The notes under the pieces: model-generated
The model's input: the letters and a program-made list of their open reading frames with translations, nothing else
Told to the model about the DNA's origin: nothing
Database searches by the model: none
Translations under genes and position numbers: made by a program
NCBI GenBank assembly: GCA_040905475.1
Contig: JBBDRM010000012.1
Span: 1 to 45,061 of the forward strand
Length of the DNA stretch: 45,061 nucleotides
DNA from: Actinomycetota bacterium
GTDB lineage: Bacteria; Actinomycetota; AC-67
Direction of reading: 5' to 3'
Shown here: one piece after another, positions 1-45,061 of the stretch
How positions within the stretch are numbered: position 1 is the stretch's first letter
Layout: every line of letters starts with the position of its first letter

Positions 1-1
1 C

Positions 2-604
2 ATCGCCGACGCGCTGGGCGCGTCGCGCGGCGGTCATGTGCTCGAGGTCGGCACCGGAACGGGGCTTCACGCGCGATGGCTCCTCGATAACACGACGGTC
101 GTCGTGACGGCGCTGGACGCCTCCGAGCCGATGCTCGCGATCGCCTCGCAGCGGCTCGAGCCGTACACGGGGCGGGTCGCGCTCGGGATCGCCGATGCGC
201 ATGATCTGCCGTTCGCCGATGGAACGTTCGACGCGGCGTTCTGCTCGGGAACCTTGCACCACCTCTCGTCGCCGGGCCGCGGCGTTGCGGAGCTGGCGCG
301 CGTCACTCGGCCCGGCGGCCGGGTCGCCGCGATGGAGCCGAACTGGAAGTTCCCCTCAACGATGCTCGTCGGCGCCTCGACGCCGGCCGAACGCAACGTC
401 TTCAAGATCTCGCCGGCCTCGCTGGAGGCGTGGGGACGTGCGGCCGGGCTCGAGGACGTGCGTCTGGAACGACTCCTCTACACGCCGCCGGCACCGCGAT
501 CATGGGGAAGCCTTTGGGATGCGGTCGACCGGGGGCTCGCACGCATCCCAGGCCTGAAACGTTGGGCGATCATGCTCCTGCTGACCGGTCGCGTGCCCGG
601 CTGA
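2..604 (+). CDS. Class I SAM-dependent methyltransferase, 5'-truncated by the window edge
   Basis: The frame is open from base 2, and the residues before the first internal GTG (position 38) continue the fold, so the true start lies outside the window. Motif I reads VLEVGTGTG, followed by an acidic residue after the second strand (ALDASEPM) and the post-motif DAHDLPFADGTFD. This is the Methyltransf_11/UbiE-like Rossmann pattern for binding S-adenosylmethionine. The rest of the visible protein is short (about 200 residues) and ends in a basic, hydrophobic tail. The acceptor substrate cannot be told from sequence. It converges with the antiporter gene, whose stop lies 2 bp beyond its own. Confidence 0.85.
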   Translation: MADALGASRGGHVLEVGTGTGLHARWLLDNTTVVVTALDASEPMLAIASQRLEPYTGRVALGIADAHDLPFADGTFDAAFCSGTLHHLSSPGRGVAELARVTRPGGRVAAMEPNWKFPSTMLVGASTPAERNVFKISPASLEAWGRAAGLEDVRLERLLYTPPAPRSWGSLWDAVDRGLARIPGLKRWAIMLLLTGRVPG

Positions 605-606
605 GG

Positions 607-3351
607 CTAGTCCCTCCGCGACCCGGCGACGAGCCGGCCGGCGTCTCGGACCGCGAAGCGCGGGCGGAAGCGTCGAACCGGCTTTCCGGCGAGCGCGGCC
701 CGCACCGATCGCTGCTCCGCCGGATCGAGCTTGCCGCCGCGCCGGCCCGTGACGAAGAAAGTATCGACGGCTTCGCCGTCGCGGGTGGCGGCGGTCGCTT
801 GATGGATCTGCGCGCCGGCCCGGGCGAGCGATGCGGCGACGCGCGCGAGCAACCCCCGGCGGTCTGGCGCGCGGAGCTCGACGATCGTGTGCCAAGGCGA
901 GGCGCGGTCGTCGAATGCGACCGTCGCGTCGACCGGCTCGACCGGCGTTTCTGATTCGCCGTCGAGCGCGGCTGTGACCGCGCTCCTTAGCTCGTCCCAA
1001 TCCGTCCGCGGGCCGGCAGAAACCTGGAACACGTCGACGGCGATACCGCTCCGCCACGTGGAAACCACGGCTTCGTCGATCGAGATCCCCTTCGCGGAGA
1101 TCGCGCCGGCGACATCGGCGAGCGCGGCGCGCCGGTCGACGAACGCGAGGTGCAAGATCCATCGTCCGGGCTCGCCGTCCGGCTCGGCTTCGAGACGCAC
1201 TTCTCCGCGGACGGGGCGCGTCTCGGTCATGCGGACGTGCCGAGCGATCGCCGCGACGTCCTGCGAAAGGAGATACCGGCGCGGCGCGTCGGCCAGGTGC
1301 GCCCGGACCTCATCGCGGGGGAGGACTGGTTCCAGAGCGCGGCCGACCTCGTCGCGCCGGAGCTCGAGCAGATCCGACGCCGACGCATCCACCAGCTCAG
1401 GGTCCGACAGCACATCGGAGACGAGCTTCCACAGCTCGCGGATCGCTTCGCGCTGGGTCGGATCGGATGCACTCGCCGTCGCCAGCACGTACAGGCCGTC
1501 CGCCCGCTCCTTCGTCCCGATGTGGGACGCGATCTCGAGGACGTCCTCTTCGGCGCCGAGGTCGAGCCGGGTCGCCGCCGCGGGAAGGATGTGCCGTTCG
1601 GCCGTCAGCATGGCCGCCGTCTCGGCGTCCGCCGAGGGGAGTCCGATCCCCTTCGCGAAACGGGAGACTGCCTCCGGGCTCCCCCGCCCGTCGAATGCCC
1701 CGCGCGCCAACGCGCCGAGCACGACCAGGTCGCGCCTGTCCATCCGCTCCCACACCTCGACCGCCGGATCCTTCCCGGCTCGGATGAGAGCCGTCAGATC
1801 GGACAGCTCCTGCCACACGATCGCACCGACGGGATCCAGGTCGAACGGATCCCGGATCCGACGGCGTAAGGCCGCGTCGATCTCGGGGAGGAGGATCGCG
1901 ATCAGGCCGCTGAGCTCGAGGAACCTCCAGGAACGCCCGGAGCCGGCCAGCAGCAAAGCGACGAGCCGGCGGCGCAGGTCCTCATCCCAGATCACCGACT
2001 CGTCCGGCAACGCCGAGAGCCACGAGAGCAAGCGCCCGCCGGGACGCCGCGTGGCGCACGCGATCGCGGCGTCGAGCCCGATCCGCGCGGCCTCCTCGGT
2101 GGGCGGCTCTGCTCCCAGCATCGTCGAGAGCTCGACCGTCTCGGCGGTGATCTCGAGCCAGCCCCCGGGTGGCTCGATCGGAGATATCGCGGCCGTCGCC
2201 GCACGGCGGATGCGCCGCGTCCGCTCGCGAAGAAGTGGAGGCGTCGCGACGGTCGTCGCCAGCACCACTAGGATCAGCGCGGCGTGCTGCTGCGCGTCGA
2301 GGATCCCGCCGGACAGGCCGAGTGCGGCGAAGATCAGCCCGACCTCTCCGCGAGGGATCATCCCGATGCCGACCAGCAGACGGTCGCCTGATCCGCGCTT
2401 CATTCCGAGGCCGGCCACGATCTTCCCGGCGAAGCCGACGACGAGCAGCACGCCGGCGATGGCCATGGCCTTCGAGTCGGTGAACGCTCCGAGTTGGGTG
2501 TCGACCCCCATCGACAGGAAGAAGATCGGGATCAGCAGGTGGCCGAGTGGCGCCAGCCTCCGCTGAAGGTCGTCGGCGGCCGAGCTCGAGCCCACGGCGA
2601 CGCCTGCCACGAACGCGCCGACGATCGGGGCCAGCTTCGCCCACGACGCGACGCCTGCAAGCCCCAGCGCCAGGGCGACGCCGGCGACCAGCAGCGTGCC
2701 ATCGGCGCGTGCCCGTTCTGCGACCGCGGCGAGGCCGCGTGGAACGATCCAGTGAGCGACGGCGGTTCCGACGACCACGAACGCCAGCGCCGCCCCGAGC
2801 ACGCCGGCCGCGCCGGCCGCATCCAGACCGCCGCCGGTCGAGACCCGCAACACGATGGTGAGGATGAGTAGACCGATGACGTCGTCTGCGACCGCCGCTC
2901 CGAGCACGGTCCGGGCCTCGGGCGTGGTCAGGGCGCGCATATCCGCGAACACGCGGGCGGTTATGCCGACGCTGGTCGCCGTGAGCGCGGCGGCGAGGAA
3001 CAGTCCCGCGGATCCGTCGACACCCACCACCCGAACCACGGCCAGCGCTCCACCCATCGGTACGGCGACCCCGATAACGCCAACGCGGATGGAGTCCCCA
3101 CCGACGCTCCGGAGATCGGCGAGGTCCATGTGAAGACCGACCTCGAACAGCAACAGGATCGCTCCGAGCTCGGCCAGGAGCGAGAGGGCTTCGTCATGGT
3201 GCACGAGGCCCAGAAGCGACGGACCGATGATGATCCCCGCCGCAATCTCTGCCAGCACGGCCGGCTGGCGGAAGCGCTCCGCGACCTCGGCGGCGATCCG
3301 CGCCGCGACGAGGACGGCGAACAGCCGCAATAGGAGCGGCGCCGCATCCAT
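607..3351 (-). CDS. CPA2 cation/proton antiporter fused to a degenerate GlnD-like region with two ACT domains
   Basis: Residues 1 to about 380 are a Na+/H+ exchanger domain of the Kef/NhaS3 (CPA2) type, with about 12 hydrophobic segments and the paired aspartates of AVADDVIG in the ion-binding helix. Residues from about 420 to the end follow the order of the C-terminal part of GlnD (PII uridylyltransferase/uridylyl-removing enzyme). They comprise a helical and HD-like region, then a stretch like GlnD's RYLLS-x-D segment, then ACT domains at about 729-800 and 820-890. The nucleotidyltransferase domain is absent. The HD motif is lost: GlnD's LLHDIGKG position reads LARGAFDGRG here, and the usual HH is replaced by ERH. 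It is therefore probably a ligand-sensing pseudo-enzyme controlling the antiporter. It starts 5 bp after the winged-helix gene, so the two form an operon. Ion specificity and ligand (perhaps glutamine) are inference. Confidence 0.85.
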   Translation of the reverse strand: MDAAPLLLRLFAVLVAARIAAEVAERFRQPAVLAEIAAGIIIGPSLLGLVHHDEALSLLAELGAILLLFEVGLHMDLADLRSVGGDSIRVGVIGVAVPMGGALAVVRVVGVDGSAGLFLAAALTATSVGITARVFADMRALTTPEARTVLGAAVADDVIGLLILTIVLRVSTGGGLDAAGAAGVLGAALAFVVVGTAVAHWIVPRGLAAVAERARADGTLLVAGVALALGLAGVASWAKLAPIVGAFVAGVAVGSSSAADDLQRRLAPLGHLLIPIFFLSMGVDTQLGAFTDSKAMAIAGVLLVVGFAGKIVAGLGMKRGSGDRLLVGIGMIPRGEVGLIFAALGLSGGILDAQQHAALILVVLATTVATPPLLRERTRRIRRAATAAISPIEPPGGWLEITAETVELSTMLGAEPPTEEAARIGLDAAIACATRRPGGRLLSWLSALPDESVIWDEDLRRRLVALLLAGSGRSWRFLELSGLIAILLPEIDAALRRRIRDPFDLDPVGAIVWQELSDLTALIRAGKDPAVEVWERMDRRDLVVLGALARGAFDGRGSPEAVSRFAKGIGLPSADAETAAMLTAERHILPAAATRLDLGAEEDVLEIASHIGTKERADGLYVLATASASDPTQREAIRELWKLVSDVLSDPELVDASASDLLELRRDEVGRALEPVLPRDEVRAHLADAPRRYLLSQDVAAIARHVRMTETRPVRGEVRLEAEPDGEPGRWILHLAFVDRRAALADVAGAISAKGISIDEAVVSTWRSGIAVDVFQVSAGPRTDWDELRSAVTAALDGESETPVEPVDATVAFDDRASPWHTIVELRAPDRRGLLARVAASLARAGAQIHQATAATRDGEAVDTFFVTGRRGGKLDPAEQRSVRAALAGKPVRRFRPRFAVRDAGRLVAGSRRD

Positions 3352-3356
3352 GCCGG

Positions 3357-3674
3357 CTACCGCTCTTCGAGCGTGCCGGGCTCGACGATCCAGCCGCGGT
3401 TGCGGATATTCCTCACGAAGTCCCGCCCGATCTCACGCCGCAGGCCGGACAGGAGGACGTCGACCGACCGGCCTCGCGCAAGCCGAAGCGCCTCGGAAAG
3501 CTCGTCTCGGGACACAACGCGGTTCCTATTGGCGGCCAGGATCGCGAGGAGCTCGAGCTGGGAGCGCGAGAGGGTGAGAGCGCGACCGGCGAACTCGGCG
3601 CGGTAGCTCTCGACGTCTACCCACAATCTGCCGAGGACGATGGCCCCCATCGTGACCGGAGCCGCGTTCGTCAT
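3357..3674 (-). CDS. Stand-alone OmpR/GlnR-type winged-helix DNA-binding protein
   Basis: The 105-residue product consists almost wholly of a Trans_Reg_C winged helix: an N-terminal beta segment (GRLWVDVESYRAEF), the LTLSRSQLELLAILA helix, NRVVSRDEL, a recognition-helix region around RSVDVLLSGLRREIG, and the wing ending RNRGWIVEP. There is no receiver domain, so it is unlikely to be phosphorylated. The ATG at 3674 was chosen because it begins just before the domain and lies 6 bp from a -10 box, implying a leaderless mRNA. An upstream in-frame extension is possible but would cross the promoter and operator. It is followed after 5 bp by the antiporter-GlnD fusion and lies beside amtB. It is the best local candidate to bind the 11-bp-periodic operators, which also precede it (autoregulation). 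Target genes are inference. Confidence 0.8.
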   Translation of the reverse strand: MTNAAPVTMGAIVLGRLWVDVESYRAEFAGRALTLSRSQLELLAILAANRNRVVSRDELSEALRLARGRSVDVLLSGLRREIGRDFVRNIRNRGWIVEPGTLEER

Positions 3675-3680
3675 GCTCCC

Positions 3681-3734
3681 AGAGTAGGTGAGGGACGTTA
3701 CCGGCCTTTTTCGCCCGTGTTTCCTGCGGATTAA
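3681..3734 (-). promoter_or_regulatory. Operator C plus -10 box of the winged-helix/antiporter operon
   Basis: Read in the direction of transcription there are four 5-bp half-sites: TTAAT (3734-3730), GAAAC (3723-3719), GAAAA (3712-3708) and GTAAC (3701-3697). Each is separated by exactly 6 bp, giving an 11-bp period. After a 10-bp gap comes TACTCT (3686-3681), a plausible -10 box only 6 bp before the ATG. The layout matches the known GlnR operator (GTnAC-n6-GAAAC repeats) and the two arrays around amtB. Confidence 0.6.
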
Positions 3735-3806
3735 ATCTTTGTCGGACGAACCGGTGAAGCGACGCATCCTGCCAGCCGGTCCCGCGCCCCTGACTTGAGA
3801 AGCCAA

Positions 3807-3835
3807 GGTGGAGGAAGGACCATCCTTCCTCCACC
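3807..3835 (-). terminator. Hairpin terminator downstream of amtB
   Basis: A perfect 13-bp inverted repeat with a 3-nt loop lies 17 bp beyond the amtB stop codon. On the minus strand it is followed by a modestly T-rich stretch (TTGGCTTCTC). The stem is strong, but the U-tract is weak, as is common in high-GC bacteria. It would separate amtB from the winged-helix operon that follows in the same direction. Confidence 0.75.
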
Positions 3836-3851
3836 CTCGGCGTGCGCGTGA

Positions 3852-5297
3852 CTAGATCCTGGGATGCACCACGTCCGCTTCGGCTTTCACGCCGTTTCGT
3901 GCGGTCGCGATCGCCTCCGGCGTCGCGAGTGCCGTGGGCCCGAGGAAAGCTTCGGGGTATCCCCACATGCCGTGCTCGCCGATATCGAGGCCCTCGATCT
4001 CCTCTTCACGACTCACGCGAAGCCCGACGGTGGCCTTGATCAATCCGAAGACGATCGCCGCGCTCACGATTGTCCAGCCGGCAACGGCGACCACCCCGAG
4101 CGCCTGCGTCCCGAGCTGGCCCAAGCCATGACCGTATGCGAGACCAGGAGTGACGTTGGTCAGTCCTTCCACAAGGCGCGGGGCGGCGAAGATCCCAACG
4201 GCGAGCGTGCCCCACACACCATTGATCGCGTGTACGGAGACCGCCCCGACAGGATCGTCCACGCCGGCCTTATCGAACGCCTTGACCGCGAAGTACACGA
4301 GCACGCCGCCGATGCCTCCGATCACGACGGCCGCCCAGGGTTCGACGAACGCACACGGAGCGGTTATCGCGACCAAGCCGGCCAGGGCACCGTTCGCGGT
4401 CATGCCGACGTCCGGCTTCCTGCCGAACATCCATGCGGTGAACATGGCCATGATCGCTCCGGCGGCCGCCGCCAGGTTCGTCGTCACGGCGATGTGCGCT
4501 GCGAGCTCGTTCGCCGCCAGGGTGGAGCCGGGGTTGAACCCGAACCAGCCGAACCACAGGATGAACACGCCGAGGAAGGCCAAGGGCATGCTGTGCCCGG
4601 GGATCGCGCGAGGCTTCTTGTCGGGACCGTACTTGCCGATCCGCGGGCCGAGCATGATCGCGCCGACCATGGCCGCCCATCCGCCGACGGAATGCACGAC
4701 GGTCGAGCCGGCGAAGTCGAGGAATCCTCGCGTTGCGAGCCAGCCTCCACCCCAGATCCAGTGCCCGGCTATCGGATAGATGAGGCCCGAGATGAGGCCG
4801 CTGTACAGGATGTACGCCTTGAACTTCGTTCGTTCTGCCATGGCTCCCGAAACGATGGTCGCCGCTGTTCCGGCGAACACCACCTGGAAGATCCACTTCG
4901 CGGAAAGCGGCGGGGTCGCCCACGAAAGCGAATCGAAGGTGCCCTCTCCACCGCTGAGGAACCAGCCGCTCGTTCCGAAGAGCGCGTTCCCGGCTCCGAA
5001 CATCAGCGCGAATCCGACCGCCCAGAACGCGATGGATGACATGCCGAAGTCCATCAGGTTCTTCATCACGATGTTCGCGGCGTTCTTCTGTCGCGTGAAC
5101 CCAGCCTCGACCATCGCGAATCCGGCTTGCATGAAAAAGACCAAGAAGGCCGCCAACAGGGTCCAGACCGTATCGATCGCGATTGTCTCCGCCGACGGTC
5201 CCTCGGCCCCCTGCGCCCATGCAGCGATGGGGGATGCCATCAAGAAGACGACCGCGGCTCCCCCCAGCACGAGCAACCTGCGCTTGCGTGTGCCCAT
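3852..5297 (-). CDS. amtB: Ammonium transporter
   Basis: The 481-residue protein is an Amt/Rh-family ammonium channel. It begins with a cleavable-looking signal segment (about residues 1-28), as usual for Amt proteins, followed by the Amt domain with about 11 membrane segments. The pore twin-histidine positions are recognisable in VHSVGGW and SVHAINGVWGT, and the family motif EAGFTRQKNAAN is present. The cytosolic tail keeps EGLDIGEHG, the conserved region needed for PII-dependent gating in the family. No glnK (PII) gene follows it, unlike in most amtB operons. The start is supported by GGAGGTCGG immediately before the ATG. An operator array and -10 box lie 30-83 bp upstream, so nitrogen-dependent transcription is likely. 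Confidence 0.96.
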   Translation of the reverse strand: MGTRKRRLLVLGGAAVVFLMASPIAAWAQGAEGPSAETIAIDTVWTLLAAFLVFFMQAGFAMVEAGFTRQKNAANIVMKNLMDFGMSSIAFWAVGFALMFGAGNALFGTSGWFLSGGEGTFDSLSWATPPLSAKWIFQVVFAGTAATIVSGAMAERTKFKAYILYSGLISGLIYPIAGHWIWGGGWLATRGFLDFAGSTVVHSVGGWAAMVGAIMLGPRIGKYGPDKKPRAIPGHSMPLAFLGVFILWFGWFGFNPGSTLAANELAAHIAVTTNLAAAAGAIMAMFTAWMFGRKPDVGMTANGALAGLVAITAPCAFVEPWAAVVIGGIGGVLVYFAVKAFDKAGVDDPVGAVSVHAINGVWGTLAVGIFAAPRLVEGLTNVTPGLAYGHGLGQLGTQALGVVAVAGWTIVSAAIVFGLIKATVGLRVSREEEIEGLDIGEHGMWGYPEAFLGPTALATPEAIATARNGVKAEADVVHPRI

Positions 5298-5326
5298 CCG
5301 ACCTCCAGTCCTCGAGCGTCGGAGCG

Positions 5327-5380
5327 ACCATAACGGGCGCCTGTTTCATCCCTGTGTCATCGCCGTTACGACCGCGTAAA
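5327..5380 (-). promoter_or_regulatory. Operator A (GlnR-like) plus -10 box of amtB
   Basis: In the direction of amtB the half-sites are TTTAC (5380-5376), GTAAC (5369-5365), GACAC (5358-5354) and GAAAC (5347-5343), each separated by exactly 6 bp. TATGGT (5332-5327) follows after a 10-bp gap and is a plausible -10 box, 29 bp from the ATG. The order matches the published actinobacterial GlnR consensus (GTnAC, GAAAC, GTnAC, GAAAC) with one mismatch in each of the first three half-sites and none in the last. Its centre, near -41, fits a class II activator site. Confidence 0.72.
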
Positions 5381-5432
5381 AGAGTTTTTCGTCCCTCCAT
5401 CAAATCTCGCGCATCGCCGGCACAGAAAGAAG

Positions 5433-5470
5433 GGCCGGGACGCCCGACGTCGTCGGCGAACGTCCCGGCC
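5433..5470 (-). terminator. Hairpin terminator after the 37-aa small ORF
   Basis: A perfect 10-bp stem (5433-5442 with 5461-5470) encloses a smaller inverted repeat. On the minus strand it is followed by the T-rich run CTTCTTTCT. It lies 66 bp beyond the stop of the small ORF and ahead of the amtB promoter. This supports a short, independent transcript. Confidence 0.7.
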
Positions 5471-5535
5471 TGGCGGGCATCTTCTGCTGGGTCTCCCGGC
5501 CGAATCCCCGTGACCGTCGAGCCGGTGCCCGAGCC

Positions 5536-5649
5536 CTACAGCGACGCGCAGCGCGCCGCGAGCGCCTCATCGAGGCGGTCGCGCTGCGGAGCCGCGCACA
5601 AGTCCTCGTCGTCCATGACCTCAAGCAGCGCTCCTACGATCAGCTCCAT
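5536..5649 (-). CDS. Small protein of 37 residues in the nitrogen island
   Basis: The ORF begins with ATG at 5649, preceded by GGGAGGTGA at a 6-bp spacing, one of the best ribosome-binding sites in the window. It encodes a short acidic peptide starting MELIVGALLEVMDDEDLC, which is probably helical and contains two cysteines. A hairpin terminator follows the stop, and a partial operator array precedes it, so it has its own transcription unit between amtB and the divergent 153-aa gene. I do not recognise the family. It could be a small regulator or adaptor of AmtB or the antiporter, or a short coding RNA. Only the ORF, ribosome-binding site and terminator are seen directly. Confidence 0.5.
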   Translation of the reverse strand: MELIVGALLEVMDDEDLCAAPQRDRLDEALAARCASL

Positions 5650-5680
5650 CCGCGTCACCTCCCGCGCGCATGCTGGCACA

Positions 5681-5723
5681 CGCATGTTGCGGGGCGGTTT
5701 CGTTCCCATGAAACGCAGGTTAA
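5681..5723 (-). promoter_or_regulatory. Operator D (partial) upstream of the small ORF
   Basis: In the small-ORF direction the half-sites are TTAAC (5723-5719), TTCAT (5712-5708) and GAAAC (5701-5697), each 6 bp apart. At the conserved 10-bp distance lies CATGCG (5686-5681), a poor -10 match. The spacing rule is kept, but one half-site and the -10 are weak, so this copy is less certain than the other three. Confidence 0.35.
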
Positions 5724-5744
5724 TTCCGGCCGTTTCCTCCGACG

Positions 5745-5798
5745 TTCACCACGACTTCACGCCGATGACTCATCGGTGAAACAAAGCGCCTCTACCGT
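5745..5798 (+). promoter_or_regulatory. Operator B plus -10 box of the 153-aa gene
   Basis: Read on the plus strand the half-sites are TTCAC (5745-5749), TTCAC (5756-5760), GACTC (5767-5771) and GAAAC (5778-5782), again at an exact 11-bp period. TACCGT (5793-5798) follows after 10 bp, the same spacing as at amtB. Over 38 aligned positions, operators A and B share 26 identical bases, including the spacer region around GTCATCG. It sits back to back with operator D. Confidence 0.65.
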
Positions 5799-5834
5799 GA
5801 GCCGGAGCCCAAATGAGACCAGGAGGTCACCGAG

Positions 5835-6296
5835 ATGACGTATCGGTTCCCCGGACCGTCCTACATGGAGCGCGTCGTGAACCTTCCGCCCGACTCCGCA
5901 GCGACCGCGCTCGATCTGGCTCTTCTCGACGTCGGGAGCGGCGCGCCGGAAGGGCATGAGCACTGGTGCCTCGAGGTGGACCGAGGACGTCTCGTCCTCG
6001 AGCTCCCCAGTGTTCGCCTGGAGACGCCTGCGTTGAGCGGTGTGTGTCCGTTACGCCGGGCGACCGGCTGGATCCGCTCCACCGTCTTCCTGTTCCCCGT
6101 TGAGCTCGAGCTGTTCCCGTGGTCGTCGACCGCGAGCGCGGTCGGGCTCCGGCCTTCGGGAACCCGACCGCGGCGACTCGGAAGCGATATCTACTACCGG
6201 GTCGGCGCGGCCGGGCTCGATCACTTGCGCGGGGAGATGCTTCGATGGGCACGCGCGGCCGCCTCGGCCCGGCGCAGAACGCCTACGAAAGCGTGA
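5835..6296 (+). CDS. Uncharacterised 153-aa protein under a GlnR-like operator
   Basis: An AGGAGGT ribosome-binding site precedes the ATG by 7 bp, which fixes the start. The protein begins MTYRFPGPSYMERVVNLPP. It is rich in short beta-like segments in the middle, contains a WCLEVDRGRLVLELPS stretch, and ends in a basic helix (MLRWARAAASARRR). No signal peptide or membrane segment is evident. I do not recognise a family. The last 14 bases overlap the convergent glycosyltransferase gene. It is transcribed away from the small ORF and amtB, from a promoter carrying operator B, so it is probably co-regulated with ammonium transport. Its role in that response is unknown. Confidence 0.8.
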   Translation: MTYRFPGPSYMERVVNLPPDSAATALDLALLDVGSGAPEGHEHWCLEVDRGRLVLELPSVRLETPALSGVCPLRRATGWIRSTVFLFPVELELFPWSSTASAVGLRPSGTRPRRLGSDIYYRVGAAGLDHLRGEMLRWARAAASARRRTPTKA

Positions 6297-7293
6297 TCGT
6301 CTCTCCGGCGCCGCAGGTGTGATGGCCCGGCGTGCATCCGGTGAGCGCGCGCCGGACGTGGTACGCGTGGCGTCCGCGGGACGAGTAGTAGGTACGGATC
6401 ACCAGCTCGCCGATGAGGCCGAGCGAGATGAACTGCACCCCCATCATCACCAGCAGGGCACCGAGGAACAGCAGCGGCCGCGTCCCGATCGAGCGATCGA
6501 GCACGAGCCGCTGGTACGCGAGGTAGCCGAGCACCGCCGAGCCCACCGCGCCGAACATCAGCCCCAATCCGCCGAAGAACCGGATCGGCCGGTTGAAGAA
6601 GCGCAACATGAACGGGAGCGCGAGGAGGTCGAGGAAGACCTTCGACACGCGAGAGATCCCGTACTTCGAGCGACCGTGCTCGCGCGGGTGATGCGTGACC
6701 GGGATCTCGGCGACGCGGTCCCCCACGACCGCGGCGAGCGCCGGCAGGAATCGGTGCGCATCGCCGTACAGCTCGAGCTCATCGACGACGTCGCGGCGAT
6801 AGGCCTTCAGCGTGCAGCCGTAGTCGTGGAGCTGAACCTTGGAGATCCGCGAGATGAGCCGGTTCGCGATGCCGCTCGGGATCCGCCGGCTCCAATACTT
6901 GTCCTTGCGATCGACGCGCCAGCCGCTGACGACGTCGAAGCCTTCATCGAGCTTCGCGAGGAGCTTCGAGATGTCGGCGGGGTCGTTCTGGAGGTCGGCG
7001 TCCATCGTCACGATCACGCGCCCGCGCGCGTGGTCGAACCCGGCGGCCATCGCCGCGGTCTGGCCGAAGTTGCGCGTGAAGCGCACGACCTGGAACCAGG
7101 GATCCTCCCGGTGGAGCGCGTCGAGCGCGGCGCTGGAGCCGTCGGTCGAGCCGTCGTCCACAAGGATCACCTCGCTCGGCGGAAGCGAGTCACGCACGGC
7201 GCGCAATCGCCGGGCCAGCTCGGGGAGGCTTTCTTGCTCGTTGTAGACCGGGATGACGATCGAGACTTCGGGCGGGACGGGGCGCGACGTCAC
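6283..7293 (-). CDS. GT2 family glycosyltransferase, ArnC/dolichol-phosphate-mannose-synthase type
   Basis: The 336-residue protein has an N-terminal GT-A fold with VSIVIPVYNEQ, DDGSTDGS and the metal/nucleotide-binding DADLQNDP, followed by two C-terminal membrane segments (about 230-260 and 268-295). This is the layout of polyprenyl-phosphate glycosyltransferases (ArnC, GtrB, DPM1-like). It would transfer a sugar from a nucleotide donor to a lipid-phosphate carrier on the inner membrane face. The sugar cannot be deduced. It begins 10 bp after the methylmalonyl-CoA epimerase stop on the same strand, probably one transcript with an unrelated function. Its C-terminal tail overlaps the convergent 153-aa gene by 14 bp. 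Confidence 0.9.
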   Translation of the reverse strand: MTSRPVPPEVSIVIPVYNEQESLPELARRLRAVRDSLPPSEVILVDDGSTDGSSAALDALHREDPWFQVVRFTRNFGQTAAMAAGFDHARGRVIVTMDADLQNDPADISKLLAKLDEGFDVVSGWRVDRKDKYWSRRIPSGIANRLISRISKVQLHDYGCTLKAYRRDVVDELELYGDAHRFLPALAAVVGDRVAEIPVTHHPREHGRSKYGISRVSKVFLDLLALPFMLRFFNRPIRFFGGLGLMFGAVGSAVLGYLAYQRLVLDRSIGTRPLLFLGALLVMMGVQFISLGLIGELVIRTYYSSRGRHAYHVRRALTGCTPGHHTCGAGETITLS

Positions 7294-7303
7294 CGGACCG
7301 AGG

Positions 7304-7702
7304 TCACTCCTGCACCAGCTCGACCAGAACGCCCCCGACGCTTTTGGGATGAACGAACGCGACCATCGATCCCCGTGAGCCCCGACGTGGCTCGGCGTCG
7401 ATCAGCTGCATCCCCTCGCCCTTCAGGTGCTCCAGGACGGCTTTCAGGTCCGACACGCCGTACCCGATGTGGTGCACACCTTCGCCCCGTTTCTCGATGT
7501 ACTTGCCGACGGGGGTGTTCGGACCGAGCGGCCGGAGGAGCTGGATCCAGGACTCGCCCACGCGGAACATCGCTTCCTCGACGCCCTGTTCCTCAACGGT
7601 CTCGCGGTGTGCGAGCTTCACGCCGAACGCGGCTTCGTAGAAGGCGATCGCGGTTTCGAGGTCCTTCACCGCGATGCCCACGTGGTCTACCCGGTCGAAC
7701 AT
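7304..7702 (-). CDS. mce: Methylmalonyl-CoA epimerase (VOC superfamily)
   Basis: The 132-residue protein begins MFDRVDHVGIAVKDLETA and contains the family signatures GVHHIGYGV, PRRGSRGS and FVHPKSVGG, near the end VLVELVQ. The metal ligands of the fold (His in DHVGIAV, His in VHHIGY, Glu near the C-terminus) are present. It interconverts (S)- and (R)-methylmalonyl-CoA between propionyl-CoA carboxylase and the mutase, both of which have candidates in this window. The ATG at 7702 starts exactly at the first VOC strand. A TAGAAT -10-like box (7719-7714) lies 11 bp upstream, suggesting a leaderless or nearly leaderless mRNA. Confidence 0.94.
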   Translation of the reverse strand: MFDRVDHVGIAVKDLETAIAFYEAAFGVKLAHRETVEEQGVEEAMFRVGESWIQLLRPLGPNTPVGKYIEKRGEGVHHIGYGVSDLKAVLEHLKGEGMQLIDAEPRRGSRGSMVAFVHPKSVGGVLVELVQE

Positions 7703-7713
7703 CGGCCGGATTC

Positions 7714-7740
7714 TACCCGCTCCGCGTGGCGCGCTAGGAT
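7714..7740. promoter_or_regulatory. Divergent promoter region between mce and the thiolase
   Basis: The 90-bp gap between the two divergent genes holds TAGAAT on the minus strand (7719-7714) and TAGGAT on the plus strand (7735-7740). Both resemble actinobacterial -10 hexamers. No convincing -35 boxes were seen. The back-to-back layout may co-ordinate epimerase and thiolase expression. Confidence 0.45.
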
Positions 7741-7792
7741 GGAGAACCTGGCAGATCGCGCCAGAAGGCCTCAAGAGCAGGGGGTTCTCTCG

Positions 7793-8971
7793 ATGAGCGA
7801 AACGGTTATCGTCTCCGGCGCACGCACGCCGATCGGCAAGTTCCTGGGAGGATTCGCCGACTTCACCGCCATGGATCTGGGCGGATTCGCGATCGCCGAA
7901 GCGCTGCGGCGCGCGGGCCTGTCCGGCCAGCAGATCGACTACGTGATCATGGGTCAGGTGCTGCAGGCCGGCCAGGGGCAGATCACGGCTCGCCAGGCAG
8001 CGACCAAGGGCGGCATCCCCATGGACGTACCGGCCATCACGATCAACAAGGTCTGCCTGTCCGGCTTGAACGCCGTCCACCTCGCCGACACGCTGATCCG
8101 CGCCGGCGAGATCGAGATCGCGATCGCCGGCGGCATGGAGTCCATGACGAACGCCCCGTACGCGATGCCCAAGGGACGCACGGGCGCACGGATGGGCGAC
8201 GCCAAGCTCGTCGACCTGATGATCTGGGACGGCCTGTGGGACGCGTTCGACCACAAGCACATGGGCGACGGTTCCGACACCGTGAACTCCAAGCGCGGCA
8301 TCAGCCGGGCCGAGCAGGACGAGTGGGCCGCTCGCTCGCACGAGCGCGCCGCCGACGCGACCAAAGCCGGCCGCCTGCGCGACGAGATCGTCTCGGTGCA
8401 GATCCCGCAGCGCAAGGGCGAGCCGATCCTGATCGAAGAGGACGAGGGCATCCGGCCGGGCACCACGGCCGAGTCGCTCGCGAAGCTGGCACCGGCGTTC
8501 CAGAAAGAAGGCACCATCACCGCGGGCAACGCCTCGCAGATCTCCGACGGCGGCGCGGCTATGGTCGTGATGAGCGCCGACAAGGCAAGATCGTTGGGAC
8601 TCGAACCGATCGCGACCGTCGTCGCGCACGGTCAGGTCGCCGGCCCGGACAACTCGCTTCACCTGCAGCCCGCGAACGCGATCAAGGCGGCGGCCTCGAA
8701 GGCCGGCCTCGACGCGGCGGGGCTGGACCTCTACGAGATGAACGAAGCGTTCGCGTCGGTCGCGATCGCATCGGGCAAGGATCTCGGCGTCTCCGAGGAC
8801 CGCGTCAACGTCAACGGCGGTGCGGTGGCGCTCGGGCATCCGATCGGGATGAGCGGCGCGCGCCTGATCCTCACGCTCGCCAACGAGCTCAAGCGGCGCG
8901 GCGGCGGAACCGGTGCCGCGGCGCTCTGCGGCGGCGGTGGTCAGGGCGACGCGCTGATCATCAAGGTGTAG
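7793..8971 (+). CDS. Acetyl-CoA C-acetyltransferase (canonical thiolase)
   Basis: The 392-residue protein is a full-length type II thiolase. The nucleophilic cysteine is in NKVCLSGLNAV (residue 88). The catalytic His is in GHPIGMSG (about 349) and the second cysteine in CGGGGQG (about 379). GGMESM and NEAFA are also present. It condenses two acetyl-CoA to acetoacetyl-CoA or cleaves 3-ketoacyl-CoA. With ccr, mce and mutase nearby it could supply the acetoacetyl-CoA/crotonyl-CoA branch. The ATG at 7793 was chosen because it begins the conserved MSETVIVSGARTP. It contrasts with the two thiolase-fold proteins at 21406-24073, which lack the cysteine. Confidence 0.95.
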   Translation: MSETVIVSGARTPIGKFLGGFADFTAMDLGGFAIAEALRRAGLSGQQIDYVIMGQVLQAGQGQITARQAATKGGIPMDVPAITINKVCLSGLNAVHLADTLIRAGEIEIAIAGGMESMTNAPYAMPKGRTGARMGDAKLVDLMIWDGLWDAFDHKHMGDGSDTVNSKRGISRAEQDEWAARSHERAADATKAGRLRDEIVSVQIPQRKGEPILIEEDEGIRPGTTAESLAKLAPAFQKEGTITAGNASQISDGGAAMVVMSADKARSLGLEPIATVVAHGQVAGPDNSLHLQPANAIKAAASKAGLDAAGLDLYEMNEAFASVAIASGKDLGVSEDRVNVNGGAVALGHPIGMSGARLILTLANELKRRGGGTGAAALCGGGGQGDALIIKV

Positions 8972-9001
8972 CGCGAGCTCGGCGAGCGGCGCGGGAGCCG
9001 G

Positions 9002-10246
9002 GTGAGCGCCGACCTCGAGCAGATCCGCTGGTGGTCGTGGAGACGCCAGCGGCTGGACCGGTCGTCCCGCGGCATCGACGATTGCCTCCGCTCGATCATC
9101 GGCGTCTACAGCGCGAACCCACAAGGCGCGCTCTCGCTGCTCGCGCGCGTCCCGCGACTCGGGCAGGGCATGGTGGAGGGCGCGGTCGAGTCGCGCATCG
9201 CGTTGCGACTGCCGGCGATGCGCCGAACGGTGTGGATGCTGCACGTCGAAACCGCGCACATGGCGTTCCATGCGACCGATACCTCAGCGCCGTACGTGTT
9301 TCTCCTGAAACGCGAAGGGATAACCGAGGACGAGTACACGCGGCTCGAACGGGAGATCCTGTTGGCCGCCGGGCGGCCGATGACCGCCGACGCGATCCGC
9401 GAGGCGATCAAGGATCCGCCGGAGAAGCTAACGCCGGTCCTTCAGGCACTCTGCGCGGAGGGCAAGCTGATCCGCGTGAAGCCGAAGACGGTGCAGTCCA
9501 ACCTCTTCACGTACGCCGCGATGCGCGTCTGGCTCGGGCACGAGCTCCCGGACGCCGACCCAACGGAAGCGCTGACCTGGCTCGCGGGCGACTACATCAA
9601 GGCGTTCGGCCCGGTCACCGTCGAGGACTTCGCGTGGTGGGCCGGCGTGCCGGCGTCCCAGGCCGAGGCCGCGATACGCGCCCACGATCCGGCCGACCTG
9701 GGGGACGGCCTCCTGATGTTCGAGAAGGACGTTCGCGGCTTCGAAGGGACGCGGCCGGTCGCGAACCGCGTCAACCTCCTGCCGGCATGGGACTCCTACA
9801 CGATGGGGTACGCGGAACCGTCGCGGACGCGCTTCGCCGACGCCGAGGTCTTGCCCTACCTGTACGACAAAGGTGGCAACGCTACAAGCATGATCCTGGT
9901 CGAAGGGAAGGTCGCCGGGCTGTGGGACTACACGCTCGCCGACAAGCGGATCGCGATCCGGATCGGCCTCTTCGAGGAGCCGGCGCCCCGCGCGATGGCC
10001 GCGATCGAAGCCGAGGCCGGACTGGTCGCTGCGTACTTCCATGCGCGCGACACGCAGATCAGCCGCGTGAAGATCGGCAAGCCGATCGCGACCGCCGGGC
10101 AGGGCGCGCATCTGAAGCCGCTCGCGAAGCGACCGGTGGCGACGAAGCCCGCGACCAAGCCGGAGCCGGCGCCGGTCGTGAAGCCCGCCTCGGCGAAGGC
10201 TAAGCCTGCTCGCCCGGCTCGCCGGCGGCCGCCTGCCGCATCCTGA
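9002..10246 (+). CDS. HTH_42 (AlkZ/YcaQ superfamily) winged-helix protein
   Basis: The 414-residue protein follows the HTH_42 family (formerly DUF1006): repeated winged-helix modules, a WWSWRRQRLD N-terminus and a LLPAWDSYTMGY segment matching the family's conserved LLPxxDxY region. AlkZ/YcaQ members are DNA glycosylases acting on alkylation or cross-link damage with a QxQ or QxR motif. I do not see that motif here, so the protein probably belongs to the uncharacterised branch. The last ~50 residues are a Lys/Ala/Pro-rich, disordered tail that could contact DNA. The GTG start at 9002 follows a weak GGGAG. It lies 30 bp after the thiolase and overlaps the convergent DUF2231 gene by 47 bp. Confidence 0.8.
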   Translation: MSADLEQIRWWSWRRQRLDRSSRGIDDCLRSIIGVYSANPQGALSLLARVPRLGQGMVEGAVESRIALRLPAMRRTVWMLHVETAHMAFHATDTSAPYVFLLKREGITEDEYTRLEREILLAAGRPMTADAIREAIKDPPEKLTPVLQALCAEGKLIRVKPKTVQSNLFTYAAMRVWLGHELPDADPTEALTWLAGDYIKAFGPVTVEDFAWWAGVPASQAEAAIRAHDPADLGDGLLMFEKDVRGFEGTRPVANRVNLLPAWDSYTMGYAEPSRTRFADAEVLPYLYDKGGNATSMILVEGKVAGLWDYTLADKRIAIRIGLFEEPAPRAMAAIEAEAGLVAAYFHARDTQISRVKIGKPIATAGQGAHLKPLAKRPVATKPATKPEPAPVVKPASAKAKPARPARRRPPAAS

Positions 10247-10733
10247 CGCGGTACCCCTTGTCGAATACGAGTGAACCGCCGATCGCGGCGCCGAACGTCA
10301 TCACGACGAGCACGGCGAGACTATGGATCATGAGCCCCACGGAAACCACCTCTTCGTCGATCCCGCGCCGGTGGAGGAGATCCGTGACCACGAGAACGTT
10401 CGTGACGACCATCGCGAGGAAGTGGCTGTTCGTTATCCGGCGCACCTCCGAACCCGGCCGCATCTTGAGCCAGTCGACGAAGCCGGTCAGCACCGCGAAC
10501 AGAGACCCGATCGCGCCGGCGAGCAAGGTGTAGCCGGCCGCGACGAAGAGGTCGCGTCCCCACGTCCGGTCGCGACCGATGTACCCGATCACGTCGAGGA
10601 CCGGCGCGATGACGTATGCGCCGACGGGGATATCGGTGAACGGCGGGTGGAGTGGCTTCCCTTCGAACCCTCGCAAGCCGTAGAACTTCCGGTCCCGGAT
10701 CCTGAACGTCGAGCCCAAGCCGAACCGACCCAT
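10200..10733 (-). CDS. DUF2231 family membrane protein
   Basis: The 177-residue protein has the DUF2231 signature LHPPFTDIPVG followed by four hydrophobic segments (about 50-70, 82-105, 115-135 and 142-165). Members are small, uncharacterised inner-membrane proteins. The start at 10733 is fixed by AGGAGGTGA seven bases before the ATG. The frame stays open upstream into the preceding gene, but that part is not coding. It follows the ccr stop by 53 bp on the same strand and could be co-transcribed. Function unknown. Confidence 0.85.
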   Translation of the reverse strand: MGRFGLGSTFRIRDRKFYGLRGFEGKPLHPPFTDIPVGAYVIAPVLDVIGYIGRDRTWGRDLFVAAGYTLLAGAIGSLFAVLTGFVDWLKMRPGSEVRRITNSHFLAMVVTNVLVVTDLLHRRGIDEEVVSVGLMIHSLAVLVVMTFGAAIGGSLVFDKGYRVRMRQAAAGEPGEQA

Positions 10734-10786
10734 GCGATCACCTCCTGGTCGAGGCGTTCTTCCCCGCGATCGCGTGGCGGCAACCG

Positions 10787-12031
10787 TTACGGCAGATCCT
10801 TCAACCCCGGCTCCGGCGCGCTCACGAGCGCCGCCATGTTTCCTTCGGGGTGGCGGTTCTCGAACATCAGCTGGTGCGCGGTTCCGATCGCTTCGAAGGA
10901 GAACGTCTTCGACAGACACGGATCGATCTTGCCGGCCACGACGAGATCGTTGAACGCGTTCGACTGCTCGTCGTTGGCGAAGTGCGATCCCTGGAAGCGC
11001 TTCTGCCGCATCCAGTGATAGCGGAGATCGACGACGGCGCTGTAGCCCGTCGTTCCGGCGCAGATCACGACCATCCCACCGGTGTCGGCCACGAAGATCG
11101 ACGTCGGGACGGTGTCCTCGCCGGGATGCTCGAACACGATGCGGGGGCTCCGCTTCTCCCCGAGCGCATCCCAAAGCGCCTTTCCGAACCCCTTCGCGCC
11201 GGTGAGCCAGTTGTTGTAGCCCTCGGTGTCGGTCCAGTGCGGCGGCACGCCCCAGTGGTCGAAGCGTTTTCGATTTATGTAGCCGACCGCGCCGAGCTTC
11301 TTGCAGAACTCACCCTTGTCGTCGCTCGACACGACGGCGACCGCCTTGCCCCCCAGCTCGCGCACGATCTGGATGGCCATCGAGCCCAGCCCTCCGGCGC
11401 CGCCCCACACCAGCACCGCGTCGCCCGGCCGCACCGCGTGCGGGGGCCAGCCGGTCAGCATCCGGTACGCGGTCGCGCCGACCAGCGTCGGCGCGGCCGC
11501 CGCCTCCCACGTGAGGTGCGGCGCCTTCGGCATGCACTGATGCGCCTGGACCTTCGTGAACTGCGCGAACGATCCCCAGTTCGACTCGTAGCCCCAGATC
11601 CGGAACGAGTTCGCGAACATCGGATCCTCGCCGGCCTTCACCATCGGGTCGTCGGACTCCCACTGACCGCAGTGCACGACGACCCGATCGCCGATCTTGA
11701 GGGTGCTCACCTTGTCGCCGGTCGCGTAGACGACGCCCGAAGCGTCCGAGCCGCCGATGTGGAAATCGGTCGGTTCGCCGAACCGGCCGTGAACCTTCGT
11801 GATGTCGACCGGGATCCCGCGCGCCGCCCACACATTGTTGTAGTTGATCCCGGCGGCCATCACGAGCACGAGCGCGTCCTCGGGGCCGGGATCGGGAACC
11901 TCGATCTCTTCGATCTGGAACGCCTTCTCCGGATCGCCGAATCGCTCCGGCCTGATGAGCTGCGCATGCATGCGCTTCGGAACGTCCCCGATGGGCGGGA
12001 TCTCGCCGACGGCGTATAGGTCTTTGGGCAC
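10787..12031 (-). CDS. ccr: Crotonyl-CoA carboxylase/reductase
   Basis: The 414-residue medium-chain dehydrogenase/reductase carries the specific features of Ccr: the N-terminal [26 protein letters not shown] with the CO2-contacting Asn, [13 protein letters not shown], the NADPH-binding [11 protein letters not shown], and the [10 protein letters not shown] segment with the conserved His. It reductively carboxylates crotonyl-CoA to ethylmalonyl-CoA using NADPH and CO2, the key step of the ethylmalonyl-CoA pathway. It also makes extender units in some actinobacteria. It is slightly shorter than typical members (about 430-450). Mce, a B12-dependent mutase large subunit and thiolase are in the same window, but ethylmalonyl-CoA mutase, mesaconyl-CoA hydratase and the lyase are not. 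Confidence 0.93.
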
Positions 12032-12114
12032 TGCGGAACCTCCTCGCGGTTTGGTCCGCCAGTTATTGCTGTTCTCCGCGCCAGCGTCAAACCGGCTGCG
12101 CTAGGGTGAGCGCG

Positions 12115-13257
<1,143 letters not shown>

Positions 13258-13265
13258 GGAGGAGC

Positions 13266-13766
13266 ATGGAGCGAGTGGATCCACCGTATGCGGCCGACGA
13301 GCGCACCATGCTCGTCGCTTTCCTCGACTACTACCGCGAGACCATGATCGCCAAGCTCCAGGGCCTGACCGAGGAGCAGGCGCGATGGAAACCCGCAGAG
13401 ACGGCGAACTCGCTCATCGGCCTGGTCCAGCACCTCGCCTACGTGGAACAGTGGTGGTTCCGGACCTGCTTCGCCGGAGAGCCCGATGAGCCGATCCCGG
13501 GCAGCGAAGAGGATCCCGACATCGATTTCAAGGTTCCCGAGGATCGGACGATCGAGGACGTCGCAGCGTTCTACCGGTCCCAGTACGCGAGAGCGAGCGA
13601 GATCGTGAAAGCTGCTCCATCGCTCGACGACTTCTCGGCGGTAGACGCGCGGGGGAAGCCGAGAACGTTGCGTTGGATCCTCGTTCACATGATCGAGGAG
13701 ACGGCGCGGCACGCCGGGCACGCCGACATCACCCGCGAGCTGATCGACGGCTCGACCGGCGACTGA
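13266..13766 (+). CDS. DinB/DUF664 family protein
   Basis: The 166-residue protein is a four-helix-bundle DinB-like protein. It has the metal-ligand pattern of a histidine in LVQHLAYVEQWW and two in ARHAGHADITRE. Members include thiol-dependent (bacillithiol or mycothiol) S-transferases and many uncharacterised proteins. The WVxE-like first-helix tryptophans (EQWWFRTCF) fit the DUF664 subgroup. It starts 8 bp after the acyl-CoA dehydrogenase with GAGGAG just ahead and is followed 11 bp later by the small beta-rich protein. A detoxification or thiol-transfer role is family-based inference. Confidence 0.85.
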   Translation: MERVDPPYAADERTMLVAFLDYYRETMIAKLQGLTEEQARWKPAETANSLIGLVQHLAYVEQWWFRTCFAGEPDEPIPGSEEDPDIDFKVPEDRTIEDVAAFYRSQYARASEIVKAAPSLDDFSAVDARGKPRTLRWILVHMIEETARHAGHADITRELIDGSTGD

Positions 13767-13777
13767 AGAGAGGTCTC

Positions 13778-14008
13778 ATGGCACGCAAGAAGGATCAGCT
13801 CCAGCCCGGCGAACGGGTGAAGGTCGTGGCGCTTCGTCCCGATCCCGAGCCCGGCACACCGGTGCCCCAGGACATCATCGGGATGGAAGGCGTCATCGAG
13901 TGGGTCACGCCGGGCTTCGACGGCGCCAAAGGAGCGTTCGAGGTGAAGCTCGACGACGGGCGCATCTTCAACCTCTACGCCACCGAGATCGAGCCCGTGG
14001 AGCAATGA
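13778..14008 (+). CDS. Small 76-aa beta-rich protein, KOW/SH3-like
   Basis: The product begins MARKKDQLQPGERVKVVALRP, has a Gly-Met-Glu-Gly turn (IIGMEGVIEWV), and ends with alternating hydrophobic strands (AFEVKLDDGRIFNLYATEIE). This looks like a single small beta-barrel of the KOW/SH3-like kind. I do not recognise a named family. The ATG at 13778 was chosen because GAAGAGAGG precedes it and the N-terminus is basic as expected. It lies 11 bp after the DinB gene and is probably the last gene of that transcript. Confidence 0.7.
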   Translation: MARKKDQLQPGERVKVVALRPDPEPGTPVPQDIIGMEGVIEWVTPGFDGAKGAFEVKLDDGRIFNLYATEIEPVEQ

Positions 14009-14120
14009 AGTGGCTCACCAGGGCGCGGCCGAAGACCGATCGGATCGCGTGTCCTTGGCCTATCCGCCGGTACATCGAAACCTGAAGCGACCTTCCGTCG
14101 TGCCGGAACGCGCGAGCGGG

Positions 14121-14939
14121 CTAGAAGGCGCGCGGGCCGGGAGGCCGACGAACCACGATCATCCGGCTGGCGGCGTCGATCCGGTGCAGAAGCACGTGTA
14201 AGCCGTGCTCGGCGAGGTACTCGTCCGTCGCTTCCCGAGATCCCTTCCACCGCCCGTAGTCGTCGATGATCACGACGCCACCGTCGGAGACGCGCGGGTA
14301 CAGATGCTGGAACTCGTGGCGGGTCGAAGAGTAGTAATCCGTGTCGAGCCGGAGCACGGCGATCGCCTCGGGCGCCTCACGAGGGATCGTCTCCTCGACG
14401 AGACCGGCCACGAAGTGGAGCCGTTCCGCCGGGTATCCCGTGTCGAGCATGAGACGGCGCACGTCCTCGAGCGGAAGGAGTTGAAGTGTGGTCGGGATCG
14501 GATCGCTCCCGAGCTTCTCCTGGTGCCGGGCCCGACGTTCGGCCGCGGAAACGCCGTAGAGGAGGTCGACGTCCCGCGCCTCCGGGCTCGGCATCCCCGA
14601 GAACGTGTCGTACAGGTAGAGATCGCGGTCCTCGCTGCCCATCGCTCGCAGCGTGTGCGCGACGGCCATCATGCTGCCGCCGCGCCAAACGCCGCACTCG
14701 ACCATCGCGCCGGGGATGCCCGCCGACACTACGTACCGAACGGCGTCCTGCAGAGAGGCGACGCGCTCGGGCGTCGTCATCGTGTAATCCCGGACCTGCT
14801 CGAAGAGCCGTTTCGCGTCGTCGCCGAGATCGGCCGGCACCTTGCGCGGATCGGCTTGTCTCGCCGGGACGAGTTGATAGCCGCGCCTGGCCACGGTCCG
14901 TTCGAGCAGCCGCTTCGCGAAGCCGGAGAGCATAGGCAT
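14121..14939 (-). CDS. TylF/MycF family O-methyltransferase
   Basis: The 272-residue protein matches the macrocin O-methyltransferase (TylF) family. It has MVECGVWRGGSM as SAM motif I, LYDTFSGMP, RLDTDYYSSTRHEFQHLYPRV, and IIDDYGRWKG with the DD pair that binds Mg2+ in MycF. Such enzymes methylate sugar hydroxyls on natural products or cell-surface glycans. No glycan or macrolide cluster is nearby, so the acceptor is unknown. Of the two adjacent ATGs (14939 and 14933), the first follows GGGGGT. The gene is divergent from the MgtE-like transporter. Confidence 0.92.
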   Translation of the reverse strand: MPMLSGFAKRLLERTVARRGYQLVPARQADPRKVPADLGDDAKRLFEQVRDYTMTTPERVASLQDAVRYVVSAGIPGAMVECGVWRGGSMMAVAHTLRAMGSEDRDLYLYDTFSGMPSPEARDVDLLYGVSAAERRARHQEKLGSDPIPTTLQLLPLEDVRRLMLDTGYPAERLHFVAGLVEETIPREAPEAIAVLRLDTDYYSSTRHEFQHLYPRVSDGGVVIIDDYGRWKGSREATDEYLAEHGLHVLLHRIDAASRMIVVRRPPGPRAF

Positions 14940-15032
14940 CGAACACTACCCCCGATGATCGGCAGTTTGCCCTTGTGCCGGGACCCGCATCGAGCCGGGG
15001 GTACGATAGCCCCGCAATGAAGGAGGTGAGGT

Positions 15033-16427
15033 GTGCGGTGGCCGGCGAGGACGCAGACCCCGGACCGCGACCGGCTTCGGGCCGAACGGCGCAAGCGCAG
15101 GATCGAGCGCGCGCGTCAGCTGTCGCGCGTCTCCGTCCAGGTCGCGCGGGTCCCGGCGAGGGCGGCGAAGACCGCCGCGCGAGCGCCGGTCGTCGCGGTC
15201 GCGCGCCCGGCCCGCGCGCTGCGAGACGTCTTCGCCTACTGGCGCGCGGAGCGCGTAACGCTCCGGCAGGGGATGGTGGCCTTGTCGGTGTCGGCCGTCG
15301 GCAACCTTCCGACGGGCTTGGCGCTCGGATTCATGTCGAACCGGCTGAAGGCTTTGCCGGGGCTGTTCATCCTCATCCCCGCGGCGATCGGGATGCGCGG
15401 TGCGATCTTCGGCGCCCTCGGCTCTCGGCTGGGGACGAGTATCCACGCCGGGCTCTTCCGGTTCGGCTTCGACAAGCGCGGGGTTCTCTATCAGAACATC
15501 TACGCCGCGACACTGCTCACGTTCACGACGTCGCTCTTCCTCGCGGGAGCCGCCCGCGCGGTGTCGGCGGCCACGGGTCTTCCGAGCATCTCTATCTGGG
15601 ACTACGTCGTGATCAGCGTCATCGGCGGCGTCGTGTCGAGCGCGTTCATCCTGGGGCTCACCGTCCTGCTTGCGCGCGAGGGCCATCGCCGCGAGTGGGA
15701 CCTGGACTCGGTCGCCGCCCCGCTGATCACGTTCATGGGCGATCTCATCACGTTGCCGGCGCTGTTCGCAGCCTCCTACATCGCCAAGGCCGAGAACGTG
15801 ACGCTCGGGGTGGGCCTCGCGTGCGCCTTCGCGTGCGCGTTGTGCTTGGTGCAGACATTCCGAACCAAGCTCCCGACCGCTCGTCGTATCCTCCGCGAAA
15901 GCGTTCTTGTGCTGGCTCTGACCGGCCTGGTCAACATCCTCGCCGGCACCATCGTGGAACACCGGCTCGACCGATTCACCAGCCTTCCCGCGCTCCTCGT
16001 GCTCATGCCCCCGTTCCTCGAGAACGCCGGGGCCCTGGGGGGGATCGTCGCCAGCAGGCTCGCCAGCCGGCTCCACCTCGGCTCCATCCGGCCGCGCCTG
16101 CTCCCGGAGCGCCTCGCGGCGCTGGAGATCTCGCTCGCGGGGCCCTGGGCTCTGCTGAACTTCGGACTCACGGGACTCACCAGTCACTACGTGGCGATCG
16201 CGCTCGGGTTCGCGAGCCCCGGCGTATTCCAGATGATCGGGATCGCCTTGCTCGCCGGGTACCTTTGTACGGTGGGGGCGGCGATCATGGCCTACGCGAC
16301 GGCGGTCGCTACCTTCCGCTTCGGCCTCGACCCCGATAATCATGGGATCCCGATGATCACCAGTGCGATGGACCTCGTCGGCGTCGTCAGCGTCATCGGC
16401 GTCGTGGTCCTGTTGGGAGTTCGCTGA
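15033..16427 (+). CDS. Duplicated MgtE/SLC41-type divalent cation transporter
   Basis: The 464-residue protein starts with a basic, arginine-rich cytosolic segment (about 1-70). Two copies of the MgtE/SLC41 membrane domain follow. The first half contains NLPTGLALGF and LIPAAIGMRGAIFGALGSRLG. The second has LMPPFLENAGALGGIVASRLASRL and ends with DPDNHGIPMITSAMDLVG. The latter are the acidic/polar pore signatures of Mg2+ channels. It lacks the cytosolic N and CBS domains of bacterial MgtE. The GTG at 15033 follows AGGAGGTGAG by 6 bp. Its stop overlaps the start of the PhoU-RCK_C gene (TGATG), so the two are translationally coupled. Mg2+ is the likely substrate, by family. Confidence 0.88.
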   Translation: MRWPARTQTPDRDRLRAERRKRRIERARQLSRVSVQVARVPARAAKTAARAPVVAVARPARALRDVFAYWRAERVTLRQGMVALSVSAVGNLPTGLALGFMSNRLKALPGLFILIPAAIGMRGAIFGALGSRLGTSIHAGLFRFGFDKRGVLYQNIYAATLLTFTTSLFLAGAARAVSAATGLPSISIWDYVVISVIGGVVSSAFILGLTVLLAREGHRREWDLDSVAAPLITFMGDLITLPALFAASYIAKAENVTLGVGLACAFACALCLVQTFRTKLPTARRILRESVLVLALTGLVNILAGTIVEHRLDRFTSLPALLVLMPPFLENAGALGGIVASRLASRLHLGSIRPRLLPERLAALEISLAGPWALLNFGLTGLTSHYVAIALGFASPGVFQMIGIALLAGYLCTVGAAIMAYATAVATFRFGLDPDNHGIPMITSAMDLVGVVSVIGVVVLLGVR

Positions 16428-17614
16428 TGCCCGAGGAGCCGCGGACCGTAAAAGACCTCCTGGCCGAGGCGAAGGACGTCTCGGAGCTGATGGTCGACCT
16501 GGCCTATGCCGCCGTCTTCTTCGGCGACGACCGCATCGCACAGGAGGTCCTCGAGCTCGAGAACAAGATGGGGCTGATCATCGACCGTCTGCGCCAGATC
16601 GCGATCCTTGCCGCCCGGTCGCCGGAAGACGCCGAAGCGATGTCGGGTGTACTCGGGCTCGCCAGCACCATCGAGAAGATCGGCGATGCCGCTGAGGACA
16701 TCGCGCGCGTGGTCTTGAAGGATCTCGGGGTCCCGAGCCAGCTGCGAGACGACCTCCGCCACGCGGAGGAGGTCGTCGCGCGCGTGCGGCTCCGCGACGA
16801 GAACCTGATCGAAGGCAAGACCCTCGAGGAGCTCGCACTCCCGACCGAAACCGGTATGTGGGCGATCGCGATCCGGCGCGACGTTCAATGGATCTTCGCT
16901 CCGGAAGGCGACGAGGTGCTGGCCGGCGGCGACGTCTTGTTCCTTCAAGGCCCCGAGGAGGGCGTGGACCTCGTGCGCGAGCTCGCCGGCGCCCCGCGAC
17001 GGGACCTCCGTGAGCCGGCTGAGAAGACCTTGACCGGCATCGACCGTGCCGTCGACCTCCTCGTCGAGATGAAGAACGCATCCGAGGTCGCCGTCGGGCT
17101 CGCGTACTCCGCGGTCCTGTTCCACGACAAGGGCCTCGCGGCCGAGGTGGCTTCGCTGGAGGACGCAACCGACGAGATGCATCACGAGCTCGAGCGATGG
17201 GTCCTGCGCGCCGTGAGCGAGGGCGCCGACTCCGACGAGCTCCGTGGGCTCCTGCATCTGGCTTTCGCCGCCGAGCGGATCGCCGACGCCGCGCAAGAGA
17301 TGACCTTGCTCGTCGAGCGCGAGGAAGAACCGCATCCGATCATCGCGGAGGCGCTCGCCGAGGCGGACGAGGTGGTCGCGGAGGTCACGGTATCCAAGAG
17401 CTCCTCCGCCGACGGCCGCAGCCTCCGCGCGTTGTCCCTTCGGACGGAGACCGGGATGGACGTCCTGGCGGTGCAGCGCGCAGGACGCTGGATCTATCGG
17501 CCCCGTGGGGCGCTGACGCTTCAGGCCGGGGACCGGATCCTCGCCGTCGGGCCCGAGGACGGCGCCTCCGAGCTCGAAGACATCTGTGCCTCGCCGGATG
17601 AGAAGGAGAAGTGA
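16427..17614 (+). CDS. Duplicated PhoU-RCK_C (TrkA_C) regulatory protein
   Basis: The 395-residue cytosolic protein is an internal duplication. A PhoU-like helical bundle (about 5-115) and a TrkA_C/RCK_C domain (about 125-190) are followed by a second PhoU-like bundle (about 205-295) and a second RCK_C domain (about 305-385). Repeat pairs are visible, such as MVDLAYAAVFF with VGLAYSAVLF, and LPTETGMWAIAIRR with LRTETGMDVLAVQR. RCK_C domains bind ligands or cations and gate transporters. It is encoded 1 nt overlapping the duplicated MgtE-like gene, so one regulatory half may serve one membrane half. The ligand is unknown. Confidence 0.86.
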   Translation: MPEEPRTVKDLLAEAKDVSELMVDLAYAAVFFGDDRIAQEVLELENKMGLIIDRLRQIAILAARSPEDAEAMSGVLGLASTIEKIGDAAEDIARVVLKDLGVPSQLRDDLRHAEEVVARVRLRDENLIEGKTLEELALPTETGMWAIAIRRDVQWIFAPEGDEVLAGGDVLFLQGPEEGVDLVRELAGAPRRDLREPAEKTLTGIDRAVDLLVEMKNASEVAVGLAYSAVLFHDKGLAAEVASLEDATDEMHHELERWVLRAVSEGADSDELRGLLHLAFAAERIADAAQEMTLLVEREEEPHPIIAEALAEADEVVAEVTVSKSSSADGRSLRALSLRTETGMDVLAVQRAGRWIYRPRGALTLQAGDRILAVGPEDGASELEDICASPDEKEK

Positions 17615-18210
17615 TGGAAGGGTCCGCGATCGCCCCACCGCATCAAGTCGCGCAAGTGCGTTGGCTCGCAGCGGCCATGCTGCTCGGCGCCGCGGGATCG
17701 CTGGTCGCGATATCGGCCTTCGGATCGGCCCCGTATCGGATAGGGCCGATCGTGGTGGAGATGAAGATGAGGCCGTCGACCTCCGGCACGACCGAGCTCG
17801 CGGTGAACGTCGCCGGCCGGCTCACCCCCGGCTTCGCCGAGGCAAACACGCACACCGGATTCCTGAGCTTCCGCGGCACCGTGATCAGCGTCGTCGGCGA
17901 GCCGTCGCTGCCCGACGCGCTGCTCGCCACCAAAGACCCATCTTCGCTCGCGACGTTGATCAAGGAGGAAGGCGGGACCGCGATCCGAAGCTTCATCCTC
18001 CGGATCGGGTTGCTCACGCTGGCCGGCGGCGCGGCCGGCGGCATGGCCGTGGCCGCGATCGGGATGAGAGCGCGGCGCATCTTCCAAGGGATGGTGGCCG
18101 GTGTCGTGCTCGTCGGCGCCCTGGGTGCGGTCGCGTATCAGACCTACGACATCGAGGCCTTCAAGGAGGTCCAGTTCCGAACGGCCGGGTCGGTCGCGCC
18201 CGGCGGCTGA
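17614..18210 (+). CDS. Membrane protein resembling the N-terminal module of actinobacterial metallophosphoesterases
   Basis: The 198-residue protein has an N-terminal membrane segment (about 17-38) and an extracytoplasmic beta-rich part with APYRIGPIVVEMKMRPS and an NTHTGF turn. Two C-terminal membrane segments (about 127-150 and 155-172) follow, and it ends with a short YDIEAFKEVQF stretch. I recognise this order from the region ahead of the phosphoesterase domain in membrane metallophosphoesterases of actinobacteria. Here the coding sequence stops before any catalytic domain. The ATG at 17614 overlaps the PhoU-RCK_C stop (TGATG) and follows AAGGAG, so it is the third coupled gene of the transporter operon. 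The homology is from memory and should be treated as tentative. Confidence 0.65.
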   Translation: MEGSAIAPPHQVAQVRWLAAAMLLGAAGSLVAISAFGSAPYRIGPIVVEMKMRPSTSGTTELAVNVAGRLTPGFAEANTHTGFLSFRGTVISVVGEPSLPDALLATKDPSSLATLIKEEGGTAIRSFILRIGLLTLAGGAAGGMAVAAIGMRARRIFQGMVAGVVLVGALGAVAYQTYDIEAFKEVQFRTAGSVAPGG

Positions 18211-18216
18211 CGAGCC

Positions 18217-19365
18217 CTACGAGCCGAGCAGGTCCCGGGCGATCAAGATCCGCTGAACCTCGCTCGTGCCCTCACCGATCTCGAGCACCTTCGAATCGCG
18301 ATAGAAGCGAGAGACCGCCGACTCGTTGATGTAACCGTAGCCGCCGTGGATCTGGACGGCCTCGCGCGCGGCGGTGACGGCCGCTTCCGACGCGAAGAGC
18401 TTCGCGATCGAGGCTTCCTTCTTGAACGGCATCCCCTGATCGCTCATCCATGCGGCCCGGTAGACCGCGAGTCGCGCTAGCTCCGTCGCGACGGCCATAT
18501 CGGCGAGCTTGAACTGGATCGCCTGGAAGTCGGCGATCGGCCTGCCGAACTGCCTGCGTTCCTTCGCGTACGCGACCGACTGCTCGAGACAGCCCTGCGC
18601 GAGCCCAACCGCGAGCGCGCCGATGGCGGCGCGGCCGCCGTCCAGGATGATGAGGAAGTTCCGGAACCCTTCCCCACGCGTCCCGAGCAGGTTCTCCTCC
18701 GGGACGCGGCAGTCGTCGAACGCGAGCTCGCGTGTGTCCGACGCATGCCATCCGATCTTCTTGTACGCCTTGCCGATCGTGAAGCCGGGCGTCCCGACGG
18801 GCACGACGATGTTGGAGACTTCCTTCTGACCGCCGCGCTCCCCCGTCGCGGCGGTCAGCGTGACGAACAGCGACAGCGGTGTACCGACGTTGGTGATGAA
18901 CGCCTTGGACCCGTTGATAACCCACTCGTCGCCGTCGAGAACGGCCTTTGTCTGGGTGTTTCCGGAGTCCGAGCCGGCGCCGGGCTCGGTGAGCCCGAAC
19001 CCGGCGATGTGCTCGCCGCGCGCGAGGGGGACGAGCCACCGTTGCTTCTGCTCCTCGCTCCCGAACAGGTAGATCGGCATCGCCCCCAAGCCGACGCCGG
19101 CCTCGAGCGTGATGGCCATCGATGAATCGATCCGAGCGAGCTCTTCGATGGCTATGCAGAGCGTCGTGAAGTCGGCGCCGGAGCCACCGTATTCCTCGGG
19201 GAACGGGAGGCCGAACAGGCCGAGCGCGCCCATCTGCTTGACGATGTCGACCGGGAACTCGCCGGTCTCGTCCATCTCTTGGGCGCGCGGCTCGATGACC
19301 TCTTCCGCGAACGAACGAACCGTCTTTCGGAACTCGTCTTGCTCGGGAGTGAACCGGAAGTCCAT
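18217..19365 (-). CDS. Acyl-CoA dehydrogenase
   Basis: The 382-residue protein begins MDFRFTPEQDEFRKTV and shows GFGLTEPGAGSDSG, WHASDTRELAFDD, ERRQFGRPIADFQ and QIHGGYGYINE. The catalytic glutamate is in IGEGTSEVQR (about residue 365). The pattern is that of short-chain/butyryl-CoA-type dehydrogenases, which use FAD and ETF. The ATG at 19365 starts the family N-terminus; the frame extends further upstream but without homology. It is the last gene of the thiolase-fold/DUF35 operon, 19 bp after the DinB gene, and probably supplies an enoyl-CoA for that pathway. It converges with the metallophosphoesterase-like gene, 6 bp away. Confidence 0.93.
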   Translation of the reverse strand: MDFRFTPEQDEFRKTVRSFAEEVIEPRAQEMDETGEFPVDIVKQMGALGLFGLPFPEEYGGSGADFTTLCIAIEELARIDSSMAITLEAGVGLGAMPIYLFGSEEQKQRWLVPLARGEHIAGFGLTEPGAGSDSGNTQTKAVLDGDEWVINGSKAFITNVGTPLSLFVTLTAATGERGGQKEVSNIVVPVGTPGFTIGKAYKKIGWHASDTRELAFDDCRVPEENLLGTRGEGFRNFLIILDGGRAAIGALAVGLAQGCLEQSVAYAKERRQFGRPIADFQAIQFKLADMAVATELARLAVYRAAWMSDQGMPFKKEASIAKLFASEAAVTAAREAVQIHGGYGYINESAVSRFYRDSKVLEIGEGTSEVQRILIARDLLGS

Positions 19366-19384
19366 GGGGCCGTAGCGTATCGCC

Positions 19385-19861
19385 TCAGGAGGTCTCGACG
19401 GCTCCGCGCGCGCGCCGTATCTGGTCGGCGTGGTCGTGCGCGTGGTTCGCGTAGATCTCGAGCCACGTCTCGACCCCGTAAGGCCCGCTCTCGGAGTGCC
19501 GTCCCGTGCGCCGCCAATCGGCTTCGCCGATGCGCTCAACGATCTCCGCGCTCGTGGCTCGCGTTGCGGCCAGCGCGTCCAGCGAAGCCTCGAGCGGCCG
19601 GTCGAAGGTGAAGCGTCGCGCGAACTCGGCCTCGTCGTACCCCTCTATCACCGGGTTGTCCTCGGCGAGCAGCTTCCGCAGGCGGATCGCGGAGGTCATC
19701 TCGCTGTCGGCGAGGTGATGGACGATCTCGCGCGCCGTCCATTCGTCCGGCGCCGGACGACGATCGAGCTCGGCGGTGGTGATCCCTTCCAGCGCATCGA
19801 GGACGACCCTGTGCCCGTCCATGTAGCGCTTCAGGAGCTCGGTTCGCTGCTCGGCGTCCAT
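19385..19861 (-). CDS. DinB family protein
   Basis: The 158-residue protein is a DinB_2-type helical bundle. It has EWTAREIVHHLADSE (first His ligand), SGPYGVETWLEIYANHAHDHADQI (His cluster) and ERIGEADW. It is a different subgroup from the DinB protein at 13266. Many members are putative metal-dependent thiol transferases. The ATG at 19861 follows GGGGAG; an in-frame GTG seven codons upstream is less likely. It lies between the DUF35 genes and the acyl-CoA dehydrogenase on the same strand and could act on a reactive pathway intermediate. That role is inference. Confidence 0.87.
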   Translation of the reverse strand: MDAEQRTELLKRYMDGHRVVLDALEGITTAELDRRPAPDEWTAREIVHHLADSEMTSAIRLRKLLAEDNPVIEGYDEAEFARRFTFDRPLEASLDALAATRATSAEIVERIGEADWRRTGRHSESGPYGVETWLEIYANHAHDHADQIRRARGAVETS

Positions 19862-19935
19862 AGATCTCCCCTCCCCGCGCACGACCCGGCAGAGAATAGG
19901 CGGCGGGTCCCGATCCCCGCGGGAGATTTTCCGCG

Positions 19936-20400
19936 TCAGACGAGCCGGAAGCCTTCGATGTCGTTGATAGACCCGATGCGGGCCTTCTTCGGCCTGAGAA
20001 CGGCCTCGACCCTGGCGCCGATGCGCGGCACGCCGCGACCCAACGAGAGACGATGAACCATCACCGTTGTTGCTCCATCCAGCTTGACCAGCCCAACCGG
20101 CTGCGACTCGAGCACCCGCTCACCGTGCAGATCGACGTGCACCGCGGTGAACGACTCGAGCGTCCCGCCGGGCCCGACCGGAACCCACTCCTCCAACGCC
20201 GCGAAGCAGCGCTCGCAGAACGCACGCCCGGGGACGTAGGTGACGTCGCAGGCCGCGCACGGAGTGCCGAGGATCTGACCCTTGTCCCTGAGGGCCCGGA
20301 AGAACCGGTCGCCGGCGATGCCGGGTGTGTACCGGTGGCGAACCGGGATCTCTCCCTCGACGATCCGGACGCGTTCCGGGTTGGTGATCTTCTCGAGCAT
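19936..20400 (-). CDS. DUF35 (Zn-ribbon/OB-fold) protein, copy b
   Basis: The 154-residue protein has the DUF35 layout: an N-terminal helix, a rubredoxin-like zinc ribbon (CAACDVTYVPGRAFCERC, two CxxC pairs), then an OB-fold rich in Gly and Val (GTLESFTAVHVD, QPVGLVKLDGATTVMVHRL). DUF35 proteins act as acyl-CoA-binding partners of thiolase-fold enzymes, in the archaeal thiolase/HMG-CoA synthase complex and the actinobacterial Ltp2 steroid side-chain aldolase. Its ATG overlaps the stop of the first DUF35 gene (TGATG). With two thiolase-fold proteins upstream, the operon could encode two separate pairs. Confidence 0.9.
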   Translation of the reverse strand: MLEKITNPERVRIVEGEIPVRHRYTPGIAGDRFFRALRDKGQILGTPCAACDVTYVPGRAFCERCFAALEEWVPVGPGGTLESFTAVHVDLHGERVLESQPVGLVKLDGATTVMVHRLSLGRGVPRIGARVEAVLRPKKARIGSINDIEGFRLV

Positions 20401-21038
20401 CAGCGCCGCCCGCCCTTCGCCTTTGACTTCGAAGACTTCTTGGCGCCCGCCGCGGATCTCGGTTTCGCCTTCGGTTTCGGCTTCGCAGGCGCTTTCCGCT
20501 TCGCCTTCTTGGAGCCGCGCTCGATGGGCGTCCAGTACGCGATGTCGAGGATCGAGCCTTCGCGCTCCGCGGGCGGTTTCCAAACCGCCTTCACGCGCAT
20601 CCCGGTATGAACGGTCTTCGGGTCGACGTCCCCGAGCTTGTGCATGATCCCGATCCCCGGCGAGGCTCCGTCGAGGTCGATCACCGCGGGGATGTCGGGC
20701 TCGGTGAGCTCGCGCATATCCCACGTGATGTACGCGAGCGAGAACGTGTTGACGGTGCCGGTGTCCCGCACGGTCGTCCACGCGTCCGTCGGACGGAAGC
20801 ACTGTTCGCAGAACATGCGGGGCGGAACCAGCGTCCGATCGCATCCGTGGCAGATACGACCGAGGATCACGCCCCGCTTCAACCCATCGAGGTAGCCCCC
20901 GATGGCGACGCCGGCGTCCCATGCATAGCGGGCCTCGACCGCGAAGTCCACGCCGATGCCCGAGCGGAACTCTTTGTCGGACAGCGACGTCGGACCGCGG
21001 AGATCGAGCGGTTGCGTCGTGGAGCCGTCGCGCGGCAT
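20400..21038 (-). CDS. DUF35 (Zn-ribbon/OB-fold) protein, copy a, with a basic tail
   Basis: The 212-residue protein has a zinc ribbon (CHGCDRTLVPPRMFCEQC) followed by an OB-fold (VNTFSLAYITWD, IPAVIDLDG, GIMHKLGDVDP), so it is a second DUF35 protein. It differs from copy b in a 45-residue N-terminal extension and a C-terminal tail of about 45 residues made of Lys, Ala, Pro and Arg, which is likely disordered. Its start overlaps the PPOX gene stop by one base (TGATG), and its own stop overlaps copy b in the same way, so all three are translationally coupled. A role as the acyl-CoA-binding subunit of a neighbouring thiolase-fold protein is family-based inference. Confidence 0.9.
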   Translation of the reverse strand: MPRDGSTTQPLDLRGPTSLSDKEFRSGIGVDFAVEARYAWDAGVAIGGYLDGLKRGVILGRICHGCDRTLVPPRMFCEQCFRPTDAWTTVRDTGTVNTFSLAYITWDMRELTEPDIPAVIDLDGASPGIGIMHKLGDVDPKTVHTGMRVKAVWKPPAEREGSILDIAYWTPIERGSKKAKRKAPAKPKPKAKPRSAAGAKKSSKSKAKGGRR

Positions 21039-21400
21039 CAGTCCTCCCAGGTCGCGACGCGCTCGGGCGTCAACTCGATGAGGCTGTCGTTTCCGAAGGT
21101 TTCTTCGCGCTGGTACTTGTCGAGGAACCCGCGCGCGATCGACTCGTACGACGGATCCGCCTCGGTCAACAGCCGGACCGGTCCGCGAACGAGCGCTCCC
21201 GACGTTCCCTTGTAGGCCATGAGCGCAGCGCGGCCGTTCCGCTTCGCGTTGCGCGCCTTCACCGAATCCCCCTCGCACCAGCAGTAGACCTTGCCGTCTC
21301 GAACGAGCACCTCGATCGGCACGGCGTGCGGTGTGCCGTCCTTGCCGACCGTGGCGAGCACGCCGAGCGGCCGGTCGGCGATGAACGCGAGCCCGTCCAC
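21038..21400 (-). CDS. PPOX-class (pyridoxamine 5'-phosphate oxidase fold) flavin/F420-binding protein
   Basis: The 120-residue protein has the split-barrel PPOX pattern: FIADRPLGVLATVGKDGTPHAVPIEVLV, VYCWCEGDSVKARNAKRNGRAALMAYKG and GPVRLLTEADP. Small actinobacterial members bind F420, FMN or haem. The K-x-R-N segment after the fourth strand is typical of the F420/FMN phosphate-binding region, but the cofactor cannot be settled here. The GTG at 21400 was chosen because it lies 5 bp after the thiolase-fold stop, with GAAGAAGG upstream, and begins at the first helix. It may provide a redox step on the CoA-bound intermediate of this operon. Confidence 0.82.
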   Translation of the reverse strand: MDGLAFIADRPLGVLATVGKDGTPHAVPIEVLVRDGKVYCWCEGDSVKARNAKRNGRAALMAYKGTSGALVRGPVRLLTEADPSYESIARGFLDKYQREETFGNDSLIELTPERVATWED

Positions 21401-21405
21401 ACGCG

Positions 21406-22581
21406 CTACGCCTTCTTCCCGTTCTGCATGACGACCACCGTGCCGACCTGCATCAAGTCGCCCCACGCCTGCGCGACCCCCGTCTTCGGCGAGCCGGGGA
21501 CCTGCCGGCCACCGGCCTCGCCGCGCAATTGCCAGAACAGCTCCGCGATCTTCATCAGGCCGGCCGCCGCGATCGGGTTCCCGACCCCGAGCAGCCCGCC
21601 CGACGGGCACGACGGCAGATCGCCGTCCCGGTACAGCACGCCGTCCCGCATCGCATCCGGAGCTTTCCCTTTGTCGAACAGCATCAGCCCCTCGAGGTGG
21701 TGCAGCTCCTTGTAGTCGAACGGGTCGTACGGCTCGGCGAGGTTGATCTCCTTGCGCGGCTCCTTGATGCCGGCCATGTCGTACGCGCGACGGGCGGCGC
21801 GCTCGACGTACGACGGGAAATACAGGTCTCGGTTGGTCCAGTACGCGGTGTCGAGCTCCCAGCCGACGCCCGACACCCATACCGGCTTCGGCGTGATCCG
21901 TTTGGCAACGTCTTCCGAAGCGAGCACGATCGCGACGGCGCCGTCGGAGACCGGCGAGACGTCCAGCCGCTGCACCGGCCACGCGAGCACCTCGGAGTTC
22001 AGGACATCCTCGACGGTGATGTTCGCGTCCCCCAACAGAGCCGCAGGATGGTTCGCTGCGTTGCGCTTGTTCTTGACGCTTACCGCGGCGATGTCCTTCT
22101 TGTCGAGCCCGTGCACCGCCATGTAGCGCTGCATCTCGAGCGCGAAGATCCAGAGGAGGTTCGGCCCGAGCGGCCGCTCGGTGAAGTTGTCGAAGATCGT
22201 GATGAACGCGCCCTGGGCGTGCGGCTGGGTCGAGGACATCTTCTCCTCGCAAACACACAACACCACGTCCGCAAGCCCCGACGCCACGGTGTACCAGCCT
22301 TGGATCGGCGTGAAGACGCCCGTCCCCCCGCCGACGTACCCCCGCATATATGGCTTCCCCCATGCTCCGGCGCCGTCCGAGAGGTACTCGCCCTTCATGT
22401 GTACGCCGTCGAACGCGTCCGGCGCCGAGCCGAGGCAGACCATGTCGACGTCTTTGAGCCCGAGCTCGCAGGAGTCGAGCGCCGCCGACGCAGCCTGCCA
22501 GGAGAGCTCCTTGCCGGTCTCTTGCGCGCGTCGGACGAACTTCGTCATCCCCGCGCCGACGACCGCGACCTTCCTGCCCAT
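21406..22581 (-). CDS. Thiolase-fold protein without the catalytic cysteine (SCP2/Ltp2-like), copy 2
   Basis: The 391-residue protein has the thiolase fold start RKVAVVGAGMTKF and the SCP2/lipid-transfer-protein-like length. The nucleophile position (CATG or CASG in active thiolases) reads GGGTGVFTP, with no cysteine. The usual C-terminal GHPxGxSG is replaced by GVGNPIAAAG. The NEAFA position reads EPYDPFDYKE, with tyrosine and acidic residues as in Ltp2-type aldolases. In that family such proteins work with a DUF35 partner to cleave a C-C bond by retro-aldol reaction. Two DUF35 genes lie just downstream. Gaps to the neighbours are 2 and 5 bp. Substrate unknown. Confidence 0.88.
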   Translation of the reverse strand: MGRKVAVVGAGMTKFVRRAQETGKELSWQAASAALDSCELGLKDVDMVCLGSAPDAFDGVHMKGEYLSDGAGAWGKPYMRGYVGGGTGVFTPIQGWYTVASGLADVVLCVCEEKMSSTQPHAQGAFITIFDNFTERPLGPNLLWIFALEMQRYMAVHGLDKKDIAAVSVKNKRNAANHPAALLGDANITVEDVLNSEVLAWPVQRLDVSPVSDGAVAIVLASEDVAKRITPKPVWVSGVGWELDTAYWTNRDLYFPSYVERAARRAYDMAGIKEPRKEINLAEPYDPFDYKELHHLEGLMLFDKGKAPDAMRDGVLYRDGDLPSCPSGGLLGVGNPIAAAGLMKIAELFWQLRGEAGGRQVPGSPKTGVAQAWGDLMQVGTVVVMQNGKKA

Positions 22582-22583
22582 CC

Positions 22584-22958
22584 CTACTCCTCGCCCTGGG
22601 CGACGTCGGCACGCTCGAACATCTGGAGGAGGTTCCCGTCGGGATCGCGGAACGACACGAACCGTCCGTATCCCGGAACCTCGTTGACCTCGCCCTCGAA
22701 CGCGACGCCGCGCCCGCCGAGGGCGCGCATCTCGCCTTCGAGGTCGTCGACCTCGAACACAACCGTCGCCCCGTCGGTCGGCGGCGCGTGACCCTCGTAG
22801 GTTCCGTGCAGCGCGACCGTCGTGCCGCCGGCGTCGAACTCTGCCCAGTCGTCGCCGCTGCGCGAGGCGAACGTCAAGCCGAGAACGTCACGGTAGAAGG
22901 ACACCGAGGCGTCCATCCCCTTCGTCCAGTAGTGCGCGTTGTAGACGCGCTTCAGCAT
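22584..22958 (-). CDS. VOC family (glyoxalase/dioxygenase-like) protein
   Basis: The 124-residue protein is one VOC unit of two beta-alpha-beta modules: VYNAHYWTKGMDASVSFYRDVLGL, then VVFEVDDLEGEMRAL and YGRFVSFRDPDGNLLQMFE. The metal-ligand positions are His in the first strand (AHYW) and Glu near the end. Members are glyoxalases, dioxygenases, isomerases or resistance proteins. It sits with 2-bp gaps between the two thiolase-fold genes, so it is surely co-translated with them and may be an epimerase or isomerase for a CoA thioester. That function is inference. Confidence 0.85.
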   Translation of the reverse strand: MLKRVYNAHYWTKGMDASVSFYRDVLGLTFASRSGDDWAEFDAGGTTVALHGTYEGHAPPTDGATVVFEVDDLEGEMRALGGRGVAFEGEVNEVPGYGRFVSFRDPDGNLLQMFERADVAQGEE

Positions 22959-22960
22959 GG

Positions 22961-24073
22961 TCACTCCGCCTCGAACACCGCGACCGCACCGGTCGACGTC
23001 GGCACGCCGCGCCACGATGCCGAGAGCGCGGTGCTCGCGTTCTTGACCTGACGCCGTCCGGCTTCGCCGCGCAACTGCACGACACACTCCGCCGTCTGAG
23101 CGAGACCGTTGGCTTCGAAAAGGTTCCCCCGCCCGATGCATCCGCCGCCGGGGTTCACGACGACGCCATTGCCGGCGAGCCCGAGCGCCTCCAGGTGCTG
23201 CAGCTCCTTGTACGCGTACGAGTCGTTGACCTCGGCCAAAGAGATCTTCTTGCTCGGCTGCTTGATGCCGGCCATCGCGTAGGCACGGTCGGCCGCCAGC
23301 TTCAGATACCGCGCACGCGTCCAATCCCGGCTCTCGAGCGAGGGCGCGTCCTGAGACCATCCGACGCCGGTCACCCAGACCGGACGGCCGGCGAGGCGCT
23401 TGGCCGCCTTCTGGGAGGCGAGGACGACGACCACGGCACCGTCCGCGCGGCCTGCGATGTGGCCGGCGCGCAGCGGCTCCGCGACCGGCTGCGATGCGAG
23501 CACTTGCTCGACCGTGGTCAACGCCGGGTAGGCGGCGGAGGGGTTGTCCAGCGCGTTGCGGTGGTTCTTCACCACGACTTGGGCGACCTGCTCCTCGCCG
23601 GCGCCGCTCGACTCCATCCAGCGCCGCATCTCGAGTCCGGCCACGTGGGACGGGTGGATCTCCAGTGGCCGGTTCAGCACCGGATCCTGCGCGAAGTCGA
23701 TGATCCGATCCAGCGTGAGCACATCGGAGATCTTCGAGTGGCCCTCGACGGCCACCACTTCGGCGACCCCGGAAAGGATCAGCATCACCCCGGTCGCGAG
23801 CCCGAAGAGGCCGTCGGCGGTGATGGTGTGCATCGGTCTTTGCGCGGCACCCACCTGGTCGGGGGTGTACTCGTCGAAGATACTCGTACCTTCGAGGAAG
23901 TCTTCTGCGACGGAGACGAAGGAGTCGACGTCGTCCCTTGGGTTCACGCCGGCGTCGGCGTAGGCGCGCTGGGCGGCCTCGAAGATGAGCTCTTTGTAGG
24001 AGATGCCGGCGGTTATCGGGGCGAAGCCCGATTGGCCGACCCCCACGATGGCAACGCGTTCCAGCCCCGGCAC
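22961..24073 (-). CDS. Thiolase-fold protein without the catalytic cysteine (SCP2/Ltp2-like), copy 1
   Basis: The 370-residue protein shows the thiolase fold (ERVAIVGVGQSGFAP near the start, VWVTGVGWSQD in the C-terminal half). The catalytic cysteine site reads HTITADGLFGLATG, so there is no nucleophile. The GHP motif is replaced by GRGNLFEANG, and the NEAFA position reads NDSYAYKE. It is a divergent paralogue of the protein at 21406-22581; both keep YKEL-x-HLE. It is the first gene of the operon. The GTG at 24073 was chosen because homology begins right after it. The ribosome-binding site is weak, so the start is less certain than the rest. Confidence 0.85.
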   Translation of the reverse strand: MPGLERVAIVGVGQSGFAPITAGISYKELIFEAAQRAYADAGVNPRDDVDSFVSVAEDFLEGTSIFDEYTPDQVGAAQRPMHTITADGLFGLATGVMLILSGVAEVVAVEGHSKISDVLTLDRIIDFAQDPVLNRPLEIHPSHVAGLEMRRWMESSGAGEEQVAQVVVKNHRNALDNPSAAYPALTTVEQVLASQPVAEPLRAGHIAGRADGAVVVVLASQKAAKRLAGRPVWVTGVGWSQDAPSLESRDWTRARYLKLAADRAYAMAGIKQPSKKISLAEVNDSYAYKELQHLEALGLAGNGVVVNPGGGCIGRGNLFEANGLAQTAECVVQLRGEAGRRQVKNASTALSASWRGVPTSTGAVAVFEAE

Positions 24074-24245
24074 GCGCGGAAACCTATCAACGCCCGAGAA
24101 GGAGCGGCAACGCGGGGCGTTTCGGACCATCCGATCGCGCGAGCGCAGACGCCTACCCGAAGGTACATATCTGGGGTCGGGTTGCAACGTACCCTCGTCG
24201 CTGGGGGTCGTTCTCTGCAGTCGATCCCCGATCGAGGAGGAAGCC

Positions 24246-25139
24246 ATGAAGAAGCTCATCGCGACGCTCACGCTGGCGGCGGCGGCCGCGGCTTGCTCGA
24301 CCCAGCAGCAGGGGGTCACGCCCGGCTCGCAGACCTCGGGAACCCCAACCGCAGATTCGCCCAGCCCCCTTGCCCCCACTCAGAGCACCGGTACGACCCG
24401 GGTGGCGATCTACTACCTGGTCGCAGGCGAAGAGGATGTGTTCCTCACCCCCGAGCGGCACCACGTCGCGAAGACACAGGCGATCGCCCGCGCGGCGCTC
24501 GAGGAGCTGCTGCACGGCACGGCGCAGGACGAGGATCACACCGTGCCCTTCCCGAAGTCCGCGAGGATCAACAGCGTCGTGATCAACGACGAGGTGGCCA
24601 CCGTCGACTGGAGCGCCGAAGTGCTCGAGGGAAGCGGCGGTGCACGGGTCGAGGAGCTCGCGATCCAGTCCATCGTCTACACGCTGACCGAGTTCTCCAC
24701 GATCGCGAAGGTGCGTTTCACGATCGAGGGCAAGGACTCGGGAACAGCGTCGAACGGCCGCCGGATAGAGGACTTCTGGGGCCACGTCGGCCTCTCGGAT
24801 CAGCCCTGGGACCGCGACCCGGAGATCGAGGTCCTCTCGCCGATCACGCTGTGGAGCCCGCTCGATGGAACGTCGTCGAGTGGAACCCTGAACCTCAGCG
24901 GGCTCGCTCAGACGTTCGAAGCGAACGTCGGGATCATCCTGCGCGACGCGAAGGGCAGGGTCGTGGTTCAGACCTCGGCAACCGCACTCGAGGCGGCGCC
25001 CGCTCGCGAGCCCTTCACAAAGAGGATCAAGTTCGACGTGCCCTCCACGCCGCAGACGTGGACCCTGGAAGTGTTCGAGGCGAGCGCCATGGACGGATCC
25101 ATCGACTTCATGGAGGACCGGACGATCAAGGTCGGCTGA
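24246..25139 (+). CDS. Lipoprotein with GerMN and Gmad2 domains
   Basis: The 297-residue protein has a lipoprotein signal peptide with a cysteine at residue 17, a Ser/Thr/Pro/Gly-rich linker (to about 50), and a GerMN domain (about 52-160: TRVAIYYLV, AARAALEELLHG-like helix, INSVVINDEVATVDWS). A C-terminal immunoglobulin-like Gmad2 domain follows (about 195-297: EIEVLSPITLWSPLDG, SGTLNLSGLAQTFEAN). In actinobacteria such proteins are extracytoplasmic and not linked to sporulation; LpqB is a relative. GAGGAGG precedes the ATG. It is divergent from the thiolase-fold operon and followed by a hairpin. Its role at the cell envelope is unknown. Confidence 0.9.
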   Translation: MKKLIATLTLAAAAAACSTQQQGVTPGSQTSGTPTADSPSPLAPTQSTGTTRVAIYYLVAGEEDVFLTPERHHVAKTQAIARAALEELLHGTAQDEDHTVPFPKSARINSVVINDEVATVDWSAEVLEGSGGARVEELAIQSIVYTLTEFSTIAKVRFTIEGKDSGTASNGRRIEDFWGHVGLSDQPWDRDPEIEVLSPITLWSPLDGTSSSGTLNLSGLAQTFEANVGIILRDAKGRVVVQTSATALEAAPAREPFTKRIKFDVPSTPQTWTLEVFEASAMDGSIDFMEDRTIKVG

Positions 25140-25172
25140 CCTCCGCAGCTCCGCCGCCCACCCCACGACAAC

Positions 25173-25197
25173 GGGCCCGCCGCGCCGCGGCGGGCCC
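25173..25197 (+). terminator. GC-rich hairpin after the GerMN lipoprotein gene
   Basis: A 12-bp inverted repeat with a single central base lies 33 bp beyond the stop, so the working stem would be about 10 bp with a small loop. It is followed by only two T residues (CTTCAG). It is a plausible terminator in a high-GC genome despite the weak U-tract. Confidence 0.6.
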
Positions 25198-25321
25198 CTT
25201 CAGTCGGGCCGCGTAACGACCGATAGGACCGTTGGCCCGAACTCAAATGGCCGCTATGAGTCATTCCGTCACCAAGACGTGTCCGATAGGGTAAAAGTCG
25301 GTCGAGCTAGGAGTTCAGGCG

Positions 25322-26437
25322 ATGCTTTGCCCCCAGTGCCGCAGACAGGTCGGGAGAGACGGCTACTGCCCGCAGGGCCATCTCGCGAGCCCCGAGCGGG
25401 CGGCTCCGCCGCCGGCTCCCCAGCGGCAGCCCGGCGTGCCGACGACTGCTCCTGAGGCGCCTCAATCACCGGGGGCACCTCCTCCGGTCCCGTCCGACCC
25501 GACCCTCCCCGCCGGGCCGGTCGGGCCGGCGAGATCCCGACGGCGTCCGGTGGTCATGACGGCCGGATCCCTCCTGGTCGTCGTCGGCGTGCTCGCGTTC
25601 CTCGCGTTCGGCCCGTCGGCCGGCGCAGCGAATCTCAAGTACGCCTTCCAGAACGGGGAGACACACCGGTACGGGCTCGCCATGACCTTCGACATAAGCG
25701 CCGGAAGCCTGGCCTTCGGCGGCGAGGCTCTCAAGGGCAGCATGGAGATGGTCCTGAGTCAGAAGACCACCGCGGTAGACAAGGGCGGCGTGGCGACGAT
25801 CCAGTACGCCGTCGAGAAGATCCGCGTGGTCGAGGGCAAACGAACGATCAACGTGCCCGCGCCGCCGACCCCGCTGAACGTTCGCATGGCGCCGGACGGA
25901 CGCGTGCTCGAAGCGAAGGGGACCGGGCTCCTCGAGCTTGGAGAGGCAGATCCGGTCTCGGACCTGGCCGGCATGTTCGGCCCGGAAGCCTTCGGCCCCA
26001 TCCTCCCGCACCACAAGGTTGACCCGGGAGAGAGCTGGGATATCGACCTCGATATGGCAAACCCGTTCGGCGAAACGATCCGCTACCGAGGCGACGCCAC
26101 GCTCGTTCGCCGTGAGGTGATCGACGGCCGGGAGGCGGCGGTCATACGCTCGGCGACCAACACGCCGTTCAACTTCCGCATCAGCTTCGCCGACCTCGCC
26201 GATCTCGTCGGCACCGACGCGCCTTCCGAGCTGCGCAACGCCGCGATGACGTTCAACGGGTACTTCACGACGAATCTGATCCAGTCGATGGCTACCGAGA
26301 GCGGATTCTTGCTGTCGGCACTCGGCGATCTCAAGATGACCGGCACCCTCGCATTCGAGAACATCCCCGAACAGCTGGGCAACCTTTCGGCCGTGTTCAA
26401 CATGACGTTCCAGATCACGATGACCTCGATCTCGTAG
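25322..26437 (+). CDS. Zinc-ribbon membrane protein with a DUF6263-like extracellular domain
   Basis: The 371-residue protein starts with a zinc ribbon (MLCPQCRRQVGRDGYCPQGH; three Cys and one His). A proline-rich cytosolic linker (to about 75), one membrane segment (about 77-97) and a beta-rich outer domain follow. The outer domain opens with NLKYAFQNGETHRYGLAMTF and resembles the DUF6263 family, which I name with caution. The zinc ribbon faces the cytoplasm if the orientation is N-in. AGGAG stands 9 bases before the ATG. It converges with birA, 6 bp away. Function unknown; it may sense or scaffold at the envelope. Confidence 0.75.
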   Translation: MLCPQCRRQVGRDGYCPQGHLASPERAAPPPAPQRQPGVPTTAPEAPQSPGAPPPVPSDPTLPAGPVGPARSRRRPVVMTAGSLLVVVGVLAFLAFGPSAGAANLKYAFQNGETHRYGLAMTFDISAGSLAFGGEALKGSMEMVLSQKTTAVDKGGVATIQYAVEKIRVVEGKRTINVPAPPTPLNVRMAPDGRVLEAKGTGLLELGEADPVSDLAGMFGPEAFGPILPHHKVDPGESWDIDLDMANPFGETIRYRGDATLVRREVIDGREAAVIRSATNTPFNFRISFADLADLVGTDAPSELRNAAMTFNGYFTTNLIQSMATESGFLLSALGDLKMTGTLAFENIPEQLGNLSAVFNMTFQITMTSIS

Positions 26438-26443
26438 GAAACG

Positions 26444-27208
26444 TCAGCGAAGATGCACGACGTCGCCGGCAGCGATCTCGACGATCTCGCGTCCGGACTC
26501 GATGAGTAGAGCGCCGATCGCCGATAGGTCGCGCGCGATCCCCTCCAGCGATTCCGCGCCGGCGCGCTCGATCCGCACCCGCTTCCCGAGGGTGTCGCAC
26601 AACGTCCGGTACTCGTCGAGCGCTCCCTCCGGCGCTCCCATGCGCGCACCGAAGCCGGAGAGCGTGGCCGCGAGCAGCCATGCCCGGTCCACGGGCCGGC
26701 CTCCCTCGAGAGCGACACTCGTCGCGAGGCCGGCGAGCTCCGGCGGGAACTCGGTCTGGCGAACGTTCACGCCGAGCCCGACGACCAATGCGCCCCGGCC
26801 GTCGGCTTCGGCCAGCAGGCCGCCCAGCTTTCGGCCGCCGACGAGCAGATCGTTCGGCCATTTGAGCCGCACTTCGACCCCCGCCGATGCGATCAGGGCG
26901 CGAGCGGCCGCGAGCCCGGCGACCAGGGTCAGCGTGGGCCACCGCTCGACGGGCAGGGCCGGCCGGACGAGCCAGGAGGTGAGCAAGGAACGGCCGGGCT
27001 CGGACCACCAGGAACGGTCCAGGCGGCCTCGGCCGGCCGTCTGAGCATCGGCGACGACCACGCACCCTTCGGGTTCACCGGACGCCGCCAGGCGCAGCGC
27101 CTCTGCGTTCGTCGAGTCCGTCTCGGCCGAGCAGATCACGCGGCGCACCCACGACGCCGCGCGGGCGGCCTGCTCGAACGCGGCGGGGTCGAACGGCTCG
27201 GGTTCCAT
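26444..27208 (-). CDS. birA: Biotin-[acetyl-CoA-carboxylase] ligase, class I
   Basis: The 254-residue enzyme has the biotin-ligase signatures AETDSTNAEA, the adenylate-binding TAGRGRLDRSWWS, LKWPNDLLVGGRKLGGLL and VVGLGVNV. The C-terminal SH3-like cap follows (about 205-254). There is no N-terminal helix-turn-helix, so it cannot repress transcription as E. coli BirA does. It joins biotin to the BCCP lysine through biotinyl-AMP. It is divergent from the biotin-dependent carboxylase alpha subunit at 27286, its evident substrate, with a 77-bp shared promoter region. Confidence 0.94.
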   Translation of the reverse strand: MEPEPFDPAAFEQAARAASWVRRVICSAETDSTNAEALRLAASGEPEGCVVVADAQTAGRGRLDRSWWSEPGRSLLTSWLVRPALPVERWPTLTLVAGLAAARALIASAGVEVRLKWPNDLLVGGRKLGGLLAEADGRGALVVGLGVNVRQTEFPPELAGLATSVALEGGRPVDRAWLLAATLSGFGARMGAPEGALDEYRTLCDTLGKRVRIERAGAESLEGIARDLSAIGALLIESGREIVEIAAGDVVHLR

Positions 27209-27285
27209 CCGGCGGCGAGGCTACCAGGGGAAAGACCCGGCGTGAGGCCCGAACGGCCGTCTGCTACCCTCCGCCCGAGGTCGCC

Positions 27286-29049
27286 ATGTTCTCGAAAGTT
27301 CTCGTCGCAAATCGAGGAGAGATCGCGGTGCGCGTTCTGCGCGCGCTCCGCGAGCTCGGCGTGGGCTCGGTGGCCGTCTACTCGGAGGCCGACCGCGAGG
27401 CCCTCCATGTGCGCCACGCCGACGAGGCTTTCCTGCTCGGGGAGGCCGCGCCGGCGGCCTCGTACCTCAACATCGACCGGATCCTCGAGGTAGCCGAACG
27501 CGCCGGGGCCGAGGCGATCCATCCCGGTTACGGCTTCCTGGCGGAGAACGCGGACTTCGCGCGGGCGATCACCAAAGCCGGCTTCGTGTTCGTCGGGCCT
27601 TCGGCGGAAGCGATCGAGCGGATGGGCGACAAGGTCGCCGCGCGGCAGGCCGCCGTCGAGGCCGGCGCACCGGTCGTGCCCGGCACGCTCGAGCCGGTCG
27701 GTGGCCCCGATGAGGTGCGCGCGTTCGCCGAGGAGCACGGCTTCCCGATCGCGATCAAAGCGTCGTTCGGCGGCGGCGGCCGGGGCTTCAAGGTGGTGCG
27801 TTCCGACAAAGAGCTCGACGACGCATTCGCGTCGGCGCAACGCGAGTCGGCGATGTCGTTCGGCCGTGACGAGGTCTACCTCGAGCGCTACCTCGAAGGG
27901 GCACGCCACATCGAAGCCCAGATCCTCGCCGATACGCACGGCAATGTGCTCTTCCTGGGCGAGCGCGACTGCACGCTCCAACGGCGGCACCAGAAGCTCG
28001 TCGAAGAGTCGCCGTCGCCGGTCGTTTCGGAGGAGGTGCGCCGAGCGCTCGGAGAGAGCTCCGTGTCGATCGCGCGCCAGGTCGGCTACGTCAACGCCGG
28101 CACGATCGAGACGCTTCTCGACGCCGATCTGCGCAGCTTCTACTTCATGGAGATGAACACGCGGCTGCAGGTGGAGCATCCGGTCACCGAGCTGTGCGCC
28201 GGGATCGACCTCGCGCAGTGGCAGATCAGGATCGCGGCCGGCGAGGAGCTGCCGTTCTCGCGATCCGACATCCGCACCCGCGGGCACGCGATCGAGTGCC
28301 GCATCAACGCCGAGGATCCCGCGAAGAAGTTCTTCCCTTCGCCCGGCCGCATCGGCGCGTACCGGGAGCCGTCCGGTCCCGGCGTGCGCATCGACTCAGG
28401 GTTCGGGGCCGACTCGGAGATCCCGCGCTCGTACGACTCGCTGATCGCGAAGCTCGTCGTGTGGGCGGAGGATCGCGACGGGGCGCGCGCGCGGATGGTG
28501 CGGGCGCTCGACGAATACGTGATCGAGGGAGTGAGGACCACGATCCCGTTCCACCGGATGATCATGGAGCACCCGCGGTTCGCTTCCGGCGAGTTCTCGA
28601 CGAGCTTCGTCGAGAACGAGCTGGACCTGTCGGGGCTGACGCAGCCGGTCCCGGCGAAGACGGCCGACGCAACCGCCGCACCGGAGCGCACGGTCACCGT
28701 CGAGATCGACGGGAAGCGGTTCGACGTGGCCGTGCATGGGCTCACGGCCGTCGGCACCGCGGCCGTCCCCGCCGTTTCGCGTCCCGCGGCGCCGGTCGCG
28801 GAGGCGAAGGCCGGCTCGGGCGCGGGGCCGCACGTGAAGGAGACGGTCCGGGCGCCCATGCAGGGCACGGTGGTCAAGACCGTCGTCGCGGTCGGCGACG
28901 CGGTCAAAGCGGGCGACCTTCTGATCGTGCTCGAGGCGATGAAGATGGAGAACCACATCAGCGCCCCGCGGAACGGCACGGTCGGGGAGCTGCATGTCTC
29001 GGCCGGGGAGAACGTCGAGACCGGGGCCCCGCTCGCCGTCATCGAGTAG
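27286..29049 (+). CDS. Biotin carboxylase/BCCP fusion, alpha subunit of acetyl-/propionyl-CoA carboxylase
   Basis: The 587-residue protein combines a biotin carboxylase domain (about 1-450: MFSKVLVANRGEIAVRVLRA, HPGYGFLAENADFA, the ATP-grasp loop FGGGGRGFKVV, EMNTRLQVEHPVTE) with a linker and a C-terminal biotinyl domain. The biotinylated lysine is in LEAMKMENH (about residue 553). It carboxylates its own biotin using ATP and bicarbonate; a separate beta subunit, not in this window, transfers the carboxyl to acetyl- or propionyl-CoA. With mce and mutase in the window, a propionyl-CoA role is attractive but not proven. TACCCT at 27265-27270 is a candidate -10. Confidence 0.95.
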   Translation: MFSKVLVANRGEIAVRVLRALRELGVGSVAVYSEADREALHVRHADEAFLLGEAAPAASYLNIDRILEVAERAGAEAIHPGYGFLAENADFARAITKAGFVFVGPSAEAIERMGDKVAARQAAVEAGAPVVPGTLEPVGGPDEVRAFAEEHGFPIAIKASFGGGGRGFKVVRSDKELDDAFASAQRESAMSFGRDEVYLERYLEGARHIEAQILADTHGNVLFLGERDCTLQRRHQKLVEESPSPVVSEEVRRALGESSVSIARQVGYVNAGTIETLLDADLRSFYFMEMNTRLQVEHPVTELCAGIDLAQWQIRIAAGEELPFSRSDIRTRGHAIECRINAEDPAKKFFPSPGRIGAYREPSGPGVRIDSGFGADSEIPRSYDSLIAKLVVWAEDRDGARARMVRALDEYVIEGVRTTIPFHRMIMEHPRFASGEFSTSFVENELDLSGLTQPVPAKTADATAAPERTVTVEIDGKRFDVAVHGLTAVGTAAVPAVSRPAAPVAEAKAGSGAGPHVKETVRAPMQGTVVKTVVAVGDAVKAGDLLIVLEAMKMENHISAPRNGTVGELHVSAGENVETGAPLAVIE

Positions 29050-29080
29050 GCCGACGGTCCCCTGGGGACGGCGGCCCGTG

Positions 29081-30340
29081 ATGCCGATACTCCTGGAGAT
29101 GCGCCGAGCGCGTGCCGTACGGACCTGCCTGGTCGCCGCCGGGCTCGCAGCGTTTCCCGCTGCAGGCGCCGGCGCTCTATCGCCGCCGGGAGCGTCGGGG
29201 TGCCCGGTTTTCCCGGCCGACAACGTGTGGCACTCGGACATCTCGAAGCTTCCGGTGCACCCGCGGAGCGCGGCCTGGATGGCGTCGATGGACGGCGCGA
29301 GCACGGACCTTCACCCGGACTTCGGGTCGTCTGGTGAGCCGATGCCGTACGGGATCCCGTACACGGTCGTCGGTTCCTCGCACGCCGATGTCCCGGTCGA
29401 CTTCTCCTATCCGGACGAGAGTGACCCGGGGCCGTACCCGTTCGGCACCGACACGCCGATCGAAGGCGGTTCGGACCGGCACGCGATCATGATCGACCGC
29501 GACGCGTGCACGCTCTACGAGCTTTTCGACGCCGAATACGCGCCCGGAGGCGGGTCGACGGCCGGCTCGGGCGCGATCTGGAACCTGAAGTCGAACGCGT
29601 TGCGGCCCGCCGGCTGGACCTCGGCAGACGCAGCCGGGCTGCCGATCTTCGCCGGGCTCGTGCGGCTCGACGAGGTGAAGGCCGGAAAGGTCGACCACGC
29701 GATCCGCATGACCGCTTCGCAGACCGACAGGTCCTTCGTGTGGCCTGCGCGGCATCAGGCCGGCGCCACGAGCAACAAGAACCTCCCGCCGATGGGCGCG
29801 CGCTTCCGCCTGAAGGCGAGCTTCAGCACCTCAGGCTTCCGTTCGGACACCAAGACGATCCTCGCGGCGATGAAGAAGCACGGGATGATCCTGGCCGACA
29901 ACGGCTCCGACTGGTACTTCACCGGCGCGGCGTCCGACGACTGGTCGAACGACATGCTCGACGAGCTCAAGTCGGTGCCGGCGAGCGCGTTCGAGGCGGT
30001 CGACGCCTCATCGCTGATGATCAGCCCGAACTCGGGGAAGGCGAAGCAGTCGGGCGGCGCCGCTCCCGCGCCGGCACCGGCGGCTCCCAAGCCGAAACCC
30101 AAACCGAAGCCTTCGATTCCGCCGTCGCCGTCACCGTTGCCGGCCGCGACGGCGACCCCGACCCCGGTCGCGTCGAGCGTGGTCACCACGTCACCGAGCC
30201 CTTCCACCCTGGGGATCGCATCGGGGAACGGCAGCCGTGCCGGAGGGACTGAGCCGCCGTGGTGGCTCCTCGCGCTGGCCGGTGTCTCCGGTGCCGGTGG
30301 GTTGCTCCTGGTCGGCTACAAGCGCCGCCACGCCGGTTGA
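29081..30340 (+). CDS. Secreted protein with a C-terminal membrane anchor, uncharacterised family
   Basis: The 419-residue protein has a signal peptide (about residues 7-33) and a large extracellular domain starting CPVFPADNVWHSDISKLP. Its motifs are YGIPYTVV, EGGSDRHAIMIDRD, LRPAGWTSADAAGLP and ADNGSDWYFTGA. I have seen this combination in secreted hypothetical proteins of soil bacteria, but know no function. A Pro/Lys/Ser/Thr-rich stalk with a KPKPKPKP run follows. A membrane segment with a basic tail (GYKRRHAG) closes the protein like a wall-anchored one, but there is no LPxTG motif. ATG 29081 was chosen; 29099 is an alternative. It ends 25 bp inside the convergent channel-like gene. Confidence 0.78.
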   Translation: MPILLEMRRARAVRTCLVAAGLAAFPAAGAGALSPPGASGCPVFPADNVWHSDISKLPVHPRSAAWMASMDGASTDLHPDFGSSGEPMPYGIPYTVVGSSHADVPVDFSYPDESDPGPYPFGTDTPIEGGSDRHAIMIDRDACTLYELFDAEYAPGGGSTAGSGAIWNLKSNALRPAGWTSADAAGLPIFAGLVRLDEVKAGKVDHAIRMTASQTDRSFVWPARHQAGATSNKNLPPMGARFRLKASFSTSGFRSDTKTILAAMKKHGMILADNGSDWYFTGAASDDWSNDMLDELKSVPASAFEAVDASSLMISPNSGKAKQSGGAAPAPAPAAPKPKPKPKPSIPPSPSPLPAATATPTPVASSVVTTSPSPSTLGIASGNGSRAGGTEPPWWLLALAGVSGAGGLLLVGYKRRHAG

Positions 30341-31404
30341 TGCTCAGAGAACTCCGCGACGATCGGTGAGCGATCCGCCGTCCACGGGGTGGGCGGCGCC
30401 TCGGTCAGCGCGGCCATCGACAGCAGAACCGTGTCGTAGTTGACCCGCCAGCCCGCCCAATCCCGCCATGCCGCGTCCCGGTCGCTCCGCATCGGAACCC
30501 CCGCCGCGGCGAGTCGCTCGCAGGCTTCGTCGAACTCCTCGCGCTGGATCGATATCGGATCGTCCGGCTGCGGGTCGTTGTCGAATTCGATGCGGAAGAA
30601 GCTCGCGACACGGCGGAGGGCGATATACCCGGCCCGGATCATCAGCTCGGCTCGCGGCTCACGCGGCCGGTCGACGGCCGCCAGGTACAGCGCGGCGCCG
30701 TCCAACACCGTCCCCGAGGCCGTGACCCACGATTGCCCGGGTTCGGGCGAGCGGAAGAACACCAACGCCGGGAACGAGGTATGGGTCTCGGCAAGCTCGA
30801 CGAACCATGCTTCCCACTTCTCCCAGAGCGAGGGAAGCTCGTCGAAGAACTCGATGCGCCAGTAACGCTCGATGAGCTCCACGGCCGTCGGAGGCGATCC
30901 GGCGCGGACCTCGAGCGTCTCGACGGCCGCTTCCCGGCGGGAGAACACGCCGTAGAGCGTCGGCAGGTACGAGATCAACAGCGCCAGCACGACTAAGCCG
31001 ACCGCCGCCTCGGTGAACGAAACCAGCGTAGCCCCGAACTCTTCCGGATGGATAAGCCCGAGCGTGAGGAGCGCCGATCCACTCACCACCATCGCCTCGC
31101 GCGGAGGATCGATCCCGATCCCGATGTAGACGAGCGTGTACCCGATGAACTCCATCGTGAGCCACACCACCGTCAGCACGAGCAGCGTCACCGGCGCGTA
31201 CAGCGCGAAGATCCGGTCGCGGCGTTCGTACGACGCGTCACGACCCACGCGGAGCTCGAAGAGCAGGCGCATCGTCCGGAAAACGGCTCGCCCGAGTCGC
31301 ACCGGAACGCCGCGGGGCAGGATGACGGTGCGGACGGCCGACATCAGCGTCGCGAGGATGAGGAAAACGCCCGAGGCTGTAGCGAGCACCCGGAGCACGA
31401 TCAT
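30316..31404 (-). CDS. Ion-channel-like membrane protein with a cytosolic C-terminal domain
   Basis: The 362-residue protein has an N-terminal membrane segment (about 5-28), two more (about 68-92 and 128-150), and a pore-loop-like SGSALLTLGLIHP between them, resembling the selectivity-filter region of two-TM potassium-channel-like proteins but without TVGYG. The remaining 200 residues are cytosolic and helical with many Trp and charged residues (ERYWRIEFFDELPSLWEKWEAWF). Uncharacterised actinobacterial proteins annotated as ion-channel-like share this layout. It is 4 bp after the lpdA-like stop on the same strand, so it may be co-transcribed. Ion specificity is unknown. Confidence 0.72.
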   Translation of the reverse strand: MIVLRVLATASGVFLILATLMSAVRTVILPRGVPVRLGRAVFRTMRLLFELRVGRDASYERRDRIFALYAPVTLLVLTVVWLTMEFIGYTLVYIGIGIDPPREAMVVSGSALLTLGLIHPEEFGATLVSFTEAAVGLVVLALLISYLPTLYGVFSRREAAVETLEVRAGSPPTAVELIERYWRIEFFDELPSLWEKWEAWFVELAETHTSFPALVFFRSPEPGQSWVTASGTVLDGAALYLAAVDRPREPRAELMIRAGYIALRRVASFFRIEFDNDPQPDDPISIQREEFDEACERLAAAGVPMRSDRDAAWRDWAGWRVNYDTVLLSMAALTEAPPTPWTADRSPIVAEFSEHQPAWRRL

Positions 31405-31408
31405 CCGT

Positions 31409-32782
31409 CTACCCCCGCATGAGCTGGCGTGCCGCTTCCTGGATGCTCCCTCCGAACGAGGGGTAGATCGAGAACGCTTGCGCGAGCTGCTCGACGCCGA
31501 GGCGAGCGTGCACGGCGAGCGAGAGCGGCAGGACGAGGTCGCTCGCGTGCGGCGCGACGACCGTTCCGCCTACGACGGCGTGCGTTCCCCTCGTCGCGAG
31601 CACCTTCACGAAACCGTCTTCGAGGCCGACCATCTTCGCGCGCGCGTTGGTCGCGAACGGCAGCTTGCGGACGTCGACCTGGATCCCGCGCTCCGCGCAT
31701 TCGGCCTCGGAGAGTCCGACGGTCGCGATCTCGGGGTCGGTGAACACGGTCGCGGCGACCTCTTCCCAGCGCATCGGGGATACGGCCTGACCAAGCGCGT
31801 GCCACATCGCGATGCGCCCCTGCATCGCCGCGGTGCTGGCGAGCATCATCCGCCCCGTCACGTCGCCGGCCGCGTAGATCGTCGGCACGTTCGTGCGGCT
31901 GACTCCGTCCACCGGGATCGACCCGTCCTTGGCGATCGCGACGCCGGCCGCCTCCAGCCCCGCATCCGCCGAGTTCGGCACCTGTCCGACCGTGAACAGT
32001 GCATGCGAACCGGCGAGCACCCTGCCGTCGGCCAGCTCGACCTCGACGCCGTGATCGGTCGCGCGGGCGCCGCCTGCGCGCGCGTTCTTGAGGATCTCCA
32101 TGCCGCGCCGCTCGAAGACCTCTTCCAGGACCAGCGCCGAATCGGGGTCCTCGCTCGGGAGCACGCGGTCGCGTGAGCAGACGAGGGTTACGCGGGCTCC
32201 CAGCCGGTTGAAAGCGTGCGCGAACTCGGCGCCGGTGGCGCCGGAGCCGACGACGATCAGATGCTCGGGCACGTCCTCGAGGTCGTAGACCTGCCGTGCG
32301 TTCAGGATCCGGCGCCCGTCCGGGAGTGCCGTGGGCAGCTCGCGCGGCGACGAGCCCGTCGCGACCAGGACGACGTCGGCGTCGAGACGCTCGTCCTCTC
32401 CGTCGGTCTCGGCGATGACGGTTCGCGGATCCGAGAGTCGCGCCGCTCCGGCTACCACCCGCACCCCGGCGACGGCGAGCTTCTTCTCGATGTCCCGGGA
32501 CTGGGCCTCCGCGAGCCAGATGATCCGCGAGAAGATCGTGGACAGGTTCACCTCGGGCCGCGGCGGGTTGTCGGCCGAGGCGAGTCCGAGCGCGGGCGCG
32601 GCTTCGAGCCAGGTCACCGCCTCGGCGCTGGTGCAGAGCGTCTTGGACGGGACGCAGTCGAAAAGCACGCACGCGCCGCCGAGGCCAACGCGGTCGACGA
32701 CGGTCACCTCCGCGCCGAGCTCCGCGGCGACGAGCGCCGCCTCGTACCCCGCGGGGCCGCCGCCTACGATGACGATGCGCAC
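31409..32782 (-). CDS. LpdA-like flavoprotein disulfide reductase / NAD(P)H-quinone dehydrogenase
   Basis: The 457-residue protein has two dinucleotide folds (VIVGGGPAGYEA and VVGSGATGAEFA), the FAD motif TIYAAGDVTG and a C-terminal dimerisation domain. It resembles M. tuberculosis LpdA (Rv3303c), including the YPSFGGSIQEAAR ending in place of the catalytic His-Glu of true lipoamide dehydrogenases. Unlike Rv3303c as I recall it, it keeps both cysteines of the redox pair (CVLFDC, same spacing as C-x4-C in Lpd). The GTG at 32782 lies 4 bp after the mutase stop. Quinone reduction is the likely activity, but a disulfide-dependent one is open. Confidence 0.87.
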   Translation of the reverse strand: MRIVIVGGGPAGYEAALVAAELGAEVTVVDRVGLGGACVLFDCVPSKTLCTSAEAVTWLEAAPALGLASADNPPRPEVNLSTIFSRIIWLAEAQSRDIEKKLAVAGVRVVAGAARLSDPRTVIAETDGEDERLDADVVLVATGSSPRELPTALPDGRRILNARQVYDLEDVPEHLIVVGSGATGAEFAHAFNRLGARVTLVCSRDRVLPSEDPDSALVLEEVFERRGMEILKNARAGGARATDHGVEVELADGRVLAGSHALFTVGQVPNSADAGLEAAGVAIAKDGSIPVDGVSRTNVPTIYAAGDVTGRMMLASTAAMQGRIAMWHALGQAVSPMRWEEVAATVFTDPEIATVGLSEAECAERGIQVDVRKLPFATNARAKMVGLEDGFVKVLATRGTHAVVGGTVVAPHASDLVLPLSLAVHARLGVEQLAQAFSIYPSFGGSIQEAARQLMRG

Positions 32783-32786
32783 GAGG

Positions 32787-34379
<1,593 letters not shown>

Positions 34380-34389
34380 GGCCTAATGC

Positions 34390-34395
34390 TATAGT
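34390..34395. promoter_or_regulatory. Palindromic -10 box between mutase and sdhC
   Basis: TATAGT at 34390-34395 on the plus strand is preceded by TGC (extended -10) and would drive the sdh operon. The overlapping CTATAG is palindromic, so the minus strand offers TATAGC, 11 bp ahead of the mutase ATG. One site may thus serve both directions. No clear -35 box is visible. Confidence 0.5.
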
Positions 34396-34468
34396 CGGGG
34401 ATGGGAGCGGGGCGCGCTGTGCGTGCCGCTCCCTCGCGTGAGTGCCCACGTCGCAGGGGGGGAAAGGC

Positions 34469-34852
34469 GTGCGCGTCCCCGAGAAGATCGGGACCGTCTA
34501 CCGCGGTGGCCAGGGCCAGTGGTCCTGGGCGTTCCATCGCATCACCGGTGTCGCCGTCTTCCTGTTCCTTCTGGCCCATATCGTCGACACGGCTCTCGTC
34601 GGATGGGGGCCCGAGCTCTACAACCGCGTGGTGGCCGTCTATCACAACCCGATCATCCGGCTGATGGAGATCGCGCTCGCCGGGCTGGTGCTCTTCCACG
34701 CGCTGAACGGCCTCAAGATCATCGCGATCGACTTCTTCCCGAAGCTCTCGGACCGCCACAAAGAGCTGTTCGGGATCGTCCTCGGCCTGTACATCATCCT
34801 CATGATCCCCGCGCTCTACTTCATGGGCCGCGGCTTCTTCCGGAGCCTGTAG
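34469..34852 (+). CDS. sdhC: Succinate dehydrogenase cytochrome b subunit
   Basis: The 127-residue membrane subunit has three hydrophobic segments (about 20-45, 62-82, 98-120). It carries the SdhC pattern [24 protein letters not shown], and [15 protein letters not shown] around the second helix; histidines in these helices ligate haem b. The GTG at 34469 was preferred because the purine-rich GGGGGGGAAAGG stands just before it and the family start ([11 protein letters not shown]) follows. A longer start at 34442 is less likely. It heads sdhC-sdhD-sdhA-CADD-sdhB. Confidence 0.9.
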
Positions 34853-35296
34853 ATGGCCGTCACGACCCGCCCTACAGCGCCACGCGAGCGTCGCTCCGCA
34901 TACGCGCGGCCCCGGCCGGGCTCGGGGAGCATGGAGCTCTGGACCTGGTTCTTCATGCGGATCTCGGGGATGATCCTGGTCGTCCTGGTGCTCGGCCACT
35001 TCACCATCGTGCACATCCTGGGCGAGGGCGTGGATCGCGTGGACTTCGCGTTCGTGTCGGGCCGGTGGTCGAGCCCGTTCTGGCAGACCTGGGACTGGAC
35101 GATGCTGTTCCTCGGCATGCTGCACGGGGCGAACGGCATGAAGGTCGTCATCGAGGACTACGTGCGCCGCCCCGGCCCGCGCGCGGCGCTGAAGAGCGCT
35201 CTCTACATGGTCACGTTCATCCTGATCCTGCTCGGGACGCTCGTGATCCTCACCTTCGATCCGGCCAAGGGCCGCTCGGCGGTGCTCGGCGGATGA
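34853..35296 (+). CDS. sdhD: Succinate dehydrogenase membrane anchor subunit
   Basis: The 147-residue protein has a basic N-terminal arm (to about 25) and three membrane segments. The haem/quinone-site pattern includes [22 protein letters not shown] and [20 protein letters not shown]. Its ATG directly abuts the sdhC stop (TAGATG), and its stop overlaps the sdhA start by 4 bp (ATGA), so the three are translationally coupled. With SdhC it anchors the flavoprotein and iron-sulfur subunits and passes electrons to the quinone pool. Confidence 0.88.
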
Positions 35297-37029
35297 CGAC
35301 GTTCCACACCTACGACGCGGTGATCGTCGGCGCCGGGGGCGCCGGGATGCGGGCAGCCTTGGAGGCGTCGCGGGACGTCCGCACCGCCGTCATCTCGAAG
35401 CTGTATCCGACGCGCTCGCACACCGGCGCGGCGCAGGGCGGCATGTGCGCGGCGCTCGCGAACGTCGAAGAGGATTCCTGGGAGTGGCACGTCTACGACA
35501 CCGTCAAGGGCGGCGACTTCCTCGTCGATCAGGACGCCGCCGAGATCATGGCCAAGGAGGCGATCGACGCTGTTCTCGATCTGGAGCGGTGGGGGTTGCC
35601 GTTCAACCGCACACCGGACGGGAAGATCGACCAGCGGCGGTTCGGGGGCCACACCCGCAATCACGGTGAAGGCCCGGTGCGCCGAGCCGCGTACGCGGCC
35701 GATCGCACCGGCCACATGATCCTCCAAACGCTTTACCAGCAGTGCATCAAGCACGACGTCCAGTTCTTCAACGAGTTCTACGTCCTCGACCTCCTCATGG
35801 CGGACGACCGCGTGGCAGGCCTGGTGGCCTACGAGCTCTCGACGGGCGAGCTGCACGTGTTCCGCGCCAAGACCGTGCTGTTCGCGACCGGCGGCTACGG
35901 GCGCATGTTCCGGGTCACGTCGAACGCGCACGCACTCACCGGCGACGGCCCTGCGGTCGTGCTCCGGCGCGGCTTCCCGCTCGAGGACATGGAGTTCTTC
36001 CAGTTCCACCCCACCGGTGTCTACGGGATCGGCATCCTGCTGTCCGAGGCGGCGCGGGGTGAAGGCGGGATCCTTCGCAACTCGGAGGGCGAGCGGTTCA
36101 TGGAGCGCTACGCCCCGACCATCAAGGACCTCGCGCCGCGCGACATGGTCTCACGTGCGATATTCGTCGAGATCCGCGAGGGCCGGGGGCTGGGGCCGAA
36201 GAAGGACTACGTGCTCCTTCACGTCGATCACCTCGACCCCAAGGTGGTCGAGGAGAAGCTCCCCGACATCACCGAGTTCGCGCGGATCTACCTCGGCGTC
36301 GAGCCGCTGAAGGAAGGCGTGCCGATCCAGCCGACGGCCCACTACGCCATGGGCGGCATCCCGACCACGATCGACGCCCAGGTGATCGCCGACGAAGCCA
36401 ACACGCCGGTGCCCGGCCTCTACGCCGCCGGTGAATGCGCCTGCGTCTCGGTGCACGGCGCCAACCGCTTGGGCACCAACTCCCTGCTCGACATCAACGT
36501 GTTCGGGCGGCGCGGCGGCGTGGCGATGGCCGAGGAGGCGCAGCGGCTCGACCACGCGCCGCTGGGCGACGAGCCCGAGCGGGACGTGAAGCGGATGCTG
36601 AACGAGCTGCTCGAGCGGACCCGGCTCGAGTCGGCCGGCGGGCTCCGCGACGAGCTGCAGCGGTCGATGGACGAAAACGCCGGCGTCTACCGGACCGAGA
36701 CGGGCCTGCGCGAGCAGGAAGATCTGTTGGCGCGCTTCCAGGAGCGCTTCGAGCTCGGCGTCGGAGTGCACGACAAGGGCCGCTCCTACAACACCGACCT
36801 CATGGAGACCGTCGAGCTCGGCTTCCTGCTGGATCTGGCGCAGACCCTCGTTCACGCCGCGCGTGCGCGCACGGAGAGCAGGGGAGGACACTCGCGAGAG
36901 GACTACCCGGCGCGCGACGACGTCAACTGGCTGAAACACTCGCTCGCCTGGAAGACCAACGGCACCATCAAGCTCTCGTACAAGCCGGTTACGATCACCC
37001 GGTACGAGCCGGTCGAGCGGAAGTACTAG
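35293..37029 (+). CDS. sdhA: Succinate dehydrogenase flavoprotein subunit
   Basis: The 578-residue protein has the FAD-binding [15 protein letters not shown], the covalent-flavin histidine region [14 protein letters not shown], the active-site [10 protein letters not shown]-like segment and [28 protein letters not shown] and a C-terminal helical domain are also present. It oxidises succinate to fumarate in complex II of the TCA cycle. The ATG overlaps the sdhD stop. Ten bases after its stop comes a CADD-like gene where sdhB would be expected. Confidence 0.97.
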
Positions 37030-37038
37030 GAGGGGAAG

Positions 37039-37710
37039 ATGGGTTGGACACGTGAGATCGACGCCCTCGTCGAGCGCAAGCATCTGTTGAAGCACCCGTT
37101 CTACACGGCGTGGACCAACGGCACGCTCTCGATGGAAGCGCTCCGCGGCTACGCCGGCCAGTACTACCGCCACGTGCTCTCCTTCCCGACGTACCTGTCG
37201 GCGGTGCATTCCGAGACGCCGGACCTCGAGACGCGGCAGTACCTGCTCGAGAACCTGATCGACGAGGAGCGCGGCTCCGAGAACCACCCCGAGCTGTGGC
37301 TCCGGTTCGCCGAAGGGATCGGGTGCCGGCGCGAGGACGTCCGCGCCGCGGCGCCGCTTCCCGAGACGGCCGCCTGCGACGAGACGTTCCGTCGCGTCGC
37401 CACATCCGGTGTCGCGGCCGGCCTCGCCTCGCTCTACGCGTACGAGTCGATGGTGCCGGCGGTTGCCGAGTCGAAGATCGACGGCCTGAAGCGCCACTAC
37501 AGCATCGACGACCAGGCGACGCTCCGCTTCTTCACCGTCCACCTCGAGGTCGACGAATGGCACGCGGACATGGCGCGGGACCTGCTCGAGCGTACGGCTC
37601 CGGCAGACCGGCGGGCCGCCGCGGTGCAGGCCGCCTCCGAAGGCCTGGACGCCCTCTGGAGTCTGCTCGACGGCGTGACGCGAGTGTGGTGCCCGGAGGT
37701 GGCGGCCTAA
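37039..37710 (+). CDS. CADD/PqqC-like haem-oxygenase-fold di-metal protein inside the sdh operon
   Basis: The 223-residue protein follows Chlamydia CADD, a self-sacrificing para-aminobenzoate synthase, along its length. The six metal ligands known for CADD have equivalents: Glu76 (LIDEERG), His83 (ENHPELW), Glu136 (YAYESMVP), and His168, Asp172 and His175 (HLEVDEWH). The tyrosine CADD consumes to make the product corresponds to Tyr22 (HPFYTAW), and its conserved lysine to Lys146 (ESKIDGL). AGGAGGGG precedes the ATG. It starts 10 bp after sdhA and ends 2 bp before sdhB, so it is fully within the operon. A folate-precursor role is by homology; TenA-like proteins are the alternative. Confidence 0.85.
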   Translation: MGWTREIDALVERKHLLKHPFYTAWTNGTLSMEALRGYAGQYYRHVLSFPTYLSAVHSETPDLETRQYLLENLIDEERGSENHPELWLRFAEGIGCRREDVRAAAPLPETAACDETFRRVATSGVAAGLASLYAYESMVPAVAESKIDGLKRHYSIDDQATLRFFTVHLEVDEWHADMARDLLERTAPADRRAAAVQAASEGLDALWSLLDGVTRVWCPEVAA

Positions 37711-37712
37711 CC

Positions 37713-38432
37713 GTGGCGCGCAAGCGCAAGGAGGGCGCGCTCGTCCTCAAGGTCCTTCGGTTCAACCCGGATGCGGACGACGATTCCCACTGGGAGTCCT
37801 ACACCGTCCCGTACGAGCCGATGGACCGCGTGCTCGATGCCCTCCATCACGTGAAGTGGTACGTGGACGGGACGCTGAGCTTCCGCCGTTCCTGCGCGCA
37901 CGGCATCTGCGGGTCGGACGCGATGCTCATCAACGGGAAGAACATGCTCGCGTGCAAGGTGCTGATCAAGGACCTGAAACAACCCATCACCGTAGAGCCG
38001 ATCCGCGGGATGAAGGTCGAGAAGGATCTCATCGTCGACATGGAGCCGTTCTTCGACTCGTACCGTTCGATGCTCCCTTACCTGATCAACGACGATCCAG
38101 CTCCCGAGCGCGAGCGGCTCCAGTCGCCCGAGGAGCGCGAGCGGTACGACGACACGACCAAATGCATCCTGTGCGCAGCGTGTACGACGTCCTGCCCCGT
38201 GTACTGGTCGAACGATGAGTACTTCGGGCCGGCGGCCATCGTCAACGCGCACCGGTTCGTGTTCGACTCTCGAGACCACGGCGCCGAGGATCGGCTGCGC
38301 ATCCTCGCGGAGAAGGAAGGCGCCTTCCGCTGCCGGACGACGTTCAACTGCACCGACGCATGCCCGCGCGGGATCCACGTGACACGCGCGATCCAGGAAG
38401 TGAAGCAGCAGATCCTGTTCCGAAAGATCTGA
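37713..38432 (+). CDS. sdhB: Succinate dehydrogenase iron-sulfur subunit
   Basis: The 239-residue protein has the [2Fe-2S] ligands CAHGICGSDAM with a further Cys in NMLACK. The two C-terminal cluster motifs are CILCAACTTSCP and CRTTFNCTDACPRG. It carries electrons from SdhA to the membrane quinone site. The GTG at 37713 is 2 bp after the CADD-like stop, with GGAGGTG upstream. It ends 7 bp before the convergent trpS stop. Confidence 0.96.
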   Translation: MARKRKEGALVLKVLRFNPDADDDSHWESYTVPYEPMDRVLDALHHVKWYVDGTLSFRRSCAHGICGSDAMLINGKNMLACKVLIKDLKQPITVEPIRGMKVEKDLIVDMEPFFDSYRSMLPYLINDDPAPERERLQSPEERERYDDTTKCILCAACTTSCPVYWSNDEYFGPAAIVNAHRFVFDSRDHGAEDRLRILAEKEGAFRCRTTFNCTDACPRGIHVTRAIQEVKQQILFRKI

Positions 38433-38439
38433 GCGTTCG

Positions 38440-39441
38440 TTACCGCCCGTCGCTCCGCGGAAGGAACCCGACCCGGTCGTACGCCGTCGCCAACGTCTTC
38501 GAGGCGACGACGTGCGCCTTCTCGGCGCCGATCTCGAGCAGGCGGGCGAGCTCCGCGGGGTCGTTCTGGAGATCCGTGTAACGCTTCTGGATCGGGTCGA
38601 GGAACGCGATCAACGCGTCGGCGAGCCCGCCCTTGAGCTCCGCGTACCCCTTCCCCGCGAGTTCCTGCTCGAGCTCGGCGATCGTCCTTCCGGACGCGAC
38701 CGAGTAGATCGTGAGCAGGTTGGTGATCGCCGGGCGGTCGGGGCTCGCGACGACGTCGCGGCCCGAGTCGGTGACGGCGGTCTTGATCTTCTTGCGGATC
38801 TCATCGGGCGTGTCGCTCAACTTGACCGTCCCCCGCGGCGAATCCGCCGACTTCGACATCTTCGCGGCCGGGTTCTGGAGATCGAGGATCTTGGCGCCGA
38901 CCTTCGGGATCGTCGGCTGCGGCACGACGAACGTCTCGCCGAACCTCGCGTTGAAGCGCTGGGCGATGTCGCGGGTCAGCTCGATGTGCTGGCGCTGGTC
39001 CTCCCCAACCGGGACCTCGTCCGCCTGGTAGATCAGGATGTCGGCAGCCTGAAGGACGGGGTAGGTGAAGTACCCCACGCTGACGTTGCCTTCCTTCTGC
39101 TTCGCGGCCTTGTCTTTGAACTGCGTCATGCGTTTGAGCTCGCCGAAGGTAGCGACGCACTCGAGCACCCAACCGAGCCGCGGATGCTCCGGCACGTGCG
39201 ACTGAACGAAGAGCGTCGCCCGCTCGGGATCGATGCCGCTCGCGATCAACGTCGCCGCGAGGTCGAGCGTCGCCTCTCGCAGCGTCTTCGGATCTTGCGG
39301 CACGGTTATCGCGTGGAGGTCGACGATGCAGTAGAAGCAGTCTTTCTCGTCCTGCTGCGCAGCCCAATGTTGGAGCGCGCCGATGTAGTTCCCGAGGTGC
39401 ACCTCGCCCGACGGCTGGATGCCCGACAGGATGCGCTTCAC
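38440..39441 (-). CDS. trpS: Tryptophanyl-tRNA synthetase
   Basis: The 333-residue class I synthetase has the ATP-binding PSGEVHLGNYIGA (HIGH-like) and AKMSKSADSPRG (KMSKS) motifs, and the conserved VPVGEDQRQHIELTRDIA. It charges tRNA-Trp. The GTG at 39441 was chosen because it begins MKRILSGIQPSG and follows GTAGGAGCG. The frame extends upstream into the fumarase gene but without homology. It lies 5 bp after the fumarase beta subunit, so it is probably transcribed with the fumarase operon. Confidence 0.96.
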   Translation of the reverse strand: MKRILSGIQPSGEVHLGNYIGALQHWAAQQDEKDCFYCIVDLHAITVPQDPKTLREATLDLAATLIASGIDPERATLFVQSHVPEHPRLGWVLECVATFGELKRMTQFKDKAAKQKEGNVSVGYFTYPVLQAADILIYQADEVPVGEDQRQHIELTRDIAQRFNARFGETFVVPQPTIPKVGAKILDLQNPAAKMSKSADSPRGTVKLSDTPDEIRKKIKTAVTDSGRDVVASPDRPAITNLLTIYSVASGRTIAELEQELAGKGYAELKGGLADALIAFLDPIQKRYTDLQNDPAELARLLEIGAEKAHVVASKTLATAYDRVGFLPRSDGR

Positions 39442-39446
39442 CGCTC

Positions 39447-40067
39447 CTACCCTCCTCCCAGCTCGCTCGAGGCTTGCGAGGTGCCCGGCGAGGACGACTT
39501 CCGCCACGGTTCTGCGACCGTCGCGTAATGGTCGGCACCATAGCAATCGTTCACGACCCAGGCGGGGAAATCCTCGAGCTCCAGCTCGAAGATGGCCTCG
39601 GGCCCGAGCTCATCGAACGCGGCGACGCGCGCCTGCTTGACCGTGCGGCTCGCGAGCGCGCCGGCGCCGCCGAGCGCAGCGAGGTAACAGGCGGTGTGCT
39701 TCTGGAACTCGGGGCGCAGCGCCTCGCCGCGGCCGCCCTTTCCGACGGCCGCCTTGAGTCCGAGCTCGAGCAGCGGAGGCGTGTAGCGATCCATCCTCCC
39801 TGCGGTCGTCGGCCCGGCCGCGCCGATCACGGCGCCCGGTCGCGCCGGAGTCGGGCCGACGTAGTAGACGATCTGACCGGCGAGATCGACGGGGAGCTGA
39901 TCGCCGCGGTCGAGCATCTCGATCAGGCGTTTGTGTGCCGCGTCCCGCGCGCCGTAGACGCGGCCGAAGATGCGCACACGGTCGCCGGCACGCAGCGCCC
40001 GGACGTCGTCGTCGGAGAGGGGCGCCTCGACGCGCTTCAGTCCGCCGGGCAGCTCCGAGACCGGCAC
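39447..40067 (-). CDS. Class I fumarate hydratase, beta subunit
   Basis: The 206-residue protein matches the C-terminal (swivelling) domain of class I fumarase: VYGARDAAHKRL, IVYYVGPTPARPGAVIGAAGPTTAGRMD and KGGRGE, followed by AFDELGPEAIFELELEDFPAWVVND. With the alpha subunit it forms a two-subunit enzyme, as in many archaea and thermophilic bacteria, instead of the fused FumA/FumB of E. coli. The GTG at 40067 lies 1 bp after the alpha-subunit stop. Its C-terminal extension after YATVAEPWRK is short and Ser/Gly-rich. Confidence 0.93.
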   Translation of the reverse strand: MPVSELPGGLKRVEAPLSDDDVRALRAGDRVRIFGRVYGARDAAHKRLIEMLDRGDQLPVDLAGQIVYYVGPTPARPGAVIGAAGPTTAGRMDRYTPPLLELGLKAAVGKGGRGEALRPEFQKHTACYLAALGGAGALASRTVKQARVAAFDELGPEAIFELELEDFPAWVVNDCYGADHYATVAEPWRKSSSPGTSQASSELGGG

Positions 40068-40068
40068 G

Positions 40069-40917
40069 CTAGACCTCCACGTGCCCGGCGCGGTGCGCGT
40101 GGCACTCCATGTTGACGGCGACGGGGAGCGAGGCGATGTGGGTCGGCGCCGACTCGACGTGCACGGCGAGGACGGTCTGCGTGCCGCCGAGCGCCTCGGG
40201 GCCTAGGCCGAGAGCGTTCGCGCCGTCCAGTAGCTCCCGCTCGAACGCGGCCCAGCGGGGATCGGGGTTCGGGTCCCCGACACGTCTCGTCAGCGCGCGC
40301 TTCGCCAAGTGCGCGACGCCCTCGAAGTTGCCGCCGACGCCGACGCCGACGATGCCGGGCGGACATGCGTTGGGGCCCGAGCGCTCGACGGTATCGAGAA
40401 CGAATGCCCGGACACCTTCGATGCCGTCGGACGGCTTGAGCATCGCGAGGCGGCTCATGTTCTCGCTTCCGGCGCCCTTCGCGTCCACGGTGATCCGAAC
40501 GCGATCGCCGGGCACGACACGGGTGTGGACGACCGCCGGGGTGTTGTCGCCGGAGTTCTTTCGCTCGAACAATGGATCGGCCACGATCGAGCCGCGGAGA
40601 AAGCCTTCCGTGTAACCACGGGCGACGCCCTCGTTGATCGCCGCCTCCAGCGCTCCGCCGACCAGATGCACGTCCTGCCCGACCTCGACGAACACCACGG
40701 TCGTTCCGGTGTCCTGACAGTACGGTACTTCGCCCTCCGCGGCGATCTCCGTGTTGGCGATCAACTGATCGAGTATCTCGCGTCCGATCGGCGATTCCTC
40801 GAGTTCTCGGGCGCGCTTCACCGCTGCCTTCATGTCGGGCGACATGCGGTAGCAGATGTCGATACAGAGCTTCGCTAGTGCGCCGGCGATCTCGTCGACG
40901 TGTAGCTCGCGGACCAC
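40069..40917 (-). CDS. Class I fumarate hydratase, alpha subunit
   Basis: The 282-residue protein carries the three cysteines that hold the catalytic [4Fe-4S] cluster (PYCQDTG, PNACPPGIVG, MECHAHRAG), with KNSGDNTPAVVH and GSENMSRLAMLKPSDG. It hydrates fumarate to malate in the TCA cycle; the cluster makes it oxygen-sensitive. The GTG at 40917 was chosen as the longest consistent start. It is 59 bp after mdh on the same strand, giving the run mdh, fumarase alpha, fumarase beta, trpS. Confidence 0.94.
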   Translation of the reverse strand: MVRELHVDEIAGALAKLCIDICYRMSPDMKAAVKRARELEESPIGREILDQLIANTEIAAEGEVPYCQDTGTTVVFVEVGQDVHLVGGALEAAINEGVARGYTEGFLRGSIVADPLFERKNSGDNTPAVVHTRVVPGDRVRITVDAKGAGSENMSRLAMLKPSDGIEGVRAFVLDTVERSGPNACPPGIVGVGVGGNFEGVAHLAKRALTRRVGDPNPDPRWAAFERELLDGANALGLGPEALGGTQTVLAVHVESAPTHIASLPVAVNMECHAHRAGHVEV

Positions 40918-40976
40918 CCGGTCAGTCTAGCCGTGCGGGCGCAGGATGGGATCCAGCGCTCGCGCGGGAGCTACAA

Positions 40977-41909
40977 CTACCCAGCCAGTTTGGCGACGTC
41001 GGCGCACTTCGTCCGCACGGCCTCGGCTGCCTCCCGGAGCGCGGCGACCTCGTCGTCGGCCAGGGGCAGTTCCACGACCTCCTGCACACCCCCGGCGCCG
41101 AGCTTGGCCGGCACGCCGAGGTAGACGCCTTCGACGCCGTACTGACCGGTGAGCCAGGCGCAGGCAGGCATGATCGCCCCCGAGTCCTGGGCGACCGCAG
41201 CGACCATCGCGACGGCCGCCGACGACGGCGCGTAGTACGCGCTGCCGGTCTTGAGCAGTGCGACGATCTCGGCGCCGCCGTCGCGGGTCCGCTGCACGAC
41301 GCGCTCGATCGTGCCGGCGTCGGCCAGCTCCGTGAGCGGCTTCCCCTTGACCGTCACCCGGCTCGGCACCGGCACCATCGTCTCTCCGTGCGAGCCGAGC
41401 GTGATCGCTTCGACGTCCAGAGGAGAGACGCCGAGCTCCTCCGCGACGAAGTGCTTGAAGCGCGCGGTGTCGAGCATGCCCGCTTGTCCGAGCACGCGTT
41501 CGGCCGGGAAGCCCGACACCTCGCGGAAGAGGTAGGTCATCTCGTCGAGCGGGTTCGTGACCACGATCACGACCGCGTCGGGAGAGCTGGGACAGAACTG
41601 CTCCGCCACGCTTCGGATGATCTTCGCGTTGACTTCGAGCAGGTCCATGCGGCTCATGCCCGGCTTGCGCGGAAGCCCGGCCGTCACCACGCAGATGCTC
41701 GACCCGGCCGTCTCGTCATAGGTGTTGGTCCCGGTCACGCGGGTCTCGAACGCTTCGATCGGACGGGACTGCATCATGTCGAGCGCGAGCCCCTGTGGCA
41801 GGCTTTCGACGATGTCGGTCATCACGACCTCGTCGCAGATCCCCTTCTCGGCGATGCGCTGGACGGTGGTGGAACCGTACTTACCTGCTCCGACGACGGT
41901 GATCTTCAT
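40977..41909 (-). CDS. mdh: Malate dehydrogenase (lactate-dehydrogenase-like type)
   Basis: The 310-residue enzyme has the NAD-binding MKITVVGAGKYGSTTV and TDIVESLPQG with the discriminating Asp. The substrate arginine loop is GLPRKPGMSRMDLL. VTNPLDEMTY and GSHGETMVP contain the substrate-binding and catalytic residues. It interconverts malate and oxaloacetate. The ATG at 41909 starts the fold and follows AAGGGA; an in-frame start 30 bp upstream is less likely. It leads the fumarase-trpS gene run. Confidence 0.95.
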   Translation of the reverse strand: MKITVVGAGKYGSTTVQRIAEKGICDEVVMTDIVESLPQGLALDMMQSRPIEAFETRVTGTNTYDETAGSSICVVTAGLPRKPGMSRMDLLEVNAKIIRSVAEQFCPSSPDAVVIVVTNPLDEMTYLFREVSGFPAERVLGQAGMLDTARFKHFVAEELGVSPLDVEAITLGSHGETMVPVPSRVTVKGKPLTELADAGTIERVVQRTRDGGAEIVALLKTGSAYYAPSSAAVAMVAAVAQDSGAIMPACAWLTGQYGVEGVYLGVPAKLGAGGVQEVVELPLADDEVAALREAAEAVRTKCADVAKLAG

Positions 41910-42226
41910 GACGTCCCTTCCATAGGCGCGAGCGCCCATCGTATTGACCGCGCGTGGAGTCCCTCAAGACGATGGAGGACGCCGTGGCTCGCTCCGAGGT
42001 CGGCGACGGTGATGCCTCGCTCCGGCTGATCCTGGACGCCGCCGAGCGCCGGGATCCACGCTGCGACGCGGTTGGCCTCGTACCCGGGCCGGAGGAATCG
42101 CTACGTGCCCTAGGTAGAACAGGTCGACGTGATGATCGCCCTATCCCAGTCCCTTGGCGGTCCGTCGAGATGCGCCGAGCGAGTACATATCCGTGAAGCC
42201 ACGGAGTGTGCAGAAGTACGGTTCGG
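41910..42226. other. 317-bp intergenic stretch upstream of mdh
   Basis: This gap lies between mdh and the VOC gene, both on the minus strand. An 80-codon plus-strand ORF from a GTG at 41954 to 42196 has no good ribosome-binding site and no recognisable product. It is probably spurious. A TTGACC at 41944-41949 has no matching -10 at the right distance. The mdh promoter presumably lies here. I see no RNA gene or repeat. Confidence 0.5.
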
Positions 42227-42706
42227 TCAGGTCACCCGGCCGGTTCCGAGGTCCAGGCGCTTCGGCGGCCGGTGCGCCGCCTCCATCCCGCGGGAGACCT
42301 CCCACAGGACCCCGAGCTCGTCGCGGAACTTGAACGTGTCTGAATCGCCCTCGTGCTCGCGTAATCCGAGCGCACGCACCCGGTCGCGGATGCGCTTGAA
42401 CTCGGCGTCGCCGGTGCCGAGGCCGACGTGATTCAGCGGGCCGCCCTTCCCCGGCGAGGGTTCGTCGGCCGCGATGATCGTCACCACGCCGGCGCGGAGG
42501 AACGACGCCTCGACCCGCAGCCCGCGCCGGCGGATCTGGTCCCAGGTTGCGTCGGCGTCGATCGCAACCCACGTCCCATGATGGGTCGTCGCGCGGAACA
42601 GCACGGTCGCGCCGAACAGATCGCCGTAGTGGCTCTCCGCCCGCTCGATACGCGCGGTGAAGACGGCGACGTGGTCGACGCCGAGGATGCCAGACGTCTT
42701 CGCCAC
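42227..42706 (-). CDS. VOC family protein, hydroxyphenylpyruvate-dioxygenase-like fold
   Basis: The 159-residue protein has two VOC halves: GVDHVAVFTARIERAESHYGDLFGA, then LNHVGLGTGDAEFKRIRDRV and FKFRDELGVLWEVSR. His ligands at the start of each half (DHVAV, NHVGL) and the Glu in LWEVSR fit a metal site. The GTG at 42706 was preferred because AGAGG precedes it and homology starts right after. It lies upstream of mdh on the same strand but 317 bp away. Function unknown. Confidence 0.8.
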   Translation of the reverse strand: MAKTSGILGVDHVAVFTARIERAESHYGDLFGATVLFRATTHHGTWVAIDADATWDQIRRRGLRVEASFLRAGVVTIIAADEPSPGKGGPLNHVGLGTGDAEFKRIRDRVRALGLREHEGDSDTFKFRDELGVLWEVSRGMEAAHRPPKRLDLGTGRVT

Positions 42707-42800
42707 GAGTGCCTCTCGCCCTCTCACGTCGGTTTCGCGCCGTTCTGCTTCGATGCGTTCGGCAAGTGTGACCTAAAACGCGTCCGGAACGCACGTCTTC

Positions 42801-42813
42801 GGGCCAAACTTCG
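42801..42813 (+). repeat. Left copy of a 13-bp direct repeat flanking the AbiEi/DUF559 gene
   Basis: GGGCCAAACTTCG occurs here and, with one mismatch (GGGCCAGACTTCG), at 43872-43884. The two copies have the same orientation and flank the 954-bp gene between them. They could be boundaries of an inserted unit or a chance match. Confidence 0.4.
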
Positions 42814-42888
42814 GGGCGGCCGCGATCGGGTCCATCAGGTCACCATCCCGTGCCACGTTGCCGGCCCCGTCATACAGTCGGCCGCCCG

Positions 42889-43842
42889 ATGGTTCCGATG
42901 CCAGGTCACGTCCCGACGAGCCTCGCCGCCTGCGCCACGCTCGCCGCGACACAGCACGGGACGATCGCCCGAGCTCAGGCTATCGCGGCCGGCGTCTCTC
43001 TCGAAACGGTACGGCGCCTCGTCCGAGCCGAGCGCTGGAGGAGGCTCCGCCCAGGCGTGTATGGCCTGTGCCTGCCGCGAGATCCTACCGAGATCTGGAG
43101 ACAGAAGCTTTTCGCGAGCATGCTTTGGCTTGGGACCGGAGCGGCAGCCTCGCACAGGGCCGCGTCCATCGTGTGGGGCCTCGATGGGCTTGAGTCCGCG
43201 CCGGTCGAGCTGACGACCTCGGGACGGCGACGAGCCTCCGACCCGGGGCTCGTCGTGCATCGGGCCCGGGCTTGGCGGCCCGGCGACATCACGATCCGAG
43301 GTGCGTTCCGTGTGACGTCCGTCCCCAAGACAGTTCTGGACCTCTGCGGGGTCGTCAGACCCTCAGTGGTGGAGCTCGCGATCGAGTCGGCGTTGCGCCG
43401 GCGTCTCACGACCCGCGGCCAGCTCGAGGACGCACTCGAGCGATCCGCCGTCACGGTCATCGGCCGCGGGATCCTGCGCGAGCTCCTCGGCGACCTGCCC
43501 TCATCGGCCACAGAGAGCACGCTCGAGACGATCGTGTGGCGACTGCTCGTCGACGAAGGCCTGCGACCGGTTCGCCAGTACGAGGTTCGCACGGAAGACG
43601 GCCGGTTCGTCGCCCGGGTGGATTTCGCGTATCCCGCGGTACGCGTCGCCGTCGAGGCCGACGGCCGTCGATTCCACTCGGCGAAGGCCGACTGGAGTCG
43701 CGATCTCTTTCGCTCGAACGCCCTCACGAGTCTGGGATGGGTCGTCTACCGGGTGACGTGGGACGATGCGACGAAGCGACCACGGCGCGTCGCCGCCGAC
43801 GTGCGCGCGCTCCTCGCACGACGTGCGCGACCAGAACCTTGA
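42889..43842 (+). CDS. AbiEi-type winged helix plus DUF559 nuclease-like protein
   Basis: The 317-residue protein starts with an AbiEi_4-like winged-helix domain (about 8-60: AATQHGTIARAQAIAAGVS, RRLRPGVYGL). A middle region (SHRAASIVWGLDG, PKTVLDLC) and a C-terminal DUF559 domain of the PD-(D/E)XK/Vsr-like fold (about 225-310) follow. The acidic residues of RVDFAYP and VAVEADGRRFH, and the LTSLGWVVYRVTWDD strand, fit the nuclease core. These proteins are widespread in actinobacteria, usually without the AbiEii toxin, and of unknown function. The ATG at 42889 was chosen; 42898 is possible. No partner toxin is present. Confidence 0.85.
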   Translation: MVPMPGHVPTSLAACATLAATQHGTIARAQAIAAGVSLETVRRLVRAERWRRLRPGVYGLCLPRDPTEIWRQKLFASMLWLGTGAAASHRAASIVWGLDGLESAPVELTTSGRRRASDPGLVVHRARAWRPGDITIRGAFRVTSVPKTVLDLCGVVRPSVVELAIESALRRRLTTRGQLEDALERSAVTVIGRGILRELLGDLPSSATESTLETIVWRLLVDEGLRPVRQYEVRTEDGRFVARVDFAYPAVRVAVEADGRRFHSAKADWSRDLFRSNALTSLGWVVYRVTWDDATKRPRRVAADVRALLARRARPEP

Positions 43843-43871
43843 CCCGAACGTGGTGTTTCGAGTCGGGTTTT

Positions 43872-43884
43872 GGGCCAGACTTCG
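43872..43884 (+). repeat. Right copy of the 13-bp direct repeat
   Basis: GGGCCAGACTTCG matches the left copy at 42801-42813 in 12 of 13 bases. It lies 30 bp beyond the AbiEi/DUF559 stop and 25 bp before the isocitrate dehydrogenase stop. Confidence 0.4.
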
Positions 43885-43908
43885 CGACCCCGCGCCACCG
43901 TTCCGTCG

Positions 43909-44991
43909 CTACGCGTTCAGCCTGTCGATGACCGCGTCGGCGACCTGGCTGGTGCCGACCGCCGTGGGGTCGTCGCGGCGCTCCTTCAGGTCGTAGGTGA
44001 CGCTCTTCCCCTCCTTGATGACCGCCGCGAGCGCGCCTTCCAGCGCGTCGGCCGCTGCGTCCTCGGCGAGGTGACGGAGCATCAATACGCCGGAGAACAT
44101 CATCGCCATCGGGTTGACCTTGTTCTGACCCTTGTACTTCGGGGCGCTGCCGTGCGTCGCTTCGAACACCGCGACCTCGTCGCCGAGGTTCGCCCCAGGC
44201 GCGATCCCGAGCCCGCCGATGAGCCCGGCGCACAGGTCCGAGATGATGTCGCCGTACAGGTTCGGGAGCACGAGCACGTCGTACTCCTGCGGCCGCTTCA
44301 CGAGCTGCATCGACAGGTTGTCCACGATGCGTTCCTCGAACTCGATATCTGGGTAGTCCTTGGCGACCGCCTCGCAGGTGTGGAGGAAGAGCCCGTCGGA
44401 GAACTTCATTATGTTGGACTTGTGGACGGCTGTGACCTTGGCGCGCTTGTACTTGCGCGCGTACTCCATCGCAAACTTGGCGATTCGCGTCGTGCCGAAG
44501 ATCGAGATCGGCTTGATCGAGATCCCGGAGTCCTCCCGGATCTGTTTGGGTTGGATCCCGTTGAGGAAGTCGATGACCTTCTTGGCGTCGGCGGTTCCCT
44601 GCTCGAACTCGATGCCGGCGTAGAGGTCCTCGTGGTTCTCGCGGCAGATCACGATGTCGACGCCGGGGACGGCGCCGGGGATGCCCTCGTAGGACTTGCA
44701 GGGCCGCAGACAGCAGTAGAGGTCGAGTTCCTTCCGAAGAGCGACGTTGACACTGCGGAAGCCCGTGCCGACGGGGGTGGTAATGGGGCCCTTGATCGCG
44801 ACCTTGGTGGCGCGGATCGACTCGAGGACGTGGTCGGGCAATGGGGTCCCGTACTTGTCCATCACGTCGACGCCGGCGTCCTGGACGTCCCAGTCGAACG
44901 CGACGCCGGTCGCTTCAAGGACGCGGCGGGTGGCTTCGGACAGCTCGGGGCCGACCCCGTCGCCGGGGATAAAGGTCACTCGATAGGTCAT
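43909..44991 (-). CDS. icd: Isocitrate dehydrogenase, isocitrate/isopropylmalate dehydrogenase family (probably NAD-dependent)
   Basis: The 360-residue protein has FIPGDGVGPELSEA and TTPVGTGFRSVNVALRKELDLY. The Ser and Asn of this loop bind isocitrate and argue against isopropylmalate dehydrogenase. The downstream signatures are CRENHEDLYAGIE and VLPNLYGDIISDLCAGLIGG, the last being the metal-binding signature. The length and the LRKELDLY loop resemble the short NAD-type enzymes, although E. coli-like NADP use cannot be excluded. AAGGAG precedes the ATG at 44991. It oxidatively decarboxylates isocitrate to 2-oxoglutarate, which ties the TCA genes here to nitrogen status. Confidence 0.9.
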   Translation of the reverse strand: MTYRVTFIPGDGVGPELSEATRRVLEATGVAFDWDVQDAGVDVMDKYGTPLPDHVLESIRATKVAIKGPITTPVGTGFRSVNVALRKELDLYCCLRPCKSYEGIPGAVPGVDIVICRENHEDLYAGIEFEQGTADAKKVIDFLNGIQPKQIREDSGISIKPISIFGTTRIAKFAMEYARKYKRAKVTAVHKSNIMKFSDGLFLHTCEAVAKDYPDIEFEERIVDNLSMQLVKRPQEYDVLVLPNLYGDIISDLCAGLIGGLGIAPGANLGDEVAVFEATHGSAPKYKGQNKVNPMAMMFSGVLMLRHLAEDAAADALEGALAAVIKEGKSVTYDLKERRDDPTAVGTSQVADAVIDRLNA

Positions 44992-45017
44992 GGGTTCTCC
45001 TTGCGTGAGGGAGACCC

Positions 45018-45046
45018 ATTATCGGTGCGGTCACAGAGGGGAACAA
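45018..45046 (-). promoter_or_regulatory. Candidate promoter of icd
   Basis: On the minus strand TTGTTC (45046-45041) and GATAAT (45023-45018) stand 17 bp apart, a good -35/-10 pair. They would give a leader of about 20 nt containing the AAGGAG ribosome-binding site of icd. Confidence 0.5.
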
Positions 45047-45061
45047 AGTGGCGGGGGGGCC

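Follow-up and report, generated by a model that had tools for sequence, protein, structure and literature searches.

The stretch of DNA analysed here (the window; 45,061 nucleotides from contig JBBDRM010000012.1 of an Actinomycetota bacterium) carries on its minus strand an open reading frame of 914 codons (3351..607) with no internal stop. As supported by full-length homologues, the 914-aa product combines a CPA2 antiporter domain (residues 1-385; 2197..3351) with a degenerate GlnD portion, which comprises a linker and a dead HD-like region (residues 386-705; 1237..2196) followed by tandem ACT domains (ACT1, residues ~715-800, and ACT2, residues ~805-890; 682..1209). On the same strand and upstream of this fusion gene lies a 481-aa amtB-type ammonium transporter gene (3852..5297), identified by its match to Ammonium_transp (E=1.9e-134) and by a TIGR00836 score above the cut-off. 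The two genes are not directly adjacent. They are separated by a winged-helix ORF of 105 aa (Trans_reg_C without a receiver; 3357..3674, minus strand), the stop of which lies 5 bp before the fusion ATG, and by a strong, terminator-like hairpin (3785..3851, minus strand; -35.5 kcal/mol, z -3.95) that has no T run and was not called by a T-run scan. The position of this hairpin 3' of amtB suggests that amtB and the fusion gene may be separate transcripts.

The transport domain was assigned by Pfam Na_H_Exchanger on residues 18-374 (E=1.7e-62; 211.9 bits against a cut-off of 26.2) and by the NCBIfam CPA2 model TIGR00932, whose match (E=1e-53, 182.6 bits) stayed under its cut-off of 238.3. Its best solved relative was NapA, the Na+/H+ antiporter of Thermus thermophilus (PDB 4bwz and 5bz2; E about 1e-61), to which the likeness extends over the whole transport domain, whereas the deposited NapA chains have 385-394 aa and lack a regulatory C-terminus. 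The site residues in the window (A125, T126, S127 and V128; D156 and D157; K310) are of NapA type, and the TM4/TM5/TM10 motif (ATSV, DD, K) is identical to that of NapA when aligned. Among the 44 aligned fusions over which residue conservation was counted, T126, S127, D156, D157 and K310 are invariant (44/44), as is E336, and motif position 4 is hydrophobic. Motifs of the ATSV-DD-K type are associated with electrogenic CPA2 clades, and position 4 is mostly Thr in the K+-selective CPA2 proteins described (PMC6181914). Under these CPA motif rules the NapA-type motif predicts an electrogenic exchanger of the Na+ type, and the antiporter is probably an electrogenic Na+(Li+)/H+ exchanger, as judged from sequence. 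Na+ selectivity, electrogenicity and a cytoplasmic location of the C-terminus are what knowledge of the family would lead one to expect.

The C-terminal part of the fusion (residues ~390-890) derives from GlnD. The NCBIfam GlnD model TIGR01693 matched residues 454-888 (E=5.9e-33) with 114 bits against a cut-off of 519, covering model positions 373-846 of 850; since the match starts at model position 373, the N-terminal nucleotidyltransferase part of GlnD is absent from the fusion, and the PF08335 profile gave no match to the protein. The six metal-ligand positions of the HD domain (H, H, D, H, H, D) are all occupied in each of the 32 GlnDs used for comparison, whereas the GlnD residue occurs at these positions in 0, 6, 41, 0, 0 and 8 of the 44 fusions, respectively. 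Thus, the four His residues are gone in nearly all fusions (0/44, 6/44, 0/44 and 0/44), and the last Asp is kept in 8/44. Just past the junction, P394 and W398 are present in 44/44 fusions and align with a conserved P and W of GlnD; we suspect that this is an artefact involving the EPN...GW segment of the nucleotidyltransferase domain, and nothing was drawn from that alignment.

Both ACT units are recognisable. Pfam ACT matched residues 822-871 (E=7.9e-9), and an AF2 model of the C-terminus built from two sequences displayed the beta-alpha-beta-beta-alpha-beta order in both units (pLDDT about 70-85). A Foldseek search with the C-terminal model gave no match at E<=0.001, and its best, weak matches were mostly ACT proteins. 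A PDB sequence search with the C-terminus returned nothing useful, and the full-length AF2 model, from a two-sequence alignment, was poor (pLDDT 45). D739 (42/44), D830 (44/44) and G833 (43/44) are retained in the fusions. A further set of residues in the ACT region is specific to the clade, namely W766 (44/44), P819 (44/44) and W820 (43/44); with one exception, the fusions and two standalone relatives have these residues in common, whereas T/R, D and F predominate at the corresponding positions of GlnDs. The Pro of the DRPG motif in ACT1 is mostly substituted in the fusions. Estimates of dN/dS from close pairs were low in every part (antiporter, about 0.03-0.07; HD-like part, 0.04-0.08; ACT, mostly 0.03-0.15), indicating purifying selection on all three. 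What the first-pass annotation had read from the letters of this gene was largely upheld: one frame joins a CPA2 antiporter (Pfam, TIGR00932) to a GlnD part whose relation to GlnD was recovered by profile search, the nucleotidyltransferase is missing, the HD residues are replaced, and two ACT domains are retained, as judged from the Pfam ACT match, the AF2 secondary structure and the conservation of D830 and G833.

The same fusion was sought in other genomes and was found repeatedly. The closest genome with it is G001 (JAIVGO010000138.1, Actinomycetota bacterium isolate MAG113), an independent MAG of the window's family that encodes a 905-aa homologue with 52% identity over the full length. 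Two of the five genomes examined in the window's class contain the fusion, and two further cases, both in family f23, came to light among 397 sampled genomes of the phylum. Within f23, antiporter and GlnD-like part occur in one frame in 62 of 201 genomes, some of them cut by contig ends, and the fusion extends to at least nine further families of the class of f23 (f16, f70, f80, f81, f83, f88, f95, f106 and f111). Among the matches listed, a plasmid search gave only unrelated CPA antiporters at no more than 37% query coverage, none reaching 80%.

The location beside amtB, on which the first-pass annotation had relied, proved to be a conserved linkage: in 18 of 26 re-fetched fused loci, and in the window, no more than about 2.1 kb separates the fusion from an amt gene of the same strand, which is downstream of the fusion in f23 and upstream of it in G001 and the window. 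Loci without an adjoining amt belong mainly to genera g115 and g240; in two others amt is incomplete or the contig stops. In many loci glnK, at times together with the genuine glnD, comes after. A homologue of the winged-helix ORF stands beside amt in G002, and a degraded fragment of it was found in G001. The suggestion that fusion and amtB are under the same kind of operator did not hold. GlnR-like tandem half-sites occur upstream of amtB (5343..5369, minus strand) as two pairs, which are weak and do not exceed the number expected by chance in the window, and the zero-mismatch match there is not independent evidence because the search pattern was partly shaped on that site. No GTNAC-N6-GAAAC pair at one mismatch or fewer was found upstream of the fusion in the window, and the regions upstream of 43 fusion genes contained three GlnR-type pairs against 2.34 expected, no excess. 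Directly behind the fusion, duplicated amt/glnK clusters were observed at five loci (L114, L116, L117, L118 and L123), all with two glnK copies and four with two different amt types.

A tree of the C-terminal region separated all fusions, together with two standalone relatives (from G044 and G406), from all GlnDs with a support of 1.0, indicating descent of the fusion from a dead GlnD paralogue. Contig 147 of the host encodes a complete GlnD within an amt-glnK-glnD cluster, which makes the fusion an extra paralogue. The standalone dead GlnD of G044 (L034 9529-10941, G044:C20) is a 470-aa protein with the HD-like region and both ACT domains, is encoded away from amt and was not found in two other genomes examined of the same order; it could be an intermediate or the product of a later split. 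Genes resembling a ROK kinase and FAD-linked oxidases lie next to it. The tree of the antiporters placed an unfused antiporter, that of G002, as sister to the fused clade (support 0.914); this antiporter adjoins amt and a gene reading as glutamine synthetase, suggesting that the linkage to nitrogen genes may predate the fusion.

Two shortened forms, one keeping the HD-like region only (genus g172, 593 aa) and one with no C-terminal domain (g205), nest inside the fused clade and therefore represent secondary losses. Seven ACT-less antiporter loci have amt within 1.4 kb, and ACT-less variants occur in PII-containing genomes only (21/21). Antiporters of 593 aa that end before ACT, with an apparent degenerate HD-like region, were observed at L119 5137-6918, L120 4366-6147 and L138 3022-4803, each time in a genome that has PII. 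At L131 3153-6419 (G501:C90), a frame of 1088 codons stays open from antiporter and HD-like region across what looks like intergenic DNA and on into amt, which is probably due to chance and possibly a read-through fusion.

The fusion persists in genomes that lack the cascade from which its sensor descends. Had the GlnD-like part acted through PII, its disappearance along with PII would be expected. In f23, however, the fusion was present in 43 of the 148 genomes with PII and in 19 of the 53 without it (odds ratio 0.73; P=0.39, a descriptive value only, as the genomes are related and some are incomplete). Ten of the PII-lacking genomes with the fusion (G188, G145, G418, G419, G448, G459, G472, G485, G505 and G516) are at least 90% complete and have no PII match, no GlnD other than the fusion and one Amt each. 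In the small PII-less genomes examined (g115, g240), the fusion lies away from amt. Its persistence without GlnD and PII favours direct sensing of a metabolite and agrees with the first-pass view that the protein senses rather than modifies PII.

We therefore regard as the most probable account, with moderate confidence, a NapA-type antiporter carrying a GlnD pseudoenzyme and gated directly by an amino acid bound to the ACT domains, plausibly glutamine. At the cytoplasmic end of the antiporter, the HD domain would now serve as a helical coupling element devoid of catalysis and the ACT pair as a metabolite sensor; binding of the amino acid would change the ACT-HD arrangement and thereby the antiporter activity. 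More tentatively, and as a possibility somewhat short of the probable, the protein may be a glutamine-gated Na+/H+ antiporter that couples membrane energetics and pH directly to nitrogen status and that, once streamlined genomes had lost the GlnD-PII cascade, remained as their sole GlnD-derived sensor. GlnD is regulated by glutamine (PMC4285133), and glutamine is the leading ligand candidate because the ancestor was a glutamine sensor. Transport by bacterial Amt is electrogenic (PMC10433425). Na+/H+ exchange would have to keep step with the uptake and assimilation of ammonium, both of which move charge and protons, and we propose this as the reason why the fusion sits with amt and often glnK. 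At low amino acid levels the antiporter might be switched off, saving membrane potential for Amt, the direction being a guess. Ligand identity, gating and sign of control are all things that we infer. In the several lineages that lost ACT and kept the antiporter beside amt, gating would be dispensable.

The same gated antiporter might respond to a metabolite other than glutamine, whether an amino acid or not. Many amino acids are ligands of ACT domains as a class, and the presence of W766, P819 and W820 in or beside the ACT domains, together with the replaced DRPG Pro, suggests that glutamine may not be the ligand. Against a different ligand, which we consider unlikely, speak the descent from a glutamine sensor, the linkage to ammonium genes and the conserved D and G positions of ACT. 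A C-terminus that senses nothing and only helps the antiporter dimer to assemble or to stay stable is less probable still. Dimerising C-terminal domains are common, and repeated losses of the ACT and HD-like parts have left the antiporter at the amt locus, but the near-invariant ligand-loop residues and the strong purifying selection over ACT are not what such a role would lead one to expect.

Very doubtful is the proposal that PII (GlnK) docks on the GlnD-derived pseudo-HD/ACT region and would thereby switch the antiporter as GlnK switches AmtB. PII is the substrate of GlnD (PMC4285133), many f23 genomes have glnK clustered with the fusion, and the ACT-less variants are confined to PII-containing genomes; against this, the fusion is about as frequent without PII as with it, and its retention in 19 genomes without detectable PII, ten of them checked to be at least 90% complete and also without GlnD, means that PII docking cannot be the general mode, as which it was rejected. 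Equally doubtful is an antiporter that moves NH4+ or K+ instead of Na+ and acts as an ammonium relief valve beside Amt; the location at amt fits such a role, and some CPA2 proteins, such as Bacillus AmhT, are reported to export NH4+/K+, but the site motif ATSV-DD-K is that of the Na+-type electrogenic NapA and not of the K+ type. Finally, that the join is an assembly artefact or a frameshift is next to impossible, although the window is a MAG-like contig, and was rejected since the same uninterrupted join, with its invariant post-junction P394 and W398, recurs in G001, f23 and other families, dozens of genomes in all.

If the amino acid-gated antiporter is the correct reading, it would constitute a direct link from nitrogen status to ion and proton exchange without PII, and a signalling enzyme would have become a transporter's regulatory domain. 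This reading would offer a testable explanation of how bacteria coordinate Na+/H+ exchange with ammonium uptake, for which lineages without PII and GlnD that still keep the fusion's sensor provide a natural experiment. The HD-like region and ACT-ACT pair are shared with GlnD, whereas the fusion has no nucleotidyltransferase, has lost the HD ligands, is membrane-tethered and persists without PII. Among ligand-gated transporters, the CPA2 K+ efflux systems KefB/KefC likewise carry a C-terminal cytosolic ligand-sensing module. In Kef this module is a nucleotide/glutathione-responsive RCK domain, whereas here it is a GlnD pseudoenzyme with ACT domains; the ion site of the fusion is of NapA type, and homology to Kef over the transport domain is weaker (E about 1e-11). 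Kef systems respond to methylglyoxal adducts, a parallel to the methylglyoxal-synthase-like gene observed near the fusion in PII-less genera (L107 2896-3339 and L109 3047-3472). The AmtB-GlnK pair resembles the proposed arrangement in having a transporter at the same locus under nitrogen status, but in that pair the channel is plugged by a PII protein of its own gene, whereas the sensor of the fusion is covalently attached and PII is not needed.

A full-text literature search for antiporter, ACT domain and GlnD returned no paper, which is weak evidence of absence as it covered open-licence papers only. Fusion to a CBS, EIIA or Usp domain places other transporters under allosteric control by that soluble domain, according to a review (PMC10710835) in which the term 'ACT domain' was not found. 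Transporters that bear a fused allosteric domain, as these proteins do, are thus already known as a kind, and what is new is the use of a GlnD pseudoenzyme with ACT domains in that place. Another fused antiporter, combining Na_H_Exchanger with a Usp domain, was observed at L037 5986-8577 (G044:C178).

Follow-up and report, generated by a model that had tools for sequence, protein, structure and literature searches.

GlnR-type operator arrays suggest a nitrogen regulon with new targets in an uncultivated family of Actinomycetota

Operator arrays in the window

The window analysed here, a stretch of 45,061 nucleotides from an Actinomycetota bacterium (assembly GCA_040905475.1, contig JBBDRM010000012.1), contains promoters that very probably belong to a GlnR regulon. 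Regulons of this kind are known, and the one proposed here has new targets and lies in an uncultivated family of the phylum. A GlnR-like regulon had been proposed in a sequence-only reading of the same DNA, and this interpretation is supported by the matches obtained in the host genome and by a canonical GlnR gene. The array unit spans 54 bp and consists of four 5-bp half-sites with 6-bp spacers, followed by 10 bp and a -10-like hexamer, with a half-site period of 11 bp. Four such arrays were located in the window by script and by direct reading, each stopping 10 bp short of its -10-like hexamer. The arrays and the genes that they precede are as follows (scores are in bits and the -10 hexamers are predictions):

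607..3351, minus strand: 914-aa fusion of a CPA2 cation/proton antiporter with the C-terminal half of GlnD
3357..3674, minus strand: stand-alone winged-helix protein of 105 aa (start ATG at 3674), with an OmpR/PhoB effector domain (PF00486) and no receiver
3734-3681, minus strand: array of the winged-helix gene, TTAAT-6-GAAAC-6-GAAAA-6-GTAAC-10-TACTCT (-10 at 3681-3686); score 35.1
3852..5297, minus strand: amtB (PF00909), of an AmtB type with relatives in many phyla and distinct from the glnK-linked AmtB of the host
5380-5327, minus strand: amtB array, TTTAC-6-GTAAC-6-GACAC-6-GAAAC-10-TATGGT (half-sites at 5343-5380, -10 TATGGT at 5327-5332); score 39.0, 0 mismatches to the pattern; leader of 29 nt to the amtB start, with the Shine-Dalgarno sequence GGAGG
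5536..5649, minus strand: 37-aa ORF, MELIVGALLEVMDDEDLCAAPQRDRLDEALAARCASL, downstream of the fourth array
5723-5670, minus strand: array of the 37-aa ORF, TTAAC-6-TTCAT-6-GAAAC-6-GCAAC-10-CAGCAT; score 23.2; leader of 20 nt with GGGAGGTG
5745-5798, plus strand: array of the 153-aa gene, TTCAC-6-TTCAC-6-GACTC-6-GAAAC-10-TACCGT (-10 at 5793-5798); score 33.1
5835..6296, plus strand: 153-aa orphan protein, with its array on the same strand

The sequence-only reading had described four half-sites with exact 6-bp spacers at three of these promoters, the proximal one lying 10 bp before TACTCT, TATGGT and TACCGT, and both points were borne out at all three. It had also reported a weaker array before the 37-aa ORF. 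This array is indeed present, but it cannot be called weak, as its four half-sites are complete and only the putative -10 (CAGCAT) is poor. The 26 of 38 bases said to be shared by the amtB and 153-aa operators were exact on recount; they comprise 16 of the 20 half-site positions and 10 of the 18 spacer positions, a degree of spacer identity that departs only mildly from chance (binomial p about 0.013). Published GlnR boxes (PMC10704036; PMC3087709) agree with the window arrays in half-sites and 6-nt spacers, as had been claimed, the 5-bp half-sites following the gTnAc/GaAAc consensus (PMC10704036) and being arranged in tandem. A matrix trained on six arrays, three from the window and three from elsewhere in the host genome, gave 33-39 bits for three of the window arrays and 23 for the fourth, and the best independent site after them in the window reached 8.1. 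When each training array was left out in turn, the scores were 24.5-36.5 bits, and the background maximum, taken over 145,220 positions elsewhere in the host genome, was 13.9. An Rfam scan of window positions 1-14000 yielded 0 matches.

The 153-aa protein has neither a Pfam nor an NCBIfam match and no convincing relative among 297 genomes of the phylum. For the 37-aa peptide, a 12-residue C-terminal similarity (E 0.8) to a sequence encoded behind an array in G004 is suggestive only and was not counted as homology.

Arrays and the glnR gene in the host genome

The sequence-only reading had proposed a scan of the whole genome. Patterns were run against the host genome (4.24 Mb in 173 contigs, 97% complete) with their reversed forms as controls, and matches were obtained upstream of glnA and amtB-glnK-glnD, as predicted. 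The pattern combining the proximal half-sites, 10 bp and the -10 had two perfect matches, the amtB array of the window and a site at C73:19564, about 100 bp upstream of the glutamine synthetase gene glnA. The four-half-site pattern added a near-perfect array at C147:13345, upstream of amtB-glnK-glnD, and an array at C91:22053, upstream of a 50-aa ORF. With 3 mismatches allowed, this pattern gave 82 matches versus 32 in the reversed control, and these were mostly noise. The boxes thus precede core nitrogen genes of the same genome.

A full-length GlnR gene is present in the host at C130:2016-2699 (minus strand), on a contig other than that of the window, and a glutamine synthetase gene lies directly downstream of it, within 10 nt. 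The DNA-binding domain of the host GlnR is identical to those of the GlnR proteins in 8hih, 8hig and 8hml in the recognition helix TRTVDVHVRRLRAKLG (the alignments inspected were those with 8hih and 8hig), and this helix is conserved among the relatives too. The recognition helix of GlnR has been described as identical among actinomycetes (PMC10704036). The search for arrays near glnR itself gave none that was convincing.

Conservation of the arrays in relatives

The proposed regulon had been expected to show conservation of the arrays in related genomes, and this was examined in 120 relatives, mostly from other families of the phylum. An array followed by 10 bp and TANNNT, with at most one mismatch, was found in 69 of the 120, whereas the reversed pattern was found in 0 of 120. 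The spacing also emerged from an analysis in which it played no part. When arrays upstream of 33 amtB genes were chosen by their half-sites only, the offset bases being unused and the cut-off set at the 99% level of shuffled sequence, 14 of the 33 were above the cut-off, and TANNNT stood exactly 10 bp past the last half-site in 13 of these 14; the reading of the fourteenth was off by one 11-bp register in the upstream direction. A close GlnR match (E<=1e-33) was present in 8 of 13 genomes with an amtB array versus 2 of 19 without (Fisher p 0.005, to be taken as a guide only because the genomes are related). The best GlnR match was only distant in the five other genomes with an amtB array, and other OmpR-type regulators may therefore read similar arrays there.

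Genomes of the same family carry arrays upstream of glnA (G002, G003), amtB-glnK (G002) and amtB (G001, G002, G003), together with another glutamine synthetase gene (G002), a permease gene (G003) and an acyltransferase gene (host, G003, G004). The array of the 50-aa gene recurs in G003 and, more distantly, in G002.

Alternative readings of the arrays

The geometry of the arrays is not peculiar to GlnR. The host pstS promoter reads TTCAT-6-TTCAC-6-CATGA-6-TTCAT-10-TATGTT, with a geometry identical to that of the window arrays and half-sites of the Pho type. The 11-bp period and the 10-bp distance are therefore common to activators of the OmpR/PhoB type in this genome, and the 10-bp distance, which the sequence-only reading had included in its description of the GlnR-like regulon, is ruled out as a signature of GlnR by this control. 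The assignment to GlnR is instead based on the half-sites (GAAAC/GTAAC versus TTCAT/C) and on the gene set.

The same control bears on a Pho-box reading, in which a phosphate-responsive regulator of the PhoP/PhoB type would recognise the arrays, or in which they would be dual operators at which PhoP and GlnR compete. PHO boxes are likewise tandem 11-nt repeats, with the sequence GTTCACC in Streptomyces coelicolor (PMC4415409). In that species, glnA and amtB are sites of competition between PhoP and GlnR (PMC10704036). The array of the 153-aa gene, with its two distal TTCAC half-sites, starts with GTTCACC and is also Pho-box-like, so that it could be dual, i.e. also read by PhoP. However, the half-sites nearest the -10 in the window arrays read GAAAC, GTAAC and GCAAC rather than the TTCAT/C that accompany phosphate genes, the array matrix gives the pstS promoter only 12.1 versus 23-41 for the arrays, and the best arrays mark nitrogen genes (glnA, amtB-glnK-glnD). 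We therefore consider a Pho identity of the arrays improbable.

Still less probable, in our view, is a role for the winged-helix protein of the window as the reader of the arrays and autoregulator of the cluster; the sequence-only reading had suggested it, alongside any full-length GlnR, for binding assays. Its gene lies between two arrays and its OmpR/PhoB effector fold is close to the DNA-binding domain of GlnR: the predicted structure model (pLDDT 82.7) matched PDB entries for OmpR/PhoB effector domains, and 8hig, from GlnR, was among the best. However, the recognition-helix region of the winged-helix protein (RSVDVLLSGLRREIG) differs from that of GlnR, many genomes without this family carry arrays at glnA and amtB, and the protein, which consists of PF00486 only, lacks the N-terminal receiver-like domain of GlnR and thus a receiver for tetramerising. 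The winged-helix gene is more likely to be a target of GlnR, although its product may bind together with GlnR, as reported for NnaR.

Finally, the half-sites are short and degenerate and the looser genome scans also match the reversed control, but a chance or compositional origin is refuted for the array family as a whole by the absence of the combined array, spacing and -10 from the reversed control, by the enrichment at offset 10 recovered without use of the -10 and by the maintenance of arrays upstream of the same genes, and it has next to no probability.

Proposed mode of action

We thus favour the GlnR of the host, an orphan nitrogen regulator of the OmpR family whose gene lies on a different contig, as the probable reader of the arrays. 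In the structure of GlnR with RNA polymerase, four DNA-binding domains are arranged head-to-tail on a four-site promoter (PMC10704036). Nitrogen limitation would lead four GlnR protomers to bind head-to-tail on one face of the DNA, one per 11-bp repeat. With the proximal GAAAC or GTAAC ending 10 bp upstream of the -10, GlnR would replace the -35 element and recruit RNA polymerase. It would in this way turn on amtB, both small-protein genes (153 aa and 37 aa) and the winged-helix gene, together with the antiporter-GlnD fusion downstream of the latter. Elsewhere in the host, glnA, amtB-glnK-glnD and the 50-aa gene would be under operators of the same kind. All these genes would be expected to respond to ammonium. 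The winged-helix protein, made from a leaderless mRNA, would act as a second-tier regulator in a position comparable to that of the GlnR-controlled NnaR.

The proposed regulon resembles those of Streptomyces and Mycobacterium (boxes a-b-a-b, gTnAc-n6-GaAAc; 8hih) in its half-sites and 6-bp spacers, the four tandem sites before amtB, the identical recognition helix and the core targets, namely amtB-glnK-glnD, glnA and another glutamine synthetase gene. It differs from them in that the host glnR is directly followed by a glutamine synthetase gene, in that the putative targets include a winged-helix protein, an antiporter-GlnD fusion and small orphan proteins, and in that the lineage is uncultivated. 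These sequence data support the view that the GlnR promoter architecture, worked out in cultivated actinomycetes, is found across a large part of Actinomycetota, and the strict 10-bp distance to the -10 could be used for target prediction in metagenome-assembled genomes. They also nominate three new components of nitrogen control: the small winged-helix protein, the antiporter with the sensing half of GlnD and a family of small proteins about 50 aa long.

A family of small winged-helix proteins

A profile of five members was used to search 397 genomes of the phylum for relatives of the winged-helix protein. The search recovered 13 members at E<=1e-18, followed by a gap, with ordinary response regulators appearing from 1e-11. 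The family spans three actinobacterial families (f1, f23 and f42) and seems undescribed so far. The conserved, putatively leaderless module is what would be new to a specialist; its predicted function is regulatory. In the window, the putative -10 TACTCT ends 6 nt before the ATG of the winged-helix gene, and the distance from the -10 to the start codon was 6 or 7 nt in all 12 members checked, with the same array geometry. Ten of the 12 arrays score at least 16.8; those of G069 and G123 (6.7 and 4.4, respectively) are within the background and are recognised by their spacing alone. The four f42 members are close relatives, and the independent cases are therefore fewer than 12. An array was searched for at the thirteenth member, a second copy in G103 that adjoins amtB, and was undetectable. 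Given the spacing of 6-7 nt, the mRNAs of this family are predicted to be leaderless, as that of the window gene apparently is. Leaderless mRNAs are common in mycobacteria (PMC4633059).

The winged-helix genes neighbour amtB-glnK in G033, G069, G123 and G252, and amtB in G003, the host and the second G103 copy. In f42, the winged-helix gene is divergent from a gene that, read by eye, has a siroheme synthase-like N-terminus.

The position of the gene recalls that of NnaR, a co-activator of nitrate genes that likewise has a winged helix; NnaR is controlled by GlnR and binds nirB jointly with it (PMC10704036; PMC6277429). Both have an OmpR-type winged helix, occur in nitrogen loci and are controlled by GlnR, in the family of the window apparently so, and some members of this family match best the C-terminus of the NCBIfam uroporphyrinogen-III synthase model PRK07239. 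Unlike NnaR, however, the proteins of this family lack an N-terminal HemD-like domain, are about 75-135 aa long, have a promoter predicted to be leaderless and are encoded next to amtB, glnK and the antiporter-GlnD fusion.

The antiporter-GlnD fusion

The GlnD part of the 914-aa fusion comprises an HD-like region and an ACT region, and is 30% identical to the host GlnD over residues 442-883, the ACT region included. The fusion therefore resembles GlnD, the PII uridylyltransferase, in its C-terminal half, but it has a CPA2 antiporter in place of the N-terminal nucleotidyltransferase, which is absent, and the HDIGKG motif of GlnD is missing from its HD-like region. GlnD ACT domains sense glutamine, and we therefore propose that glutamine may gate the cation/proton antiporter of the fusion by way of the GlnD-type ACT region. 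More broadly, and only tentatively, since we rate it as somewhat less than an even chance, the receiver-less winged-helix family, which seems undescribed, might form a second tier controlling ammonium transport in several actinobacterial lineages, expressed from leaderless mRNAs at GlnR-activated promoters and partly coupled to an antiporter that would be glutamine-gated via a borrowed GlnD ACT region. Full-length relatives of the fusion were found in G001 (53%) and G188 (38%). In G188, the winged-helix gene neighbours the fusion gene, which is followed by amtB.

Genes at the window amtB and their arrays

Window 607-3351, minus strand: antiporter-GlnD fusion, adjoining amtB; also in the relatives' genomes G001 (locus L132) and G188 (L341)
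Window 3357-3674, minus strand: stand-alone winged-helix protein; family loci L306-L317, L341 and L346
Window 3852-5297, minus strand: AmtB

Genes of the winged-helix family carry a GlnR-type array, the -10 of which ends 6-7 nt 5' of the start codon. The antiporter-GlnD fusion, which is conserved in two families, joins a CPA2 antiporter to that half of GlnD which holds its HD-like and ACT regions, and lacks both the nucleotidyltransferase and the HD motif. The closest proteins to the window AmtB were dispersed among many phyla (e.g. Planctomycetota, Poribacteria and Omnitrophota). In this it differs from the AmtB that the host encodes next to glnK, with which it shares 41% identity. The window amtB was possibly gained through transfer. 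The C-terminal end of the window 37-aa peptide (DEALAARCASL) resembles that of a 101-aa ORF directly 3' of a perfect array in relative G004 (C192, L295; DEALAARVASL), although this stretch is too short to prove homology.

Arrays in the host and related genomes

Host C130:2016-2699, minus strand: glnR
Host C54, L347: Pho-type box upstream of pstS
Host C63:745-798 (minus strand), G003:C179:14797 and G004:C95:2388: array 5' of a 1-acylglycerol-3-phosphate acyltransferase-like gene (assigned by eye)
Host C91 (L067:5867-6016), minus strand: protein of about 50 aa; relatives in G003:C75 (L292) and G002:C10 (L291)

A glutamine synthetase gene lies no more than 10 nt behind glnR, and this short gap suggests that the two form one operon. 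The stretch examined around glnR showed no convincing array. The pstS box has the 11-bp period and the 10-bp distance to the -10 in common with the GlnR-type arrays. The array at the acyltransferase-like gene, present in all three genomes, may represent a nitrogen-lipid link. The protein of about 50 aa (MExLxERLExxEEDLxARAFLFDxPVAYREGVE...) is conserved across three genera, with a GlnR-type array 5' of its gene. The host copy sits 3' of a nitrite/sulfite reductase-like gene (assigned by eye).
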